Assembly (NCBI RefSeq): GCF_002940685.1
Contig: NZ_PNFP01000010.1
Coordinates: 1-64,000 of the forward strand
Source of the DNA: Ensifer adhaerens
Lineage (GTDB): Bacteria; Pseudomonadota; Alphaproteobacteria; Rhizobiales; Rhizobiaceae
Length of the DNA: 64,000 nucleotides
Direction: 5' to 3'
Made by a program: the position numbers and the translations under genes. The notes under the pieces are model-generated. The model did not search any database, was not told where the DNA came from, and worked only from the letters and a program-made list of their open reading frames with translations. Shown here piece by piece: positions 1-64,000 of this stretch (positions are counted from its first letter, which is position 1; the number at the start of each line of letters is the position of its first letter).

Positions 1-13
1 GCCGCCACAAGGA

Positions 14-151
14 GGCGAAGGCCCGGTCTATCCGAACATGTAAGGTTCGGCAGGCGGGCCGCACGGACCTCCGTGAGGAAAGCCGGCGAAGGCCCGGTCT
101 ATCCGAACATGTAAGGTTAGGAAGGCGGGCCGCACGAACCTCCGTGAGGAA
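14..151. repeat. Two-copy tandem hairpin repeat, 71-bp period
   Basis: Two copies of a ~67-bp unit (14-80 and 85-151) differ at only three bases. Each unit can fold into nested and adjacent helices. In copy 1 these are GGCCCG (20-25) with CGGGCC (55-60), enclosing CCGAAC (32-37) with GTTCGG (45-50), followed by CACGG (62-66) with CCGTG (71-75). In copy 2, two of the three differences break one pair each in the inner and the last helix, so copy 2 looks degenerate. The unit ends 50 bp before the pckG start codon. It could be an intergenic mosaic repeat of the rhizobial type or part of a structured leader. I cannot tell whether more copies lie to the left of the window. Confidence 0.8.
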
Positions 152-201
152 GATCGGGCCGCGCGAACAGACTTCATTATTGCCAAGCGAAAGACATATC
201 C

Positions 202-2013
202 ATGCAAGACCTGACTGTCACAACCAACCCCGCCCTCGGCCAATGGATCGACGAGGTTCAGGCCCTGTGCGAACCGGATCAGGTCCATCTCTGCGACGGC
301 AGCGATGCGGAATACGAGCGTCTCTGCAGCACCCTTGTCGCCGCGGGCACCTTTATCCGGTTGAACGAAGAAAAGCGTCCGAACTCGTTCCTCTGCCGCT
401 CCGATCCCGGCGATGTCGCACGCCTCGAGCATCGCACTTTCGTGTGCACTGCCGACCGGGACGATGCTGGGCCGACCAACAATTGGGCGGATCCCGCCGA
501 AATGCGCGCCGAGCTTCAGCCGCTGTTCAAAGGGTCGATGCGCGGGCGGACGATGTATGTGATCCCCTTCTCCATGGGGGAGCCCGGCTCGGACCTCTCG
601 ATGATCGGGGTCCAGATCACCGATTCCGCCTATGTCGCGGTCAGCATGAAACTGATGGCGCATATCGGCCTGCCGGTCCTGCGTGCGCTTGGCGCCGGCG
701 AATTCGTGCGCTGCCTGCACTCGGTCGGAGCCCCGCTCGCGGCCGGCGATCGCGATGTGCCGTGGCCCTGCAATGCGGAACACAAATATATCGTGAGCTT
801 CCAGGACGACGGCTCGATCGCATCCTTCGGTTCCGGCTACGGCGGAAATGCGCTTCTCGGCAAGAAGTGCCTAGCATTGCGCACCGCCTCGCTGAAGGGA
901 CGAAAGGAAGGGTGGCTTGCCGAGCACATGCTGATCATGGGCGTGGAGGATCCTGCCGGGAAAACGACCTATGTCGCGGCCGCCTTTCCGTCGGCCTGCG
1001 GCAAGACCAATTTCGCGATGCTTCTGCCGCCCGAGGGTTTTGCGGGGTGGAAGGTCAAGACGGTCGGCGACGACATTGCCTGGATCCGGCCGGATGCGGA
1101 GGGCACCTTGCGCGCCATCAATCCGGAAACCGGCTTCTTCGGCGTTGCCCCGGGCACCAACGATAAGACCAACCCCAACATGATGGCCGCGATCGCGCGC
1201 GATACTATCTTCACCAATTGCGCGCTGACGCCCGATGGCGACGTCTGGTGGGAGGGGCTGACGGAAGTGCGGCCGCCGGCGCTGGTCGATTGGCGCGGTC
1301 TCGACTGGACGCCTCAGGCCGGTCGTCCGGCGGCCCATCCGAACGCCCGCTTCACCGTTTCGCGTGCCCGCTGCCCGAGCATGGATCCCTTGGCGGCCGA
1401 TCCCGCCGGCGTGCCGATCTCGGCGTTCGTCTTCGGCGGGCGGCTCTCCCATACCTTTCCGCTCGTCTTTGAGGCCAGGGACTGGCGCGAGGGTATCTAC
1501 TGGGCGGCAACACTCGGTTCGGAAGCGACGGCCGCCGCCGAGAACCAGGCGGCGACGCGGCGCGATCCCTTCTCGATGCTGCCCTTCTGCGGCTACAACA
1601 TGGCCGACTACTTTGCCCACTGGCTGTCGATGGGTGACCGGCTCGCGAACACGCCGGCGATCTTCCGCGTCAACTGGTTCAGGCGCGACGACGGCGGTGC
1701 GTTTCTTTGGCCGGGTTTTCGGCAAAACATGCGCGTGCTGAAATGGATCGTGCAACGGACAGAAAACAGGGGTGGCGGACAGGTCGCATCGGTCGGCCTT
1801 GTGCCCCGCTACCACGACATCGACTGGCGTGGTCTCGACTATAACGGTCAGACCTTCGAGGCGCTGATGAAGGTCGATCGGGACGAGCTCCGGCAAGAGC
1901 TGCAAAGCCATGACGTATTGTTGGAGTCCTTCGGCCATCGATTGCCGGCGGCGCTTTCCGTAACCCGCCAGGCTCTGCTCGACGCGCTGGACCAGGCTCC
2001 GCCTCAAAACTAG
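202..2013 (+). CDS. pckG: Phosphoenolpyruvate carboxykinase (GTP)
   Basis: A 603-residue cytosolic enzyme that decarboxylates and phosphorylates oxaloacetate to PEP in gluconeogenesis, using GTP. The length fits the GTP family (about 600 residues), not the ATP family (about 530). The kinase-1 P-loop SACGKTNF is at residues 264-271, and the downstream DDIAWIRPD stretch matches the metal-binding kinase-2 region. The family stretches [16 protein letters not shown] near the N-terminus and [11 protein letters not shown] toward the C-terminus are also present. The gene stands alone. A hairpin repeat lies just upstream, and no strong Shine-Dalgarno is visible before this ATG. Rhizobia usually rely on the ATP-type enzyme PckA, so a GTP-type enzyme is a little unexpected here. 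Confidence 0.93.
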
Positions 2014-2292
2014 AGCGTTTCCCCGGATGATAGGATCTGTCGGCATTCCCCCTGGAGTGCCGCTCCGCCGGCAGACCGGCGCTACACGCCTTCGCACGCG
2101 CGGCGCTGTCTCGGATCGCTTTCGGCCTGCGGATGCAGGGGGCGTGCATCGGAGCTGAGGCGTTCAGATTGCATACCTCTATGTTAAATTCTCGAACCGG
2201 ACGACATGCGGGCCGAAGGACCGCTCCAAGGGTTCCCGGCGGCGCGTGACAATCCGCGACAACGGTGGTTTCGAGCCCGGGGAGGGGGACAG

Positions 2293-2367
2293 ATGCATCT
2301 TGTTGTTTTCTGTGACGGAACCTGGAACACGCCAGACCAGATGGAGGACGGCCTGCCGGCAGCGTGA
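2293..2367 (+). pseudogene. Remnant of a DUF2235 (phospholipase-like) gene, N-terminus only
   Basis: An ATG-initiated 24-codon frame encodes MHLVVFCDGTWNTPDQ, which matches the conserved opening of DUF2235 alpha/beta-hydrolase proteins (the family that includes T6SS Tle1-type phospholipase effectors). It runs on through MEDGLPAA and then hits TGA, exactly where intact members continue into the body of the protein. No continuation is visible in any frame before the next gene at 2497. The rest of 2014-2496 holds nothing I recognise. I read this as the stub of a deleted gene. Confidence 0.6.
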
Positions 2368-2496
2368 AACTCACCGTGCACCGATGACAAGACTGTGGTG
2401 CCCCAGGGGGTGCAACGATCGCCGCTTGCGCTCCGGTCCCGGCTGGCGCACACATGCCGCGTCGATCGAATGCCGGGCTAAAGGAGGGCACGAACA

Positions 2497-3051
2497 ATGA
2501 CTTGCGCGTCAAGGGTCGCCCTTATCCTTGCCATGGCTGCGACGTCGCTGGGCGCGGCGACGGCCAGTGAGCCGAAGGCTCCGCAAGAGTCATGTACCGA
2601 ATTGCCCGAGGCCAATCGGGCCGACTGCATCACGGCGGACGACCTTCTTGCCCCGCTCTCCACGTCGCCCGACGATGCGGATCTCACGGTGTTGATGAGA
2701 GCCGACAAGGGTGCGCTCACGCTCGAGTATCACAAGCCGGGCGAGCCTTCCGAAGGCGATCCTTCGGTACAATGTACCGTCAGCGGTCAAATCACGCTGC
2801 CCGCCGGAAAGGTCGTGCATCTCGAATTCATCTCGGCCGATGTCGTCTACAGCTTTGAGGTGCCCGGCTATGTCGAGCAGGTCGATCTCGTGCCCGGCCT
2901 CGTGAACTCCCGCCGGATCGAGACACCCGCCGGAGCGGGCCGGGCTGACGGCGTGTTTCGTGCGGACCCGGATGGATTGAAGACGATCGTCTCGATGCGT
3001 TTCGACAAGGGGCAGAGCCCTTTCGACGGCCAAATGCTCTGCGCCGACTGA
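2497..3051 (+). CDS. Secreted cupredoxin-like protein related to the COX2 periplasmic domain
   Basis: A 184-residue protein with an N-terminal signal peptide (hydrophobic residues 6-23, Ala-rich cleavage region) and a strong Shine-Dalgarno AAAGGAGG ten bases upstream. Residues ~95-140 resemble the cupredoxin fold of cytochrome oxidase subunit II: LPAGKVVHLEFISADVVYSF, then VPGYVEQVDLVPGLVN, matching the COX2 pattern SADVIHSFWVP...DAVPG. The CuA ligands are missing: the His of the DVIHSF motif is Tyr, and there is no C-x3-C or following His and Met. It therefore probably does not bind CuA and may be a structural or assembly-type periplasmic protein. No oxidase genes lie nearby. The function is unknown and the fold assignment is inferred from the motif. 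Confidence 0.7.
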   Translation: MTCASRVALILAMAATSLGAATASEPKAPQESCTELPEANRADCITADDLLAPLSTSPDDADLTVLMRADKGALTLEYHKPGEPSEGDPSVQCTVSGQITLPAGKVVHLEFISADVVYSFEVPGYVEQVDLVPGLVNSRRIETPAGAGRADGVFRADPDGLKTIVSMRFDKGQSPFDGQMLCAD

Positions 3052-3263
3052 AGCGCATCGCGGTCTTTCAGATTCGCTCCGAGCGCTTTCCGTTTTTGAT
3101 ATGTCGCATGCCGCCATCGCAAGATTGCTGCGCAGTCTTGCGCGACCTGCTCCAGGACTTTGCGTCCTTGTCAGGATCGCGGTCCCATCGTGTTTTCGGC
3201 TGATGATCGCGGCCGCGCCGTTGAAAGTGCGCCTCAGGCCGGCTGCCCGATCCACACCGCCGC

Positions 3264-3833
3264 CTAGCGGTTCCTGTTTGAACGCGCGCGATACTCGGCC
3301 ATTTTCATGCGCGCCGCGCAGGCCTCCGAACAGTAGAGTTTCGAGCCGTTGCGCGTGATGTCGACATAGGCGCGGTCGCATTCCTTCGCATGACATATGC
3401 CAAAGCGCCGCGTTCCAAACGTGTCCATCAGCAGCGCCAGGGAGACCGCAAACTCGCCTGCCAGCGCCTCCACATCGGTTTCTCCATCGCCATGGAAATG
3501 CAGGTGAAATGGCTGCCCCACATCGTCAACGAGGTAAGGGCGGGCGCCATAGCGGCGCATCAGGTCATTCAAGGTTTTTGCCGCCGCCGTCTCGTCCGGT
3601 GCCTCGAACACCGGACGAAGCGCTACAGCAACCGAATAGAGCCGGGCGCCGGCATCGTCCACCGACAGCAGCCGTTGTCTCATCGGCGCGTGGAGCTGTT
3701 CGGCGAACGCCTGACGAAGTGCACGCTCCTGCAAGCCAGAATAGGAACGCCCTCCCGCGCGTCCCTCCAGCGCGAGGTTTACCAGCACCGCCGCCAACCC
3801 GGCCTGTCGTTGCGAGTTACTTGTAAGTTGCAT
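3264..3833 (-). CDS. CGNR zinc-finger / ABATE-domain transcriptional regulator
   Basis: A 189-residue protein with the two-part layout of the CGNR family. The N-terminal stress-sensor (ABATE) domain spans roughly residues 1-135. The C-terminal treble-clef-like zinc finger carries Cys pairs in ICHAKECDRAYVD and LYCSEACAARMKMAEYRAR. The usual CGNR tetrad is changed to CAAR. Members are thought to bind DNA through the finger. The gene is divergent from an MFS exporter 64 bp away, the usual regulator-efflux arrangement. Two 30-bp inverted repeats flank both start codons. Confidence 0.85.
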   Translation of the reverse strand: MQLTSNSQRQAGLAAVLVNLALEGRAGGRSYSGLQERALRQAFAEQLHAPMRQRLLSVDDAGARLYSVAVALRPVFEAPDETAAAKTLNDLMRRYGARPYLVDDVGQPFHLHFHGDGETDVEALAGEFAVSLALLMDTFGTRRFGICHAKECDRAYVDITRNGSKLYCSEACAARMKMAEYRARSNRNR

Positions 3834-3890
3834 TTTGACGGTAACTCCTTAAGGATCGCTGTTACCTTTTAATCGAACAAGAGGGGTAAC
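3816..3890. promoter_or_regulatory. Paired GTTAC-N-GTAAC inverted repeats between CGNR regulator and MFS genes
   Basis: Four half-sites lie in alternating orientation: GTTACT 3816-3821, GGTAAC 3840-3845, GTTACC 3861-3866 and GGTAAC 3885-3890. They form two 30-bp inverted repeats (GTTAC-C/T-N18-GGTAAC). The first covers the start codon of the minus-strand regulator; the second covers the region just ahead of the MFS ATG at 3897. This is a good candidate operator pair for the CGNR protein. Confidence 0.6.
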
Positions 3891-3896
3891 GTCACG

Positions 3897-5081
3897 ATGG
3901 CTTGGACATCTTATGTTGCGGTACTGCGCAGCGACGGGGCCGCTCGACTTGCGGGTGCGGTAACGGTCAGTCGTCTGACGACATCGATGCTGAGCCTTTC
4001 TCTTCTGCTCGCGGTCTCCGCGAGCAATGGTTCCTTCGCCGAGGCAGGCCTTGTCCTGTTCGTCCATGCCGTTGCGCTCGCCTTGGCGGCCCCGGTCAGT
4101 GGGCGTCTCGCGGATCGATACGGCCCGCGGCGAACTCTCCTTGCCTTCATCGGGTTCCACGGGCTGTCCTATGCGGCGATCGTGTCTGCTCTCGTTCTTG
4201 CGCTGCCGCTGTCTCACCTCGTCGTTGCCGCAGCTTTTCTGGGTTGCACGACCCCGCCGTCAAGCGCGGTCGTGCGCAGCACCTGGCCGTTGCTGGTTCC
4301 CGGAAAATACCTGTCGAGTGCCTACGCGCTTGATACGGTTATCAATTCAACCACGTTCATCCTGGGCCCGATGATCGTGGGCGGTCTCCTCTTCTTCCTG
4401 TCGGCAAACACGGTCGTGGGTGCCTGCGCCATCGCCAAGATTACCGGAGACGCGCTGATCGCAACGGGCGCTTCGGGGCTCAAGGTTGGCGAGCGCAGCG
4501 GGCGCAAGGCGCTTGCGCTGAGCGCAAATGCGCCACTGATGCTGCTTCTCGCCGTTATCGCAGCCGATACCTTCACGATAGGGGCATTGCAGGTCGGGGC
4601 TGCGGCCGGCGCCACGGCGGCAGCGGCGAGCATTCTCTTCAGCGCCTTCGCTGGCGGCGAGGTCGTCGGAGGGCTTCTCTCCGGCGTCCGATCGCGCGAT
4701 GCCAACGTCAAGCGCGACATGATGGTCTTCCATCTGGCAACGGCCTGCCTCTTCGTCTTGATGAGTTGGGTTCTCGAATCATGGGGACTGCTGGTGCTTT
4801 ACGTCGGCGTCGGACTCCTCAGCGGGGCGCGGGATGCGCTGGGCCAGTTCGCAATCGGCATCAGTGCCCGACCTGAGGACCGCACGGAGGCGTTTGGCTG
4901 GCTCAGCGGTTTCATGTGGGCCGGTTACGGGCTTGGCACACTCCTGTCCGGCTATCTGGATGAGGAGTGGGGGCGCAGCAGCATCTATCTGGTCGCGGCC
5001 GCAGCCTCGGCGACGTCGGCCATCGTCCTGTTGTGGCTGAAGCTCGGCGGAGCCGCTGGCGTGATTGAGGATCGGGCGTGA
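3897..5081 (+). CDS. MFS transporter, probable drug or metabolite exporter
   Basis: A 394-residue inner-membrane protein with about twelve hydrophobic segments and the MFS loop motif GRLADRYGPRRTL (residues ~67-79). It has no signal peptide. It is divergent from the CGNR regulator and convergent with a TetR gene. GAGGGG precedes the ATG by about eight bases. The substrate cannot be read from the sequence; pairing with a dedicated regulator points to inducible efflux. Confidence 0.85.
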   Translation: MAWTSYVAVLRSDGAARLAGAVTVSRLTTSMLSLSLLLAVSASNGSFAEAGLVLFVHAVALALAAPVSGRLADRYGPRRTLLAFIGFHGLSYAAIVSALVLALPLSHLVVAAAFLGCTTPPSSAVVRSTWPLLVPGKYLSSAYALDTVINSTTFILGPMIVGGLLFFLSANTVVGACAIAKITGDALIATGASGLKVGERSGRKALALSANAPLMLLLAVIAADTFTIGALQVGAAAGATAAAASILFSAFAGGEVVGGLLSGVRSRDANVKRDMMVFHLATACLFVLMSWVLESWGLLVLYVGVGLLSGARDALGQFAIGISARPEDRTEAFGWLSGFMWAGYGLGTLLSGYLDEEWGRSSIYLVAAAASATSAIVLLWLKLGGAAGVIEDRA

Positions 5082-5112
5082 CGGACTTCAAGTCGCCACA
5101 TGTCTGGGCAGG

Positions 5113-5706
5113 TCACGCCGTCATGATGAAAGGCCGACACGCCTCCGGCGGCACGCCATGAAGCACGAGTTTTCGAAATGCGGCATCGGCTTCGCGCGGG
5201 GTCGTTTCCGGTCGCACTTCCAGCCACCAGCGCAGAACGGCGTTGAACGTGGAGACCATATGGCGGATCACGAGATCTCGAGGAAGGGTGGCATCCATCG
5301 TGGCGGGCAGTGACTGGCGGAGAACTTCCGCAAGCACATCGTCTATCGCGTCGCGAACGATGCCGCCTCCGCGTCCGCCGGTAAGCGCGCTGCGAATGTC
5401 CGCGTGTTCCGCAACATGCTCGAACAGGGCCCGGCTCGGATCCCACGCCTGTTCTCCTTCCTGCCGGAGCGCCGCCGAGATCGTCCTGTCCTTTGCCGTG
5501 ACGAGCAGATCGCGCAAACGCTCCAGGCTGCGCTTCAGGAGGTCATCCTTCGACGTGAAGTGCGCATAGAACGTGGATCGACCGATATTCGCCTCGGCCA
5601 GGATCTCTTCCACGGTGATCAACTCGTAGTGTTTGCGGCGGATCAAGGACAGAAGAGCCTCATAAAGCGCGGTGCGCGTTCTGACCACCCGCCGGTCGAT
5701 CCCCAT
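5113..5706 (-). CDS. TetR/AcrR family transcriptional regulator
   Basis: A 197-residue regulator. The N-terminal HTH covers residues ~8-55 (RTRTALYEALLSLI, ITVEEILAEANIGRSTFYAH), a typical TetR DNA-binding head including the FYAHF signature. The C-terminal half is a ligand-binding domain of the TetR_C_7/DUF type. The ATG at 5706 was chosen because AAGGAGAA stands eight bases upstream; the frame stays open further upstream but lacks homology. Two palindromes lie ~70-90 bp upstream and are likely autoregulatory sites. The target gene is not obvious: the convergent MFS gene and the upstream aminotransferase are the nearest candidates. Confidence 0.9.
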   Translation of the reverse strand: MGIDRRVVRTRTALYEALLSLIRRKHYELITVEEILAEANIGRSTFYAHFTSKDDLLKRSLERLRDLLVTAKDRTISAALRQEGEQAWDPSRALFEHVAEHADIRSALTGGRGGGIVRDAIDDVLAEVLRQSLPATMDATLPRDLVIRHMVSTFNAVLRWWLEVRPETTPREADAAFRKLVLHGVPPEACRPFIMTA

Positions 5707-5775
5707 GCTCGTTCTCCTTCTTTCCGGATTTGTTCGGCCGGCAGTCCGGTTCAGCAGCCGAGGTCCCCGCCTGTC

Positions 5776-5799
5776 CGGAAATTTCCGAACATCATGTTC
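5776..5799. promoter_or_regulatory. Two abutting palindromes upstream of the TetR gene
   Basis: CGGAAATTTCCG (5776-5787) is a perfect 12-bp palindrome. It abuts GAACAT-C-ATGTTC (5787-5799), also perfect around a central base. They lie upstream of the minus-strand TetR gene and downstream of the aminotransferase stop, so autoregulation by this TetR is the simplest reading. Confidence 0.5.
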
Positions 5800-5884
5800 C
5801 GGATCGTGCCGGGCGCCGTCAACACCAGCAAGCAGCCATGGCTGTATTTTCTGCCGGCAGCGATCGTGATCGCCTGAGCACGAC

Positions 5885-7216
5885 CTATTGGCGATCGCGC
5901 TCAGCAACCCGGTCGAAGAGGTCTTGCCGCTCATCGAGAAACGCTGTGAAGGCCACCTGAAAGCGCGAGCGGTCGCTCGCCGAGATTTCCAGGCTGAGAG
6001 CGTACATCCCGCGCCGGGCGAGGTAGAACCCGCGCGACAGCATGTCGAAATAGAAGAGTTCCTTCAGCTCCTGTTCGCCGTTTCTTACGTCGGCAGCCGT
6101 TCGGAGTTTGCCGCGGGCAAAGTGCACCGTTCCGAGCGAGCCCATTCCCGTGACTTGCACCGGCACACCCGCATCGGCGGCGTGCCTGTTGAGTTGCGCG
6201 CGAAACGCATCTCCTTCCGCGTTCAGTCTCGTGGCGACATCAGGCGTATAGATCTCGGTCAGCGCCGCAAGGCCGGCTCTCATCGTGAGGACGTTGTTGT
6301 TGAAGGTTCCCGCGTGGGCAAAGGCTGCGGCGCTTGCGGGATCAAATCGTGCCATGATGGGCGCGCGGCCGCCAAAGGCGCCGATAGACATGCCGCCGCC
6401 GATGTACTTCCCCAGGGTCATCAGGTCGGGGGCAATTCCGTGGAGTTCCTGCAGCCCGCCCGGCGACAGCCGCGAGGTCATCACCTCGTCGAAGATGAGC
6501 AACGCTCCGTGCCGGCTTGCCTCCGTCCGAAGAAGCTCAAGAAAGGCGCGTTCGGCCGGTATGCAGCCACCGGAACCGAGCATCGGCTCGACCAGGATCG
6601 CCGCGCATTGGGCGCCGAGCTCCTGCAACAGGGCCGCCGTGCGCTCCAGATCGTTATAGGTCCCGACAACAAAATCATGAGGCACATTTGTGGGAGCGCC
6701 GCCGGTTGCGAAATTGAGAACGCCGCCATGGTAGCCGCCGTCGAACACCAGGACTTTCCTGCGCCCTGTGATCGCCGTTGCCGCAGCCAGCGCCATCAGG
6801 TTCGCTTCGGTTCCCGAATTGGTGAAGCGAACCAGCTCGATCGGAGAAAAACGCCTGCAGACGGCGGCTGCAAAGCTCGCTTCGCTCTGCGTGTGGGCAG
6901 AAAGGTTGAGGCCCTGGTCGAGCGCGGCCTCGATGGCTGCCCGAATTTTGGGGTGGGAGTGCCCGAAGAGGCCGGCGGTGTATTCGCCCAGGAAGTTTGA
7001 ATATTCGTGCCCGTCGGCATCCCAAAGCCGGGCGCCGCGTCCGCGTTCGATCGCCAATGGGAAAGGTCTGTGGAACAGGATGCTGCGGGTGTTGCCGCCG
7101 GGCATGAACGCGCGCGCGGTCCGATGGTATTCCAGGCTCAGCCGATTGGTCTGTTCATACCGGTGATGTGCTTCGGCCAGCGCTGCCGCCATGGCGGCTT
7201 TACCATTCTTCGACAT
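5885..7216 (-). CDS. Class III PLP-dependent aminotransferase (glutamate-1-semialdehyde aminomutase-like)
   Basis: A 443-residue fold-type I enzyme resembling HemL. Recognisable blocks are MPGGNTRS near the N-terminus, [17 protein letters not shown] (cofactor phosphate binding), [19 protein letters not shown] (Asp contacting the pyridine nitrogen) and [10 protein letters not shown], which carries the Schiff-base lysine. Because it sits beside its own divergent TetR regulator and not among haem genes, it is more likely a catabolic or secondary-metabolic aminotransferase or aminomutase than HemL itself. The ATG at 7216 is preceded by GGGGAGGA. Confidence 0.88.
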
Positions 7217-7248
7217 GTCCAGTCCTCCCCAAACGCGTCCGATTGCAG

Positions 7249-7286
7249 TGTTGTACGAGTAACAATTTTGCTTGTCCACTGTACAA
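7249..7286. promoter_or_regulatory. Candidate TetR operator between aminotransferase and TetR genes
   Basis: The 145-bp divergent intergenic region contains TTGTAC at 7251-7256 and its inverted copy GTACAA at 7281-7286, with further agreement outside the core (TnTTGTAC facing GTACAAnA). The spacing of 30 bp places both half-sites on one DNA face. It is likely bound by the TetR protein encoded at 7362. Confidence 0.45.
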
Positions 7287-7361
7287 TAGGAACTGGATGA
7301 GTTACGACAGGCACCATGGAATGCGCCGGATCCGGCGCCATCGATGCCGTTAGGAACTGGC

Positions 7362-8087
7362 ATGTCGAAGGAAGACGCTCCACGGCGCGGTCGCCGCAAC
7401 GACCAGCTCGATCATGATCAGATCGTCGCGACGGCGCTCATGATCATCGATCGGGACGGGCTCGACGGCTTCAGCATGCGGGAAGTCGCGCGTGCGCTTA
7501 AGGTCTATCCCACGGCCATCTACTGGTACTTCAAATCTGGCAAGAACGCGCTTCTGGCGGCAGTCGCCTCAAGGGCACTCAATGGCGTCACGCCGGCCCT
7601 TCACCTGAACGACGACTGGCGAGAATGGATCAGGCTGCTGTTTCGGCAGTATCGCAAGGCGCTCTCCGAACACCCGAACGTCGCGCCCTTGCTCGGCGCC
7701 CAGCTCGTATCCAATGCCGGGGTCAATCCCATTCTTGTCGAGCGCGTGCTGACGGCACTTGACGGCGCCGGATTTCGCGGGGCGGCGCTGATCGACGCCT
7801 ACAACGCCGTTCTGGCTGCGATGCTAGGCTACGTCACGCTCGAGTTTGCGCCCGTGCCGCGCGACGAGCCCGACAGCTGGGCACGAGGGTTCGAACAGCA
7901 GCTGAGAGAACTTCCTTCCGACCACTACCCGCTCATCCATAAAAACTTCGCGGGCCTCGCCAACCGGGCCTTCATCATGCGCTGGGAAAGCGGCAGCACG
8001 GCGCCGCTCGACGGAGGGTTCGAGACCTATGTCGAGGCATTCGTCCTCGGCCTGGAAGCAAAGCTGGCGAAGCAAACGATGGGCTGA
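7362..8087 (+). CDS. TetR family transcriptional regulator, TetR_C (tetracycline-repressor-like) type
   Basis: A 241-residue protein with an N-terminal [22 protein letters not shown], then [18 protein letters not shown]. The IYWYFKSGK element is typical of the TetR subgroup whose C-terminal domain resembles TetR itself. The ATG at 7362 has AGGA eight bases upstream; an ATG six codons earlier is possible. It is divergent from the aminotransferase gene, with an inverted repeat between them, and so is probably its repressor. Confidence 0.88.
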
Positions 8088-8164
8088 CGATGATCCGGCG
8101 GACAGGCGCGCCTATCCGCTCGCCCGACCCTATCGCGAACAACAACGCAAGGATGGAGACGCAC

Positions 8165-8380
8165 ATGGCAACCGATACCAAAGTTAAGGGCCCGGCATCC
8201 TATTTCCCGTCAATAGAAAAGACCTATGGCAAGCCTGTCGCCCATTGGCTCGAACTGCTCAATTCCGTGAAGGAAAAGAAGCACATGGAACAGGTCGCCT
8301 TCCTCAAGGAGGACCACAAGATCGGTCATGGCCATGCGAACGCGCTTGTGGCGTTCTACCGCGCCCAGGCTGGCTTGTAG
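8165..8380 (+). CDS. DUF4287 domain protein
   Basis: A small 71-residue soluble protein consisting of the DUF4287 motif: GPASYFPSIEKTYGKP, HWLELL, and a C-terminal HKIGHGHANALVAFYRA. The family occurs in many soil bacteria, often fused to DUF5655; its function is unknown. It lies 77 bp after the TetR gene and may be cotranscribed. An in-frame ATG lies four codons earlier (8153). Confidence 0.85.
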   Translation: MATDTKVKGPASYFPSIEKTYGKPVAHWLELLNSVKEKKHMEQVAFLKEDHKIGHGHANALVAFYRAQAGL

Positions 8381-8423
8381 GACGAGCTGGATCCGCTTCG
8401 TTTCGGCTGACCAGCGAACCGAG

Positions 8424-9065
8424 CTAGGCCAGATTTTCGCTGGAGAGACCGAGATGATCCTCCATTTCGCTACGGGTCATCGCCGCGCCGAAAACCGGGG
8501 TGCCGCCGGCAAAGAGACGGGACGACGCCAGTCCGCCGGAAAGGACCGGATCAAAGCCAAGCCTGTCGACGAACGCCGCAACCACCGGGTTTGCCTGGGG
8601 ATCGTCACCGGCGACCGCCATGGCGCGACGCTCGGCATGCCCTTGCGGGCGGGCAGCGTCCTCGATTTCGTGGTAGCCCAAGTGATTGAAGCTGCGCACG
8701 AGCCGGGCGCCCTTCAAAAAGCGCTGGACCACCTCGCTGCTTGAGGCGGCGCCGTCGAACTCGGCGAGCGTCCCGTCCGTCGGCGCCCAGTAATTCATGG
8801 CGTCGACGACGATCTTGCCCTGAAGCAGCTCGGGTTTGAGATTGCGATACTTCGAGAGAGGCAGCGCCAGAACGACGATATCGCTTTCGGCGATCGCCTC
8901 TTCGGCGCTTGCGGCAATTGCCCCCGGTGCCACGATCTGCAGCATGAAGGCGTTGTCGGCGGCGGGCCGCGAGGTTGCCACCCGCACCTCGAAGCCGGCT
9001 GACAAGGCGCGCCGGGCAAGGGCGGTGCCGACCCGCCCGGCGCCGAGGATCGCGATCTTATGCAT
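8424..9065 (-). CDS. NADPH-dependent F420-reductase-like oxidoreductase (COG2085)
   Basis: A 213-residue Rossmann protein. The dinucleotide-binding motif is at the extreme N-terminus (IAILGAGRVGTALARRAL), followed by VVLALPLSKY and VDAMNYW, as in F420:NADP oxidoreductase-like proteins and STEAP-type reductase domains. Its ATG overlaps the stop of the upstream monooxygenase gene by eight bases (ATGCATAA), indicating translational coupling. It probably supplies reduced flavin or cofactor to that enzyme, or acts on its product; this is inferred from context. Confidence 0.82.
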   Translation of the reverse strand: MHKIAILGAGRVGTALARRALSAGFEVRVATSRPAADNAFMLQIVAPGAIAASAEEAIAESDIVVLALPLSKYRNLKPELLQGKIVVDAMNYWAPTDGTLAEFDGAASSSEVVQRFLKGARLVRSFNHLGYHEIEDAARPQGHAERRAMAVAGDDPQANPVVAAFVDRLGFDPVLSGGLASSRLFAGGTPVFGAAMTRSEMEDHLGLSSENLA

Positions 9066-10134
9066 GTGCTGCCTCGTCGTTCTCCGGCACAGGCTGGCGC
9101 CTGCCGAGCTCGGCATCGACGAGCGGCTTCACCCGGGTGCCCAGGAGTTCGATCGAGCGCAGGAAGTCCCGGTGCGGCATTTGCCCGACATCCGTCTGGA
9201 AGAACTGGCGTTGGTGGCCGATGCTCTTGTGAAGCGTCACGATCCGCTCGGCGATCTCCTCGGGATGGCCCACAAAGAGCGCACCCGCGCCGCTCGCCTC
9301 CGTGTCGTAGTGGAACCGCGGCGGCGGCGCAAATCCGCGAATCCGACCGATCTGCTCCATGACCGCGTGCCAGTGCGTCCAGAAGAAATCCTTGGCCTGC
9401 CTGGCGTCTTCCCCGACAAATCCGGGGCTCGCGACAGACACCTTGATCTTGTCCGGTCCATGTCCGGCCTGCTCGGCCGCACGTCTGTAGAGATCCGCCA
9501 AGGGTGAGAACCGGTGCGCCTGGCCACCGATGATCGCATAGGAAATCGGCAGGCCGAGCAGGCCGGCGCGAACCGACGAATGCGGATTGCCGCCCGTCGC
9601 AAGCCAGATCGGCAAGGTTCCCCTTTCGGGCCGCGGCACGACCAGCGCATCGTTCAGGGCCGGCCGGAATTTTCCGGACCAGGTGACGGTCTCGTTCTCA
9701 TTGATCTGCAGAAGCAGATCGAGCTTCTCGGCGTAGAGTTCGTCATAGTCATTGAGGCTCTGGCCGAACAGCGGAAAGGATTCCGTTGACGAACCGCGGC
9801 CCGCCGTGATCTCGGCGCGCCCATTCGAAACGGCATCGAGGGTTGCGAATTGCTGATAGACCCGCACCGGGTCGTCGGTGCTGAGCACGGTCACGGCGCT
9901 GCCGAGCTTGATGGTCGAGGTGGACGCGGCCGCGGCGCCCAGAATGACCGTGGCGGCGGACGCCGGCATTTCGCGCGTATGATGTTCGCCGATCCCGAAA
10001 TAGTCGAGGCCGACCTGGTCTGCGAGCTGGATGGCCTCGAGCAGGTTGCGCGTCGCTTGCGCGGTCGAACCGAGTTCGCCGGTCGCGGTATCGCGCTGTA
10101 CGTCGCCGAAGCTGTAGATCCCTAGTTCCATCAT
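9058..10134 (-). CDS. LLM-class flavin-dependent oxidoreductase (luciferase-like monooxygenase)
   Basis: A 358-residue TIM-barrel flavoenzyme. It starts MMELGIYSFGD and carries the family stretch YFGIGEHHTREMPASAATVI followed by GSAVTVLSTDDPVRVYQQFA. Members oxidise small organic substrates with FMNH2 and O2. The start at 10134 has AGGAGAAG directly before it. It overlaps the downstream NADP-reductase gene and probably forms a two-gene unit with it. The substrate is unknown. Confidence 0.88.
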   Translation of the reverse strand: MMELGIYSFGDVQRDTATGELGSTAQATRNLLEAIQLADQVGLDYFGIGEHHTREMPASAATVILGAAAASTSTIKLGSAVTVLSTDDPVRVYQQFATLDAVSNGRAEITAGRGSSTESFPLFGQSLNDYDELYAEKLDLLLQINENETVTWSGKFRPALNDALVVPRPERGTLPIWLATGGNPHSSVRAGLLGLPISYAIIGGQAHRFSPLADLYRRAAEQAGHGPDKIKVSVASPGFVGEDARQAKDFFWTHWHAVMEQIGRIRGFAPPPRFHYDTEASGAGALFVGHPEEIAERIVTLHKSIGHQRQFFQTDVGQMPHRDFLRSIELLGTRVKPLVDAELGRRQPVPENDEAAHA

Positions 10135-10222
10135 CTTCTCCTGATGTTCACAGTCGCCCTCTCCATTCGACGACGCGTCGGCGCCGGGGCAAAGTGCCCC
10201 GACGCCATCGGTCACGGCGGTG

Positions 10223-10900
10223 TTAGCCGCGCTGGGAGTCCAGCTGTTCGTGGTCCTTCTCGACCTGCTGGGCCTTGAGGTAGCTTTCGATCAGCAGCTG
10301 GTATTCCGGGAAGATCTTGGTGTAGATCTCGGCCCACTGCTGGGCGTCGTCGCGATGCCAGGTGCGCTGCAGTTCGGAGGCAACCGCTGCCGTATCCATC
10401 GGCACGACGCCGGCCTGGACGACGCGGGCAAGGGTGATCTCCTCAGCCATCTTCGAATAGGTGCCCGAGGCATCGACGACGGCAAAGACCTTGTAGCCGT
10501 CATAGACGGCGCTGATCGCCGGGAAGGCCATGCAGACGCTGGTGATCGTACCGGCGATGATCAGGGTCTTGCGGCCGGTTTCCTTGACGGCGGCGACGAA
10601 GTCCGGATTGTCCCAGGCGTTGATCTCGCCGCGGCGGGCGATGTATTTGGCATGCGGCGCATTGGCGTGGATTTCCGGGATCAGCGGGCCGTTCGGGCCC
10701 TGCGGCACGGAGGCGGTGGTGATGACCGGCATCTTCGTCAGCGTCGCCATGCTGGCAAGGGCTGCCGCATGGGCGCGCAGCTTCGGCATCGGCATGTCGT
10801 TGACGGTCTGGAACAGGCCGCTCTGGTGGTCGATCAAAAGCATCACCGCATCATCGGGATCGATAACCGGGCGCTGTCCATTGAAGTTTGCAGGGGTCAT
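10223..10900 (-). CDS. Isochorismatase-family hydrolase, YcaC-like
   Basis: A 225-residue cysteine hydrolase of the isochorismatase superfamily. The catalytic Asp is in VMLLIDHQSG near the N-terminus and the nucleophilic Cys in GTITSVCMAFPA. The stretch RRGEINAWDNPDF is characteristic of YcaC homologues, which are octameric hydrolases of uncertain substrate. The start at 10900 has AAAGGAAA upstream. It is upstream of, and probably cotranscribed with, the monooxygenase pair (88-bp gap). About 300 bp separate it from the AraC gene; no further gene is visible there. Confidence 0.86.
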   Translation of the reverse strand: MTPANFNGQRPVIDPDDAVMLLIDHQSGLFQTVNDMPMPKLRAHAAALASMATLTKMPVITTASVPQGPNGPLIPEIHANAPHAKYIARRGEINAWDNPDFVAAVKETGRKTLIIAGTITSVCMAFPAISAVYDGYKVFAVVDASGTYSKMAEEITLARVVQAGVVPMDTAAVASELQRTWHRDDAQQWAEIYTKIFPEYQLLIESYLKAQQVEKDHEQLDSQRG

Positions 10901-11196
10901 GTCGGTTTCCTTTCTCTTCATTGCTCGGACCGTTTCTGATTGAGCGGCCTTCGATGACTAAGAGAATAGGGATGGTACAAATTGGCGGTAGACGCCTGGA
11001 TTGAGCTTCTATGTCTCAATTATAGGACAAATCGGTCGGCTTGATCGCACCCGCGTGAGGGTGCTGCGACGAGGGGCGTCTACCGCAGACGTGTTTGATT
11101 GGCCCGATGCAAGGGGCGAACATGTCGAAACGGGGCTGCTTGTCCGCGGTGGCGCATGGAGTTGATCCGCGCCGGGCTTAAGGCCGCGACGCTTTC

Positions 11197-12045
11197 CTAT
11201 TGGACCGGGGGAACGGCCCACCGGCCGTCGCTGGCCAGTTCTCCTTGCGAGATGGTCCGCGTGAACCAGTTCAGCGGTGGCAGGTCGGCCCATACGACTT
11301 CACCGCCTGACCTCGCGTCCGTCTCGGCCGCCGATCTGCCGCCGGCGCGGCGCATCATCGTCGAGAACGCGCTTGGGGTATAACCGAGATCGGAGGCAAC
11401 GACCTTTGCCGGTGTGCCCTGATCGAGTTGGGCCCTCGCATAGGAAACCCGGACGCGGTCCATCCATTCGCGGTAGGACATGCCGATCTCGCGTTTGAAG
11501 AGCCGGGAGAATGTGCGGACGGTAATACCGAGTTCATCCGCGAAATAGGTAACCGGGCAATCGATCAGCAGGTTGCCCACCGCCGCTTGGCAAAGGGCAC
11601 GCAGCTTCTCGTTTTTCGGCAGGGGAATGGGGGACACGTTGGTCCGGGCCGCAACGATCTCAGCCTTCAGGAGCGCCAGCATCAGGTCTTCGCGCTCGGT
11701 CTTGTCGCGGGCGGCGTCCAGTTGCAGAGCGCTCAGCAGCAAGGCCCGCAAGAGCGGCGAAACGTCCAGCACGCTGCATTCCAAGGCGTCGAGGCCGGCG
11801 CAGGTCCGCAGCATGAGCGAGGTGATGTTGGTGTCCGTCAGCATGCGGACTTCATGCACGCAGAGCGGCGGCAACCACAGTGCCCGATGCGGCGGGATCA
11901 CCCAGTTTCCCTGGTCCGTCGAGACGCTCAGAACGCCGGCCTGCGCGTAGAGAAGTTGCGGGAACGGATGCACATGCGCCTCGATCACCAGCCCGCGCCT
12001 GAAGTTGCGAACCAGGGGCAAGAACGAGAGATCGCCGCTGTCCAT
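11197..12045 (-). CDS. AraC family transcriptional regulator
   Basis: A 282-residue protein. The N-terminal cupin-like sensing domain includes EAHVHPFPQLLYAQAGVL and IPPHRALWLPPLCVHEVRM. The C-terminal double HTH spans residues ~165-255 (YFADELGITVRTFSRLFKRE, then VASDLGYTPSAFSTMMRR). It resembles the NimR/YdhB group of AraC regulators. It sits head-on to the hydrolase/monooxygenase genes and divergent from the exported amidohydrolases, so either could be its target. Confidence 0.88.
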   Translation of the reverse strand: MDSGDLSFLPLVRNFRRGLVIEAHVHPFPQLLYAQAGVLSVSTDQGNWVIPPHRALWLPPLCVHEVRMLTDTNITSLMLRTCAGLDALECSVLDVSPLLRALLLSALQLDAARDKTEREDLMLALLKAEIVAARTNVSPIPLPKNEKLRALCQAAVGNLLIDCPVTYFADELGITVRTFSRLFKREIGMSYREWMDRVRVSYARAQLDQGTPAKVVASDLGYTPSAFSTMMRRAGGRSAAETDARSGGEVVWADLPPLNWFTRTISQGELASDGRWAVPPVQ

Positions 12046-12245
12046 GAAGCCTGTCCTAAACGCAAAATCGAATGTCCGGTTTGCAACATGCTATTTGCTC
12101 GCGTGGCGGTCAACATCAATTACTTTGTCTTTTCAAGGGGCTGAGCTCTCCATGGCTCGCTCATGGAGGAGGGAAGGGACCCGTCGCAACGCCCGGCAAG
12201 GGCGTGCGGCAGATCCATGTGGCTCCGTATCTTGAGGAGGAAGAA

Positions 12246-13760
12246 ATGGAAGTGACCCGCAAGGACATGCTCCGGATGGGAGCGACCGGTCTATTGGCCG
12301 CAGCGCTTGCCGGCGGACGTCAGGCGAACGCCTCGAGCCAGAAGCAGAGCGCACATGCCGCGCCGAAGTCCGTCCGCCCCGTGCTTATTCGCGATGCCGA
12401 CATCCTCACCATGGACGAGAAGCTTGGCGAACTGTCGTCGTTCGACGTGCTGATCGAAGGCGAGAAGATTGTGGCCATCGGCAAGGGCATGCGCGTGGCC
12501 GATGCCGAGGTCGTCGACGCAACCGGCAAGATCCTGATGCCCGGCATGAATGACGGCCATCGGCACGTCTGGCAGATCATGCATGCGGGCTCGATGGTGA
12601 AAACCGAGGCGGCGCGCTACGAGCGTTACCAGACGTGGAAGGAGCGCACCGTCGTCTGCATGACGCCGGAAGACTTTCATCTGGCAGGTTACGTCGGTGG
12701 GCTGCTGGCGATCGATTCCGGCGTTACCAATCTCGTCGACTATGCGCACGGCCAGCACAACCGCGAAAAGGCCTTTGCCGGTGCCCGAGGACTGATCGAA
12801 TCCGGCGTCGCCGGGGTCTTCTGCTACCAGATCGCCCATAGTCCCACCTATGGGCCCGGAGATACGATCCCGCTCGCCCAGGCGTCGGCCGAACGCCTGG
12901 CACCGCCGACGGAAGAGCACTATGAGACCGCGCAGCTTCTGCGTGACGAGCTGTTTTCTTCAGCCGATAGCCGCCTGCGTTTCGGCCTTGCCTCCAGCAA
13001 CGGTCTTGCCCGGCATTCGATGCGCCAGGCGAAAATCGAGTTCGATCGCGCCCGGACATTGGAGCCCTTCCTTTTCGCCCTTCATATCCATCGACCCAAT
13101 CCGATGCCGCCCGAAGGGATCTACCGCCATATCTCCGATCTTCACAAGGCGGGACTGCTGGGGCCGGACATCCATGTTTCCCACGGTGTTCAGATGACCG
13201 ACGAGGAGTTGGTCATGCTGCGCGACACCGGCGGCATGCTTTGCGCCACGGCGATGGGAGAGTTTCCTTACGTCGCCGCCTCGATCCATGGAAAGGCCCG
13301 CAAGATGGGCCTTCCGGCAGGCATCGGTATCGACGTGAACATGGCGCTCACGCAGGACTATTTCGAGCATGTGCGGGCAGGTCTCTGGGCGCATTATCGC
13401 TCGGCCGAATACGCTGCGATCGCCCGGGAATACGAAACGGCGGATTCACTCGATTTCGCGACGCGCTGGGGCGCCAAAGCCATGCGCATGGGCGATGAAA
13501 CCGGCAGTGTCTCCGTCGGCAAATATGCCGATCTGGTGCTTCTCGACACCAAGCGCTACGGGCTTGCCTCTCGCGGGACGCTTGCCGACCGCGTCGTCAC
13601 CTTTGCAAACCGTTCGGACGTCGACAGTGTCTGGGTTCGTGGGGTTCTGCGCAAATCCGGGGGCAAGATGCTGGGCGTCGACTGGGCTTCGCTCAAGGCC
13701 AAGATGGCGGCCGCGCAGGAGCGCATTCTGCGGGACGCGGCGAGCATTCGCTTCACCTGA
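12246..13760 (+). CDS. Exported amidohydrolase, ATZ/TRZ-like metal-dependent hydrolase
   Basis: A 504-residue protein. The N-terminus (TRKDMLRMGATGLLAAALAGG) looks like a Tat signal with RK in place of RR. The catalytic barrel follows: metal ligands DGHRHVW near residue 100, LHIHRPN, HVSHGVQ and the Asp of GIGIDVNMALT. The C-terminal composite domain is VGKYADLVLLD. Amidohydrolases of this group deaminate or dechlorinate ring compounds or hydrolyse cyclic amides in the cytoplasm; periplasmic export is unusual. The ATG follows GAGGAGGAAGAA. Its paralogue lies 94 bp downstream. Confidence 0.85.
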   Translation: MEVTRKDMLRMGATGLLAAALAGGRQANASSQKQSAHAAPKSVRPVLIRDADILTMDEKLGELSSFDVLIEGEKIVAIGKGMRVADAEVVDATGKILMPGMNDGHRHVWQIMHAGSMVKTEAARYERYQTWKERTVVCMTPEDFHLAGYVGGLLAIDSGVTNLVDYAHGQHNREKAFAGARGLIESGVAGVFCYQIAHSPTYGPGDTIPLAQASAERLAPPTEEHYETAQLLRDELFSSADSRLRFGLASSNGLARHSMRQAKIEFDRARTLEPFLFALHIHRPNPMPPEGIYRHISDLHKAGLLGPDIHVSHGVQMTDEELVMLRDTGGMLCATAMGEFPYVAASIHGKARKMGLPAGIGIDVNMALTQDYFEHVRAGLWAHYRSAEYAAIAREYETADSLDFATRWGAKAMRMGDETGSVSVGKYADLVLLDTKRYGLASRGTLADRVVTFANRSDVDSVWVRGVLRKSGGKMLGVDWASLKAKMAAAQERILRDAASIRFT

Positions 13761-13854
13761 GACGACCACGCCTCTCCTCATCATCAATGAAAACCGCCCA
13801 TTCGGGCAGCCATCCGCGCTGGATCCACCGATCGCGTGGCAGGGAGAACTTGCG

Positions 13855-15363
13855 ATGAAGCTTACCAGGAAAGACTTCTTGAAACTCACGGCTGCAAGCG
13901 GTCTCGCAGCCGGACTTGGCGTGCCCGCGGCCCGTGCGCAGGCAAGCGGAACCGTTCCGGCGGCGGCCCGCAGCACAAGCGCCACGCTCATTCGTGGCGC
14001 CGATATCCTCTCCATGGATCCGAAGATTGGCGAGGTTTACGAGAGCGACGTGCTGATCAAGGACGGCCGCATCGAGGCGATCGCCAAAGCCATCAACGCC
14101 GACGACGTCGAGGTTGTCGAAGCCAAGGGAATGATCCTTATGCCCGGCATGGTCGACGGCCATCGCCACGTCTGGCAGAACGCCGAAGCCGGCCAGATCG
14201 TCAAGGGCTCGAAGCTCTACCGGCACTACGATCGCGAGAACAACCTGAAATACGGCCTCTGCTTCACGCCGGAGGACATGTATTTCTCCAGCTACTTCGG
14301 AGGGCTCGTGTGCCTGGATTCGGGCGTCACCACGGTTCTCGATCACATGCATGCGACCAACGGCAACGAGATCGAGGATGCCGCCGCACGGGGTCTCAGA
14401 GACTCCGGCGTCGGCGGCTATTTCTGCTATCAGATGCGTCAGTCGCCGCGCTATGGACCGGGCGACACCTATCCGCTGGCCCAGGCGAGGGCCGATCGCG
14501 ACGGCCCGCCGGACGAACGACACTACGAGCAGGCGGCGCGGCTTCGGGACCGGTACTTCTCGGATACGAACGGCGCCTTGCGTTTCGGTATCGGCCTCAC
14601 GGGATCGGTCGGCACGCAGTCGGTCGAACAGGCCGCCAAGGAGTTCAGGCGTTGCCGGGAACTCGGTGCTGCGATCCTGACGCAACACATGAACCAGTCG
14701 TTTCCGGAGCCTGCCCCGCCGGTCCTGCGTGGCATCAGGGACCTTCATGAGGCGGGCCTGCTCGGTCCGGACTACCACATTTCCCACGGCAACGACGTGA
14801 CCGACGAGGAACTCGCCTTCATGAAGGCGGCCGGCTCCAAGGTCTGCGCGACGACGCTCGGCGAATTCACCTACGGCACCCCCTCGCTGCACGGCCGTGC
14901 ACGGGCGATGGACGTGGATGCCGGGATTGGTCTCGACGCCGCCATTGCCATGCTGCACGACTATTTCGAGCACATGCGCTCAGCCTTCTGGATCCTCTAC
15001 AAATCCGAAGACGGAGCGCGTCTGGCAAATGCCTACACATCGACCGATGTGATCGACTTCGCGACGCTCGGTGGCGCCAAGGCACTCGGCCTCGGGGATG
15101 TCACCGGCTCCGTCACCCTCGGCAAGCGGGCTGACCTGGTGCTGCTGCGCACCGACCGCATGGGTTTTGCCAATCTCGGGAGCCTTGCCGATCGCGTGCT
15201 GAATTTTGCGGCGATGGAGGACATCGACAGCGTATGGGTGAGCGGCCGGCGCGTGAAACGCAACGGCGCGATGGTCGACGTCGACTGGGCTCACGCCCGG
15301 CGACGCACGGTGGACATTCAGGAACGCGTCTTCGCCCTCGCCGAGACCATCAATCTCACGTGA
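13855..15363 (+). CDS. Exported amidohydrolase, paralogue of the preceding gene
   Basis: A 502-residue protein with the same architecture as its neighbour: a Tat-like leader (TRKDFLKLTAASGLAAGL) with RK instead of RR, HxH in DGHRHVWQ, HISHGND, and the Asp in GIGLDAAIAM. The His-x-His strand of the neighbour (LHIHRP) reads LTQHMNQ here, so metal or substrate contacts may differ. The pair arose by tandem duplication and probably handles related substrates in the periplasm. A strong terminator-like hairpin lies downstream. Confidence 0.85.
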   Translation: MKLTRKDFLKLTAASGLAAGLGVPAARAQASGTVPAAARSTSATLIRGADILSMDPKIGEVYESDVLIKDGRIEAIAKAINADDVEVVEAKGMILMPGMVDGHRHVWQNAEAGQIVKGSKLYRHYDRENNLKYGLCFTPEDMYFSSYFGGLVCLDSGVTTVLDHMHATNGNEIEDAAARGLRDSGVGGYFCYQMRQSPRYGPGDTYPLAQARADRDGPPDERHYEQAARLRDRYFSDTNGALRFGIGLTGSVGTQSVEQAAKEFRRCRELGAAILTQHMNQSFPEPAPPVLRGIRDLHEAGLLGPDYHISHGNDVTDEELAFMKAAGSKVCATTLGEFTYGTPSLHGRARAMDVDAGIGLDAAIAMLHDYFEHMRSAFWILYKSEDGARLANAYTSTDVIDFATLGGAKALGLGDVTGSVTLGKRADLVLLRTDRMGFANLGSLADRVLNFAAMEDIDSVWVSGRRVKRNGAMVDVDWAHARRRTVDIQERVFALAETINLT

Positions 15364-15447
15364 GTTCGGTCGACGGCTTGGATGTCGCCATGGAGCCTGA
15401 CGCCTCCGACCGCCGGAACGAGCGGTGGTGATGATGAAGTCGAGGAT

Positions 15448-15479
15448 CCTGACGGTCGGTGCACAAGCCGACCGTCAGG
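15448..15479. terminator. Bidirectional terminator-like stem-loop between amidohydrolase and LysE genes
   Basis: CCTGACGGTCGG (15448-15459) pairs perfectly with CCGACCGTCAGG (15468-15479) around an eight-base loop. It lies between convergent genes and overlaps the LysE stop codon. No long T-run follows. Confidence 0.65.
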
Positions 15480-16113
15480 CGATCGTTCGCGCGCTGTCGG
15501 ACATCAGCTTGATCCCGAGCGCGCCCACCACGGCGCCGGCGGCGCGGTCAATCCAGGTCTTGGAACGCAGATAGACGACCCGCGGGGCCTGCGCGGAAAA
15601 GCCGAGGGCGACGATTGCGTACCACAGGAACTCGTTGATGAAGAGCAGTGGCGGAAGGGCGAGCAGCATCCAGGTGGGTGTCGGAGACGGCAGCAGCGCG
15701 GCAAACATCGAAGCGTAGAAGATCGCCGTCTTCGGGTTGGAGATTTGAACGAAGAGGCCCCGCAGCAGAGATTTCCAGAGCGTGCCCGGCTGGTCGGCGG
15801 GCGTTTCGGCAATGGTTATCTTCTGCGGTGCGGCCCGCCAGATGCCGATGCCGATCCAGACCAGGTAGGCGCCGCCGGCAAGCCTCAAGAGAATGTTGAG
15901 CCACTCGACCTGAAGAAGGATCGCCGTCAGGCCGGCGACCGCAATGCAGGCGAACAGGAAGCCGCCAAGGCCCATGCCGACCGCTGCCATCAAGCCGTCG
16001 GCGCGCGACCGGGCGATCGCGATACGCGACACGACGATGAAGCTCGGGCCGGGACTCATGGCGCCAAGCAGGAAGACGCCCAGGATGGAGGCAAGAATTG
16101 CGAGTTCATGCAT
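15475..16113 (-). CDS. LysE/RhtB family amino-acid exporter
   Basis: A 212-residue inner-membrane protein with about six hydrophobic helices. The N-terminal family signature is FLLGAMSPGPSFIVVSRIAI, followed by the SNPKTAIFYASMF motif near residue 125. Members export amino acids or homoserine lactone-like compounds by proton exchange. It is a single gene convergent with the amidohydrolases. The substrate cannot be read from the sequence. Confidence 0.9.
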   Translation of the reverse strand: MHELAILASILGVFLLGAMSPGPSFIVVSRIAIARSRADGLMAAVGMGLGGFLFACIAVAGLTAILLQVEWLNILLRLAGGAYLVWIGIGIWRAAPQKITIAETPADQPGTLWKSLLRGLFVQISNPKTAIFYASMFAALLPSPTPTWMLLALPPLLFINEFLWYAIVALGFSAQAPRVVYLRSKTWIDRAAGAVVGALGIKLMSDSARTIA

Positions 16114-16239
16114 ATCGCTATCCTCTCGTTAGAAAGCCGCCGCCGCCAGCGCGGGGCGATTATGAAACGCGTCGCATCATTCCTCAATCGGACGCGTGTC
16201 GCTCCTCCGGGCTCCACTGCGCAATCGGGAAGAGGCCCC

Positions 16240-17448
16240 TCAATGGTGGACCTCCTCGATCTTCGGGAGAAACCAGGCGAGAAGTCCCGCAAGCGGCAGG
16301 AAGGAGCAGACGTAATAGACCGTTTCGACACCGTAGCTGTCGGCCAGTATTCCGAGGAGCGCCGCAGCAATGCCGCCCAAACCGAAGTTCAGGCCGTAGA
16401 ACAGCCCGCCGATAAGCCCGATGCGATGCGGCAGCAACTCGATGGCGTAGATCAGGATCGACGCGAAAGCGCTCGCCATGATCAGGTTGATCATCACCGT
16501 CAGCACGCCGGTCCAGAACAGGTCGACATGGGGCAGCATCAGCGTCAGGGGCAGCGGCCCCAGGACCGAAATCCAGATGATCCGGTAGCGACCGATGCGA
16601 TCGCCGATAATGCCGCCGATCAGTGCGCCCGCGGCCGAGGCCAGCAGGAAGATGAACAGCATCATCTGTGCCGAAGGGATGGAAAGGCCGAACCTCTCCA
16701 TGAGGTAGAAGGTATAGAAGGAGCGGAAACTCTCGCCATAGGCGTTCTTGGTGAACATCAGCAGCGTCAGGACCACCAGGGCCGCGCCGATCGTCGCCGG
16801 TGCATGCCGGATGCCGCCGCCCGCCTTCTTGCCCTCCGCCCGCAACGCCATGAATGCGGCGCTGATTTCGCGCTGCTTGCCGCCGATCCAGGCGAGAAGC
16901 ACCATGGCCAGCAACGCCAGAGCGGCGAACCAGGCGAGGCTCGGCTGTCCCCAGGGAACGATGATCACAGCGGCAAAGACCGGGCCGAGCGCCCCGCCTG
17001 CCTGGCCGCCGACCTGAAACAGTCCCTGTGCCAAGCCCTGCCGTCCGCCGGCGGCATAGCGGGCCATGCGCGTGGCTTCGGGGTGGAAGATCGACGACCC
17101 GATGCCGATCAGCGCGACCGAGACGAGGATCATCGCATAGCTGTTGGCGAAGGCGAGGCTGACCAGCCCCGAGAGCGTGAACATCATCCCGACGACCGGG
17201 GAATAGGGTGCAGGATGTTTGTCCGTGACCATGCCGATCGCCGGCTGCAGCAGCGATCCGGCAATCTGGAAGGTCATGGTGATCATGCCGATCTGCACGA
17301 AATCCAGTGCATAGGCATCCTTCAGGATCGGATAGGCGGCCGGGATCAGCGACTGCATGAGGTCGTTGAGGAGGTGGGAGAGCCCCAGAACGACCAGGAC
17401 CGCAAGATGCGTCTTGGGCCGTGTCAAAGCAGGGATGGCGACTGTCAT
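16240..17448 (-). CDS. MFS transporter, fosmidomycin-resistance (Fsr) type
   Basis: A 402-residue protein with twelve hydrophobic segments. The opening LSHLLNDLMQSLIPAAYPIL and the later GIGSSIFHPEATRMAR are hallmarks of Fsr-like MFS proteins, together with GGIIGDRIGRYRII in the central loop. The ATG at 17448 was chosen because the conserved region begins there; a 30-codon extension upstream is open but looks non-coding. Efflux of an antibiotic-like or metabolic compound is likely. Confidence 0.86.
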   Translation of the reverse strand: MTVAIPALTRPKTHLAVLVVLGLSHLLNDLMQSLIPAAYPILKDAYALDFVQIGMITMTFQIAGSLLQPAIGMVTDKHPAPYSPVVGMMFTLSGLVSLAFANSYAMILVSVALIGIGSSIFHPEATRMARYAAGGRQGLAQGLFQVGGQAGGALGPVFAAVIIVPWGQPSLAWFAALALLAMVLLAWIGGKQREISAAFMALRAEGKKAGGGIRHAPATIGAALVVLTLLMFTKNAYGESFRSFYTFYLMERFGLSIPSAQMMLFIFLLASAAGALIGGIIGDRIGRYRIIWISVLGPLPLTLMLPHVDLFWTGVLTVMINLIMASAFASILIYAIELLPHRIGLIGGLFYGLNFGLGGIAAALLGILADSYGVETVYYVCSFLPLAGLLAWFLPKIEEVHH

Positions 17449-17693
17449 GGCTGATTTCTTGGCTCCAGGGGTGCCGGGAACGGCTTGCGGCGATGCCCGC
17501 GCGCCGGGGAGCTTATGCATCCTCCGATAGGCGGGCAACCACCGCTCGACGTTACGCGCGAAAAAATACGGCGGCGGAACGGGAGGTCAGGAGCGTTCGA
17601 ACAGGTTCTTGACCGGCCGTCGACCGCGGACAGCCCGGAGCGGCCCTGCCACCCCTGCTTTTGCCGATGCGGGCCTCGCGCCTGAAATGGCGT

Positions 17694-18854
17694 TCAGGAC
17701 TGTTTCGGCGCACGGGTCGCAAGGTCTGTGATCGCGAGGAAAAGTCCGACCGCCAGGAAGGCGCCGAGCACCAGCGCTGCTCCGGTCGCGCCCGTCCCGT
17801 CGAACTGCATCGCGGCAAGCGGCAGGACGAACAGGATCGTCAGGTTGTTGAGGCTCTCCGAAAGCGAAAGCACCTGGCCTTTTTCATCCCCGGCCCGGGT
17901 TGCGAGGATCGCGGTGCTCGTCGGTGCGGCGAGCCCCAACGCAAAGCCCCATGCCGTCAGGCAAGCCAGGTCTCCTGCCAACGACATCGGGCTGAGCATG
18001 AAGCCCCCGACCGCTGCGCAGAGGAGGAGCAGGGCGGCCAGGAGCGTGCGGTCGTCGCCTCCAAACAGCCGAATGGCTCGGCCGACGCCGAGGTTTCCGA
18101 GCAGAAGACCCATGCCGAACGCCGAGATGGAGACTCCGGTCGCCGCGATGCCGAGCTCGTGGCGTTGCCGCAAGACCTCGCCGGCAAGAAGGAACCCGGC
18201 CACGGCCGTTCCGTTCCAGAGGCCTTTCGCGACCAGGGGGCGGATCAGGATTCCTCGGCTGAGCCAGACAAAGCGCCGTGCCTTCGGTTCCAGGTGACGG
18301 CTCGCCTGCGGCGGGATCGCACGCTGGGCAATGGCAACGGTCAAGAGGCAGCCCACAGCTGTCACCAGGAAGGGCGCTCGCCAATCGAAGGCCTCCGTCA
18401 GGACGCCGGCGATGACCGGGCCCGAGACTATGCCTGATGTCATGCCGATCATCACCGCTCCCATCGCGGCGGATTGCCGGTGCGCGGGAATGACGTCCGC
18501 AACCAGGGCAAAGGCCGTCGGGATCAGGGCCGCCGACGCCAGGCCGCCAAAGACCCGCAGAGCAATGGCCGCACCGAAGCTTGGCGCGATCGTTAAGGCG
18601 AGCCCGTCGATTGAAAACAGGACGAGCGAGACGAGCAGAAGGCGACGCCGGTCCATGCGATCGGACAGGTAGCCGAAGATGGGTGCGGCGACGGCATAGG
18701 AAAGCGCGTAGCTGCTGACGAGCCATGAGGCCTGAGAGGGTGTCGTGTGAAAGGCAAAAGCCAACGGTGAAAGCATCGCCGAAAGCATGAACTCGGTCGC
18801 GCCAACGAAGAAAACCGCGAGCGCGAGGGTGGGCAGAATGAAGCGTGAGGGCAC
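17694..18854 (-). CDS. MFS transporter, DHA1 / AraJ-like exporter
   Basis: A 386-residue twelve-helix protein. The start FFVGATEFMLSAMLSPLA matches the DHA1 motif (G-x-x-E-F-x-x-x-x-x-L-P), and GYLSDRMDRRRLLL is the MFS loop 2-3 motif. It is a probable proton-driven exporter of drugs or sugars. It has no close regulator. The 245 bp between it and the next MFS gene (17449-17693) show no gene. Confidence 0.86.
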   Translation of the reverse strand: MPSRFILPTLALAVFFVGATEFMLSAMLSPLAFAFHTTPSQASWLVSSYALSYAVAAPIFGYLSDRMDRRRLLLVSLVLFSIDGLALTIAPSFGAAIALRVFGGLASAALIPTAFALVADVIPAHRQSAAMGAVMIGMTSGIVSGPVIAGVLTEAFDWRAPFLVTAVGCLLTVAIAQRAIPPQASRHLEPKARRFVWLSRGILIRPLVAKGLWNGTAVAGFLLAGEVLRQRHELGIAATGVSISAFGMGLLLGNLGVGRAIRLFGGDDRTLLAALLLLCAAVGGFMLSPMSLAGDLACLTAWGFALGLAAPTSTAILATRAGDEKGQVLSLSESLNNLTILFVLPLAAMQFDGTGATGAALVLGAFLAVGLFLAITDLATRAPKQS

Positions 18855-19211
18855 GGTTTTTCGTCCTTGGGCTTGAGAAGCAGGGGGAGGAAACCGGCGC
18901 GCAAAGACGTCTGGAGCGTTCGTAGCGCCGGGTGGAGAAATCGAAGTTTTTTGGGGAGGGTGTCGGCGCTGTAGAACCCGAGGAGGCGGGTCAGGGCGAT
19001 GCGAATGAATGCTCGCCTAAGCTGAATGCGACTGGGAAGCTCTAGCAAAGAGGTTTAAAAAACACAACAGGTCATCCCAGGCTGGCTCGAGCGGCATACC
19101 GGAAACGAACCGTTGGATAGCCCGTCGCGCTACCGCGCGACTGGCTCCTTCAGGCACTTGTGGTCAAGCCTCGTCGGCAAGCCCGGCCTCAGATGAACTG
19201 TCTCGAAGCGC
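18855..19211. other. Intergenic region with no recognised gene
   Basis: These 357 bp separate the DHA1 transporter and the DoxX gene on the same strand. The open frames that cross it are continuations of shadow frames from the MFS gene and show no protein-like composition. I see no clear promoter or RNA gene. Confidence 0.5.
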
Positions 19212-19658
19212 TCAGACCTGCTTGCCGATCAGCCTGTCGAGTGACCAGCGTCCGCTCCCATGGGCACTGAGATAGGCAAAGACCCCGAGCCACACGGTCG
19301 AGAGCTGAAATCCGGTGCCGCGGGGGATCATCACCAGCACCAGAATGACGATCATCTGGATGAAGAGCATGAAGGCGAGCGGGCGTGTCAGCAGCCCGAG
19401 CGCAATGGCGATCCCACCGAAAAACTCCAGAAGGCTGGTCAGATAGGCGAGCGGCACGGCCGGCTCGAGCCCGAGATCCTGAAAGAGCGCGATGTCGCGG
19501 GGCATGTCGCCGTTGAAGAGCTTTTCCCAGCCGAACCAGCTCATGACCCCGCCGGTCGTGGTCCGTAGCAGCGCGTAGGAAAGGTCCTGAACCTTGCCGT
19601 AGAGCGGTGCGAGAAACGGAAACACCAGCGGCAAGTCGTTTTGTGCCTGAGCGGACAT
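19212..19658 (-). CDS. DoxX family membrane protein
   Basis: A 148-residue protein with four hydrophobic segments. The motifs LLRTTTGGVMSWFGWEKLF, YLTSLLEFFGGIAIALGLLT and ALMLFI-like helices are typical of DoxX/DoxD quinone-oxidoreductase-type small membrane proteins. The role in this organism is unknown; relatives act in redox or sulfur metabolism or membrane stress. The ATG at 19658 has CCGGAGAAA upstream. Confidence 0.85.
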   Translation of the reverse strand: MSAQAQNDLPLVFPFLAPLYGKVQDLSYALLRTTTGGVMSWFGWEKLFNGDMPRDIALFQDLGLEPAVPLAYLTSLLEFFGGIAIALGLLTRPLAFMLFIQMIVILVLVMIPRGTGFQLSTVWLGVFAYLSAHGSGRWSLDRLIGKQV

Positions 19659-19964
19659 GTTTTCTCCGGAGATTAATGGGTCCAAAGCCGAATGATCGAC
19701 GCACCGATGCGCGTCATAGTCCGGCCCCTGCTGTCTACGGATGCCCGATCCGCTTGTCCGCTAAACCCTGCGTTACGAGGGGGTACGCCATCCTCACGGT
19801 TTAGTGTGATCCCGTTGAGCCTGGCGCTCTATCTCCGGAGGCTGCCCGGGTGCCTGCCGCTTTTCCTGGAGAATGCGCAGCTCGAAGCGGCGGAAACCTG
19901 CGCCGTGCTGTGACCACGACGCAGGTTCGAGCATGAAAGACAGCCCGGGTCTGTGAACGCGTGC
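19659..19964. other. Intergenic region with no recognised gene
   Basis: 306 bp between DoxX and the DUF1097 gene, both on the minus strand. Only short unconvincing frames are present. It presumably carries the DoxX promoter. Confidence 0.45.
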
Positions 19965-20495
19965 TCAGGTTTGCACTGCCCGACGGGTACGGCTTTCGAT
20001 GATCTGCGCCACCCATCCGGCACAGGAACCAAGGCCGGTCGCGCCGGCGAGCTCGCTGACGGCCGTCAATGTCGGCTCGAGATGTGCTGCAAAGAAAGTG
20101 ACCAGGCCGATGAAGTAGCCGAGAAGATTGTTCAGCAGGCGCAAGCCTCGCGTGGCGATGACGACGGATCCGGTTGCAAAGACGACCAGCGGGAGCGCGA
20201 ATGCGCCGAGCGCCGGGGCGAGCAGGTTGACGGTTATGGTGGAAATAGCGCCGAGCGTAAGCCCGATCACGACGCAGACATAGGTCCGCAGCCCTTCGGC
20301 GGCAGACGGCCTGCGGGTAAAATAGGCAATCCAGCCCATGAACATGGCCCAGGGCGCGATCGCCAGCACAAGGCTCAGGCCGGCCGCTGCCGCGGCGACA
20401 AGGGCCGCGGTAACGGTGAAGACCAGATAGAGGCCGGTGTCACGTCCAGGTCCGGCAGATCCATGCGCATCAGCGTGCGTCGATTCCTGTGTCAT
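19965..20495 (-). CDS. DUF1097 family membrane protein
   Basis: A 176-residue protein with about five hydrophobic segments after a short polar N-terminus. It contains WAMFMGWIAYFTRRP and a following RTYVCVVIGLTLGAI, as in DUF1097 (YcdZ-like) membrane proteins of unknown function. The ATG at 20495 is just downstream of a purine-rich stretch. It is cotranscribed with, or close behind, the SDR gene (50-bp gap), so it may belong to the LysR-controlled unit. Confidence 0.75.
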   Translation of the reverse strand: MTQESTHADAHGSAGPGRDTGLYLVFTVTAALVAAAAAGLSLVLAIAPWAMFMGWIAYFTRRPSAAEGLRTYVCVVIGLTLGAISTITVNLLAPALGAFALPLVVFATGSVVIATRGLRLLNNLLGYFIGLVTFFAAHLEPTLTAVSELAGATGLGSCAGWVAQIIESRTRRAVQT

Positions 20496-20545
20496 GGGAT
20501 GGTCCTTCCATGAATGAGACTTCGTTGTGAGGAGATGCGTGTGGC

Positions 20546-21283
20546 TCAGCACATGCCGCCGTTTGCCCGGATGACCTGGCCGTTGATCCACGCCCCATCC
20601 GGCCCGGCGAGGAAAGACACGACGCGGGCGATATCCTCGGGTTCGGCGAGCCGTTCGAGCGGGTTCATCCTGGCCATGCGGTCCAGCAGTTCAGGGCTCT
20701 TGCCGCTCAGGAACAGCTCTGTCGCCACGGGGCCGGGGGCGATGGCGTTCACGCGAATGCCGCGGCCGCGCATCTCCTGGGCCAACACCTGGGTCAGCCC
20801 TTCGACGGCCGCCTTGGTCGCAATGTAGATGCCATAGGTCGGCAGGCGCATTCCGATCACGCTCGACGAGACGTTGATGATGCGGCCGTCGTTGCGCAGC
20901 CGCCTCGCTGCTTCGCGGCAGACGTTGAACGTGCCCTTCAGGTTTATCGCGATGGTTTCGTTCACGACCTCGTCGGCGATGTCGGCAATCGGCGCGAGCT
21001 TCATGATGCCGGCGCTGTTGACGACGACGTCCACTCCGCCGAAGGCTTGCGTGGCCATGTCGAACATCGCCGCAACCGCGCCGGCGTCGCTGACATCCGC
21101 CTGAACGATGCGAGCGTCGCCACCGGCGCCGATGATTTCCTCCGCGACCGCCTTGGCCGCCTCGGTGCGTCCCGCATAGTTCAGGACAATCTTGAAGCCG
21201 TCACGGGCGAGACCCCTTACGATTTCCGCCCCGATGCCCCGCGACGCTCCGGTAACCAGCGCGACCTTGTTGCTGTTGCTCAT
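20546..21283 (-). CDS. SDR family oxidoreductase (3-oxoacyl-ACP reductase-like)
   Basis: A 245-residue classical SDR. The cofactor motif is TGASRGIG (residues ~11-18). NSAG is in the middle. The catalytic set is Ser in INVSSSV with Y-x3-K in YIATK. The C-terminus VIRANGGMC is typical. It reduces or oxidises an unidentified carbonyl/alcohol with NAD(P)H. It is divergent from a LysR gene 113 bp away. ATTGATC (21311-21317) and GATCAAT (21370-21376) in that gap are possible LysR contact sites. Confidence 0.88.
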   Translation of the reverse strand: MSNSNKVALVTGASRGIGAEIVRGLARDGFKIVLNYAGRTEAAKAVAEEIIGAGGDARIVQADVSDAGAVAAMFDMATQAFGGVDVVVNSAGIMKLAPIADIADEVVNETIAINLKGTFNVCREAARRLRNDGRIINVSSSVIGMRLPTYGIYIATKAAVEGLTQVLAQEMRGRGIRVNAIAPGPVATELFLSGKSPELLDRMARMNPLERLAEPEDIARVVSFLAGPDGAWINGQVIRANGGMC

Positions 21284-21396
21284 TTGCCAAGCCTTTCGGG
21301 TGTTCGGTCTATTGATCGAAAGGAGGATACGGCTGACAGGAGAGAAGAAAAAATGCATAGTTTGCAGGTGATCAATAACTGAAAGTATGGGTCGTC

Positions 21397-22299
21397 ATGA
21401 CGTTTGATGCTCGCCTGCTCAGCGGGATCGGTGTGCTTTCTGCGGTCGTCGAAGCCGGCAGCTTTGCCCGGGCCGGTGAGGCAATGGGATTGACGCAGCC
21501 TGCCGTTAGTCGCGCGGTTGCACGTCTGGAGGAGCGTGTCGGCATCCGAATTTTCAACCGAAGCGCCCGGGCGATCTCGCTGACGGACGAGGGACGGCGT
21601 TTCTATGAACTCGTCGCGCCGCTTCTATCGGCGATCGAGGAGGCCGCCATCACGGCTGGTGCGGCCAAGACGCGGGTGCGCGGCAGGTTGCGGGTCAATG
21701 TCGATGGGACCTTCGGGCATTTCGTGCTTGCTCCAAGGATCAACGACTTTCTCGAGCGCCATCCGGAACTGTCGGTCGAGATCTTCGTGCGCGACTCGAT
21801 CGGGGATTTTGTCGGCGAAGGGACGGATGTCGCCGTGCGGTTCGGCGAGCCCGGCGCACATTCGCTGCAAACGGAACTTCTGCTGGAAACGCGCGTGTTC
21901 ACCTGCGCTTCGGCCAACTATCTCGAGAGGAATGGCGAACCGAAAACGCCCGCCGATCTCTCGAACGGGCACCAGTGCGTCCTCATCCGCGACCCGGGAA
22001 CCGGGCGTCCCTTCACCTGGGAGTTTCAGCGTCGGGGCGAAGTCGTACCATTCGCGGCGACCGGCAGGGTCATGGTCAACGACACCGGCTCGCTGATTGC
22101 CGCCTGCCGCAGCGGCGCCGGCATCGCGCAGCTGCTCGAACTCTATGTCAGGGACGAATTGGGGGACGGCGATCTGATCCAGATCCTGCCGGACTGGGCG
22201 GAGGAGACCTTTCCGCTTCACGCCTATTATCGCCGCTCGGACCTGATGCCGGCAAAGCTGCGGGCCTTTCTCGACTTCGTTCGCGAGATCGTCGCGTAG
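21397..22299 (+). CDS. LysR family transcriptional regulator
   Basis: A 300-residue LysR protein. The winged HTH covers residues 1-60 (LSAVVEAGSFARAGEAMGLT, QPAVSRAVARLEERVG), followed by the periplasmic-binding-like effector domain. It is divergent from the SDR/DUF1097 genes, which it probably controls. It belongs to the group that regulates small oxidoreductase genes. Confidence 0.92.
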   Translation: MTFDARLLSGIGVLSAVVEAGSFARAGEAMGLTQPAVSRAVARLEERVGIRIFNRSARAISLTDEGRRFYELVAPLLSAIEEAAITAGAAKTRVRGRLRVNVDGTFGHFVLAPRINDFLERHPELSVEIFVRDSIGDFVGEGTDVAVRFGEPGAHSLQTELLLETRVFTCASANYLERNGEPKTPADLSNGHQCVLIRDPGTGRPFTWEFQRRGEVVPFAATGRVMVNDTGSLIAACRSGAGIAQLLELYVRDELGDGDLIQILPDWAEETFPLHAYYRRSDLMPAKLRAFLDFVREIVA

Positions 22300-22318
22300 G
22301 CGCTTTGGGTTGGTTGTT

Positions 22319-23218
22319 CTACCCGGCGCCAGGCCGCCACCGCACATGCTCGATAAGCGCGCGCAGCTTCGGTGCAAGATTCCGCCGGTTGGGAAAGTAG
22401 AGGTAGAAGCCCGCGAATGGCGGGAAGTAGTCTTCGAGAAGCGGCACCAGCTGTCCCGACGAAACATAGGGCCTGAAGGTTTCTTCCATGCCGAACGTTA
22501 TGCCGCCGCCGGCACAGGCGGTGCGGATCATCAGCCACATGTCGTTGGTCGTGATCTGGGGGTTCACGGCGACATCGAACTCGCGACCATCCTTGCCGAA
22601 CTCCCAGCGGTAAGGCGCGGTCTGCGGTGCCGGACGCCAGCCGATGCAGCGATGCAAAGCGAGGTCCGACGGCTGCAAGGGCTTGCCGAAGCGCTCGATA
22701 TAGGAGGGTGCCGCCACCGCGGTCTGGCGTTGCTCGGCCGATACCGGGACCGCGATCATGTCCTGCTCGATGACCTCGCCGAGCCGCACCCCGGCGTCAT
22801 AGCCTTGGGCAACGATGTCGAATTCCTCGTCCGTGACGGTCACATCGATCTCGATCGTCGGGTAGGCTGCAGCAAAGCTTGCGAGCAACGGGCCTGCGAT
22901 AAACCTCTCGGCGATCGAGGACACGGCCAATCGCAACAGGCCCGTGGGAGCCATGTCCCGATCCGCCGTGGCGTCCAGAGCCAAGCCGACTTCTTGAAGG
23001 GCCGGTGCCACGCGCTGGTACAATTGCGCGCCAGCCTCGGTAAGGCTGACGCTGCGCGTCGTTCGTTGGACGAGCGCCACTCCGAGTCGATCTTCGAGAC
23101 GGCGCAGCGACTGGCTGACCGCAGATCGGGTAACGCCCAGATGCTCGGCGGCCGCGCGGAAACTGCGGGCCTCGGCAACGGCCATGAAGACGGAGATAGC
23201 ATTCAGATCAACGGCCAT
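22319..23218 (-). CDS. LysR family transcriptional regulator
   Basis: A 299-residue protein with an N-terminal HTH (FMAVAEARSFRAAAEHLGVT, RSAVSQSLRRLEDRLG) and a LysR_substrate domain. It is convergent with the previous LysR gene and follows a gap of 90 bp after the secreted NTF2-like gene on the same strand. The target is not evident. Confidence 0.92.
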   Translation of the reverse strand: MAVDLNAISVFMAVAEARSFRAAAEHLGVTRSAVSQSLRRLEDRLGVALVQRTTRSVSLTEAGAQLYQRVAPALQEVGLALDATADRDMAPTGLLRLAVSSIAERFIAGPLLASFAAAYPTIEIDVTVTDEEFDIVAQGYDAGVRLGEVIEQDMIAVPVSAEQRQTAVAAPSYIERFGKPLQPSDLALHRCIGWRPAPQTAPYRWEFGKDGREFDVAVNPQITTNDMWLMIRTACAGGGITFGMEETFRPYVSSGQLVPLLEDYFPPFAGFYLYFPNRRNLAPKLRALIEHVRWRPGAG

Positions 23219-23308
23219 TGGTCGGCTCAGCTTACCGGTATCGGTGTGATTGGGCAGAATGAAGATACAATCTTGGCCTGCCGACCGACAACCTTCAAGC
23301 CAGGGCCT

Positions 23309-23872
23309 TCACTTCCTCCCGGTCTCCCGTGACAGAAAGGGTGCAATCTCGCTTTCGCTGACGGCTCGTGCAGAATTGTGCTCGTGGCGGATTACCCACC
23401 GTCGGCCATCACACTCCCAGCCGAGTTGAGAACGGTCGATGATCGCGGTCACGGCGCCATCCTTCGTTTCGAGCCGCGCCACGAATTCGAGCGTCGTCGA
23501 GGCGACGCGCTCTCCGACGATCGCATCCGGCCCGTCGGAGACGGCGTGGATCGCTGCGCGCATGTTGTTGAATGGGCCTTCCCACATGGCCCCGTAATCG
23601 GCCGCGCGGCGCACTGTCCGGAAGTTCGGCGCCAGGTCGTCGTAGAACACGCCCTCGCCAGCGAGGTCGTAGTAGCGTCCGAGCTTGTCGGCGAACTTGA
23701 ATGCCGGGTCCCCGGGGGCACGTTCCCAGCCTTCGAGGATCCAGCTTCTATGGAGTTCCGCCGGCCCGTCCGCGCCACTTGCAGGGCAAGCGGGCTGGGC
23801 CTCTTGCTGCGCAAAGGCGCCACCTGTCGCCAGCATCCAGATTGCCGCCAAGGCGAAAATATCGCGCTTCAT
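23309..23872 (-). CDS. Secreted SnoaL/NTF2-like protein
   Basis: A 187-residue protein with a signal peptide (MKRDIFALAAIWMLATGGAFA). The mature part has the cone-shaped NTF2-like pattern: a helical start with an aromatic FADKLGRYYDL, FYDDLAPNFRTVRRAADYGAM and beta strands ending in EIAPFLSR. Proteins of this type (DUF4440/SnoaL-like) act as binding proteins or isomerases; this one is exported. It precedes the minus-strand LysR gene. Its function is unknown. Confidence 0.72.
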   Translation of the reverse strand: MKRDIFALAAIWMLATGGAFAQQEAQPACPASGADGPAELHRSWILEGWERAPGDPAFKFADKLGRYYDLAGEGVFYDDLAPNFRTVRRAADYGAMWEGPFNNMRAAIHAVSDGPDAIVGERVASTTLEFVARLETKDGAVTAIIDRSQLGWECDGRRWVIRHEHNSARAVSESEIAPFLSRETGRK

Positions 23873-24034
23873 GGTTTGGTCCTTGTTTGGTGTGCCGCCA
23901 CTGGCAAGCGGGAGGTTGCCCTCAACCGAGCCCCGCGCTTCTCGCGAACAGGGCAGGCAGCTGTAGAAACCGAGCGGTGGAGACGTGGCAGCCACCAATC
24001 GCATGACGGCCGTCACACGCTCTGTCCGCCGTCG

Positions 24035-24394
24035 TCATCTTTCGCGGTAGAACACCATGCCGCCATGGTGCAGCACGCCGTCTATGAACGTGCCGTCGGC
24101 GGTGAAGCCGGTGTCGTCCCAGTAGTCGATCTGATTGCCGGTCACGACATAGCGTCCCTGATAGGCGCTCGTTCGGCTTCCGCGCGCCTCGTCATAGCGA
24201 CCGTTCGGCAGCAGTTCCTGGCGGATCCGCCCGTCCTTTGTGACCCACATGCCGACATAGGGGTGATCTGATTGCTTGCTCTCGGTCGCGCTGTCCATGA
24301 CGTCCTCTGCGATCGCTTGACGGGAGACCGGCGCGTCGAGAGACGCGAAACCGGCGATGAGCGTGGCGGCGGCGAGCCTTTGGAGACTGCTCAT
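24035..24394 (-). CDS. Atu4866 family protein
   Basis: A 119-residue exported protein. After a signal-like N-terminus (~30 residues) it carries the whole Atu4866 motif: YVGMWVTKDGRIRQELLPNG, RYDEARG, SAYQGRYVVTGNQIDYWDD and GFTADGTF. The founding member comes from Agrobacterium, where a lipocalin-like beta structure is known; the function is unresolved. Its start codon overlaps the stop of the upstream carboxymuconolactone-decarboxylase-like gene by four bases (ATGA), so the two are coupled. Confidence 0.9.
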   Translation of the reverse strand: MSSLQRLAAATLIAGFASLDAPVSRQAIAEDVMDSATESKQSDHPYVGMWVTKDGRIRQELLPNGRYDEARGSRTSAYQGRYVVTGNQIDYWDDTGFTADGTFIDGVLHHGGMVFYRER

Positions 24395-24882
24395 GGCCGC
24401 GCCTCCGCAGGCTTTTCGCCGCCGCCATCGGCCCGCTCGGCAAAGAGCTGCGACAGCGATTGCGACGCGGCAATGGCGCGGGGAAAACCGGCCGGAACGG
24501 TTACCATGTAGATCACTTCCTTAAGCTCATCCTCAGAAACGCCGATGTTGAGCGCGTATCCGGCATGGACCTTCATCAGGTCGGTCAGCCCCATCGCGGC
24601 GAATGCCGCCACCGCCGCGAGTTGCCGCGTCCGGTTGTCGAGACCCGGACGAGACCAGACGTCGCCAAGGGCATAGGCCTCGGTCGCATCGGCAAGGAAG
24701 GGAAACTCCTGCCGCATTCGTTCCAGGTTGGGCTGCGCCACGCCGTTGTTGAGGTTGCGGATGACGGCGGCGCCGCGTTCCCGGCGCTCCTCCAGGGATT
24801 GGGCGAAGGCGATCTCCGGCGAAAGACTGAAGATGACCGCCGTACCCGCGGCTGCAAATTGCGATTGAATGCGATCGAGCAC
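24391..24882 (-). CDS. Carboxymuconolactone decarboxylase family protein
   Basis: A 163-residue AhpD/CMD-like protein. The start contains a hydrophobic stretch (AAGTAVIFSLSPEIAFA), suggesting export. The CMD helix core is RTRQLAAVAAFAAMGLTDLM, then HAGYALNIGVSEDELKEVI with the conserved His. There is no C-x2-C redox pair, so it is not an AhpD-type peroxidase. The GTG start at 24882 was chosen because GAGGAGAG stands just upstream. It is translationally coupled to the Atu4866 gene. Confidence 0.85.
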   Translation of the reverse strand: MLDRIQSQFAAAGTAVIFSLSPEIAFAQSLEERRERGAAVIRNLNNGVAQPNLERMRQEFPFLADATEAYALGDVWSRPGLDNRTRQLAAVAAFAAMGLTDLMKVHAGYALNIGVSEDELKEVIYMVTVPAGFPRAIAASQSLSQLFAERADGGGEKPAEARP

Positions 24883-25186
24883 GTTTCTCTCCTCGACAGG
24901 TGACGGGTGGACGTCCGACGATTGCGAACGTCCCTCCGGTTGCGTTGCTGTGGCTGACGCAAAAGGTAGGCGAGGAGGATTTGAGCGATAAGGCGTCGAT
25001 TTCTTCCCATGCTGGCAAGCTGCGCTTACCAATAGGTGGGCCGCCCGGCGACGTGATCGCGATCGTCCCGGTCTCGGCGGGTGATCTTGTCGCTCGGGCA
25101 CATCCGCCCGAACGATCGCCGTGGTTCCCGCCGGCACCCCGCGCGGCTGCCGCACGACACCTCCGCGCTTCAGCTTCGCGGGCGGG
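24883..25186. other. Intergenic region, promoter area of the CMD/Atu4866 genes
   Basis: 304 bp between the CMD gene and the next LysR gene, both minus strand. No convincing gene is visible. It should contain the CMD promoter and the end of the LysR transcript. Confidence 0.4.
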
Positions 25187-26128
25187 CTACAAGCGCCCGC
25201 CGGCCTCGCTGGACAAAGTTTCGATCAGCAGGCGCACGCCGGGCAGCATGCCGCGGCTCGCGGCGTGTATCAGCGAAATATCCAGTCCCGGCCCAGCCCA
25301 GCCAGGCAGGACTTGTATGGCGGCCCCCTCGGCGACCATTCTGCGGCCGATCAGCGTTGGCAGGCGGCCGATGCCGATGCCTGTCTCGATCGCTTCGGAG
25401 ATCGCGCGCACGCTGTTGGCGCACAGTCGCGGCTTGAACTCAAGCTTTGCCGGCTTTTCTGTCGCGTGGTGGAGTGTCCAGATCTGGCTTTCGCCGGGCG
25501 CGATCTGCTCGCCGATCAGCGGATAGGCTGCGAGATCGGAGGGGAGGCGTGGCATCCCGTGCGCCGCAATCAGCGCCGGAGCGGCAAAGACAGAGGCCTC
25601 GGTGCGGCCGATCTTGCGGGCGATCAGGGAGGAGTCCTTGAGCTTGCCGACGCGCACCGCGAGATCGTAGCCTTCGGCCACGAGATCGACGTGACGGTCC
25701 GACACGTCGATCTCGCAGTGCAGCTTCGGGTTCGCAGCGGCAAAGCGCGCCACGACCTTACCGAGACCCGCCTCGACCAGCACCGACGACATCGACAGCC
25801 TGAGCCGGCCGGAGGGCTCGGCGACCGCATGGGCGGCTTCGTCGGTTGCCCGCTGAAGCGCATCGACAATCAGCCGGCCGTGGATGAGCAGACGCTTTCC
25901 CGGCTCGGTGAGCGAGGAGCGCCGCGTCGTCCGCGCGATCAGCTTCACGCCGAGATGTTCTTCCAGTTCGGCCACGCGCTTGCTGACGGTCGCCAGGGGG
26001 ATGCCCATGGAACGCGCTGCGGCGGTGAAGCTGCCCAACTCCGCAACGCGGGTGAAGATGACGACGGCCTCGATCGGGGGGAGGCGTTCCACGGTTGAGG
26101 CGGTGGAGCTTCGATTATCTACACTCAT
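25187..26128 (-). CDS. LysR family transcriptional regulator
   Basis: A 313-residue protein with an N-terminal HTH (FTRVAELGSFTAAARSMGIP, LATVSKRVAELEEHLG) and the LysR effector domain (VLVEAGLGKVVARFAAANP). The start at 26128 places the HTH about 15 residues in, as usual; two ATGs at 26161-26164 are alternatives. It is divergent from the HGGG-motif esterase gene and probably regulates it or the CMD unit. Confidence 0.9.
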   Translation of the reverse strand: MSVDNRSSTASTVERLPPIEAVVIFTRVAELGSFTAAARSMGIPLATVSKRVAELEEHLGVKLIARTTRRSSLTEPGKRLLIHGRLIVDALQRATDEAAHAVAEPSGRLRLSMSSVLVEAGLGKVVARFAAANPKLHCEIDVSDRHVDLVAEGYDLAVRVGKLKDSSLIARKIGRTEASVFAAPALIAAHGMPRLPSDLAAYPLIGEQIAPGESQIWTLHHATEKPAKLEFKPRLCANSVRAISEAIETGIGIGRLPTLIGRRMVAEGAAIQVLPGWAGPGLDISLIHAASRGMLPGVRLLIETLSSEAGGRL

Positions 26129-26254
26129 GGATTCTAGTTCCAAATCTAGAGCATTATCCATCATTCAGAGATAATCTATCTTTTCCCCATGAACCAGATG
26201 TTTTCACGCTCCTCGGCCCGAGCCGATGTTCGGTGCATCTCGAGGGGGACCAAT

Positions 26255-27304
26255 ATGCATCTCAATTTCAGGGAGTTTGTCGCCATGTCTTTGTCCATCG
26301 CCTTGCACGCCGCCGACGCTCGGGCCGAGACTGCGGCGCCAGGTTTCCAACGAGCGGTAGCCGTCGCGCCCATCGATCTGGTTGATCCTGAACTGCGCCC
26401 GCTGCTCGCACATATCCCGCCGCTCGACCTGGGCAACGACAATCTCCAGGCGGTCCGCAGCGCGCAGTTTCCCCCGGCGCTGCCGGCGCCGGCGGTGCAG
26501 CCGCAGGACCGCTTCATCCCAGGTGGTGAGGGCAACCCGAAACTGCGGGTCGTCGTTCTCGATCCCGCGCCGGAGCGTGCGAACAAGCCGGCGATCCTGC
26601 ATATCCATGGTGGCGGCCTGGTCGTCGGCAAGCCCGAAGTTGCGATACCGGAATTGCAGCAACTGTCTGCGGAACTGGGTGTGCTCATCGCCTCGGTCGA
26701 CTACCGCCTTGCGCCCGAGCATCCCTTCCCGGCCGGGCTTGACGATGCATATGCCGCGCTCGGCTGGCTGCATGGAGCGGCAGCCGAGCTTGGCGTCGAT
26801 CGCAACCGCATCGCGGTGATGGGCGAGAGTGCCGGCGCCGGGCTTGCCGCCGCCGTTTCGCTGAGGGCCCGCGACCGCGGCGCGTTGCCGATTCGCTTCC
26901 AACTGCTGCGCTATCCCATGCTCGACGACCGCACCGCGCTGCACGCGCCGCCTGCCCATGTCGGAACCTTCATCTGGAACGCGCGATCGAATGCTTTTGG
27001 CTGGACTGCGGCGCTGGGCCGCAAGCCGGTGATCGAGGACGCGCCCGCCGAGGCGGCCCCGGCGCGTGCGGTTGATCTTGGCGGCCTGCCGCCCACCTGG
27101 ATCGGCGTCGGCACGCTCGACCTGTTCGCGCAGGAATCGATCAGCTTCGCCGTTCGCCTCGTCGAGGCCGGCGTGGCCGTCGAGATGTCCGTGGTCCAGG
27201 GCGCCTATCACGGCTTCGATGCGATGGTGCCGCAGGCGCGTATTTCGGCTGACTTCATTGCGCGCTGGAAATCGGCCCTGAACCGGTCGTTGAACGCCGA
27301 CTGA
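26255..27304 (+). CDS. Alpha/beta hydrolase, hormone-sensitive-lipase-like esterase
   Basis: A 349-residue esterase. The oxyanion-hole motif HGGG is in LHIHGGGLVVGKP, the nucleophile in GESAGAG, the acid in GTLDLF and the base His in YHGFDAM, a complete HSL-family (type IV) triad. The N-terminus is weakly hydrophobic (FVAMSLSIALHAADARA), possibly a signal peptide. The ATG at 26255 follows GAGGGGGA. It is divergent from a LysR regulator. Confidence 0.88.
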   Translation: MHLNFREFVAMSLSIALHAADARAETAAPGFQRAVAVAPIDLVDPELRPLLAHIPPLDLGNDNLQAVRSAQFPPALPAPAVQPQDRFIPGGEGNPKLRVVVLDPAPERANKPAILHIHGGGLVVGKPEVAIPELQQLSAELGVLIASVDYRLAPEHPFPAGLDDAYAALGWLHGAAAELGVDRNRIAVMGESAGAGLAAAVSLRARDRGALPIRFQLLRYPMLDDRTALHAPPAHVGTFIWNARSNAFGWTAALGRKPVIEDAPAEAAPARAVDLGGLPPTWIGVGTLDLFAQESISFAVRLVEAGVAVEMSVVQGAYHGFDAMVPQARISADFIARWKSALNRSLNAD

Positions 27305-27435
27305 CCGGCAGCCACACTGCACAGCGGTCGCGCCGATCGCCGCTGGAAGACCGAGCGCTTTTCATCCGCTTGACGACCGCATCTATTTCTTCCGATAGGT
27401 CAGTGTACGGCACGTGCACGGGGGAGGTGGCAACT

Positions 27436-28134
27436 GTGGCAATGCTCTTGGTTCCGGGCTTCATGCTCGATGCGGATCTGTGGCGCGACGTGGTTCCCGC
27501 ACTCGGCGACTACGGCCCTGCGACCTACGCCGATCTGTCGCAGGACAGCTCGATCGCCGCCATGGCCCGTCGTGCGCTGCTGGATGCGCCGGCCCGCTTC
27601 GTCCTCATCGGCTTCTCCATGGGCGGCTACGTCGCCCGGGAAATCGTCCGGCAGGCGCCCGACCGGGTGACCGCCCTTGTCCTCATCGCCACATCTGCGC
27701 GCGGCGACAGCGATGTGGAGCGCCAGCGCAAGGCGGTCGTCGCCGGACAGGCGGCAGGCACCGCGTTCAAGGGGCTCAGCCGATCCGCCATCCTCTCATC
27801 CCTGTATCCTGATAGTGCGGAGCGGTCTGATCTTGTCGATCGCATCCAGGCGGCGGGTCAGCGACTTGGAGGCGACGCCTTTCGCCGGCAATCCCTTGTC
27901 GAGCGGAGAGACGAACGGGATGAGTTGGCGGCGATTGGGTGCCCAAGCCTGATCGTCGCGGGTGACGAGGACCGGTTGCGATCGCGCGCCGAGGCGCTCG
28001 AGTTGCACCAGGGACTTGCCGGTTCAAGCTTCGAGGTTGTCGCCGGTACCGGCCATATGGTTCCGATGGAAGCGCCGCAACGCCTCGCCACCATCCTTCG
28101 GGAATGGCTCGATCGGCAGAACGCCGAAGCGTGA
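27436..28134 (+). CDS. Alpha/beta-fold hydrolase
   Basis: A 232-residue soluble hydrolase. The oxyanion region LLVPGFMLDADLW opens the protein, the nucleophile elbow is IGFSMGGYVA, the acid is in VAGDEDRLR and the base in GTGHMVPMEAP. The GTG at 27436 has GGGGGAGG eight bases before it; an ATG two codons later is possible. The substrate is unknown. It is followed by the 5' region of the sugar ABC operon. Confidence 0.83.
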   Translation: MAMLLVPGFMLDADLWRDVVPALGDYGPATYADLSQDSSIAAMARRALLDAPARFVLIGFSMGGYVAREIVRQAPDRVTALVLIATSARGDSDVERQRKAVVAGQAAGTAFKGLSRSAILSSLYPDSAERSDLVDRIQAAGQRLGGDAFRRQSLVERRDERDELAAIGCPSLIVAGDEDRLRSRAEALELHQGLAGSSFEVVAGTGHMVPMEAPQRLATILREWLDRQNAEA

Positions 28135-28355
28135 CGCCCGCGGCCGAGCCAAACGGCGCGCTCTCGCGCCGCCACTGCCGCCACCTTTTCCCATTCTGAC
28201 CCCTTGCCGTTGCCACATCCGGCAGACGCCGCGCCGGGGCTGAGGACGTGCTGGACAGTCTCGCCAAGCGGGCCTGCCCGCCGGGGCAAAAGCATGGAAA
28301 CACGTCATTTCCGCGCTCGGTCCCCACGCGTCCCCGGGCAGTGCGAAGAACGCTG

Positions 28356-28388
28356 TTGACAAAACACACCGATGACTGGCAAATGTCA
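28356..28388 (+). promoter_or_regulatory. Candidate promoter and SorC site of the sugar ABC operon
   Basis: The 367-bp gap 28135-28501 holds no gene. TTGACA at 28356-28361 could be a -35 element. CAAATGTCA at 28380-28388 is the reverse complement of TGACATTTG, found at 35393-35401 before the aldolase gene. TGACA (28357-28361) and TGTCA (28384-28388) also form an inverted pair. A common regulator, presumably the SorC protein, is likely. Confidence 0.4.
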
Positions 28389-28501
28389 GAAATGTGCAGA
28401 GGGCACCGGATGCCGATCGGTTTCAGGGGAGACAGGAGCCTGAAACCAGAGGGCCGGAAAGCATTTCCGTCCGCACGAATGCCAGCATGGGAGGGGACAT
28501 C

Positions 28502-29488
28502 GTGGCTTTTCAGGTGGATCGGCAGCTCGGCTTTCTCGCCACCGTGAACGTTGCCGCCATTGTCGCCGGCGCGGTGCTCGTCGGCGCGAGTTTCGTCGAG
28601 CTCTATAACTTCCAGTCCATGGCGTCGCAGGTTCCCGAACTGGGCTTCCTCGCCCTTGGCGTCATGCTGGCCATGATGTCCGGCAATGGCGGTATCGACC
28701 TTTCCGGCATCGCGCTCGCCAATCTCTCGGGCGTTGCCGCCTACTTCTTCCTGCGGGACGTGATCTCCGCCGACGACGCTCCGCTTCTTTTCACCTGGAG
28801 CCTGGTCGGCGCAGCGCTTGCCATCGGTCTTGTCGGTGGCATGCTGAACGGCTTCCTGATCGCCCAAGTTGGACTGACTCCGATCATCGCGACGCTCGGT
28901 ACGCAACTGCTCTTCACCGGACTGGCCATCGTTCTGACCAACGGCTCGGCACTCAGCATCGGTTATGTCGAGCCGCTCGACGATTTCGGCAATGCCACGA
29001 TCCTGAGCGTGCCCCAATGCTTCGCTCTCTTCCTGGTCGTCGCGCTCGCAATCGGTGCCGTCCTGCGTTTCACGCCCTTTGGCCAACGCCTGCTTCTGCT
29101 CGGCAACAATGCCAAGGCCGCGCGCTACGCCGGCATCCCGGAAAAACGCATCCTGTTCCTGACCTATACGGTTTGCGGACTATTGGCGTCGGTTGCCGGT
29201 ATCGTGATTGCAGCGCGCACCTCGAGCGTGAAGTGGGACTACGGCACCTCCTATGTCCTCATCGCGATCCTGATCGCCGTCATGGCCGGGGTTCGCCCCG
29301 AGGGCGGCTACGGACGGGTTATCTGCGTGGTGCTTTCGGCAACGTCGCTGCAGATGCTGTCCAGCCTGTTCAACTTCATGAACATCTCGAATTTCTTCCG
29401 CGATCTCGCCTGGGGCGTTCTTCTGCTCGTCTTCATCGCCACCTCCGGCTTCGATTTCAAAGCCTGGTTCAGGGCCGTGCGCAGCTAA
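28502..29488 (+). CDS. Sugar ABC transporter permease (RbsC-like)
   Basis: A 328-residue inner-membrane permease with about nine hydrophobic segments. Family stretches: GFLALGVMLAMMSGNGGIDL, LNGFLIAQVGLTPIIATLGT and the EAA-like RYAGIPEKRILF region. GTG at 28502 was chosen because GGGAGGGG lies seven bases upstream. It is the first gene of a permease-binding protein-ATPase-permease-kinase operon for a carbohydrate. Confidence 0.9.
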   Translation: MAFQVDRQLGFLATVNVAAIVAGAVLVGASFVELYNFQSMASQVPELGFLALGVMLAMMSGNGGIDLSGIALANLSGVAAYFFLRDVISADDAPLLFTWSLVGAALAIGLVGGMLNGFLIAQVGLTPIIATLGTQLLFTGLAIVLTNGSALSIGYVEPLDDFGNATILSVPQCFALFLVVALAIGAVLRFTPFGQRLLLLGNNAKAARYAGIPEKRILFLTYTVCGLLASVAGIVIAARTSSVKWDYGTSYVLIAILIAVMAGVRPEGGYGRVICVVLSATSLQMLSSLFNFMNISNFFRDLAWGVLLLVFIATSGFDFKAWFRAVRS

Positions 29489-29565
29489 CCCCGCTTCCGC
29501 TAGGGCCGGGCGCGAGCCTTCGCGCGCCACGGCTCTTTCCCTTCGAAGGCGCAATGGGAGGAACT

Positions 29566-30567
29566 ATGCCTGATTTTCGTAAACTTGCCGCCTGCACCGT
29601 CGCCCTCAGCACCATCTGGGGTGCTGCGGCTGCCACGGCCGAGGAGAAGCCGAGCATCGTGACCGTCGTCAAGGTCACCGGCGAGAACTGGTTCACGCGC
29701 ATGGCCGAAGGCGTTGCCGCCTACGGCAACGACAACGACACGGTTGCCACGAGCCAGATCGGTCCGGGCAAGGCCGACGCCGCCCAGCAGGCGCGCCTGA
29801 TCGAGGACCTCGTCGCCAAGAAGGTCAGCGCCATTGCCGTCGTGCCGATGGACCCGTCGTCGCTCGAAGGCGTGCTGAAGCGCGCCGCCCAGCGCGGCAT
29901 CAAGGTGGTCACCCACGAAGCTGACAGCATGAAGAACACGCTCGTCGACATCGAAGCCTTCGAGAACAAGGCCTTCGGCGCCCGCTTCAACGAGAAGATC
30001 GCCGAGTGTATGGGCAAGTCAGGAAAGTGGACGTCCTTCGTCGGTTCGCTCGGCAGCCTGACGCACGTGCAGTGGGCCGATGGCGGTGCCGAAAACGCCA
30101 AGAAGTACCCGGACATGGAGCTGGTCTCGGAGAAGAATGAATCCTTCAACGACGCCAACCGCGCCTATGAAAAGGCGCGCGAGATCCTGCGCAAATACCC
30201 TGACATCAAGGGCTTCCAGGGCGGCTCGGCGATCGACGTCATCGGCATCGGCCGCGCCGTCGAAGAGGCCGGCCTCCAGGACAAGACCTGCGTCTTCGGC
30301 ATCGGCCTGCCGAAGGATACCGGTTCCTATCTCGAATCCGGCGCCGTTGACGGCATCAGCTTCTGGGATCCGAAGGATGCCGGCTACGTCATGAACAAGG
30401 TGGCCGACATGGTCATCAAGGGCGAAGAGATCAAGGACGGCATGAACCTCGGCGTGCCCGGCTACGAGAAGGTGTCGGTCAAGAAGGGTGCCGGCGACGG
30501 CATCATCGTTGTCGGCGAAGCCTGGGTCGATGTCGACAAGTCCAACTACGGCAAATACCCGTTCTGA
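29566..30567 (+). CDS. Periplasmic sugar-binding protein (RbsB/LsrB/RhaS-like)
   Basis: A 333-residue exported protein: a signal peptide (to about residue 28) followed by the Peripla_BP_4 fold. It has VTGENWFTRMAEGV at the start of the mature chain, SAIAVVPMDPSSLEGVLKRA and KVVTHEAD as in RhaS- and LsrB-type binding proteins. GGGAGGAACT precedes the ATG. A stem-loop directly downstream probably stabilises its mRNA. The ligand is not determined: LsrB-type annotation would suggest AI-2, but the kinase and aldolase in the cluster point to a sugar. Confidence 0.9.
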   Translation: MPDFRKLAACTVALSTIWGAAAATAEEKPSIVTVVKVTGENWFTRMAEGVAAYGNDNDTVATSQIGPGKADAAQQARLIEDLVAKKVSAIAVVPMDPSSLEGVLKRAAQRGIKVVTHEADSMKNTLVDIEAFENKAFGARFNEKIAECMGKSGKWTSFVGSLGSLTHVQWADGGAENAKKYPDMELVSEKNESFNDANRAYEKAREILRKYPDIKGFQGGSAIDVIGIGRAVEEAGLQDKTCVFGIGLPKDTGSYLESGAVDGISFWDPKDAGYVMNKVADMVIKGEEIKDGMNLGVPGYEKVSVKKGAGDGIIVVGEAWVDVDKSNYGKYPF

Positions 30568-30585
30568 TCGGCTCAACCGATCAAA

Positions 30586-30615
30586 GCCGCCGCGCCATTG
30601 AACCGGCGCGGCGGC
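30586..30615 (+). promoter_or_regulatory. Stem-loop after the binding-protein gene
   Basis: GCCGCCGCGCC (30586-30596) pairs perfectly with GGCGCGGCGGC (30605-30615), loop of eight. It has no T-run and sits within an operon, so it is more likely an mRNA-stabilising or attenuating element than a full terminator. Confidence 0.65.
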
Positions 30616-30657
30616 CCATCCGTCGAACGCCTCTCCATGCACCATCAGGACAAAGCC

Positions 30658-32226
30658 ATGCAGCCCCAGCAAAATGGCGGTGAACCGCATCTCAAGCCCG
30701 CGACCCCGTTTCTGGAGGTGCGCAACATCGAGAAGCACTTCGGTGGCGTGCGCGCGCTCAAGGGCGTGAGCTTTTCGATCGAAGCCGGCAACATCTATCA
30801 CCTGATGGGTGAGAACGGCTGCGGCAAGAGCACGCTCATCAAGATCATTTCCGGCGCGCAAGGGGCCGATGCCGGCGAACTCCTGATCGACGGCGAGACG
30901 GTCACCGGTCTGACGCCGGTCGCAGCCCTCGCGAAAGGCATCGAGACCGTCTACCAGGATTTCTCGCTGCTTCCCAATCTCTCCGTCGCCGAGAATATCG
31001 GGCTGACGCAGCAGCTGGTGTCCTCGTCGGGCAAGCTTGCGCGACGGCTCGACATACCGAAGATGCGGGCGACGGCCGAGCGCGCCCTTGCGGCCGTGGG
31101 CCTGCCGGCGAACAGGGCCTTTCTTTCGACCCGGACGGACGAACTGCCGATGGCGACCCGGCAGCTGATCGCGATCGCGCGCGCGATCGCCTCCGATGCG
31201 CGCCTCGTCATCATGGACGAGCCGACGACGGCGCTGACGAAACACGAGGTCGACAATCTCCTCGGCGTCGTCGACCGCCTGCGCGCCAAGGGCGTCGCCG
31301 TCCTGTTCGTGACCCACAAGCTCGACGAGTGCAAATCGCTCGGCGGACGGGCGATCATCATGCGCGATGGCCAGAAGGTCGCAGAATGCGATGTCGAAAC
31401 CCATTCCAAGGCCGATCTTGCCTTCTGGATGACGGGCAAGGTGCTGGACGACACGCGCCAGCGCTCGGCCGTCACGCTCGGCGAAAAGCTGCTCAACGTC
31501 GAAAAGCTCTCTCGGAGTGGATTTTTCGCGGACGTGTCCCTGTCGCTGCGCAAGGGCGAAATCGTCGGCATTACCGGCCTGCTCGATTCCGGGCGCAACG
31601 AACTGGCGCTTGCGCTCGCAGGCGTCTCTCCGGCGGACGGCGGCGGCATTTTTCTCGAAGGCAACGAGATCCGGCTCGTGAAACCCGCCGACGCCATCGC
31701 TTCGGGGATTGGCTATGTGCCTGAGGATCGGCTCTCGGAGGGGTTGTTCCTGTCGCAGTCGATCAAGGACAACATCGTGGTCCCGGTCCTCGACCGGCTG
31801 CGCAACGCCATTGGCATTGTCGACGGTCGCCGCAGTCGCGCGCTCGCCGCGCGCACGGTCGACGACCTGCAGGTCGTCTCGGCCGGGGTCGACAAGCCGG
31901 TGCAGTCGCTGTCCGGCGGCAACCAGCAGCGCGTGCTCATCGGCCGCTGGCTGACGATCGAGCCCAAGCTTCTCATCCTCCACGGCCCGACCGTCGGTGT
32001 CGATGTCGGCTCCAAGGACACGATCTATCGCATCATTCAGCGGCTCGCCGGTGACGGCATGGGTGTCATCATCATCAGCGACGACCTGCCCGAACTGCTG
32101 CAGAACTCAGACCGCATCATGGTCATGCGCAAGGGCCGCGTGGTCAAAACCTTTACCGCCGAAGGACTGGCGGAAGACGTCCTCTCGCGCGCGCTGACCG
32201 ACGATACCATTGCGAGGCTTCAATGA
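30658..32226 (+). CDS. Sugar ABC transporter ATPase, two nucleotide-binding domains (RbsA-like)
   Basis: A 522-residue fusion of two NBDs. NBD1 has Walker A GENGCGKST (residues 51-59) and an intact Walker B with Glu in VIMDEPTT, but its signature is degenerate (ELPMATRQ). NBD2 lacks the Walker A lysine (GLLDSGRNELA) and has LHGPTVGVD (H442, G443) in place of LDEPTRGVD, while its signature LSGGNQQ is intact (from residue 418). One composite site is therefore active and the other is not, as in related RbsA-type proteins. The ATG at 30658 was chosen for the upstream AGGA; it overlaps the next gene by four bases. Confidence 0.9.
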   Translation: MQPQQNGGEPHLKPATPFLEVRNIEKHFGGVRALKGVSFSIEAGNIYHLMGENGCGKSTLIKIISGAQGADAGELLIDGETVTGLTPVAALAKGIETVYQDFSLLPNLSVAENIGLTQQLVSSSGKLARRLDIPKMRATAERALAAVGLPANRAFLSTRTDELPMATRQLIAIARAIASDARLVIMDEPTTALTKHEVDNLLGVVDRLRAKGVAVLFVTHKLDECKSLGGRAIIMRDGQKVAECDVETHSKADLAFWMTGKVLDDTRQRSAVTLGEKLLNVEKLSRSGFFADVSLSLRKGEIVGITGLLDSGRNELALALAGVSPADGGGIFLEGNEIRLVKPADAIASGIGYVPEDRLSEGLFLSQSIKDNIVVPVLDRLRNAIGIVDGRRSRALAARTVDDLQVVSAGVDKPVQSLSGGNQQRVLIGRWLTIEPKLLILHGPTVGVDVGSKDTIYRIIQRLAGDGMGVIIISDDLPELLQNSDRIMVMRKGRVVKTFTAEGLAEDVLSRALTDDTIARLQ

Positions 32227-33260
32227 CCGAAACCACCTTCTCCTCGGCAGCATCCCGCTCCGAAAGCCCAGGCGCCACAGCCGGCCTCTGGGCGTGGCTC
32301 ATGCGTCACCCGCCGGCCTTCACGCTGATCCTGATCGTCGCCGTTTCCTTGATCGTCGGCGCGATCAACACGGACTTCTGGCAGGTATCCAACCTCTTCG
32401 ACATCCTGCGTGCTTCGGTCGTGCGCGGCCTCTTCGCGCTCGGCGTGCTCGTCGTGCTTGCCTCCGGCGGCATCGACGTCTCGTTCACGGCGATCGCTGC
32501 TTTCGTCATGTACGCCGTCACGATGCTTGTGGTGAATGTCGTGCCCGGCATGCCGATCGTGGCGATCCTCGCGCTTGGCGCCCTCGGTGGTGCCTGCTTC
32601 GGCGCGCTCAACGGCGTTCTGGTTCATGTGCTCAAGGCACCGTCGCTGATCGTGACGATCGGCACGCAATACGTCATCCGCAGCTTCCTGCTCACCTTTG
32701 TCGGCACGGCGCTGTTCATGAACATCCCGGCGGCGATGGACGCCTTCGGAAAGCTTGCGCTCTTCACCCATCACAGCGCCAACGGCTCGACGTCGACGCT
32801 GCCGGCATTCGTGCTCATCCTCGCGGTCGCCTCGCTCGTTACCTGGTGGATCCTCGAGCGCACCCTGATCGGCCGCGCGGTCTATGCCGTCGGCGGCAAT
32901 GCCGGTGTCGCAGAGCGCCTCGGCTACAATCTGCGCACGGTCCGCATCTTCGTCTTTGCCTATGCGGGGCTTCTCGCCGGCATCGCCGGGATCATTCACG
33001 TCTCCAGCAACCGCCTGGCGAACCCGTTCGATCTTGCCGGCGCCGAACTCGAGATCATCGCCGCAGTCGTTCTCGGCGGGGCGCGCATCACCGGCGGCTC
33101 CGGCAGTGTCATCGGCACGCTTCTGGGCGTGGTGCTGATCACGCTGGTCAGCAACGTGCTCATTCTCGTCGGCATTCCGAGCACCTGGCAGCTCGTCATC
33201 GTCGGTATCTTCATCATTCTCGCCGGCGCGATCTTCTCGATCCGCGGCAGACAATCCTGA
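32223..33260 (+). CDS. Sugar ABC transporter permease (RbsC-like)
   Basis: A 345-residue permease with about ten hydrophobic segments: LRASVVRGLFALGVLVVLAS, GGIDVSFTAIAAF, VAERLGYNLRTVRIFVFAYA and VVLGGARITGGSGSVIGT. It differs from the first permease, so the transporter uses a heterodimeric channel. The start overlaps the ATPase stop (ATGA). Confidence 0.9.
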   Translation: MTETTFSSAASRSESPGATAGLWAWLMRHPPAFTLILIVAVSLIVGAINTDFWQVSNLFDILRASVVRGLFALGVLVVLASGGIDVSFTAIAAFVMYAVTMLVVNVVPGMPIVAILALGALGGACFGALNGVLVHVLKAPSLIVTIGTQYVIRSFLLTFVGTALFMNIPAAMDAFGKLALFTHHSANGSTSTLPAFVLILAVASLVTWWILERTLIGRAVYAVGGNAGVAERLGYNLRTVRIFVFAYAGLLAGIAGIIHVSSNRLANPFDLAGAELEIIAAVVLGGARITGGSGSVIGTLLGVVLITLVSNVLILVGIPSTWQLVIVGIFIILAGAIFSIRGRQS

Positions 33261-33262
33261 CG

Positions 33263-33302
33263 GCCGGCCCCGGGACCGCAATGAGGCGGCCCCGGGGCCG
33301 GC
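33263..33302 (+). promoter_or_regulatory. Stem-loop between permease and kinase genes
   Basis: GCCGGCCCCGGG (33263-33274) and CCCGGGGCCGGC (33291-33302) form a perfect 12-bp GC stem with a 16-base loop, starting two bases after the permease stop. It may lower expression of the kinase relative to the transporter. Confidence 0.6.
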
Positions 33303-33343
33303 GTCGTTCGACAACCCTCCTTCACTGAGAAAGGTTTGAGCGC

Positions 33344-34291
33344 ATGGCGCACGATGTTTCGGTCATCGGACTTTACATTCTCGACATCCTCGGCCGCCCG
33401 GTCGACCGCATTCCCGCGGGCGGCAATGTCGAGTTCATCGACGAGATCCGCCTGACGGTTGCCGGTACCGCCGGAGGCACGGTCGTCGACCTCGCAAAGC
33501 TCGGTCTCAACTGCCTCGCGGTCGGCGCGGTCGGCGACGACGAGAAGGCCGATTTCGTGATTTCGACCTTGCAGCGCTTTGGTGTCGACACGGCGGAGAT
33601 GCAGCGGATCCCGGGCGTTCCGACGTCCGCCACGATCCTCAACATTCGTCGCAATGGCGAAAGGCCGGCCCTTCACGTGCGCGGGGCGTCCGGTCATTTC
33701 GAGGTCGCAGAAGAGGCGCTCGATCGCGTGACGGCAGCGCCGATCGTTCACCTCGGCGGCACGGGCCTGCTCGACCGCCTCGACGGCGAACCGAGCCGCG
33801 TGCTTCTCGAAGCGGCGAAGCGCAAGGGCAGGACGGTCACCTTCGATCTTCTCGGCGCCAGCGAGAAGACGCTTTCCCTCATCCGCCCGCTCTTTCCCTA
33901 TATCGACTACTTCATGCCATCGGTGGAGGAAGCCATGCTGATCTCCGGGCGGACAACGGCCGAGGATGCGGCGCTGTTCTTCTGCGATCTCGGCGTGAAG
34001 CACTGCGTCTTCACGCTCGGCGGCGACGGCGTCTATTTCATGGATCCGGAGCGAAAGACCGTGAAGCTGCCGGCGTTCGAGATCGACGTCGTCGATACGA
34101 CCGGCTGCGGCGATGCCTTCAACGCCGGCTTCATCGCCGGCCTGCATCACAAGATGGATACCGAGACATCGCTCAGGTTCGCGCAGGCCTCCGCGGCGCT
34201 GGTGGCGACCGGTCTCGGCTCGGATGCCGGCATCACCTCCTTCGAGGCGACGCAGGAGTTCATGCGGACGGCGCGCGTCAAGACGAACTGA
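33344..34291 (+). CDS. PfkB family carbohydrate kinase
   Basis: A 315-residue ribokinase-fold kinase. It has the GGT substrate region near residue 46 (AGTAGGTVVDLAKLG) and the C-terminal PfkB signature DTTGCGDAFNAGF (residues 251-263), with D257 as catalytic base. It would phosphorylate the imported sugar or a derived intermediate, preparing it for the class II aldolase encoded at 35682. It ends in a tail-to-tail junction with the SorC gene. Confidence 0.9.
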   Translation: MAHDVSVIGLYILDILGRPVDRIPAGGNVEFIDEIRLTVAGTAGGTVVDLAKLGLNCLAVGAVGDDEKADFVISTLQRFGVDTAEMQRIPGVPTSATILNIRRNGERPALHVRGASGHFEVAEEALDRVTAAPIVHLGGTGLLDRLDGEPSRVLLEAAKRKGRTVTFDLLGASEKTLSLIRPLFPYIDYFMPSVEEAMLISGRTTAEDAALFFCDLGVKHCVFTLGGDGVYFMDPERKTVKLPAFEIDVVDTTGCGDAFNAGFIAGLHHKMDTETSLRFAQASAALVATGLGSDAGITSFEATQEFMRTARVKTN

Positions 34292-34304
34292 TCGGTTCTG
34301 CGGG

Positions 34305-34324
34305 GGCGCTCCTTGCGGAGCGCC
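34305..34324. terminator. Bidirectional terminator-like hairpin
   Basis: GGCGCTCC (34305-34312) and GGAGCGCC (34317-34324) form a perfect 8-bp stem with the tetraloop TTGC. It lies exactly between the convergent kinase and SorC stop codons. Confidence 0.7.
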
Positions 34325-35314
34325 TCAGGCCTCTTCCGCCAGCAACATCTCGGCGGTTTCGATGTCGGTGACGAGATGGGTGGCGTAGCCGCCGTTCATC
34401 GTCGCGCGGATCGCGGTGACCTTGTTCGAACCGCCGGCAACGCAGATGCGGCTCGGGATGCGCACCAGTTCGTTGAGCTCGATGCCCACCATGCGATCAT
34501 CGAGCTCGCCGCTCACCTGTCGGCCCGCCTCGTCGATGAAACGGCAGATCAGCACCGCGACCGCGCCGTGTGCCTGATAGGAATCGAAGTCCTCCTGGCT
34601 TGCGACATTGGCCGAGCGGATCAGCGTGTCGGGGCCGATGTCGCCGACGCCGAAGACCAGGACATTGGTGGAATGGATGAGCTCGAACTGCTTGACGAGC
34701 ACCGGCTCCGAAAGCAGCCAGCGCTTGAGTTCCGGTGTCGACAGGAGCGCCGGCGCAAGCAGGTTGACGCAGCGTGCATGAATGCGCTGCGACATCAGCG
34801 AGGTGCAGAACTCCGGCGAGAATTCGGGATTGGCGATGGAACTGCCCGAGACCTGGACGACCGTCAGTCCTCCAAGCGGCTCGGCCAGCGAGATCTGGTC
34901 GGCGACGGCAAGCACGGTCCGCCCCCAGGCAACCCCGATCGTATCGCCTTCCTTGATCATGTCGGCGAGCAGGCGGGCGCCGGCCTCGCCGAGCCGTGTG
35001 ACCAGCGACGTCGGCTCGCCGGCAGGAATGACCAGTGCCCCTTCGAGCCCGAACTTTTCCTTGAGCTTTCGCGCAACCGCGACGCGTCCGCCGATATCGG
35101 TGTTGACGCGAATGGTCACGAGACCCCTCTCGCGGGCTTCCTGAAGGTAGTTGACGATGGTCGCGCGCGACATGCCGAGGATCTTGGCGATGTCGCTCTG
35201 GGTCAGTTGATCGACGTAGTAGAGCCAGGCGGCCCAGACGACCCCGTCATCGAACTCGGGCGGCAACGACTTGCCTTCGCCGATCATCCAACTTGCCCGT
35301 CCGCTATCTGTCAT
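34325..35314 (-). CDS. SorC/DeoR family sugar-responsive transcriptional regulator
   Basis: A 329-residue regulator. The N-terminal HTH is QLTQSDIAKILGMSRATIV (residues ~36-56). The C-terminal sugar-phosphate-binding domain is of SorC/LsrR type (GEAGARLLADMIKEGDTIGV, SGSSIANPEFSP). It is divergent from the aldolase/dehydrogenase gene and convergent with the kinase gene. It probably represses both transcription units and responds to a phosphorylated intermediate. Confidence 0.9.
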   Translation of the reverse strand: MTDSGRASWMIGEGKSLPPEFDDGVVWAAWLYYVDQLTQSDIAKILGMSRATIVNYLQEARERGLVTIRVNTDIGGRVAVARKLKEKFGLEGALVIPAGEPTSLVTRLGEAGARLLADMIKEGDTIGVAWGRTVLAVADQISLAEPLGGLTVVQVSGSSIANPEFSPEFCTSLMSQRIHARCVNLLAPALLSTPELKRWLLSEPVLVKQFELIHSTNVLVFGVGDIGPDTLIRSANVASQEDFDSYQAHGAVAVLICRFIDEAGRQVSGELDDRMVGIELNELVRIPSRICVAGGSNKVTAIRATMNGGYATHLVTDIETAEMLLAEEA

Positions 35315-35371
35315 CCGTCACTCCGCCTGATACCGTTTGCGCCACCTCAAACCGGAAAAGTCGCTGCCGTC

Positions 35372-35424
35372 AAACAAATTCGCACGCTCAATTGACATTT
35401 GACACGTGATGTTGTCATTTGTTT
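35372..35424. promoter_or_regulatory. Candidate SorC operators between SorC and aldolase genes
   Basis: In the 367-bp divergent gap, AAACAAAT (35372-35379) faces ATTTGTTT (35417-35424). Inside this, TGACA (35400-35404) faces TGTCA (35413-35417) around CGTGATGT. TGACATTTG (35393-35401) recurs, inverted, before the ABC operon, and TGTCATTTG lies at 35413-35421. This nested dyad is the best candidate SorC operator. No gene is seen in the rest of 35315-35681. Confidence 0.5.
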
Positions 35425-35681
35425 ATGTTCCGCTGCAACGGACGATCGAGAACGGAATCGCGCTTGAACACGCGGCCGCGAATGCGGACACGTGCGCAGG
35501 CGAGACCGCGGCAGACTGCATCCGGGCCGAGCCTTTGGCGCGGCCTGTGCCGGCTGCCGTTCCCAAATTCCTCAAGCGGCCTTTCCTGCCAGCCTCCTGC
35601 GGTTCGGCGGGCGTGGCCCCGCCATGTCATTTTGTCCGGGGCCGTCCAGACGATGTCCGCCGGAAGCTAAGGAGCCTTTCC

Positions 35682-37730
35682 ATGAAGTCGAGATGGTCCG
35701 AAACCGAATATGCTGATGTCGTGGATGCCTATGTCCGCAAAGGCGTCAACCGCGACCTCGCGATCCGCACCTACACCACGCGCCTGCTCGGATCCGACCC
35801 GGAACTGGTATTGCACGGCGGTGGAAACACCTCCGTGAAAACCACCTTCACCGACCTCGACGGCTCGGAAATTCCGGTTCTTTGCGTCAAGGGAAGCGGC
35901 TGGGACATGGGCACGATCGAGCCGGCGGGTCTGCCGGCCGTGCGCCTGCAGCCGCTGCAGGCCATGGTCGGTTTCCAGACGCTCAGCGACGACGACATGG
36001 TCATGCTGCAGCGCCGGCTGCTGCTCGATCCGACGGCGCCGAACCCGTCGGTCGAGGCGATCCTGCACGCCAATTTGCCGTTCAAGCACATCGACCACAC
36101 CCATGCCAACGCGATCGTGTCACTGACGAACCAGCCGCACGGCGAAGACATCGTGCGCGAACTCTTCCCCAAGGCGATCATCGTCCCCTATGTCATGCCC
36201 GGCTTCGATCTCGCGAAAGCCTGCGACGAGGCCTTCCGCGCCGATCCGACCGCCGATGGCATGATCCTCCTGAAGCACGGCATCTTCACCTGGTCGGAGG
36301 ACCCGCGCGAATCCTATGAGAAGATGATCGCCGCGATCGACCGGGCCGAGCGCCGCATTGCAAAAGGCAATCCGCGACCGTTCGTTCAGGTGACGCAGCC
36401 GGCAGCGCTTGCGTCGGCCGCCGAAATCGCCCCGCTCCTGCGTGGCGCCATCGCCATCGATACCGGTGTCGAAGGCGCTGCGAAGCGCTTCGTGCTGGAG
36501 CACCGCGCGAGCGACGCCGTGCTGGAGTTCTGCAATGCGCAGAATGCGAGCGACCTTGCGCGTCGCGGCAATGCAACGCCGGAACACGTCATTCACATCA
36601 AGCGCTTCGGGCTCGTCCTGCCGGCGCCGGTTGCTGGCGAGACGGCGGCGTGGGCTGAGACGGTGCGCGCGGCCGTGGCGGATTACATCGCCGAGTACCG
36701 CGCCTATTTCGAGCGCAACAACGCCCTCGTCGGTGGCAACAGGAAGATGCTCGATCCGATGCCGCGCGTCTTTTACGTCGCCGGCGTCGGCCTCTTTGCG
36801 GCGGGCCCCAGCAAGAAGGCTGCGCGCGTCGGCGCCGATGTCGCCGAGGCGACGATCAACGTCATCCGCAACGCCGAGGGCATCGAGAGCTTCGAGGCGC
36901 TGTCGGAACAGGATCTCTTCGACATCGAATACTGGTCGCTCGAACAGGTGAAGCTGACGAAGCAGGTGGAAAAGCCGCTCAGCCGACAGGTGGCGGTGGT
37001 AACCGGCGGCGCTGGCGGGCTCGGCCTGGCGATCGCCGAGGCATTGCGGGCGGAGGGCGCCGAAATCGCCCTGATCGACCTCGCCGAAGCGGCGGTCAAG
37101 ACGGAGGCGGCCCGGCTCGGCGGACTTGGCCTGGCATGCGACGTGACGAACCCTCAGGCGGTCGACGCAGCGCTCGCCGGCGTTGCCGAACATTTCGGCG
37201 GCGTCGACATCGTGATTTCCAACGCGGGCGCCGCCTTCCAGGGAGCCATGATCAAGGTTTCGGACGAACTTTTCCAGAAAGCCTTCGCGCTCAATTTCTG
37301 GGGGCATCACTACATCGCCCGCGCTGCAACGAAGATCATGAAGGCGCAAGGCACCGGCGGCGCGCTGGTGTTCAACGTCTCCAAGCAGGCGGTCAATCCC
37401 GGCCCTGATTTCGGTCCTTACGGCACGTCGAAGGCGGCCTTGATGGCGCTGATGCGGCAATACGCGGTCGAGCACGGCGCCGACGGGATCACGTCGAACG
37501 CCGTCAACGCCGATCGTATCCGCACCGGCCTCATGACCGACCAGATGGTCGAGGAGCGCAGCCGCGCCCGCGGGATTACGCCGGACGCCTATATGCGGGG
37601 CAATCTCGTCCACCGCGAAGTCTCCGCCAGGGATGTCGCAGACGCCTTCGTGCATCTTGCCAAGGCGCGCGCGAGCACCGGCGCGGTCATTACCGTCGAT
37701 GGCGGCAATGTCGCGGCGATGATGCGATAG
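35682..37730 (+). CDS. Bifunctional class II aldolase / short-chain dehydrogenase (RhaD-like)
   Basis: A 682-residue fusion. Residues ~1-400 form a class II aldolase domain with GGGNTSVK and the metal-binding His cluster HIDHTHAN. Residues ~430-682 form an SDR domain: TGGAGGLG (441-448), NAGA, Ser of NVSKQ, Y-x3-K in YGTSK, and C-terminal ITVDGGN. The closest known architecture is rhamnulose-1-phosphate aldolase/lactaldehyde dehydrogenase, which cleaves a ketose phosphate and oxidises the aldehyde product. No rhamnose isomerase or FGGY-type kinase is present, so the sugar is probably different. TAAGGAG lies before the ATG. Confidence 0.88.
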   Translation: MKSRWSETEYADVVDAYVRKGVNRDLAIRTYTTRLLGSDPELVLHGGGNTSVKTTFTDLDGSEIPVLCVKGSGWDMGTIEPAGLPAVRLQPLQAMVGFQTLSDDDMVMLQRRLLLDPTAPNPSVEAILHANLPFKHIDHTHANAIVSLTNQPHGEDIVRELFPKAIIVPYVMPGFDLAKACDEAFRADPTADGMILLKHGIFTWSEDPRESYEKMIAAIDRAERRIAKGNPRPFVQVTQPAALASAAEIAPLLRGAIAIDTGVEGAAKRFVLEHRASDAVLEFCNAQNASDLARRGNATPEHVIHIKRFGLVLPAPVAGETAAWAETVRAAVADYIAEYRAYFERNNALVGGNRKMLDPMPRVFYVAGVGLFAAGPSKKAARVGADVAEATINVIRNAEGIESFEALSEQDLFDIEYWSLEQVKLTKQVEKPLSRQVAVVTGGAGGLGLAIAEALRAEGAEIALIDLAEAAVKTEAARLGGLGLACDVTNPQAVDAALAGVAEHFGGVDIVISNAGAAFQGAMIKVSDELFQKAFALNFWGHHYIARAATKIMKAQGTGGALVFNVSKQAVNPGPDFGPYGTSKAALMALMRQYAVEHGADGITSNAVNADRIRTGLMTDQMVEERSRARGITPDAYMRGNLVHREVSARDVADAFVHLAKARASTGAVITVDGGNVAAMMR

Positions 37731-37749
37731 GGCAAACAAAAACGGTGTG

Positions 37750-37776
37750 CGGCCGCGGTGACAGTCGCCGCGGCCG
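37750..37776. terminator. Terminator-like stem-loop after the aldolase gene
   Basis: CGGCCGCGG (37750-37758) pairs with CCGCGGCCG (37768-37776), loop of nine. It lies between convergent genes. Confidence 0.6.
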
Positions 37777-37804
37777 TGCCGTCCCGATGGGTCGCCGCGC
37801 GTTC

Positions 37805-38110
37805 CTAGATTCCGGAGCCGTCCAACTCCTGCTCGTCCTCGCCCTCCCAGGGCAAAGGCATCGCGCTGCGGCTGAGATTGGCCGCGGGCATCGGCATCCA
37901 ACACTTCAACTCGGGCTCGGGGTACGCGACGATACGGCCGGGCGAGGAATCGGATGCGCGCCAGCCTTCGGGCCCGAACTGATCACCGTTCGACCAATAG
38001 GCGAGATCGACTTCTGCGCCGCCCTGCTCGGATGGGCGGATCGTGACGAGGATCCGGCTTCCGTTTTTCGGCGCGCTCGCCATATGACGCCAGTGGTCCG
38101 GCTCGGCCAT
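37805..38110 (-). CDS. Small conserved hypothetical protein, DUF551-like motif
   Basis: A 101-residue soluble acidic protein. The N-terminal HWRHMASAPKNGSRILVTIR and the later YWSNGDQFGPEGWRAS resemble the short 'APKDG-R-I-L' proteins common in rhizobia and phages (DUF551-like). It contains no catalytic motif. It is a single gene, convergent with the aldolase gene. Its function is unknown. Confidence 0.7.
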   Translation of the reverse strand: MAEPDHWRHMASAPKNGSRILVTIRPSEQGGAEVDLAYWSNGDQFGPEGWRASDSSPGRIVAYPEPELKCWMPMPAANLSRSAMPLPWEGEDEQELDGSGI

Positions 38111-38331
38111 CTTTTTCCTCCTGCCTTGCTGTCATCGCGCGAGTGTCGCCTCGCCTTCGGAAACGGTCAACTCATAGTTTGCGCGGGGTCGGCGGTCCGC
38201 ATCGTCACCGGTCGAGATGTCATGAAGACGCGCGCCGGCAGACGGCTTAAGGCCGCCGGCCTCGGGGCGCGTCCGTCAGCGGCCGCGCCAGTCAAGGGTG
38301 AGGGATCTCGCCGGTCGCAGGACGCCGAGAC

Positions 38332-39549
38332 CTATTTTTCTGCCGTCCGGATCCCGAGCACGACAGTCAGTCCGAGAAGCACGATCCCGGCGCCCAGCGA
38401 AATCAGGTAGATCAGCTGGAATGATCCGAGTGCATCCTTCGTTGCGCCGCCAAGGTAGTTGCCGGCCATCGAACCCAGCCCAAGCAAAACGTTGCCGAAC
38501 CCAAAGATCGTGGTCGCCGATCGGCCGTGGAAGTTGAGGCTGACAAAGGCGGGCATCAGCCCGAAGATGGCGTTGAAGGCGAGGCCGAAGAGCGCTGCCC
38601 CGATGTAAATCTCCACGAGGCTGGAGTGGTGCAGAAAGGCCATTATGGCCGCGACGAGAAGCGCGTAGGTCAGGAGCATGGCTCTCAGCACGGTTATGCG
38701 GTCAGCAACCCATCCCATGAGCAACCCACCGAACATGCCGATGAAGCCGATCGCGCTCCACGCCCGGCTCGCCTCGGCCACGCCGTAGCCGAGATCGTCC
38801 CGCAGCAGCGAAACGAGATAGTTCTGGGTCGGCATGCAAGCGATGCCGTTGAAAAACATCATGGCAAGCACGATTGCGCTGAGCGGCGACCGCAGCACGG
38901 ACAAGGTGCCCGCAGTCGCGCCTGGTTCGGTGTCGACGGCTGTGCGGCGGCTTTCGAAACGAACGCCGGACAGCCGGACGACGCCCCAGGCAAACAGAAT
39001 GAGCGTCACTACACCCATGACGAGCCAGACGGATTGCCAGCCGTAGGAGGGCACGAGCGCCGGCACGGCAAGACCGTTGAGGAAGACGCCGTAAGCGGTC
39101 CCGGATGACATCAGCCCCAGCGCTTTCCCCTGATGCGTAGTCGGCAGAGCGGCCTGAGCCAGGGAAACCATCGGAACCCAGACGGATGCCGCAGCCGCGC
39201 CCGTCAGGAACAGGAGCCCGACGAGCTGCCAGCCCGCCGTTGCGAACGACAGCGCCAGCAGGCAAACCCCGCACACAAGCACCGAGAACAGCACGACCCT
39301 TGCGGCTCCAAAACGGTGCGCCAGAAGCCCGCTCGAGAGCGCCGCGACCATGAAACCGACCTGCGCCAGGGCGATCACCGTGCCTGCGTCGCCGTAGTCC
39401 AGACCAAGGTCACCCTTCATGTCGGGGATCAGCGTCGAAAAGAGATAGATGCCAAAGCCGTAAGTCGCAGCGATGAAGCCGGTAAAGAGGGCTGTCAGTT
39501 CCAGTCCGCTCAATCGGCGACCGGAAAGCACGGCTTCCTTGTTCAACAT
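38332..39549 (-). CDS. MFS transporter
   Basis: A 405-residue twelve-helix protein. It has the loop motif LLAHRFGAARVVLFS, a central LLMGWVADRITVLRA and a helix GLMSSGTAYGVFLNG, as in CynX/YfkF-like or oxalate/formate-antiporter-like MFS groups. The ATG at 39549 was chosen as the start of conserved sequence; MWGSY at 39567 is an alternative. The substrate is unknown. Confidence 0.83.
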   Translation of the reverse strand: MLNKEAVLSGRRLSGLELTALFTGFIAATYGFGIYLFSTLIPDMKGDLGLDYGDAGTVIALAQVGFMVAALSSGLLAHRFGAARVVLFSVLVCGVCLLALSFATAGWQLVGLLFLTGAAAASVWVPMVSLAQAALPTTHQGKALGLMSSGTAYGVFLNGLAVPALVPSYGWQSVWLVMGVVTLILFAWGVVRLSGVRFESRRTAVDTEPGATAGTLSVLRSPLSAIVLAMMFFNGIACMPTQNYLVSLLRDDLGYGVAEASRAWSAIGFIGMFGGLLMGWVADRITVLRAMLLTYALLVAAIMAFLHHSSLVEIYIGAALFGLAFNAIFGLMPAFVSLNFHGRSATTIFGFGNVLLGLGSMAGNYLGGATKDALGSFQLIYLISLGAGIVLLGLTVVLGIRTAEK

Positions 39550-39615
39550 GGAGTAAGAGCCCCACATGACGTCGTGAAGATTGCGATCACGCGTGAAGTC
39601 CGGCGAAGACTGCAA

Positions 39616-39980
39616 TTGCCGCCGTCAGACGAGTGGACGCCGAGTTCCGCCACTCCCTTCGGGCGGTTGTGAACGAGCCAATCGAGAGCGCGGGAATGAA
39701 GGATCATGTCTTCGGTGGATTCGATCGCGGGTTCATGGGGCCGAGCTCGCCTTGTCAGCGTCACGCGGGCCGCTCGTTAGGCGCACTCTGCTTGTCGGAG
39801 CGTTTGCAGCCTATGGGAGCATTCTGAGCCGGCACGTGCCGAGGGCGACTATTTTATGTTGAAATACGGCGCGATACAATTTTGGCGCTTGGCAAGCGTG
39901 TTCGCCTCAAGGAGGCGGCCGCCGCATCGGCACATCGCCACATCCTTGCGGACCGGGACGCCTTCACGCCGTCCTGTCGC
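39616..39980. other. Intergenic region with no recognised gene
   Basis: About 365 bp between the MFS start and the helicase stop. Short frames exist on both strands (one of 73 codons on the minus strand, 39543-39764), but none has a recognisable domain or good ribosome binding site. It should contain the MFS promoter. Confidence 0.4.
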
Positions 39981-42050
39981 TCATTTCCACATGGAGCGCA
40001 TGCGGGCGCCGACATCGATGCGGATCTGCTGGGCGCTTCTCTCACTGGCGCTCGCCGAGATCTTCGGCCAGCTCGTCGTTTCGAAGAACTGCAGCAGTGT
40101 CGCCGGAATGAACCGGGTGCGCGACGCGTAGACGTGCCGATCGCCCTGGGCGTTCTGCCCGTGGGTGAAGAAGCGTTGCGGCGTGATCAGCGCGAGATGG
40201 TCCCGTGCCCGCGTCATGCCGACATAGAGCAGCCGCCTTTCCTCTTCGAGTTCGGCGGTGGTGCCGACACCGAGGTCGGACGGGATACAACCATCGACGA
40301 CGTTGAGCATGAACACCGAGCGCCATTCCTGGCCCTTCGCCGAATGGATCGTCGAAAGGATCAGATAGTCCTCGTCGAGCAGGGGGACGCCTGCCTGATC
40401 ACTGGTAGCATCGGGTGGATCAAGGGTGAGTTCGGTCAGGAATTGCTCGCGGTTCCGGTAGCCGCCGGCAATCTGCTCAAGCTGCAGCAGGTCCGCCTTG
40501 CGTGTGTCGGCGTCTTCATGGATGCGATCGAGATGAGGCTCATACCAGGCGCGCGCTGCGCCGATCTCCTGCGGCCACCCCGGCTCGGCCTTTCGCAGGC
40601 CGGAAACAAGGTCGATGAAGCCGCCCCAAACCTCACCGGTTTTCGGGGGAGGCGGGATTTCCGCAAGGGCTGCGAGCGGTTCCGGATCGGCGGCGATCGC
40701 GTCGAGGATCTTTCCCGCCGTCTGCGGGCCAATCCCGGGAAGCATCTGCAGCAGCCGGAAACCCGCGACGCGGTCCCGCGGGTTCTGTGCGAAACGCATG
40801 ACCGCGAGCAGGTCCTTCACGTGCGCGCTGTCCAAGAACTTCAACCCGCCGAACTTCACGAACGGAATATTGCGGCGGGTGAGTTCGACCTCGAGCGTCC
40901 CGCTGTGACTGGACGAGCGGAAGAGAACCGCCTGCTGTTTCAAGGCGATGCCGATCTCGCGGCCGGCGAGAACCTGCTCGACGATGTAGGCCGCCTGGTC
41001 CGCTTCGTCCTTGACGGTGACGAGCAGCGGGCGCTGCTCCGATTGCCTGTCCGTCCAAAGGTTCTTGGTGAACCGTTCGCGCGCCAAGCCGATCACCCCG
41101 TTGGCGGCGGCAAGGATCGGCTGCGTCGAACGGTAATTCCGATCGAGGGTGATGACGTCGGCAGGCTCCGGCGAAAAGGCGCTCGGGAAATCGAGAATGT
41201 TGCGCACCGTCGCGGCCCGGAAGGAATAGATCGACTGGGCGTCGTCGCCAACGACCGTCAACCCGTGGCCCCCTGGTCTCAGCGCCATGAGGATCGACGC
41301 CTGAAGCCTGTTGGTGTCCTGATACTCGTCGACGAGGACGTGATCGAAACGGCCGCCGACGTCCCGGGCAAGTTCCGGTTCGCAAACCATCTGCGCCCAG
41401 TAGAGCAGGAGGTCGTCGTAATCGAGTACGTTCTGCGCCTGCTTGGCGTCGACGTAGGCGGCAAACAGTGCCTTCAGCTGTTCATCGAAGCCGTTGACCC
41501 ACGGATAGGCCGACTTCAGCACGTCTGCAATCGAGCTTTCGGAATTCACGATGCGCGAATAGATCGAGAGGCACGTCCCCTTCGTCGGGAACCGGCTTTC
41601 CATCTTCGAGAAGCCGAGTTCGTGGCGCACGAGATTCATCAGATCGGCGCTGTCCTCCCGGTCATGGATCGTGAAGTCCGGGCCGAGACCGATCTGTTCG
41701 GCATAGATGCGCAGGATTCGCGCTCCGATCCCGTGGAAGGTACCTGCCCAGGAGAGTGCGTCCGTCATGACCGCGCCATTGTCGCCGAGGACCTGGCGGC
41801 AGATCCGACCGACGCGGCGGGTCATTTCGGATGCCGCGCGCCGGGAAAAGGTCATCAACAGAATGCGTCGCGGATCGGCGCCGTTGACGATCAGATGCGC
41901 GACCCGATGGGCGAGCGTGTTCGTCTTTCCGGAGCCGGCACCGGCAATGATGAGAAGCGGACCGCCGATCCGTCCATCGGGCAATCCGACGCCGTGCTCG
42001 ACCGCCTCGCGCTGACGATCATTGAGTTTTTCGAGATAGGCGGCGCTCAT
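39981..42050 (-). CDS. UvrD/Rep-family ATP-dependent DNA helicase
   Basis: A 689-residue SF1A 3'-5' helicase. Motifs in order: Q motif LNDRQREAV, Walker A AGAGSGKT (residues 36-43), Ia TFSRRAA, Walker B VLVDEYQDTN, III VVGDDAQSIYSFRAA, IV LDRNYRST, V TIHSAKGQEW and VI YVGMTRARD. It acts in DNA repair or replication restart. It is shorter than UvrD1 and lacks the usual C-terminal extension, so it is a second UvrD-like helicase. An SOS box upstream suggests LexA control. Confidence 0.93.
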   Translation of the reverse strand: MSAAYLEKLNDRQREAVEHGVGLPDGRIGGPLLIIAGAGSGKTNTLAHRVAHLIVNGADPRRILLMTFSRRAASEMTRRVGRICRQVLGDNGAVMTDALSWAGTFHGIGARILRIYAEQIGLGPDFTIHDREDSADLMNLVRHELGFSKMESRFPTKGTCLSIYSRIVNSESSIADVLKSAYPWVNGFDEQLKALFAAYVDAKQAQNVLDYDDLLLYWAQMVCEPELARDVGGRFDHVLVDEYQDTNRLQASILMALRPGGHGLTVVGDDAQSIYSFRAATVRNILDFPSAFSPEPADVITLDRNYRSTQPILAAANGVIGLARERFTKNLWTDRQSEQRPLLVTVKDEADQAAYIVEQVLAGREIGIALKQQAVLFRSSSHSGTLEVELTRRNIPFVKFGGLKFLDSAHVKDLLAVMRFAQNPRDRVAGFRLLQMLPGIGPQTAGKILDAIAADPEPLAALAEIPPPPKTGEVWGGFIDLVSGLRKAEPGWPQEIGAARAWYEPHLDRIHEDADTRKADLLQLEQIAGGYRNREQFLTELTLDPPDATSDQAGVPLLDEDYLILSTIHSAKGQEWRSVFMLNVVDGCIPSDLGVGTTAELEEERRLLYVGMTRARDHLALITPQRFFTHGQNAQGDRHVYASRTRFIPATLLQFFETTSWPKISASASERSAQQIRIDVGARMRSMWK

Positions 42051-42110
42051 GCGTTCCCGTTCGTTTTTCGTCGCATTCAGTTACAGCCCGAATCGATCAC
42101 GGCAGGGCGG

Positions 42111-42125
42111 GAACAAAGAAGGAAC
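42111..42125 (-). promoter_or_regulatory. LexA SOS box, alphaproteobacterial type
   Basis: GAAC (42111-42114), seven bases, GAAC (42122-42125). On the minus strand this reads GTTC-N7-GTTC, the direct-repeat LexA site known from alphaproteobacteria. It lies 61 bp upstream of the helicase start codon. Confidence 0.65.
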
Positions 42126-42197
42126 ATTAGCAATTTCTCCTTCGGATGAAAACCCTGCAGGCTTCGCGGGTCGCGAGCGGCAGACGATGCTTGAGGC

Positions 42198-42404
42198 TTA
42201 CTCCGCTGTCAGGCCGTCGAAAACCTCGAGCATTGCGTCGCTGATCGCCTTGCCGAGTGCGGCGGCGGTTTGCGCCAGTTCCTCGTCGTTCATGTCGCGC
42301 GCGGCGACGGCGAAGGCCGCGCCTTCGGCCGTCACAATTTCCTGGGCGCGCTGGATTGCCCACAGGGCGAAGTCGCTGCGTCCGGTGATTTCGATGGTTT
42401 CCAT
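42198..42404 (-). CDS. Small conserved hypothetical protein
   Basis: A 68-residue acidic protein, mostly helical: MRDF-less start METIEITGRSDFALWAIQRA, then MNDEELAQTAAALGKAISD. AGGAAGTGAC directly precedes the ATG. I do not recognise a family; codon use and the ribosome binding site support a real gene. It lies upstream of the helicase on the same strand, but the SOS box between them suggests separate control. Confidence 0.6.
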   Translation of the reverse strand: METIEITGRSDFALWAIQRAQEIVTAEGAAFAVAARDMNDEELAQTAAALGKAISDAMLEVFDGLTAE

Positions 42405-42574
42405 GTCACTTCCTGATTTGCTCGTATGGAAGCCTTATAGCGGGATGGGGGCCGACAGTCTCGGTCCAAGCTGTCTTTTGAGACGACTCGATTGCGGGCG
42501 GCGTATCGACGCGGATTGGGCTGAAGGCGGGCGCTACCGACGACGCGCAGCGCGCAAAAAACCTATGGTCCCGC

Positions 42575-43261
42575 TCAGCTTGCCGCATGACCTGATTTCG
42601 GCCTCACATAGGTTCCGATCAGGTCGACGACATGCTGCCGTCGCTCGGTGACGATGCGTTCCGAGGACAGGTCGACGCCGAAGGTGACGGAGAGCGTGTA
42701 GCGGCTGGAGATGTGAATGAAGCTGAGCGCCACGATCGAGATGTAGAGCTGCATGGCGTCGATGCCCGGCTGGATCACGCCGGCGGCTTCGCCGCGATCA
42801 AGAAGCGTCTGGATCGTCTCGATCAAGGGTCTTGAGGAGCGCGGTATGCTGTCGATCGCGCGGATGAACTCTCCCTGCAGAAGGTTTTCCGCCAGCACCA
42901 TTTTGATGAATGCCGGCGTCGCGGCCATGTAGTCGTAGGTAAACGCGGTGAGCGCCTCGATCGCTTCGACCGGGGGGCGATCCAATATGTTGAGCCCGGC
43001 TTCCTGGCTGCGCAGGTCGTTGTAAACCTCCTGCAATGCGGCCTTGTAGAGCAGTTCCTTGCTCTGGAAGTAGTGGTAGAGCATCCGGATGTTGCAGCCG
43101 GCGCGCTCGACGATGCGTGCCGTGCTCGCGCCGCTCAGTCCATGCTCGCAAAACTCTGCAATCCCCGCATCGAGGATGGATTTGCGCGTGGCCTGCGCAT
43201 TGCGCGAGCGTGGGCCGCCTGTTTCGCCGGGCTGGTGATCATCGTTGTCTGCGTCACGCAT
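42575..43261 (-). CDS. TetR family transcriptional regulator
   Basis: A 228-residue protein. The HTH spans residues ~20-65 (RKSILDAGIAEFCEHGLSGA, STARIVERAGCNIRMLYHYF). The C-terminal domain resembles that of RutR-like/YcdC regulators of nitrogen compounds (TetR_C_15/YcdC type). The ATG at 43261 follows AAAGGTGG. It is divergent from the peptide-type ABC operon, with a perfect operator-like palindrome between. Confidence 0.9.
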   Translation of the reverse strand: MRDADNDDHQPGETGGPRSRNAQATRKSILDAGIAEFCEHGLSGASTARIVERAGCNIRMLYHYFQSKELLYKAALQEVYNDLRSQEAGLNILDRPPVEAIEALTAFTYDYMAATPAFIKMVLAENLLQGEFIRAIDSIPRSSRPLIETIQTLLDRGEAAGVIQPGIDAMQLYISIVALSFIHISSRYTLSVTFGVDLSSERIVTERRQHVVDLIGTYVRPKSGHAAS

Positions 43262-43327
43262 TCTGCATCCACCTTTTGTCCTGCCAACGCGGCAGGATCT
43301 TTCTATCGCAAATGGCCATCGAGACAA

Positions 43328-43358
43328 TTGACAACCAAGTAAGTAATAGCATACTTAC
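43328..43358 (+). promoter_or_regulatory. Promoter overlapped by a perfect 20-bp palindrome (TetR operator)
   Basis: TTGACA (43328-43333), 17-bp spacer, ATACTT (43351-43356) form a plausible sigma-70 promoter for the ABC operon. GTAAGTA (43339-43345) and TACTTAC (43352-43358) form a perfect inverted repeat around ATAGCA, covering spacer and -10. Binding of the divergent TetR here would block transcription. Confidence 0.7.
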
Positions 43359-43442
43359 AAAAATAGAGGAGACGCTTTTTGCAGTGCAGGGAGCAAAAAT
43401 GATGACCGCCTGCTGCGAGCCGGCGGCGAACGGGAGGGGACT

Positions 43443-44960
43443 GTGTTCAAGGCAATCAAGAGAATACTGCTGTTGAGCGGCGGAGCCGCCGTCATGGCTA
43501 CCGGAATGGCGCAACAGGCACAGGCGCAAAAGCAGGATCAGATCACCGTTGCGATCACCGAGGGGATAACCGGCAACAATCCCTACGCGGATTCCGTGGT
43601 CCTCATCGGTTCGATCTGGTGCCAGGTCTATGGTTGCCTGACGACCTGGGACTTCAAGGCCGGAAAGTTTGTGCCATTCCTCGCCGAAAGCCTGGAGCCC
43701 GAGGATGATCTCAACTGGATCCTGACGCTTCGCTCCGATTGGAAGCGCCACAACGGCGATCCCATCGTGGCTGCGGACGTGATCCATTCGATCGAGCGCT
43801 CGCGCAACGACCCGGAAAGCATGTCGCAGGCCTCGGTGCAGTACATCGCTTCGGCCGAGGCGCTTGACGAGCGTCGCCTGCGCATCAAGACGACCCAGAA
43901 GATGGCGACGTTGCCGAATTACCTGGCGACGATGCAGATCACCTCCAAGAAGATCTACGACCAGTATGGCGCCAAGGCAGCCGACCGCGAGCATCCTGTT
44001 GGTGCCGGACCCTACAAGCTCGTCGAGGTCGGTATCGGCAGCCACATCGTCATCGAGCGGGTGGATGGTCACCCGATGGTCGAGCCGACCAATCCCAAGC
44101 GCATCATCTACCGCATGATGGTCGAGCCCGAGCAGCGCGTCACTGCACTGGCCAACGGAGAGGTGCAGATCGCCCAGGGCATTCCGCCACAGCTCGTAAG
44201 CCGCGTGCAGCAACTGCCGAACGCGACCGCTGAAATGGTCGATTCGGCGGAAGCGATGTTCATCGCGATGAGCCCGAAGACCGCGCCCTGGGACAATCCG
44301 AAGGTGCGCCAGGCGGTTTGCCACGCGATCAACCGCGAGGGTATCGCCCGCGCCATCCTCGGCAATCAGGTCACGCTTCTCAACGGCCCGGTCGGCGACG
44401 GTCAGCTCGGCTTCGATCCCGATTATACGTCGCCGATGAACTATGATCCGGAGAAGGCGAAGACGTTGCTCGAGGAGGCCGGCGCGGTCGGCGCCGCCGT
44501 CGACCTCTATACGCCAGTCGGTCGTTACACCGCCGATCGCCAGATCACCGAAGCGATCGTTCCTATGCTCGAACAGGTGGGCTTCAAGGCAACGCTGCAG
44601 ACGCCCGAATGGGCAACGCTGTGGACCAACGTCCAGCGCGGCGAAACGCCATTCTACTACATGGGCCGTGGCAACATGCTCGACCCGTCGCCAGCACTGG
44701 CGCAGTATTTCGAGACCGACGCTTCGCCGCGGCTGAAGTACTCCAGTGCCGAGGTCGATGCTCTCCTCCAGGCCGAACGCCAGGAATTCGATCCGGCAAA
44801 GCGGGTGGCCATGCTCTCCAAGGCGATGGCGGCCATCACCGAGGACGCTCCGGCCTGCTTCCTGTGGCTGCACAAGCTCGCCTGGGGCGTCGCCAAGGGC
44901 GTCGATTACAAGCCGAGCAAGGCCGACCGGGTCAACGGCTGGGAAATCCATCTGAGATAG
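43443..44960 (+). CDS. ABC transporter substrate-binding protein, family 5 (peptide/nickel type)
   Basis: A 505-residue exported protein: signal peptide (residues 1-29, ending AQAQ), then the SBP_bac_5 fold with LAESLEPEDDLNWILTLRSD and GAGPYKLVEV. The GTG start has GGGAGGGG just upstream. Family members bind oligopeptides, opines, glycosides or other small amines. It is the first gene of a six-gene operon with two permeases, two RidA proteins and a fused ATPase. A stem-loop follows it. Confidence 0.92.
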   Translation: MFKAIKRILLLSGGAAVMATGMAQQAQAQKQDQITVAITEGITGNNPYADSVVLIGSIWCQVYGCLTTWDFKAGKFVPFLAESLEPEDDLNWILTLRSDWKRHNGDPIVAADVIHSIERSRNDPESMSQASVQYIASAEALDERRLRIKTTQKMATLPNYLATMQITSKKIYDQYGAKAADREHPVGAGPYKLVEVGIGSHIVIERVDGHPMVEPTNPKRIIYRMMVEPEQRVTALANGEVQIAQGIPPQLVSRVQQLPNATAEMVDSAEAMFIAMSPKTAPWDNPKVRQAVCHAINREGIARAILGNQVTLLNGPVGDGQLGFDPDYTSPMNYDPEKAKTLLEEAGAVGAAVDLYTPVGRYTADRQITEAIVPMLEQVGFKATLQTPEWATLWTNVQRGETPFYYMGRGNMLDPSPALAQYFETDASPRLKYSSAEVDALLQAERQEFDPAKRVAMLSKAMAAITEDAPACFLWLHKLAWGVAKGVDYKPSKADRVNGWEIHLR

Positions 44961-44977
44961 CCGCGGCCATCCTATCA

Positions 44978-45009
44978 CGCCGGGGCCGCCCGCAAGCGCC
45001 GCCCCGGCG
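44978..45009 (+). promoter_or_regulatory. Stem-loop after the binding-protein gene
   Basis: CGCCGGGGC (44978-44986) and GCCCCGGCG (45001-45009) form a 9-bp stem with a 14-base loop in the 82-bp gap before the permease gene. It probably sets higher mRNA levels of the binding protein. Confidence 0.6.
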
Positions 45010-45042
45010 CCCATTCCCCCTCAAGAGTTCCAAGGATTTCCC

Positions 45043-46047
45043 ATGCTTGGCTACACGCTGAGACGCGTGGCCGGCACCGTTCCGGTGCTGTTCATGGTCT
45101 CGCTTCTGATTTTCGCATTGGTACAGCTCGCCCCCGGCGATCCGGTCGACATGCTGGTAAGCGACGAGGCGACCGAGGAGGTCAGGCTGGCGATCCGCTC
45201 GGCCTGGGGGCTCGATCAGCCGATTTATGTCCAGTACCTGACCTTCGTGAAGAACGCCGTCATGGGCGACTTCGGGCAATCCTTCCGCTACCGCGAACCG
45301 GTCATGGACCTGATCCTGGAGCGCTTGCCGGCGAGCCTTGAGCTCGCCATCTATTCGACCTTGGTGGCGGTCGCCATCGGTCTGCCGCTTGGCGTCTGGG
45401 CCGCCAGCCGGCCCAACTCCCTCGTCGACACGCTGGGCTCGATCGGCGGCTTCTTCGGCATCAGCCTGCCGAATTTCTGGCTTGGTATCCTGTTGATCCT
45501 GCTCTTTGCCGGCACCTTCAACCTGCTGCCGTCAGGCGGCCGCGAAACCTGGGGCCTGAACGTCGAGCGGGTCACCGGCTTCCTGACGATCGACGCCATC
45601 ATCGCCGGGCGTTGGGACGCGCTGTGGGACGCGCTTCGCCACCTGACGCTTCCGGTCATCGTGCTCGGCACCAACATGACCGGCATCATCATGCAGATCA
45701 CCCGCGCCTCGGTGCTGGAGAACCTGCAGGAAGACTATGTGATGACTGCGCGCGCCAAGGGCATGAGTGGACGCGTCGTGCTCTGGCGTCATGCCTTCCG
45801 CAATGCGCTCATCGCCGTCATCACGATCATCGGCCTCGAATTCGGCACGCTCATCAGCGGCGCCATCATCGTCGAAACCGTCTTTGCCTGGCCCGGCATC
45901 GGCTATCTGCTGCTGCAGGGGATCTCGTTCCGCGACTTCCCGCTGATCACCGGCCTGGTGCTCGTCTACACGACGCTGTTCGTTCTCATCAACCTCGCGA
46001 TCGACATGATCTACACCGTCGTCGATCCGCGCATCCGTCTGGGGTGA
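45043..46047 (+). CDS. ABC transporter permease, DppB/OppB type
   Basis: A 334-residue membrane protein with six helices and the DppB features: N-terminal LRRVAGTVPVLFMVSLLIFA, APGDPVDMLVSDEATEE in the first periplasmic loop, the cytoplasmic EAA loop YVMTARAKGMSGRVVLWRHA and C-terminal YTVVDPRIRLG. It partners with the next gene. Confidence 0.93.
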   Translation: MLGYTLRRVAGTVPVLFMVSLLIFALVQLAPGDPVDMLVSDEATEEVRLAIRSAWGLDQPIYVQYLTFVKNAVMGDFGQSFRYREPVMDLILERLPASLELAIYSTLVAVAIGLPLGVWAASRPNSLVDTLGSIGGFFGISLPNFWLGILLILLFAGTFNLLPSGGRETWGLNVERVTGFLTIDAIIAGRWDALWDALRHLTLPVIVLGTNMTGIIMQITRASVLENLQEDYVMTARAKGMSGRVVLWRHAFRNALIAVITIIGLEFGTLISGAIIVETVFAWPGIGYLLLQGISFRDFPLITGLVLVYTTLFVLINLAIDMIYTVVDPRIRLG

Positions 46048-46052
46048 CTAGG

Positions 46053-46907
46053 ATGGCTCGCTCCTCCAAAACTCGACAGCTGCTGCAGGCGCTGAAATCG
46101 CCGAAGGGCGCCTTCAGCCTCGTCGTCATCGGCCTCTTGCTGCTGGCTGCTGCCTTTGCGCCGCTGCTTGCGCCCTTTGATCCGAACCGCCAGGATCTGA
46201 TGCTTGCGATGATGCCGCCGCAACTGACCGGACCCCATTTCCTCGGGACGGATCACGTCGGGCGCGACATGATGAGCCGCATCATCTACGGCTCGCGCGT
46301 TTCGCTGCTGATCGCCGTTGCCGTCGTGCTCTTCTCCGGCGTGGTCGGCGTGACGCTCGGTGTCGTCTCCGGCTACTATGGCGGCCGGGTGGACTCGGCG
46401 ATCCAGAAGTTTCTGGAAGTGGTCTGGGCCTTCCCGCCGCTGCTGCTTGCAATCTCGATCGTCGCCTTTCTCGGCCAGGGCCTCGGCATCCTCATCGTTG
46501 CGCTCGCGTCGCAGCGCTGGATCCCCTATTGCCGCCTTGCCCGGGCCGAAGCGCTGACCCTGCGCGAACGGGAATTTGTATCCGCCGCGCGCTCGCTCGG
46601 CGCCAGCGACGGCCGCATCCTGCGCACGCATATCCTGCCGAACCTCATCCAGTCGGCGTTGATCGTCGCGACCTTTGCCATGGCCACCGCGATCATCGCG
46701 GAATCGAGCCTCAGCTTCCTCGGCCTCGGCGTGCCGGCCTCGACCCCGACCTGGGGCGGCATGCTGTCGGATGCGCGCGCCTACATCAGCACCTCCTGGT
46801 GGATGGCCCTGTTCCCGGGCCTCTGCATCTTCGTCACCGTTCTCGCCATCAACCTCCTAGGCGATGTGCTCAGAACCCATCTCGATCCCCGCCTGAACCG
46901 CGCCTGA
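46053..46907 (+). CDS. ABC transporter permease, DppC/OppC type
   Basis: A 284-residue permease. The start contains APFDPNRQDLML and HFLGTDHVGRDMMSRIIYGS, the OppC_N signature. The EAA loop is REFVSAARSLGASDGRILRT, and the C-terminus is LGDVLRTHLDPR. It begins six bases after the preceding permease gene. Confidence 0.93.
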   Translation: MARSSKTRQLLQALKSPKGAFSLVVIGLLLLAAAFAPLLAPFDPNRQDLMLAMMPPQLTGPHFLGTDHVGRDMMSRIIYGSRVSLLIAVAVVLFSGVVGVTLGVVSGYYGGRVDSAIQKFLEVVWAFPPLLLAISIVAFLGQGLGILIVALASQRWIPYCRLARAEALTLREREFVSAARSLGASDGRILRTHILPNLIQSALIVATFAMATAIIAESSLSFLGLGVPASTPTWGGMLSDARAYISTSWWMALFPGLCIFVTVLAINLLGDVLRTHLDPRLNRA

Positions 46908-46942
46908 CGGTTCGAAACACTAAGAAAAGAAGGATTATTCCA

Positions 46943-47302
46943 TTGGTTGAACGTATCGAAACATCGATGGCGGACGGCGCTCTGAAGAGCATGGCTGTGG
47001 TTCACAACGACATGGTCTTCCTGTCGGGCGTGCATGCCACCGACACCAGCGGCGACATCAAGGAGCAGACGCGCGAAGTCCTGCGCAGCGTCGATCGGCT
47101 GCTGGAAGCGGCCGGCTCGAACCACAAGTCGATCTTCGTCGTGCATATCTGGCTGAAGGACATGCGCTACTTCGGCGCCATGAACTCGGTCTGGAACGAG
47201 TGGGCCGACCCGGCTCATCCGCCGGCGCGCACCTGCGTCAGCGGCGAACTCTACCGTTCGGACGTTCTCGTCGAGGCGGTCGTCATCGCCTATCGCGCCT
47301 GA
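46943..47302 (+). CDS. RidA (YjgF/YER057c/UK114) family protein 1
   Basis: A 119-residue RidA-fold protein beginning at TTG, preceded by AAGAAGGA. The conserved Arg that binds the substrate carboxylate is kept (R96 in PARTCV), as is the later Glu (E111 in VEAVVIAY), so it could hydrolyse reactive enamines or imines as RidA does. It sits between the permease and ATPase genes of the ABC operon, suggesting that import feeds a compound generating such intermediates. No ATG is available near the start of homology. Confidence 0.85.
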   Translation: MVERIETSMADGALKSMAVVHNDMVFLSGVHATDTSGDIKEQTREVLRSVDRLLEAAGSNHKSIFVVHIWLKDMRYFGAMNSVWNEWADPAHPPARTCVSGELYRSDVLVEAVVIAYRA

Positions 47303-47323
47303 TCGCTTGCGAAGGAGACCCCC

Positions 47324-47686
47324 ATGGAATTGAGAGAACTCGGGAAGAAGGATGGCGCCGGCCATCAGCCACGCATCTGCCTCGGCAAGGCGTCAGACAC
47401 TCTGGCCTCCGTATGCCTCACCGCGCCGGACAAGACCGGCGACCTCAGGGATCAGTCGCTTCAGATCCTCACCGCCATCGAAGAGTACTTCGAGAGCGTC
47501 GGCTCGTCGCGCAAGCAGATCCTGATGGTGCAGGTCTGGCTGTTCGACATCAGCGAATACCCGGCGTTTTGCGAACTTTGGAACGAGTGGATCGATCCGG
47601 AAGGCGTACCCGCCCTTTCCGTCGTGACCGGACATGCAGCGCGTCGCGACTGCGCGGTGGAAATCCGCGCCTACGCCGCGTGCTGA
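47324..47686 (+). CDS. RidA (YjgF/YER057c/UK114) family protein 2
   Basis: A 120-residue RidA-fold protein, paralogous to its neighbour. The key Arg position reads Leu (L98 in PALSVV), while the Glu is kept (E113 in AVEIRAY). Rid subfamilies that lack this Arg have no RidA-type imine deaminase activity, so this copy probably has a different role or forms mixed trimers with RidA 1. GAAGGAG precedes the ATG. Confidence 0.87.
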   Translation: MELRELGKKDGAGHQPRICLGKASDTLASVCLTAPDKTGDLRDQSLQILTAIEEYFESVGSSRKQILMVQVWLFDISEYPAFCELWNEWIDPEGVPALSVVTGHAARRDCAVEIRAYAAC

Positions 47687-47718
47687 CCTGGAAATAAAAC
47701 GTCGATCTGGAGGCGAAC

Positions 47719-49509
47719 GTGACTGAAGACCTGCTCAGGATTTCCGATCTCGCGGTGAAGTTCCGCGGAACGCCGGACGGCGCGCTCGCCGTCAAGGGCA
47801 TCGATCTTGCCATCGGCCGCGGCGAGGTCGTCGCGATCGTCGGCGAATCCGGATCGGGAAAATCGGTCACGGCCAAATCCATCATGCGGCTCGTCGAATA
47901 CATGGGTGCGGAGATCGTCGGCGGACGCGCCGCTCTCAGCGAGAAATCGGGCGGTTCGATCGATCTCCTCACCCTTGACGAGACCCGCATGCAGGGGTTG
48001 CGGGGCGACCGGATCGCGATGATTTTCCAGGAGCCGATGACTTCGCTCAATCCCGTGCTGACCATCGGTCAGCAATTGTCCGAGGTCGTCGTCAAACATC
48101 GCAAGATCGGCCGGGCGGAGGCCGACGGGATTGCGCTCAATGCCTTGCAGCAGGTGCGCATCCCCGAGCCCGAGCGCCGGCTGAGGCAATATCCGCACGA
48201 ATTGTCGGGCGGCATGCGCCAGCGCGTCATGATCGCCATGGCGATCCTGTGCAAGCCGGACCTGTTGATCGCCGACGAGCCGACGACGGCGTTGGACGTC
48301 ACGGTGCAGGCCGAGATTCTGGAGCTGCTGAAGGTCATCCAACGCGAGACCGGCATGGCCATCCTGCTGATCACCCATGACATGGGCGTCGTGGCCGAGA
48401 TCGCCGACAAGGTGGTCGTCATGCTGAAGGGCGAGGTGGTGGAGAGCGGCGAGATCCACGCGATCTTCAACGCGCCGAAGCACGAATACACACGCCGCCT
48501 GCTCGACGCCGCGCCAAAGCTTCAGGCCCGGCAGGAAGGCTCTGACCAAAAGGAACGTGCTGCGGAGACGCCGGCAGCGCAGGACAAGGACGACGCGAAC
48601 GTCGTGCTCAGTGTGCGCAACCTCGTCACGCGCTTTGCCGTTCGGCAAGGCATGTTCCAGCGCGTCGTCGCCAATGTCCATGCGGTCGAGGGCGTGTCCT
48701 TCGATCTGCGCGAGAAGGAGACCCTGTCGCTGGTGGGGGAGAGCGGCTGCGGAAAATCGACGACCGGCAAGAGCATCATGCGGCTCATCCGACCCAACGG
48801 CGGCGAGGTCCTGCTCCAGGGACGCAATCTGGAGGGCGTTGGCGCATCCGAAATGATCGAGATGCGCAAACGCATCCAGATGGTGTTCCAGGATCCCTAC
48901 GCATCGCTCAATCCCCGCATGTCGGTGGAGCAGATCGTGGCCGAGCCGCTGCGCATTCACCGCGTCGGTAGCCCCTCGGAGATCCGGGACCGGGTCCATG
49001 GCCTGCTTGAACGCGTCGGGCTCACCCGGGCGCAGGCGAGCCTCTATCCGCATCAGTTTTCGGGTGGCCAGCGCCAACGCATCTGCATCGCCCGCGCTCT
49101 GGCCCTCAATCCGAAGGTGATCATCGCCGACGAGCCGGTCTCGGCGCTCGACGTGTCGATCCAGGGGCAGATCCTCGATCTGCTTGCGGAGATCCAGGAG
49201 GAGTTTTCGATTTCCGTCCTGTTCATTTCCCACGACATGGCCGTGGTCGAGCGCGTCAGCGACCGCATCGCGGTCATGTATCTCGGTGAAATCATCGAGA
49301 TCGGACCACGCGACGCCGTCCTCGGCTCGCCGGCACATCCCTATACGCAGAGACTTTTGTCCGCCGTGCCGATCGTGCATCCGGATCAGCGTCGCAACCG
49401 AACGCTCGGTGCACGGGAGCTGCGCAGTCCGATCCGTCCGCCCGGCTATGTGCATGAGACGCCGCCCTTGAAGGCTGTGGGTTTCGAGCACTACGCGCGA
49501 ATGGCGTAG
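47719..49509 (+). CDS. ABC transporter ATPase, fused DppD-DppF type
   Basis: A 596-residue protein carrying two complete NBDs. NBD1 has Walker A GESGSGKSV, signature LSGGMRQRV and Walker B LLIADEPTTALD. NBD2 has GESGCGKST, FSGGQRQRI and VIIADEPVSALD. Both are intact, unlike the sugar ATPase at 30658. The C-terminus VPIVHPDQRRN is the oligopeptide-type extension. The GTG start follows GGAGG. It is the last gene of the operon and energises uptake. Confidence 0.93.
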   Translation: MTEDLLRISDLAVKFRGTPDGALAVKGIDLAIGRGEVVAIVGESGSGKSVTAKSIMRLVEYMGAEIVGGRAALSEKSGGSIDLLTLDETRMQGLRGDRIAMIFQEPMTSLNPVLTIGQQLSEVVVKHRKIGRAEADGIALNALQQVRIPEPERRLRQYPHELSGGMRQRVMIAMAILCKPDLLIADEPTTALDVTVQAEILELLKVIQRETGMAILLITHDMGVVAEIADKVVVMLKGEVVESGEIHAIFNAPKHEYTRRLLDAAPKLQARQEGSDQKERAAETPAAQDKDDANVVLSVRNLVTRFAVRQGMFQRVVANVHAVEGVSFDLREKETLSLVGESGCGKSTTGKSIMRLIRPNGGEVLLQGRNLEGVGASEMIEMRKRIQMVFQDPYASLNPRMSVEQIVAEPLRIHRVGSPSEIRDRVHGLLERVGLTRAQASLYPHQFSGGQRQRICIARALALNPKVIIADEPVSALDVSIQGQILDLLAEIQEEFSISVLFISHDMAVVERVSDRIAVMYLGEIIEIGPRDAVLGSPAHPYTQRLLSAVPIVHPDQRRNRTLGARELRSPIRPPGYVHETPPLKAVGFEHYARMA

Positions 49510-49619
49510 GTGGGTTTTACCCCGGGATAGCGGGGCGTGCCGTCCGGATGCCCATTCAACACGCCCTGGTTCGGGCTGATCGCCCGTTCCAGCAAAGAAT
49601 ACGACGACAGGAAAAACTC

Positions 49620-50798
49620 ATGCAGAGCCAGGGCAGGTTGCGTTGGATCTTTTTGATCGCCGTGGCGGCCATCGGTCTCAATCTTCGTCCATTCATCGCA
49701 AGTGTCGGGCCCCTGGCCGAGAACATTCACGCAGAAACAGGTCTCGGCTCCTATGGGCTGGCGATGCTGACATTTCTGCCGATGTTGCTGATGGGATGTT
49801 TCGCATTCCTTGGCCCGGGCCTGGAACGGCTCGCCGGCACCCGCCCGGTGGTTCTGTCGGCGCTTGCGACGATCAGCCTCGGGACGCTTATGCGCGTCTT
49901 CGTTCCCAACGGCTGGACGATGGTGGCAACCGCTGCGGTGATCGGGGTTGGCGTTGCTGTCATTCAGGCGGTTTTTCCCGGCATCATCAAGCGCGAGTTT
50001 CCCGATCAGGCGGGACCGATCGCAGGGCTCTACTCGGCCATGCTGCTCGGGGGCGGGGCATTGGGGGCCCAGGCGTCGCCTGTTATCGCGGACTTGACCC
50101 AAAGCTGGCGCGCGGGACTGGGTTCGCTGGCCGCGATCGGCTTTGCCGCCCTTGCCGTTGCTTGGATCGGGCTTCCCAACGGCGGCCATCGGAAACCGGA
50201 CAGCAATCTCGTCAGGAGCTTGCTCGCCAAGCCGCGTGCCTGGCTGCTCATGGCGTTCTTCGGTCTGGTCAATGGCGGCTATACGTCGGTGGTGGTCTGG
50301 CTCGCTCCGCACTACCAGCAGCTTGGCTGGGGTGCATCGGCGAGCGGCAGCCTGCTGGCGGTCATGGCGATATTCCAGGCCATCGCGGCGCTCTGCCTGC
50401 CGCTGCTGGCGTGCCGCAGCGGGACGGACCGCCGGCCGTGGCTGTGGCTGACGCTCGGGTGCCAGTTCGCGGGCTTTGCCGGTTTTGCGTTCGCGCCTCA
50501 TGCCGCGCCCTTCGTTTTCGTGGCGATGGTCGGCGTCGGGCTGGGTGGCTGCTTCGCCCTGTCGATGGTGGTCGCGCTCGACCATCTGGCGGATCCCGCC
50601 CAGGCAACCGCTTTGTCGGCGGTGATGCAGGGCGGCGGGTTTCTGCTGGCAGCGTTGCCGCCGATGATCGTGTCGGCACTCCATGACCTGACCGGGAGCT
50701 TTGCCACCGGCTGGAAATGGCACCTGGGGTGCATCGTCGTTGCGGCGGCGCTGACCGCGCGCCTCTCGCCGCGCGGATATGCGGCTGCCGCGCCGTAA
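49620..50798 (+). CDS. MFS transporter, CynX/NimT (cyanate transporter) type
   Basis: A 392-residue protein with about twelve hydrophobic segments. The first helix IGLNLRPFIASVGPLAENI is the CynX/NimT hallmark (N-x-R-P). LGPGLERLAGTRPVVL and the later GLVNGGYTSVVVWLAPHYQQ also match. The ATG at 49620 is preceded by AGGAAAAA. It lies 110 bp after the peptide-type ABC operon on the same strand and may export or import a related compound. Confidence 0.86.
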   Translation: MQSQGRLRWIFLIAVAAIGLNLRPFIASVGPLAENIHAETGLGSYGLAMLTFLPMLLMGCFAFLGPGLERLAGTRPVVLSALATISLGTLMRVFVPNGWTMVATAAVIGVGVAVIQAVFPGIIKREFPDQAGPIAGLYSAMLLGGGALGAQASPVIADLTQSWRAGLGSLAAIGFAALAVAWIGLPNGGHRKPDSNLVRSLLAKPRAWLLMAFFGLVNGGYTSVVVWLAPHYQQLGWGASASGSLLAVMAIFQAIAALCLPLLACRSGTDRRPWLWLTLGCQFAGFAGFAFAPHAAPFVFVAMVGVGLGGCFALSMVVALDHLADPAQATALSAVMQGGGFLLAALPPMIVSALHDLTGSFATGWKWHLGCIVVAAALTARLSPRGYAAAAP

Positions 50799-50906
50799 GC
50801 GCCACGCCTGTTGGTTCGGGCCCAGGCGACACGGGCGGAGACGGCATGACGGCGATCTCATCCCCGCGCCCGGCCCGTCGCGCAGGATGCGGGATTTCCG
50901 CTGGCG

Positions 50907-51671
50907 TCAGAGCGCCCGGCCGCCGTCGACCTGGATGATGTGGCCCGTCGAGAAACCGAGCAACGTCGCGCTCGCCAGGATGGCGGCGGCAATGTCGTCG
51001 ACTTCGCCGATGCGGCCGAGCGGGGTCGAGGCCGCGACCTTGTCGTTGAAGTCCGAGCCTCGTCCGGGAACGAATTGCGTGTCGACGACACCAGGAGAGA
51101 CGGCCAGCACCCGGACTTCCGGTGCGAGAACGCGGGCAAGCGCCTTGGTCATCACGTCGATACCCGCCTTGGCTGCACAATAGGCGATGTTCGACCCGAC
51201 ACCGGTGAAGGCTGCGATCGACGAGATGGAGACGACGAGCCCGTCGCCCGACTTTTTCAGAAGCGGGGCAAAGGCGCGGATCGCCGCGAACTGGCTTCGC
51301 CAGTTCACCTTGAAGATGTCGTCGATCAGCTCATCCGTCAGCGCCTCGAGATCCCGATGGGCGATGGGCTTGGTGAAGCCCGCGGCATTGACCAGCACGT
51401 CGAGCCGTCCGAATTTCTCTTCGATGGCGCGGGCGAGGTCGCCAAGAGCGCTGGAATCGGTGATGTCGACGGCATAGCGCGCGTGACGTTCCGGGTTGGC
51501 AAAGGAAGAAAGTGCTGCATCCGCGCCCGTGGCACCCTGTTCGCCCGGCATATGGGTGATGAGCACCGTTGCCCCGGCGTCTGCGAAAAGGCGGCCGGTC
51601 GCGGCGCCGATCGCGCCGTTGCCGCCGATGACGAGAATTGTCTTTCCAACCAAGGACCGCGGATACGCCAT
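50907..51671 (-). CDS. SDR family oxidoreductase
   Basis: A 254-residue classical SDR. Cofactor motif GGNGAIG (residues ~16-22), NAAG in VLVNAAGFTKP, Ser in SISSIAAF, Y-x3-K in YCAAK, and C-terminal IIQVDGGRAL. The ATG at 51671 follows GGGAGGAA. Two perfect GCAATCGATTGC palindromes upstream match those of the ABC/dioxygenase operon, so the gene belongs to the LacI regulon and probably oxidises or reduces an intermediate of that pathway. Confidence 0.9.
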   Translation of the reverse strand: MAYPRSLVGKTILVIGGNGAIGAATGRLFADAGATVLITHMPGEQGATGADAALSSFANPERHARYAVDITDSSALGDLARAIEEKFGRLDVLVNAAGFTKPIAHRDLEALTDELIDDIFKVNWRSQFAAIRAFAPLLKKSGDGLVVSISSIAAFTGVGSNIAYCAAKAGIDVMTKALARVLAPEVRVLAVSPGVVDTQFVPGRGSDFNDKVAASTPLGRIGEVDDIAAAILASATLLGFSTGHIIQVDGGRAL

Positions 51672-51755
51672 AAGTTCCTCCCTCTTGACGCGATGTCTTT
51701 TCAGCCGGCGGGAACGCCGCCCTGCAATTGCCGGCCAACCGGAGACGACCTTAGG

Positions 51756-51791
51756 GCAATCGATTGCATAAAACAATGGGCAATCGATTGC
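51756..51791. promoter_or_regulatory. Two perfect LacI-type operators upstream of the SDR gene
   Basis: GCAATCGATTGC occurs at 51756-51767 and at 51780-51791, each a perfect 12-bp palindrome, spaced 24 bp centre to centre. The CG-centred form is typical of LacI-family sites, and the same consensus recurs before the divergent operon at 52974-53157. Confidence 0.8.
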
Positions 51792-51890
51792 ATGATCGGG
51801 AGTGTCGAATGCTGCGGGCAAGACCGGGGAAAGCGGGCGAGATGAAGCCAAAGCCGCTGACGGCTGGCGACCTGATGGCAGAGGGGCCTG

Positions 51891-52931
51891 TCAGCGCCGC
51901 TGCGCTGCCACCGGCCCCGTGCTTTCGCGTTCCAGGAGCTCCACCGGCAGCACCGTCTCGAGCGGAATGTCGTCGTCTGCGCCGGCGTTCATGAGGCGCA
52001 GCAGGATCGAGGCGGCAGTAATGCCCGCGTCATACTGCTGGATGCGGACGGTCGTGAGCCGCGGACGGGCCAGTTGCAAGAACGGCATGTCGTTGAAGCC
52101 GCTGACCGAAATGTCCGACGGGCAGTCGAGGCCATTCTCGCGCAGCACGTCGATGCAGCCGAGCGCCAGCCGGTCGTTTGCGCAGAGCACCGCGGTGAAA
52201 TCGTGTCCGGAGGTGAGCAGATCGCGCGTGCAACGGGCGCCTTCGTCCTCGTCGAAGCGTATGGCGGTGACGATGAGTTGCGGATCGATCTCGATCGACA
52301 TTCTCTCGGCGGCGTTGCGAAAGGCCGCCAGGCGCAACTGGCCTGTCGACAGATCCTGCGGCCCGGCCAGATGCGCGATCCGCCGGTGGCCGAGCTTCGT
52401 CAGGTGGCGCAGCATCTCGCAGATGCCCATGTCCTCGTCATTGATGACATAGGGGATGTTCGAGTTCTCCACGCGCCGGTTAAGCGTCACCACCGACAGG
52501 CCGTCCTGCGCCGCCTTGGCGATCGACGGGTCGCTTCTGAGCACGGCGGCATGAATGACACCGTCGACGCCGCGGTCGCGCAACACTTCGAGAAGGCGAA
52601 TTTCGCGCTCGCGCTCGCTGTCCGTGTTGACGATGATCGAGGCATAGCCGAGCGGTTCCAGAACACTTTCGATCCCGCGCAGGATCGGTGGGAAAATCGG
52701 GTTGGTGATATCCGGGATGACGACGCCGACGGTCATCGTGCGGTTGGTGCGAAGCCCGAAGGCAATGCGGTTGGGGCGATAGTCCAGGCGTTCCGCCGCC
52801 GCCTGGATCTTCGCCACGACCTCTGGTGTGATGCTCTTTCGCTCGGTCGGGTCAAGGGCGCGCGATACGGTCGACACATGGACGCCGGTCGCGCGCGCAA
52901 TGTCCTTCAGCGTGGTTCGTTTCTTCTGCAT
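51891..52931 (-). CDS. LacI family transcriptional regulator
   Basis: A 346-residue repressor. The N-terminal HTH is TTLKDIARATGVHVSTVSRA (residues 6-25), with the hinge helix leading to RPNRIAFGLR. The sugar-binding-like effector domain starts VGVVIPDITNPIFPPILRGI. It is divergent from the ABC/dioxygenase operon and upstream of the SDR gene, with CG-centred palindromes before all three. Effectors of LacI proteins are usually sugars; an aromatic acid or pathway intermediate would be unusual but is suggested by the neighbourhood. Confidence 0.93.
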   Translation of the reverse strand: MQKKRTTLKDIARATGVHVSTVSRALDPTERKSITPEVVAKIQAAAERLDYRPNRIAFGLRTNRTMTVGVVIPDITNPIFPPILRGIESVLEPLGYASIIVNTDSEREREIRLLEVLRDRGVDGVIHAAVLRSDPSIAKAAQDGLSVVTLNRRVENSNIPYVINDEDMGICEMLRHLTKLGHRRIAHLAGPQDLSTGQLRLAAFRNAAERMSIEIDPQLIVTAIRFDEDEGARCTRDLLTSGHDFTAVLCANDRLALGCIDVLRENGLDCPSDISVSGFNDMPFLQLARPRLTTVRIQQYDAGITAASILLRLMNAGADDDIPLETVLPVELLERESTGPVAAQRR

Positions 52932-52973
52932 GTGTCACCTCTCGCCTCCATTTAAAATCTTGCCGGAGGTTTT

Positions 52974-53157
52974 GCAATCGTTCGCATGGATGCTTGACAA
53001 AGCGCAAACGGTGCGCATAATCGCCAATGTGCAATCGTTTGCATATTCAGTTTGCGGCAGGGCGGTTGAGGAGCTGGCCTGCCGTCGATCGAACAGTGCG
53101 GAAGTGGCGTCCGGCGTGGCCGGGCGATTTGTTTTTCGCTCCAATGCAAACGATTGC
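52974..53157 (+). promoter_or_regulatory. Promoter and four LacI-type operators of the HAAT/dioxygenase operon
   Basis: Sites: GCAATCGTTCGC (52974-52985), GCAAACGGTGCG (53004-53015, degenerate right half), GCAATCGTTTGC (53031-53042) and GCAAACGATTGC (53146-53157). TTGACA (52994-52999), 16-bp spacer and CATAAT (53016-53021) form a strong promoter with the second site in its spacer. The first site lies 43 bp before the LacI start, so autoregulation is likely too. Confidence 0.75.
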
Positions 53158-53182
53158 GCGCAACTGTCTGGGAGGAGACAAA

Positions 53183-54466
53183 ATGGGAATCAATCGGCTG
53201 ATCGCGGCAGCAACCGTCAGTGTGCTTTCGGCAAGCACCGTTGCGAGCGCTGCGGAAACAATACGGATCGGCGCATCGTTGCCGATTACCGGTGGCCTTT
53301 CGGTCAGCGGCGAAAAGCACAAGCGGGGCTACGAGCTCTGCAACAAGCTGATCAATGAGGCAGGCGGCATCCTCGGCAAGCAGGTGGAATTGATCGTCAG
53401 CGACAATCGCTCCGACCCTGCGACGGCCATCAACCAGTACGAACGCTTCATCAACGTCGACAAGGTCGACGCCGTCTACGGCACGTTCTCGAGCCGCCTG
53501 ACCTTTCCGGTCGGCAATGTTCTGTCCAAATACAACATGGTGCACCCGGTACCCTCGGGCGGAGCGCTCCGGATCTATGCCCAGGGCTACAAGAACCTCT
53601 TCTATTTCCAGGTCAATGCCGCCGAATACACCGGCAAGGACGTGATCGGTCTTCTGAAGGAGGTCAAGGATCCGGCGGATGCGCCGAAGACCGTCGCCGT
53701 CGTCCACGCGGACGACTTCTTCGCCAACGCGATCGCCACCGGCCTGCTCGGCCAGAAGGTGATCGACCCGGCGAACGACAAGGAAATCGCCGACCTCGCG
53801 CCAGGCTACTTCAAGGAAGCCGGCATCGAGGTGGTGATGGAGGAGAAGTGGCCTGAAGAAGGCTTCAACGACTGGCTGAACCTCGCAAACTCGATCAAGC
53901 GCTCCGGCGCGGAAATGATCGTCGGTCTGACGGCTTCGGCGGAGGAAGCCGTCCAGCTCATGCGGTCGCTGAAAACCGTCGGCGCCTCGGCGAAACTCGT
54001 CTATCTCAGCCAGGGCGCGCAGACGGAGTTCATCGAGGGTGTCGGCAACGATGCGGCCGACGGTGTCGTCATCCACACCACCTGGCACAAGGATGTTCCC
54101 TTCAAGAGCACGCTCGCCGGCAAGCCCTTCGGCAACGCGGATTTCGTGAAGGCGTTTGAAGCCGAATACGGCGTCGAGCCGGATGAGGACAGCGCCATTC
54201 CCTTCGCCGTCTGCCAGGGCATCGAGCAGGCCATGGTTGGCGCCGGCACCACGGATAACGCCAAGATGGGCGAATGGCTGCACGCCCGCACCAAGGAACA
54301 GCCTGTCCAGACCGTGCTCGGCGACTTCAGCTGGGACGATCTCGGCCTGCCCGTCGACAAGTCGCACATCATGACGCAGTGGCAGGATGGCAAGCTGACC
54401 TTCGTCTACCCGACCGGCCAGTTCGAGGGCATCGTGCCCTTCCGCTATCCCAAGTCCGGTTTCTGA
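53183..54466 (+). CDS. HAAT-type ABC substrate-binding protein (LivJ/Peripla_BP_6)
   Basis: A 427-residue exported protein: signal peptide (residues 1-24, ending SAAE), then the bilobal fold with IRIGASLPITGGLSVSGEKH, INEAGGILGKQVELIVSDN and NQYERFINVDKVDAVYGTFS. Members bind branched-chain amino acids, amides or aromatic acids. GGGAGGAG precedes the ATG, and an operator lies 26 bp upstream. As first gene of a catabolic operon, its ligand is probably the aromatic growth substrate. Confidence 0.92.
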   Translation: MGINRLIAAATVSVLSASTVASAAETIRIGASLPITGGLSVSGEKHKRGYELCNKLINEAGGILGKQVELIVSDNRSDPATAINQYERFINVDKVDAVYGTFSSRLTFPVGNVLSKYNMVHPVPSGGALRIYAQGYKNLFYFQVNAAEYTGKDVIGLLKEVKDPADAPKTVAVVHADDFFANAIATGLLGQKVIDPANDKEIADLAPGYFKEAGIEVVMEEKWPEEGFNDWLNLANSIKRSGAEMIVGLTASAEEAVQLMRSLKTVGASAKLVYLSQGAQTEFIEGVGNDAADGVVIHTTWHKDVPFKSTLAGKPFGNADFVKAFEAEYGVEPDEDSAIPFAVCQGIEQAMVGAGTTDNAKMGEWLHARTKEQPVQTVLGDFSWDDLGLPVDKSHIMTQWQDGKLTFVYPTGQFEGIVPFRYPKSGF

Positions 54467-54483
54467 TCGATTGCGCGGAAGGG

Positions 54484-54513
54484 GGAGGGCGTTTCGCCTG
54501 CGAGGCGCCCTCC
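54484..54513 (+). promoter_or_regulatory. Stem-loop after the binding-protein gene
   Basis: GGAGGGCG (54484-54491) pairs with CGCCCTCC (54506-54513), loop of 14. It lies in the 97-bp gap before the ATPase gene and has no T-run, consistent with a 3' stabiliser of the binding-protein mRNA. Confidence 0.6.
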
Positions 54514-54563
54514 GATCAGCAGGCATCTATCTACCCAGATTCTAGTACAAGGAGATCGCGCGG

Positions 54564-55310
54564 ATGCTCGAGGTTAAGAACCTGTGCAAGCACTACGGCG
54601 GAATTCGTGCCGTGGACGGCGCAAGCTTCAAGGTCGAGAAAGGCTCGATCACGGCACTCATCGGCCCGAACGGCGCCGGCAAGACCACGGCCTTCAACTG
54701 CATCAGCCGCACCGTCGTTCCGACCTCGGGCGAGGTTTGGCTCGACGGGGAGCGGATCGACAATCTGCGCCCGCACAAGATCACGGCCAAGGGCCTCAGC
54801 CGGACCTTCCAGATCTCGCGCAACCTCGCCGACATGACGGTGCTCGAAAACGTGATCGTGCAGGCGCGCAGCCGCGGCTTTGCGGACCTGTTTCGGCCGG
54901 CGGTCTCGGCGGAGGAGCGGGACAAGGCGATGTCGATCCTCGATTTCCTCGGGATCACCCGCATCGCCTACGAGGACGGGCACAACCTTTCCTACGGTCA
55001 GAAGAAACTGATGGATCTGGCAGCGCTGTTGATGGCCGATCCGAAGATCATCCTGCTCGACGAGCCGGCCGGCGGCGTCAACCCGACGCTGCTCGAAGAG
55101 ATCGTCGGCCACATCCGGGCGCTCAACGCCAAGGGCCTGACGGTGCTGATCGTCGAACACAACATGGATCTGATCATGCGGCTTTCGCACCGCGTCGTCG
55201 TCATGGCGCACGGGCGGGTGATCTGCGACGGCACGCCCGACGTGGTGCGTCGCGATCCGCATGTGCTCGAAGCCTATCTGGGCGGCGTACTGGAAGAGGA
55301 AGCAGCCTGA
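54564..55310 (+). CDS. HAAT ABC transporter ATPase (LivG)
   Basis: A 248-residue ATPase. Walker A GPNGAGKTT (residues ~34-42), LivG-type signature LSYGQKKLM, Walker B IILLDEPAGGVNP and the C-terminal LivG extension VVRRDPHVLEAYLGG. The stop overlaps the ATG of the next ATPase by one base (TGATG). Confidence 0.93.
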   Translation: MLEVKNLCKHYGGIRAVDGASFKVEKGSITALIGPNGAGKTTAFNCISRTVVPTSGEVWLDGERIDNLRPHKITAKGLSRTFQISRNLADMTVLENVIVQARSRGFADLFRPAVSAEERDKAMSILDFLGITRIAYEDGHNLSYGQKKLMDLAALLMADPKIILLDEPAGGVNPTLLEEIVGHIRALNAKGLTVLIVEHNMDLIMRLSHRVVVMAHGRVICDGTPDVVRRDPHVLEAYLGGVLEEEAA

Positions 55311-56038
55311 TGAGCGAACTCCTGCAAGTCACCAACATCACCGCCGGCTACGGCGACGGTCCGGCCATTCTCGATGGCGCGCGGCTGACGGTCGAGCCCG
55401 GCAAGGTCCACTGCATCATCGGTCCGAACGGCGCGGGCAAGTCGACGCTGCTGAAGGCGATCTGCGGCATGCTGACGATCCGCAAGGGCGATGTCGTCTT
55501 CAAGGGCGAGCGGCTGAACGGGCTGCGCCCCGACCAGATCCTGCGCAAGGGCATCTGTTTCGTGCCGCAGGAGCGCGCGCTGTTTCCGAAGATGACGGTG
55601 CGCGAGAACCTGCGCATGGGCGGGTACGTGCTCAGCGACACCAAACTGCGCGATCGCCGCATCGATGAAATCCTCGAGCGCTTCCCGGTGCTGCGCGAGC
55701 GCGCAGACCAGCATGCCGGAACCATGTCGGGCGGCCAGCAGCAGACGCTTGCGATGGCACGCACGCTGATCGTCAAGCCCGACATCGTCATGCTGGACGA
55801 GCCCTCGCTCGGGCTCGCGCCAAAGGTGGTCCAGGAGATGTTCGACATCATGAAGATGATGTCGCAGGAGGGCGTCACCGTGCTGCTCGTCGAGCAGAAC
55901 GCATTGATGGGCCTCAAGAATTCCGACTGGGGCGTTGTGCTCGACCTCGGCCGCACCCTCTTTGAAGGGCCGGCGGAAGCGGTTCTGGCGGACCCGCGCA
56001 TCCAGGAACTTTACCTCGGCGGCCGCAAGGTCGCGTAG
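55310..56038 (+). CDS. HAAT ABC transporter ATPase (LivF)
   Basis: A 242-residue ATPase. Walker A GPNGAGKST, LivF stretch CFVPQERALFPKMTVRENL, signature MSGGQQQTLAMAR, Walker B IVMLDEPSLGLAP. It forms a heterodimer with the preceding LivG-type subunit. Confidence 0.93.
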   Translation: MSELLQVTNITAGYGDGPAILDGARLTVEPGKVHCIIGPNGAGKSTLLKAICGMLTIRKGDVVFKGERLNGLRPDQILRKGICFVPQERALFPKMTVRENLRMGGYVLSDTKLRDRRIDEILERFPVLRERADQHAGTMSGGQQQTLAMARTLIVKPDIVMLDEPSLGLAPKVVQEMFDIMKMMSQEGVTVLLVEQNALMGLKNSDWGVVLDLGRTLFEGPAEAVLADPRIQELYLGGRKVA

Positions 56039-56049
56039 CGGAGGACACA

Positions 56050-56928
56050 ATGACAGACATACTTCAGATACTGATACTCGGGCTTGCGCTCGGCGGCGTG
56101 ATCGCCCTGATGGGGTCCGGACTTTCGCTGGTCTTCGGGGTCATGCGCATCGTCAACCTGGCCCATCCGTCGCTGATCATCTGCGGCGCCTATGTCAGCT
56201 ATTGGGCCTTCAAGCTCTGGGGGCTCGACCCGATCGTCACGCTGCCGATCGCAGCGCTGATCATGGCGGCGATCGGCGTGCTGCTCTACCGGCTGATGTT
56301 CGAGAGCCAGGCAAAGAGCGCGCGCTACTCGGAAATGACGGTGCTTTTGACCTTCGCGTTGGCGATGATCGTCGAAGGCTTCCTCGGCGCCGCCTTCACC
56401 AATACCCAGCGCGTGACCTCGCCCGACTATGCGACGGATGCCTTCTTCATCGGCAGCCTGTTCATTCCGAAGGGCCAGCTCTATGCCGGCTGCGTATCGC
56501 TGGCGATCATCGGCGCCCTGACGCTGTTCCTCAACTACTCGCGGCTCGGCTATGCCATCCGCGCCACGACCCAGAACCGCGAGGCCGCCGAACTTCTCGG
56601 CGTCAACGTCAACCTGATCAGCATGATCGCCTTTGCCATCGGCATCGGGCTTGCAGGTGCTGCCGGCTCGCTGGTGAGCTTCGTCTTCAGCTTCTTCCCC
56701 GCCAAGCAGTGGGAATGGATCGCAATGCTGATGTCGGTCGTCGTGCTCGGCGGCATGGGCAGCGTGCTCGGCACCGTCGTCGCCGCCCTTCTCCTGTCGG
56801 TCATCGCCGCCTTCGTCGGCGCCTGGGTGGGCGCCACCTGGTCGACCATGACCTTCTTTCTCGCACTCTTCGTCATCCTGCTGATCCGTCCCCAGGGTCT
56901 GTTCGGCGAAAAACCGGAGTTGGCATAA
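56050..56928 (+). CDS. HAAT ABC transporter permease (LivH)
   Basis: A 292-residue membrane protein with about eight hydrophobic segments. It begins LILGLALGGVIALMGSGLSL and carries FGVMRIVNLAHPSLIICGAY and the EAA-like IRATTQNREAAELLGVNVN, all LivH hallmarks. It overlaps the next gene by one base (TAATG). Confidence 0.92.
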   Translation: MTDILQILILGLALGGVIALMGSGLSLVFGVMRIVNLAHPSLIICGAYVSYWAFKLWGLDPIVTLPIAALIMAAIGVLLYRLMFESQAKSARYSEMTVLLTFALAMIVEGFLGAAFTNTQRVTSPDYATDAFFIGSLFIPKGQLYAGCVSLAIIGALTLFLNYSRLGYAIRATTQNREAAELLGVNVNLISMIAFAIGIGLAGAAGSLVSFVFSFFPAKQWEWIAMLMSVVVLGGMGSVLGTVVAALLLSVIAAFVGAWVGATWSTMTFFLALFVILLIRPQGLFGEKPELA

Positions 56929-57971
56929 TGGCCGTTAACCTGCAACAAGCCGACGCGAGCTCGGTGCTCGAGGCCCGTCGCATCCACAATCAGAAGCTTG
57001 CGCGCCAGCACGACCAGACCCGCGCCACATGGTTTCCCCTTGCTGTTCTCGGTGTGCTGCTCGCCCTGCCGCTGCTGCAATTGACCGGCAACTACAACTA
57101 CCTGCTGCATCTCGTCCTGTTCACCGCCTCCTATGCGGTCATGGCCAGCGGCTGGAACATCATCGGTGGCTTCGCCGGCTACATCTCGCTCGGTCATGCG
57201 GTCTTCTTCGCGATCGGCGGCTATTTTTCGGGCATGCTGCTGGCGCGGTACGGGATTTCGACGCTCTTGACGGCGCCGCTCGCCGGCCTGGTGGCCGCCA
57301 TCTGCGGCTATCTCGTCGGCCTCATCACGCTCAAGGTCCGCGGCCCGAGCTTCATCATCTCGTCGATCGCACTTTTGATGATCGCCCGCATCCTGTTCGA
57401 CCACTGGGGGTTCATCGGCGGTGCCAACGGCATGTCGCTGCCGGTGACCGACCTGCCGGTTCTGACGGCGAAGCTGCCCTACTACTACGCCTTCGTGCTG
57501 ATGGCCGCCTTCACGGTTTGGGCGACCTATCGCATCAAGCATTCCAAGTTCGGGCTCGGCCTGCGTGCGCTCTCCAAGGACGAGGTCAAGGCGGAAAGCG
57601 CGGGGATCAACACCCGCTTCTACAAGGTGCTCGCCTTCGCTCTGTCGGCCTTCTTCGTCGGCATGTCCGGTGCGGTCTGGGGCGAGTACCTTACCTATCT
57701 CCGGCCGAACATCTTCCTGATCATTCTGGTTTCGGCAAACCTGGTGCTGATGTGCATTCTCGGCGGCAAGGGCACGATTGCCGGCCCGGTCGTCGGTGCC
57801 ATCCTCATCGTGGCCTTCAACGAGATCTTCGTGGCCACGCTCGGGGCATCCGAGATCAACATTCTCGCGACCGGCTTCGTCATGGTCCTGGGACTGATGT
57901 TCTTCCCGAACGGCGTGATTGGAACGCTCGCCCGCAAGGGCAAGCTGCCCCGTGTCCTCAACTGGGATTGA
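56928..57971 (+). CDS. HAAT ABC transporter permease (LivM)
   Basis: A 347-residue permease. A polar N-terminus of ~35 residues precedes about nine hydrophobic segments, with GWNIIGGFAGYISLGHAVFF, the EAA-like LRALSKDEVKAESAGINTRF and ILGGKGTIAGPVVGAI, as in LivM. It completes the importer. Confidence 0.92.
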   Translation: MAVNLQQADASSVLEARRIHNQKLARQHDQTRATWFPLAVLGVLLALPLLQLTGNYNYLLHLVLFTASYAVMASGWNIIGGFAGYISLGHAVFFAIGGYFSGMLLARYGISTLLTAPLAGLVAAICGYLVGLITLKVRGPSFIISSIALLMIARILFDHWGFIGGANGMSLPVTDLPVLTAKLPYYYAFVLMAAFTVWATYRIKHSKFGLGLRALSKDEVKAESAGINTRFYKVLAFALSAFFVGMSGAVWGEYLTYLRPNIFLIILVSANLVLMCILGGKGTIAGPVVGAILIVAFNEIFVATLGASEINILATGFVMVLGLMFFPNGVIGTLARKGKLPRVLNWD

Positions 57972-57979
57972 GGGAGGCA

Positions 57980-58768
57980 ATGATGCAGGACTTCATCCTC
58001 TACAACGCCCCTCAATCGACGTGCAGCCAGCGGGTTCGGTACGTACTCAACGCCAAGGACCTCGCCTTTAAGGAGCACAAGCTCGATCTGTTCACCGGCG
58101 ACCAGCTCAAGCCCGAATATCTGGCGATCAACCCGAACGGCGTCGTGCCCTCGCTCGTCCACCAGGGCCGCGCGGTCACCGATTCCGCCGTCATCATGGA
58201 GTATCTGGAAGACATTTCGCCGGGCGGGCTTCGGCCAAATGACGCCTTCGGTGCGGCGAAGATGCGGGCGATGATGCGCTTCATCGACGAAGTGCCGACA
58301 CCGGCTGTCCGGGTGCCTTCCTACAACCTCGCCTTCCTGCCGCACTATCAGGCGATGACGGCGGAGGAGTTTCAGGCGGTCTGCGACGCCAAGCCGCTTC
58401 GCCGCGAGTTCCTGATGAAGATGGGGCGCACCGGCTTTCCCGAGCAGGAAATGAATGAAGCGCTCGGGCGCCTGCAGCGCGGCGTTCAGCGCATGGCGAA
58501 CTGGCTCTCCGACAATGGCGGGCCATGGATCATGGGCAGCCAGCTGACGCTGGCCGATATCGCGATCATGCCGGTGATCGTCCGGATGGACGATATCGGT
58601 CTCTCCTCGATGTGGGGGGAGATGCCGGCGATAACGAACTGGCTCGATGCCATCCGCGCAACCGACGCCTTCACCGAAACCTACTACCACGGCTCGCTGC
58701 TGACCGAGAAGTATCCGCACCTGAAGACGGCGCGGCCCGAACTTCGGGTCGCCGGGTCGGGCCTGTGA
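57980..58768 (+). CDS. Glutathione S-transferase family protein
   Basis: A 262-residue GST. The thioredoxin-like N-domain has an active-site region NAPQSTCSQRVRYVL, resembling the Ser-Cys motif of zeta/beta GSTs, then NPNGVVPSL and the glutathione gamma-Glu contact TDSAVIMEYLE. The C-domain carries LTLADIAIMPV. In aromatic pathways such enzymes isomerise maleyl- to fumaryl-compounds or remove substituents with glutathione. It lies directly before the ring-cleavage dioxygenase gene. Confidence 0.87.
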   Translation: MMQDFILYNAPQSTCSQRVRYVLNAKDLAFKEHKLDLFTGDQLKPEYLAINPNGVVPSLVHQGRAVTDSAVIMEYLEDISPGGLRPNDAFGAAKMRAMMRFIDEVPTPAVRVPSYNLAFLPHYQAMTAEEFQAVCDAKPLRREFLMKMGRTGFPEQEMNEALGRLQRGVQRMANWLSDNGGPWIMGSQLTLADIAIMPVIVRMDDIGLSSMWGEMPAITNWLDAIRATDAFTETYYHGSLLTEKYPHLKTARPELRVAGSGL

Positions 58769-58787
58769 CGCGGAAAGGAGAGCAGGA

Positions 58788-59729
58788 ATGAACAGCCATA
58801 TCAGCCCCGAGGCAAAACTGATTTCCAGGGAGGCCGACGTCACGCCGACGGTGCTTGCCGCCATGTCGCACGGCGACGATCCGCGGCTCAAGCAGATCAT
58901 GAACGCGATGGTCCGCCATCTGCATGCCTTCCTGCTCGAAGCACGTCCGACCGAGGCGGAGTTCGAATACGCCCTGCGCTGGATCACGGCGGTCGGCCAG
59001 GCGACCAACGAGGCGCACAATGAAACCGTGCTTGCCGCCGACGTGCTCGGCGCCTCGACGCTGATCGACCTGATCAACAATGACGGCATGCAGGGCGAGA
59101 CGCTGTCGGCGCTTCTCGGACCGTTTTATCGCGGCGGCTCGCCGAAATGTGCCAATGGCGACTGTATCGCCCGTTCGGATACGCCGGGATCGCAGCTCTA
59201 TTTCACGGGACGGGTGACCGATCCTGCGGGCCGGCCCGTCGAGGGCGCGACCCTTGACGTCTGGCAGGCGTCCCCGGTCGGACTTTACGAGAACCAGGAC
59301 GAAACGCAGGACGACTTCAACCTGCGCGGCCGGTTCACCACGGATGGCGACGGAAACTTTCATTTCGTGTCCGTGAAGCCGGCAGGCTATCCGGTTCCAA
59401 CCGATGGACCGGTCGGCGACCTCTTGCGGGCGCAGAAGCGGACGCCGATGCGTCCGGCCCATATCCACTTCATCGTCTCGGCCCCGGGCTACAAGACGCT
59501 CGTCACCCAGATCTTTTCCGACACGCACGAAGCCCTGGTCAACGACGTGGTCTTCGGCGCGAAACAGCAGATCGTCGGGAAGTTCTTCCGCCACGACAGC
59601 CCGGATAGCGAATTTCCGGGCGCTGCGGCGCCTTTCTATAGCTGCAACTATCACTTCAAGCTGGTGGAGGGCCAATCGGTCCTGCCGCTGCCTCCCATCT
59701 CCGGAAAGAAGGTGGCGCATCATGACTGA
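58788..59729 (+). CDS. Intradiol ring-cleavage dioxygenase (hydroxyquinol/catechol 1,2-dioxygenase type)
   Basis: A 313-residue non-haem Fe(III) dioxygenase. A helical Dioxygenase_N linker (residues ~25-110, ending SALLGPFY) precedes the beta-sandwich core. All four iron ligands are visible: Y167 (SPVGLYENQ), Y201 (PAGYPVP), H225 and H227 (RPAHIHF), with spacing like that of hydroxyquinol 1,2-dioxygenase. The enzyme opens a dihydroxylated ring between the hydroxyls. GGAAAGGAG precedes the ATG. The substrate is not fixed by sequence; catechol, chlorocatechol or hydroxyquinol are options. Confidence 0.9.
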   Translation: MNSHISPEAKLISREADVTPTVLAAMSHGDDPRLKQIMNAMVRHLHAFLLEARPTEAEFEYALRWITAVGQATNEAHNETVLAADVLGASTLIDLINNDGMQGETLSALLGPFYRGGSPKCANGDCIARSDTPGSQLYFTGRVTDPAGRPVEGATLDVWQASPVGLYENQDETQDDFNLRGRFTTDGDGNFHFVSVKPAGYPVPTDGPVGDLLRAQKRTPMRPAHIHFIVSAPGYKTLVTQIFSDTHEALVNDVVFGAKQQIVGKFFRHDSPDSEFPGAAAPFYSCNYHFKLVEGQSVLPLPPISGKKVAHHD

Positions 59730-59768
59730 GAGATCGAACCGCTCGCGCTCGGGCGCGGAGGGCGTGTG

Positions 59769-60647
59769 ATGCAGCAAAACGTCATCATCACCTGCGCGGT
59801 CACGGGCAATCTCACGACGCGGGAGAACCACCCCGGACTTCCCGTCACGCCGGAAGAGATCGCCAATTCCTGCCTGGAGGCGGCCGATGCCGGTGCGGCG
59901 ATCGCTCATATTCACGTGCGCGATCCGGTTACGGCGAAGCCCTCCATGGAGCTCAAATATTACCGCGAGGTCGTCGAGTGCATCCGGGCGAAGAACACGG
60001 CGCTGATCCTCAACGTGACGACCGGTCCGGGCGGCCGCTACCACCCGAGCGACGAAAATCCGGCGGTCGCCGGTCCGCGGACCACGCTGATGCGGCCGGA
60101 AAAGCGGGTCGAGCACATCGTCGCGCTGAAACCCGATATCGCCACGCTCGATCTCAACACCATGACCTTCGGGTCGGAGGTCGTCATCAACACGCCGGCC
60201 AACGTCAAGATCATGGCCGACATCATCAACGAGGCGGGTTCCAAGCCGGAGCTCGAGGTCTTCGATACCGGGCACATCCAGCTGGCTCAGGACCTCTTGA
60301 AGGCCGGCGTGCTGAAGTCGCCGGCGATGTTCACGATCGTCACCGGCGTCAAGTACGGCTTTCCCTCGACCACCGACGTGATGGCGACCGCTGCGCGCAT
60401 GTTGCCGGCAGACGCCGTCTGGACCGGCTTCGGCGTTGGCCGCATGTCGTTCCCGATGGCCGTTCAGGCCTATCTGCTCGGCGGACACGTCCGGGTTGGC
60501 CTGGAGGACAATTCCTACATCGCCAAGGGCGTGCTCGCCAAAGGCAATGGCGAACTGGTCGAGCGGGCAAGAGACCTGATCGAGAAGCTCGGCGGCCGGA
60601 TCGCCGAGCCCTCCCAGGCCCGCGAAATTCTCGGACTGCGTGCATAG
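59769..60647 (+). CDS. BKACE (beta-keto acid cleavage enzyme, DUF849) family protein
   Basis: A 292-residue TIM-barrel protein. Zn ligands H47 and H49 lie in AHIHVRDP; TTGPGGRYHPSDENP and the C-terminal GHVRVGLEDN (third ligand Glu) match the 3-keto-5-aminohexanoate cleavage enzyme family. These condense a beta-keto acid with acetyl-CoA and split it into acetoacetate and a CoA ester. Within this operon beta-ketoadipate is an attractive substrate. A 15-codon frame (59722-59769) begins at the end of the dioxygenase gene and overlaps this ATG, perhaps for coupling. Confidence 0.9.
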   Translation: MQQNVIITCAVTGNLTTRENHPGLPVTPEEIANSCLEAADAGAAIAHIHVRDPVTAKPSMELKYYREVVECIRAKNTALILNVTTGPGGRYHPSDENPAVAGPRTTLMRPEKRVEHIVALKPDIATLDLNTMTFGSEVVINTPANVKIMADIINEAGSKPELEVFDTGHIQLAQDLLKAGVLKSPAMFTIVTGVKYGFPSTTDVMATAARMLPADAVWTGFGVGRMSFPMAVQAYLLGGHVRVGLEDNSYIAKGVLAKGNGELVERARDLIEKLGGRIAEPSQAREILGLRA

Positions 60648-60674
60648 GCATCGATTTCTGCAAGGAGGCATAGA

Positions 60675-61679
60675 ATGAACATTCAGGTGGACGCCAAGAT
60701 CGCCCGGGCACTGAGGGTGACGGAAAAATCTCCCGATCTCGACAATCTCAGGATCGATGTGGTCGATGTCGCGGTGCCGCGGCCGGGGCCGGGCCAGGTG
60801 CTGGTCGAGATCGTCGCGGCAGGGGTCAATCCCAGCGACGTGAAGGCCTCGCTCGGGCACATGCCGCATGCCATCTGGCCGCGCACGCCGGGGCGCGATT
60901 TCGGCGGCATCGTGCGCGAGGGACCGTCGTCGATGATCGGCATGGAAATCTGGGGTGGCGGCGGCGAGCTCGGCATCACCCAGGACGGCAGCCACGCCAA
61001 ATGGATGGTGCTCGACCAGAAGGCCGTGCGCGCCAAGCCCGCGAACTTCACCATGCAGGAAGCGGGCTCGATCGGCGTGCCGTTCATCACTGCCTATGAG
61101 GGCCTGCGCGAGGCCGGCGGCGTGCAGCCGACGGATGTCGTGCTCGTCTGCGGCGGCAACGGCAAGGTCGGGCAGGCGGTGATCCAGCTTGCGACCATGG
61201 CCGGCGCCAGGGTCTTTGCGGTCGAATACAACGAGCAGCCGCTTTTGGCGCACACCAACGCGCCCGTCGAAATGCTGAACAGCGCCAAGGACGACGTTGC
61301 CGCGATCGTGCGCGAAAAGACCGGCGGCCATGGTGCCGACATCGTCTTCAACACCGTCGGCAGTCCCTATTTCGAGATCGCCAACAACGCGATGGCGAAA
61401 CAGGCGCGCCAGGTGTTCATCTCCACCTTCGACCGCGCCGTGCCCTTCGATATCTTTAACTTCTTCCGGGGGCGTCACAAATATATCGGTATCGACACGC
61501 TGGCGCTGTCCTCGGTCGAGGGCGCCCGCATCTTCGACAAGCTCAAGCCGAAGTTCGAGGAGGGCAAGCTCAAGCCGTTCCCGATCAATCCGGCGACCGT
61601 CTACGGCTTTGCCGACGCCGCCAAGGCCTATGCCTCGGTGCTGCGCGGCACATCCGATCGCGTGCTGCTGGTGCCTTAA
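60675..61679 (+). CDS. Medium-chain dehydrogenase/reductase, quinone-oxidoreductase-like
   Basis: A 334-residue MDR protein. It has VEIVAAGVNPSDVKASLG and the GRDFGGIV element of the catalytic domain, and a Rossmann motif VCGGNGKVGQAVIQLA. The catalytic and structural Zn cysteines are absent, as in zeta-crystallin/quinone oxidoreductases and enoyl reductases. It could reduce a double bond in the ring-cleavage product (for example the maleylacetate step). The ATG lies close behind AAGGAGG. Confidence 0.87.
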   Translation: MNIQVDAKIARALRVTEKSPDLDNLRIDVVDVAVPRPGPGQVLVEIVAAGVNPSDVKASLGHMPHAIWPRTPGRDFGGIVREGPSSMIGMEIWGGGGELGITQDGSHAKWMVLDQKAVRAKPANFTMQEAGSIGVPFITAYEGLREAGGVQPTDVVLVCGGNGKVGQAVIQLATMAGARVFAVEYNEQPLLAHTNAPVEMLNSAKDDVAAIVREKTGGHGADIVFNTVGSPYFEIANNAMAKQARQVFISTFDRAVPFDIFNFFRGRHKYIGIDTLALSSVEGARIFDKLKPKFEEGKLKPFPINPATVYGFADAAKAYASVLRGTSDRVLLVP

Positions 61680-61689
61680 GGAGACGCCG

Positions 61690-62022
61690 ATGCAGGTGAC
61701 GCGCTACGGCGATGCCAAGCCATACGAGGCGGCGGAGCACTATGGCATGCATTGCCTCAGGCTCCAGGGAAAGGAGGCGACGGTGACTGATACGATCTGG
61801 ATCGGCCTGTCGCACCTCCTGCCGGGTGGCCATACGTCGCTGAAGGATGCTGCGGTCGAGAAGATCTACATCGTCGTTGCGGGCGAGGTGACTGTCGAAA
61901 CCGGCAGCGAGAGCGTCACCCTCGGCTTTCTCGACAGCTGCCGCCTGGCGCCCGGCGAGACCCGGGCGCTCGTCAACCGCACCAATGCGCCGGCGTCCAT
62001 CCTACTTGCGATGCCGACCTGA
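61690..62022 (+). CDS. Cupin domain protein
   Basis: A 110-residue single-domain cupin. The first motif reads GGHTSLKDAAVEKIYIVVAG (one His, and Glu replaced or shifted), and the second lacks its His (LAPGETRALVNRT). The usual metal site is therefore at most partial. It may be a non-catalytic or isomerase-like accessory protein of the pathway. TAAGGAG precedes the ATG. Confidence 0.8.
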   Translation: MQVTRYGDAKPYEAAEHYGMHCLRLQGKEATVTDTIWIGLSHLLPGGHTSLKDAAVEKIYIVVAGEVTVETGSESVTLGFLDSCRLAPGETRALVNRTNAPASILLAMPT

Positions 62023-62051
62023 ACGCACTGCCGAAGAATGGAGAATTGTTG

Positions 62052-62660
62052 ATGGTTTCACCGGGTCTCTACCGACTGGGCACGCGTGAACCGCGCGTTC
62101 CCGCTGACGGTCGATATTACGTCGCGCCCGGCGCCGTGGTGATCGGCGACGTGCGGCTCGAAGCGGATGTCAGCATCTGGTTCAATGCCGTCTTGCGCGG
62201 CGACAACGAGCCGATCATTCTCGGGCGCGGCTGCAACATCCAGGACGGCTGCGTCGTTCACACCGACCCCGGCTATCCCGTCGAGATCGGCGATGATGTC
62301 ACCGTCGGGCACAATGCCACCATTCACGGATGCCGGATCGGCAAAGGCAGCCTCGTCGGCATGGGGGCCACGATCCTGAACGGCGCGCGGATCGGAGAGA
62401 GATGCCTGATCGGGGCCAGCGCCCTGGTACGGGAGAACATGGTCGTCCCGGATGGATCGCTGGTCGTCGGCGTGCCCGCCCAGATCGTCCGCGCCCTCGA
62501 CGGAAAGACGGCTGAGGCGTTGTCGATCGGGGCGCAACGTTATCGAGCGAAAGCCCGGAGCTACCCCGGGGAGCTCCAGCCGGTCTCCGTCGAACACGTA
62601 TCGCCGGGGGCGGACCCAAGCAATTTCATCATGCGGGAGAAAATGCATGACGCAGAATGA
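62052..62660 (+). CDS. Gamma-carbonic-anhydrase-fold protein (PaaY/CaiE/YrdA-like)
   Basis: A 202-residue left-handed beta-helix of hexapeptide repeats: VVIGDVRLEADVSIWFNAVL, then the His-bearing VVHTD and GHNATIHGC (three Zn ligands), then IGKGSLVGMGATILNG. PaaY-like members act as thioesterases or metallo-hydrolases in aromatic degradation operons, which suits this setting better than carbonic anhydrase. The gene overlaps the next by 14 bases. Confidence 0.88.
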   Translation: MVSPGLYRLGTREPRVPADGRYYVAPGAVVIGDVRLEADVSIWFNAVLRGDNEPIILGRGCNIQDGCVVHTDPGYPVEIGDDVTVGHNATIHGCRIGKGSLVGMGATILNGARIGERCLIGASALVRENMVVPDGSLVVGVPAQIVRALDGKTAEALSIGAQRYRAKARSYPGELQPVSVEHVSPGADPSNFIMREKMHDAE

Positions 62661-63699
62661 GAACCGACTGGTCAGTGTCGTCGAGCACTGGCTCCCGCGC
62701 ATGGAGGTGGCCGGGATCCCCTCGGCAACGGCACGCGCCGTCATCGAGCGCGCCGGCGTCTGGCAGAAATGGCTTGCGATCTGGAGCGAGGAGGGCGAGC
62801 GTCACGCGGAACTTGGCGCCGCGGCTTTGCTCGCCGGCCGCCACGTGACCGCCGGCGAGGCCTATGCCCGCGCCAGCCTTTTCTACCATTTCGGGCAGTT
62901 TATGGCTTTCGAGGACCTTGACGCCAAGGCGAGGGCGGCCGCGCGCAAGGTGGAACTCTACCGCCTCGCAGCGCCCTTGCTTGATCCGCCTGGCGAGATG
63001 GTCTCCGTGCCCTTCGAAGGTGGAGAACTCCAGGCCGTCCTTCGCGTGCCGAAGGGAGAAGGCAGACATCCGATGGCGCTGATCATCCCGGGCTCGGATT
63101 CGACCAAGGAGGAATTCCCGGCCTTCGAGCGGCATTTTCACGCCCGCGGCGTCGCGACCCTCTCGCTCGACGGCCCAGGGCAAGGCGAGGGGCGTTCGAT
63201 GGGAGCGCTGCGCCCGGATATCGGTCCGGCCGTCGAGGCGGCCATCCGGTCTGTGGAGGCGCATCCGCGCCTTTCGGGCAAGGTCGCGCTCGTCGGCATG
63301 GCCTTCGGCGGCTTTCTCGCCCTGCGCGCCGCCGCGTCCGTGCCGTCGCTCGCCGGCGTCGTCTCGATCAATGGCTTCTTCGATCTCGGCGGGTTCTGGG
63401 ATGCGCTGCCGCAGGTCTATCGCGACAACATGCGCTTCTCGCTGGGGGGCGCGGACGTTCGCGAACGCGCGGATCGTTTCACGCTGGCGCGATGCGCGCC
63501 GCCGACCGTCCCGGCTCTCATCCTCCACGGCGGACGTGACAAGATCTTTCCGCCCTCCGAAGCGGTAAAATGCGCGGACACCTGCGCGCGCGGCGCCGAA
63601 CTGCACATCTTCGAGGACGGCAACCACGTCTGCAACAACATTCCCTGGCTTTATCGCCCGCTGGTGGCCGACTGGGTGGCGGAGCGCATGCGCGCGTGA
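62647..63699 (+). CDS. Alpha/beta-hydrolase-fold protein with Ala in place of the nucleophile
   Basis: A 350-residue protein resembling the FrsA / 2,6-dihydroxypseudooxynicotine hydrolase group: a ~130-residue helical N-terminal part, then the alpha/beta core with MALIIPGSDSTKEEF (oxyanion region). The nucleophile elbow reads VGMAFGG, with Ala219 where Ser is expected. The acid (GGRDKIFPP) and base (EDGNHVCNN) positions are kept. It may be a non-hydrolytic lyase or a binding protein; a sequencing error is unlikely, because Ser to Ala here needs a T-to-G change in an otherwise intact frame. Confidence 0.85.
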   Translation: MTQNENRLVSVVEHWLPRMEVAGIPSATARAVIERAGVWQKWLAIWSEEGERHAELGAAALLAGRHVTAGEAYARASLFYHFGQFMAFEDLDAKARAAARKVELYRLAAPLLDPPGEMVSVPFEGGELQAVLRVPKGEGRHPMALIIPGSDSTKEEFPAFERHFHARGVATLSLDGPGQGEGRSMGALRPDIGPAVEAAIRSVEAHPRLSGKVALVGMAFGGFLALRAAASVPSLAGVVSINGFFDLGGFWDALPQVYRDNMRFSLGGADVRERADRFTLARCAPPTVPALILHGGRDKIFPPSEAVKCADTCARGAELHIFEDGNHVCNNIPWLYRPLVADWVAERMRA

Positions 63700-63752
63700 C
63701 GAACGAAGACGGATACTTCGCCCGTTGCGGTTGGTTGTGGCCAAGGGCTGCG

Positions 63753-64000
63753 TCAGGCGTCCGGCAGGGTGAAGACGGCGCAAGCTGCCGCGATGCCGCG
63801 CAAGGGATGATCGCCGAGCGACAGGAGCGGCGTTAACGTGGCGTCGGCGACGGCGCCCGAGATCAGCACCGACCGGCCGAGCGGCCGGCACAGGCCCTCC
63901 AGCCGGCTGACGAGGTTTACCGCCGGGCCGATCGCGGTAAAATCCAGCCGGTCGGCGGCGCCGATATTGCCCCAGAAAACATCGCCGAGATGCAGCGCCA
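63753..64000 (-). CDS. Class III adenylate/guanylate cyclase, C-terminal part (cut by window edge)
   Basis: The last 82 codons of a minus-strand gene that continues past 64000. The reading [20 protein letters not shown], followed by [18 protein letters not shown], is the C-terminal section of a class III cyclase catalytic domain (GPAVNxASRLE motif). It ends with the TGA at 63753-63755. It is convergent with the alpha/beta-hydrolase gene. Confidence 0.88.

Follow-up and report, generated by a model that had tools for sequence, protein, structure and literature searches.

A conserved pair of adjacent Rid genes, one with a degenerate pocket, found mostly within a peptide-type ABC importer operon: candidate subunits of one heteromeric enzyme

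The stretch of DNA analysed here (the window) consists of the 64,000 nucleotides at positions 1 to 64,000 of contig NZ_PNFP01000010.1 (C2) of Ensifer adhaerens, whose genome comprises 7,518,942 bases in 81 contigs. The locus of interest (42575-50798) contains a divergent TetR gene and a forward-strand operon, in which two Rid genes lie between the permease genes and the ATPase gene, as the initial annotation had correctly described. To prevent confusion with the published subfamilies Rid1 and Rid2, we named the protein that keeps the substrate-binding Arg Rid-R and the one with Leu at that position Rid-L. The order is thus TetR (-), then SBP_bac_5, permease, permease, Rid-R, Rid-L, fused ATPase and MFS, with the following features:

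42575..43327 (-): TetR-family regulator (TetR_N + TetR_C_29), divergent from the operon; putative start
43443..44960 (+): SBP_bac_5 (family 5) substrate-binding protein; GTG start
45043..46047 (+): permease 1 (DppB/NikB type)
46053..46907 (+): permease 2 (DppC/OppC type)
46943..47302 (+): Rid-R, 119 aa, pocket residues intact (G29, N81, R96, C98, E111); TTG start assumed
47324..47686 (+): Rid-L, 120 aa, degenerate pocket (Gly31 deleted, C83, L98, V100), E113 kept and R115 new; ATG start
47719..49509 (+): GsiA-type fused double ATPase with oligo_HPY regions; GTG start
49548..50798 (+): CynX/NimT-type MFS transporter, at the same position behind the ATPase in L047-L053

With SBP_bac_5, two BPD permeases and an ATPase bearing oligo_HPY, the operon has the components of a family-5 (peptide/nickel/opine) ABC importer, while in the model scan its binding protein scored below every NCBIfam equivalog cut-off. 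An AAGGA-like ribosome site, read by eye, precedes each Rid gene. For the TetR protein the best NCBIfam model was RutR (TIGR03613), at 44.9 bits against a cut-off of 368 and level with ScbR at 44.7; the resemblance to RutR-type regulators proposed earlier is therefore hardly supported, and RutR-type regulation was dropped.

Both Rid products match PF01042, the Rid (YjgF/YER057c/UK114) family of imine-clearing proteins, Rid-R with 80.9 bits and Rid-L with 48.0 (curated cut-off 27.3). In TdcF, whose numbering served as our residue ruler, the pocket was described as lying between subunits, with Asn88 orienting Arg105 and Glu120 bonding residue 107 across the subunit interface (PMC1884159); from these sentences of the TdcF paper, and not from coordinates, we infer that a pocket would draw its Arg from one subunit and its Glu from another. 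At the RidA-105 position the window has R96 in Rid-R and L98 in Rid-L, with Glu in both proteins (E111, E113), and here the residues and coordinates annotated at the outset proved exact. Examination of 29 pairs, made up of 26 genome-contig loci, the window and two plasmid records, revealed that (i) position 105 is Arg in Rid-R and Leu in Rid-L in every pair (29/29), (ii) Rid-R keeps Gly31, Asn88, Arg105, Cys107 and Glu120 in all cases (29/29), (iii) Rid-L keeps Glu120 (29/29), has an empty Gly31 position (29/29), has Cys, Val, Arg, Ile or Ser and never Asn at position 88 (0/29), and carries Val (n = 28) or Ile (n = 1) at position 107, and (iv) Rid-L gains an Arg at TdcF position 122 (Arg115 in the window; 29/29). 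The corresponding pocket positions in 81 other Rids, which were gathered by similarity together with the four of E. coli and do not form a random sample, hold Gly in 80, Asn in 77, Arg in 78 and Glu in 81. At the sequence level, the possibility that both proteins are ordinary RidA is contradicted for Rid-L, from which the Arg, Asn88 and Gly31 are gone. Rid-R has the Arg at position 105 that marks the imine-deaminase Rids (RidA, Rid1-Rid3), and Rid-L departs from them at Arg105, Gly31 and Asn88. No additional domain or extension was found on Rid-L.

The pair recurs well beyond this strain. One genome for each of 84,980 species was scanned with a five-row Rid-L alignment, yielding 26 loci; since this genome-contig scan relied on two exact peptide patterns, one of them VCLTAPDK, relatives with neither pattern were missed. 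The genome-neighbourhood survey, which had been suggested as a check, showed that in all 26 loci Rid-L is immediately preceded by Rid-R, encoded on the same strand. The TetR, binding-protein, permease (both) and ATPase genes stand in the window's order in 22 of the 26, and Rid-L is immediately followed by the ATPase gene in 22/26. The two neighbouring Rid paralogues, one lacking the key Arg, within a peptide-type ABC operon were thus confirmed, and the operon is conserved over several families. Genera named in the record titles include Rhizobium, Sinorhizobium, Pseudochrobactrum, Aquamicrobium, Paracoccus, Haematobacter, Oceanicola, Phytoactinopolyspora and others. Among plasmids 146 records matched, and of three neighbourhoods examined two (Haematobacter massiliensis and Ketogulonicigenium vulgare) carry the same operon; the third, from Sulfitobacter, holds a solitary Rid. 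H. massiliensis contributes two entries (L044, L066), and L050, L052 and L055 appear to repeat genomes G170, G096 and G070; a non-redundant set (mean identity under 88%) retains 18 of the 29 pairs. The Rid-R and Rid-L genes overlap by 4 nt in 18/29 pairs (16 by script, with L054 and L071 read directly), and in the remaining pairs are separated by 2 to 40 nt (21 nt in the window). A record titled Bacillus subtilis SK6B4 (L053, JAHREI010000003.1) also has the operon, with a Rid-L 88% identical to that of the window and resembling the Pseudochrobactrum loci; it is probably mislabelled or contaminated. In Aquamicrobium sp. LC103, a second binding-protein gene, its product 61% identical to the window's, follows the ATPase gene (L055:12188-13657 (+)).

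Surveys at successive taxonomic ranks delimited this distribution. In the family (199 genomes), Rid-R (E <= 1e-30) and close Rid-L were confined to the same four genomes, the window's included. In the class (385 genomes), the sole Rid-L-like finds belonged to a second pair type described below (G333, G434 and G516, with residues read in G333 and G516), and for close Rid-R the window stood alone at 7e-66, the next match being 6e-39 (G434). In the phylum (398 genomes) and the order (297), at E <= 1e-20, the next best matches were 2e-26 and 1e-27, against 4e-51 for the window; none of these matches was taken as a close Rid-L, the Arg position having been read just for those among the 81 comparison Rids.

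The operon is not shown in 4 of the 26 loci (L054, L065, L068 and L071), and three of these (L054, L068 and L071) have the pair without a transporter. In Phytoactinopolyspora limicola (L054; Actinomycetota) the pair is flanked by mycothiol-S-transferase-like and DUF2461 genes, both on the opposite strand, and in two Rhodobacteraceae MAGs (L068, on a short contig, and L071) a purF-like gene, identified by eye, follows it on the opposite strand. In L071 the gene upstream of the pair, on the pair's strand, is a sugar-nucleotide gene, which makes co-transcription possible there. The contig of L065 begins 80 bases upstream of Rid-R and carries a molybdate-type ABC set downstream (read by eye). The earlier proposal of a link between Rid chemistry and the substrate of this transporter is accordingly only partly supported: the operon is present in 22/26 loci, but elsewhere the pair stands without it. 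The two Rid genes form a conserved module that is in most, though not all, cases tied to the importer.

A GGT-family gene stands behind the TetR gene, and on its strand, in 12 of the 29 loci, or 12 of the 24 that have the operon and enough sequence at that place (L054, L058, L065, L068 and L071 being left out). All of the 8 GGT-like proteins scanned, out of the 12, match PF01019, and the 6 of 12 scanned against TIGR00066 scored 247 to 289 bits and did not reach its cut-off of 357.85. In the proteins as called, no more than about 20 residues precede the enzyme domain, and no signal-peptide-like start is visible by eye. Their nearest solved chains include 2i3o, 2nlz and 5hft, the last of which is an oxamate amidohydrolase. 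The nucleophile Thr391 is kept in 12/12, and E. coli Arg114, Asp433, Ser462 and Ser463 are replaced in 12/12 by Ile, Ala, Tyr/Phe and Thr, respectively, the roles of the gamma-glutamyl pocket residues being those given in PMC8062742. Import of glutathione or gamma-glutamyl compounds was considered and rejected because this pocket is replaced in every one of the 12 proteins. The linked neighbour is probably a cytosolic Ntn amidohydrolase and not a glutathione enzyme. The window's own operon has no GGT-like gene, and the window and L047-L053 carry the MFS transporter instead; the one PF01019 gene of the window's genome is a canonical GGT 82 kb away that keeps all pocket residues and the nucleophile. 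An EamA transporter lies behind the ATPase in L062, and L063 appears similar on visual inspection. The TetR gene of Ketogulonicigenium vulgare shares 4 nt with the GGT-like gene (L045:1819-3944 (-)), and genes for a [2Fe-2S] and a molybdopterin-binding subunit follow the ATPase gene (L045:10258-12917 (+)). A route from import through amide cleavage and a Rid step to export would fit, as a conjecture.

In a tree of 121 rows and 121 columns with many open forks, the 18 Rid-R rows formed a clade (100/99), as did, separately, the Rid-L rows (100/98), and Rid-L adjoins Rid-R, distant from E. coli YjgH. A second type of pair provides the sister of Rid-L, namely its Arg-less member (fork 99/96); this type is located as follows:

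L105:7529-8250 (-) and L106:7405-8120 (-): second active/degenerate Rid pair, behind a GNAT gene

This second type matches the first in gene order and has the 4-nt overlap, and its Arg-less protein has likewise lost Gly31, Asn88 and Arg105, with Phe or Leu at the Arg position. The Arg-bearing partner falls not with Rid-R but among Rids that occur singly in the stretches examined. A small cupin-like ORF without a Pfam match follows the pair in L106. Arg is present in both halves of the adjacent pairs L113 and L114 and of the fused pair L112, and contig C22 of the window's genome has two similar tandem Rid genes (L043:6740-7577 (+)) that both lack the Arg (Asp, Glu) and adjoin, as read by eye, an old-yellow-enzyme-like gene; a tandem alone therefore does not imply an active/degenerate pair. 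A further family-5 ABC operon, on contig C55 of the same genome, has one Arg-bearing Rid gene behind it (L042:8480-14402 (-)).

The two proteins also differ in where they are conserved. Across the 18 non-redundant pairs, with scan-pattern residues excluded, mean pairwise identity per column is 0.39 in the N-segment and 0.86 in the Arg strand of Rid-R, and 0.57 and 0.67, respectively, in Rid-L. Because VCLTAPDK, present in 20 of the 29 Rid-L, was a scan pattern, the asymmetry is biased when scan-pattern residues are included; with these left out, a column permutation gave P = 0.0003, the columns not being independent. The asymmetry is weaker in one of two clades and absent in the 6 of 18 non-redundant loci without VCLTAPDK. 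Between-pair distances of Rid-R and Rid-L correlate (r = 0.90), which is what shared descent alone would give. Complementary conservation lends the idea of a heteromer support and not proof.

Structure prediction gave Rid-L alone a Rid fold (pLDDT 87.5, pTM 0.84), for which the best PDB match was PA5083 (TM-score 0.79, E 3.1e-08), NMB1025 also being among the best. A read-through fusion of Rid-R, a linker and Rid-L, modelled with no control fusion, reached pLDDT 83.7 and pTM 0.81 in its best model, with pLDDT from 83.7 to 62.0 over five models. The prediction is compatible with a packed pair, and fold searches of the fused model returned single Rid chains on the first half, with no two-domain match among the matches listed.

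Rid members studied in detail have been described as homotrimers (PMC1884159). From the observed gene order and residues we infer that Rid-R and Rid-L may assemble, as its two kinds of subunit, into a single hetero-oligomeric Rid enzyme, most probably a heterotrimer built like that homotrimer, a reading to which we give an even chance. The side-by-side position of the two genes in the relatives found suggests one mixed enzyme and not two separate ones, and the idea is strengthened by gene order, overlap, co-occurrence and complementary residues, by the second pair type with its same order, overlap and losses, by the retention of the pair without a transporter, and by the fused-chain pTM of 0.81. 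It is weakened by the lapse of the asymmetry where VCLTAPDK is missing and its faintness in one clade, by tandem Rids that need not be active/degenerate (L112, L113, L114 and C22), by the fact that products of neighbouring operon genes often act in a common pathway yet form no complex, and by the chance that Rid-L is an enzyme of its own through Arg115. In Rid trimers every pocket sits at the junction of two subunits. In the proposed heteromer, Rid-R would supply an "Arg face", consisting of Arg96 and of Asn81 orienting it, and Rid-L, having lost its Arg face, would supply the opposite "Glu face" (Glu113), with a rebuilt, strongly conserved loop and the new Arg115. The specialised site, made of the Arg face of Rid-R and the Glu face of Rid-L, would act on an imine, enamine or similar intermediate, and sites with Rid-L as the Arg face would be dead. 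Because the pair in the window is encoded inside a peptide-type ABC importer operon, its likely role would be the processing of a breakdown intermediate of the imported compound. We suggest, with rather more doubt, that in a non-fused Rid heterotrimer the degenerate subunit donates a re-engineered half-site, giving the composite site a new substrate range or chemistry.

The new Arg115, invariant in 29/29 Rid-L, could rebuild a carboxylate site beside the kept Glu, and on this ground one might picture two separate homotrimers serving one pathway, Rid-R being an ordinary imine deaminase of the Rid2 kind (YoaB/PA5083) and Rid-L being a further enzyme, with its Arg shifted to Glu+2 and a different substrate. 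Rid-R is indeed near PA5083 in sequence and fold, and the deaminase activity of PA5083 was reported in PMC5619798. Such an arrangement nevertheless seems unlikely to us, as Rid-L has also lost Asn88 and Gly31 and adjoins Rid-R at every locus found, with or without the transporter, whereas a free-standing enzyme would be expected alone at times. It is still less probable that Rid-L is a ligand sensor or regulatory subunit, which would bind the transported compound or its product and modulate Rid-R, the TetR protein or the ABC ATPase; the position of its gene directly before the ATPase gene (22/26 loci) and the description of Arg-less Rid subfamilies as apparently not hydrolysing imines (PMC4433059) would suit this role, but the pair is found also with no transporter nearby and Rid-L has neither an extra domain nor an extension. 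That Rid-L is a decaying duplicate without function, as the loss of three pocket residues could suggest, deserves next to no credence, being contradicted by the conservation of its open frame and invariant residues in 29/29 pairs from several families and an actinomycete.

Returning to the heteromer, known systems share parts of the arrangement. By sequence, the best solved relatives of Rid-R are PA5083, NMB1025 and PSPTO_0102; like the Rid2 proteins (YoaB, PA5083, PSPTO_0102) and NMB1025, Rid-R keeps the Arg, Asn, Gly and Glu and Rid-L has the same fold by prediction but, unlike them, Rid-L is devoid of Arg105, Asn88 and Gly31, and its gene always adjoins that of an Arg-bearing partner. Rid-L resembles Rid4-Rid7, as characterised in the 2015 Rid survey, in lacking the Arg while keeping the Glu (PMC4433059); it differs from Rid4 and Rid7, which have Trp at the Arg position, by its invariant Leu, a comparison with the published description that concerns the Arg position only (PMC4433059). 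The 3x-RidA fusions and the cyanuric acid hydrolase AtzD likewise have several, possibly differing, Rid or Rid-like units per assembly (PMC4433059, PMC3758960), whereas Rid-R and Rid-L are encoded by separate genes; AtzD, as its authors describe it, contains a metal, its site lying within the central barrel (PMC3758960). The glutathione import system GisABCD-Ggt of S. aureus also joins an ABC importer to a linked signal-less GGT-family enzyme (PMC10355420), as do 12 of our loci, but here the GGT-like protein lacks the gamma-glutamyl pocket, Rid genes are present, and the window's operon is without the GGT-like gene. In the open-licence literature searched, none of the papers listed deals with Rid heteromers or with ABC operons that contain two Rid genes, and a word search of the main text of the 2015 survey returned "abc" and "transporter" 0 times (PMC4433059). 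The active-plus-degenerate pair is thus new within a known family, no earlier description having been found in that literature.

The function of Arg-less Rids was called completely unknown in the 2015 survey (PMC4433059). An Arg-less protein found only beside an Arg-bearing one offers a testable answer for one group of them, namely that the degenerate protein contributes one half of a composite active site. The search for the natural substrate is also narrowed by the importer, by the linked Ntn hydrolase and by the variety of exporters. If the proposal is true, the heterotrimer would be a present-day case of the sort of step by which concatenated Rid-like enzymes, 3x-RidA and AtzD among them, have been proposed to arise; it would have been kept in at least two pair types and moved between phyla as a two-gene cassette.
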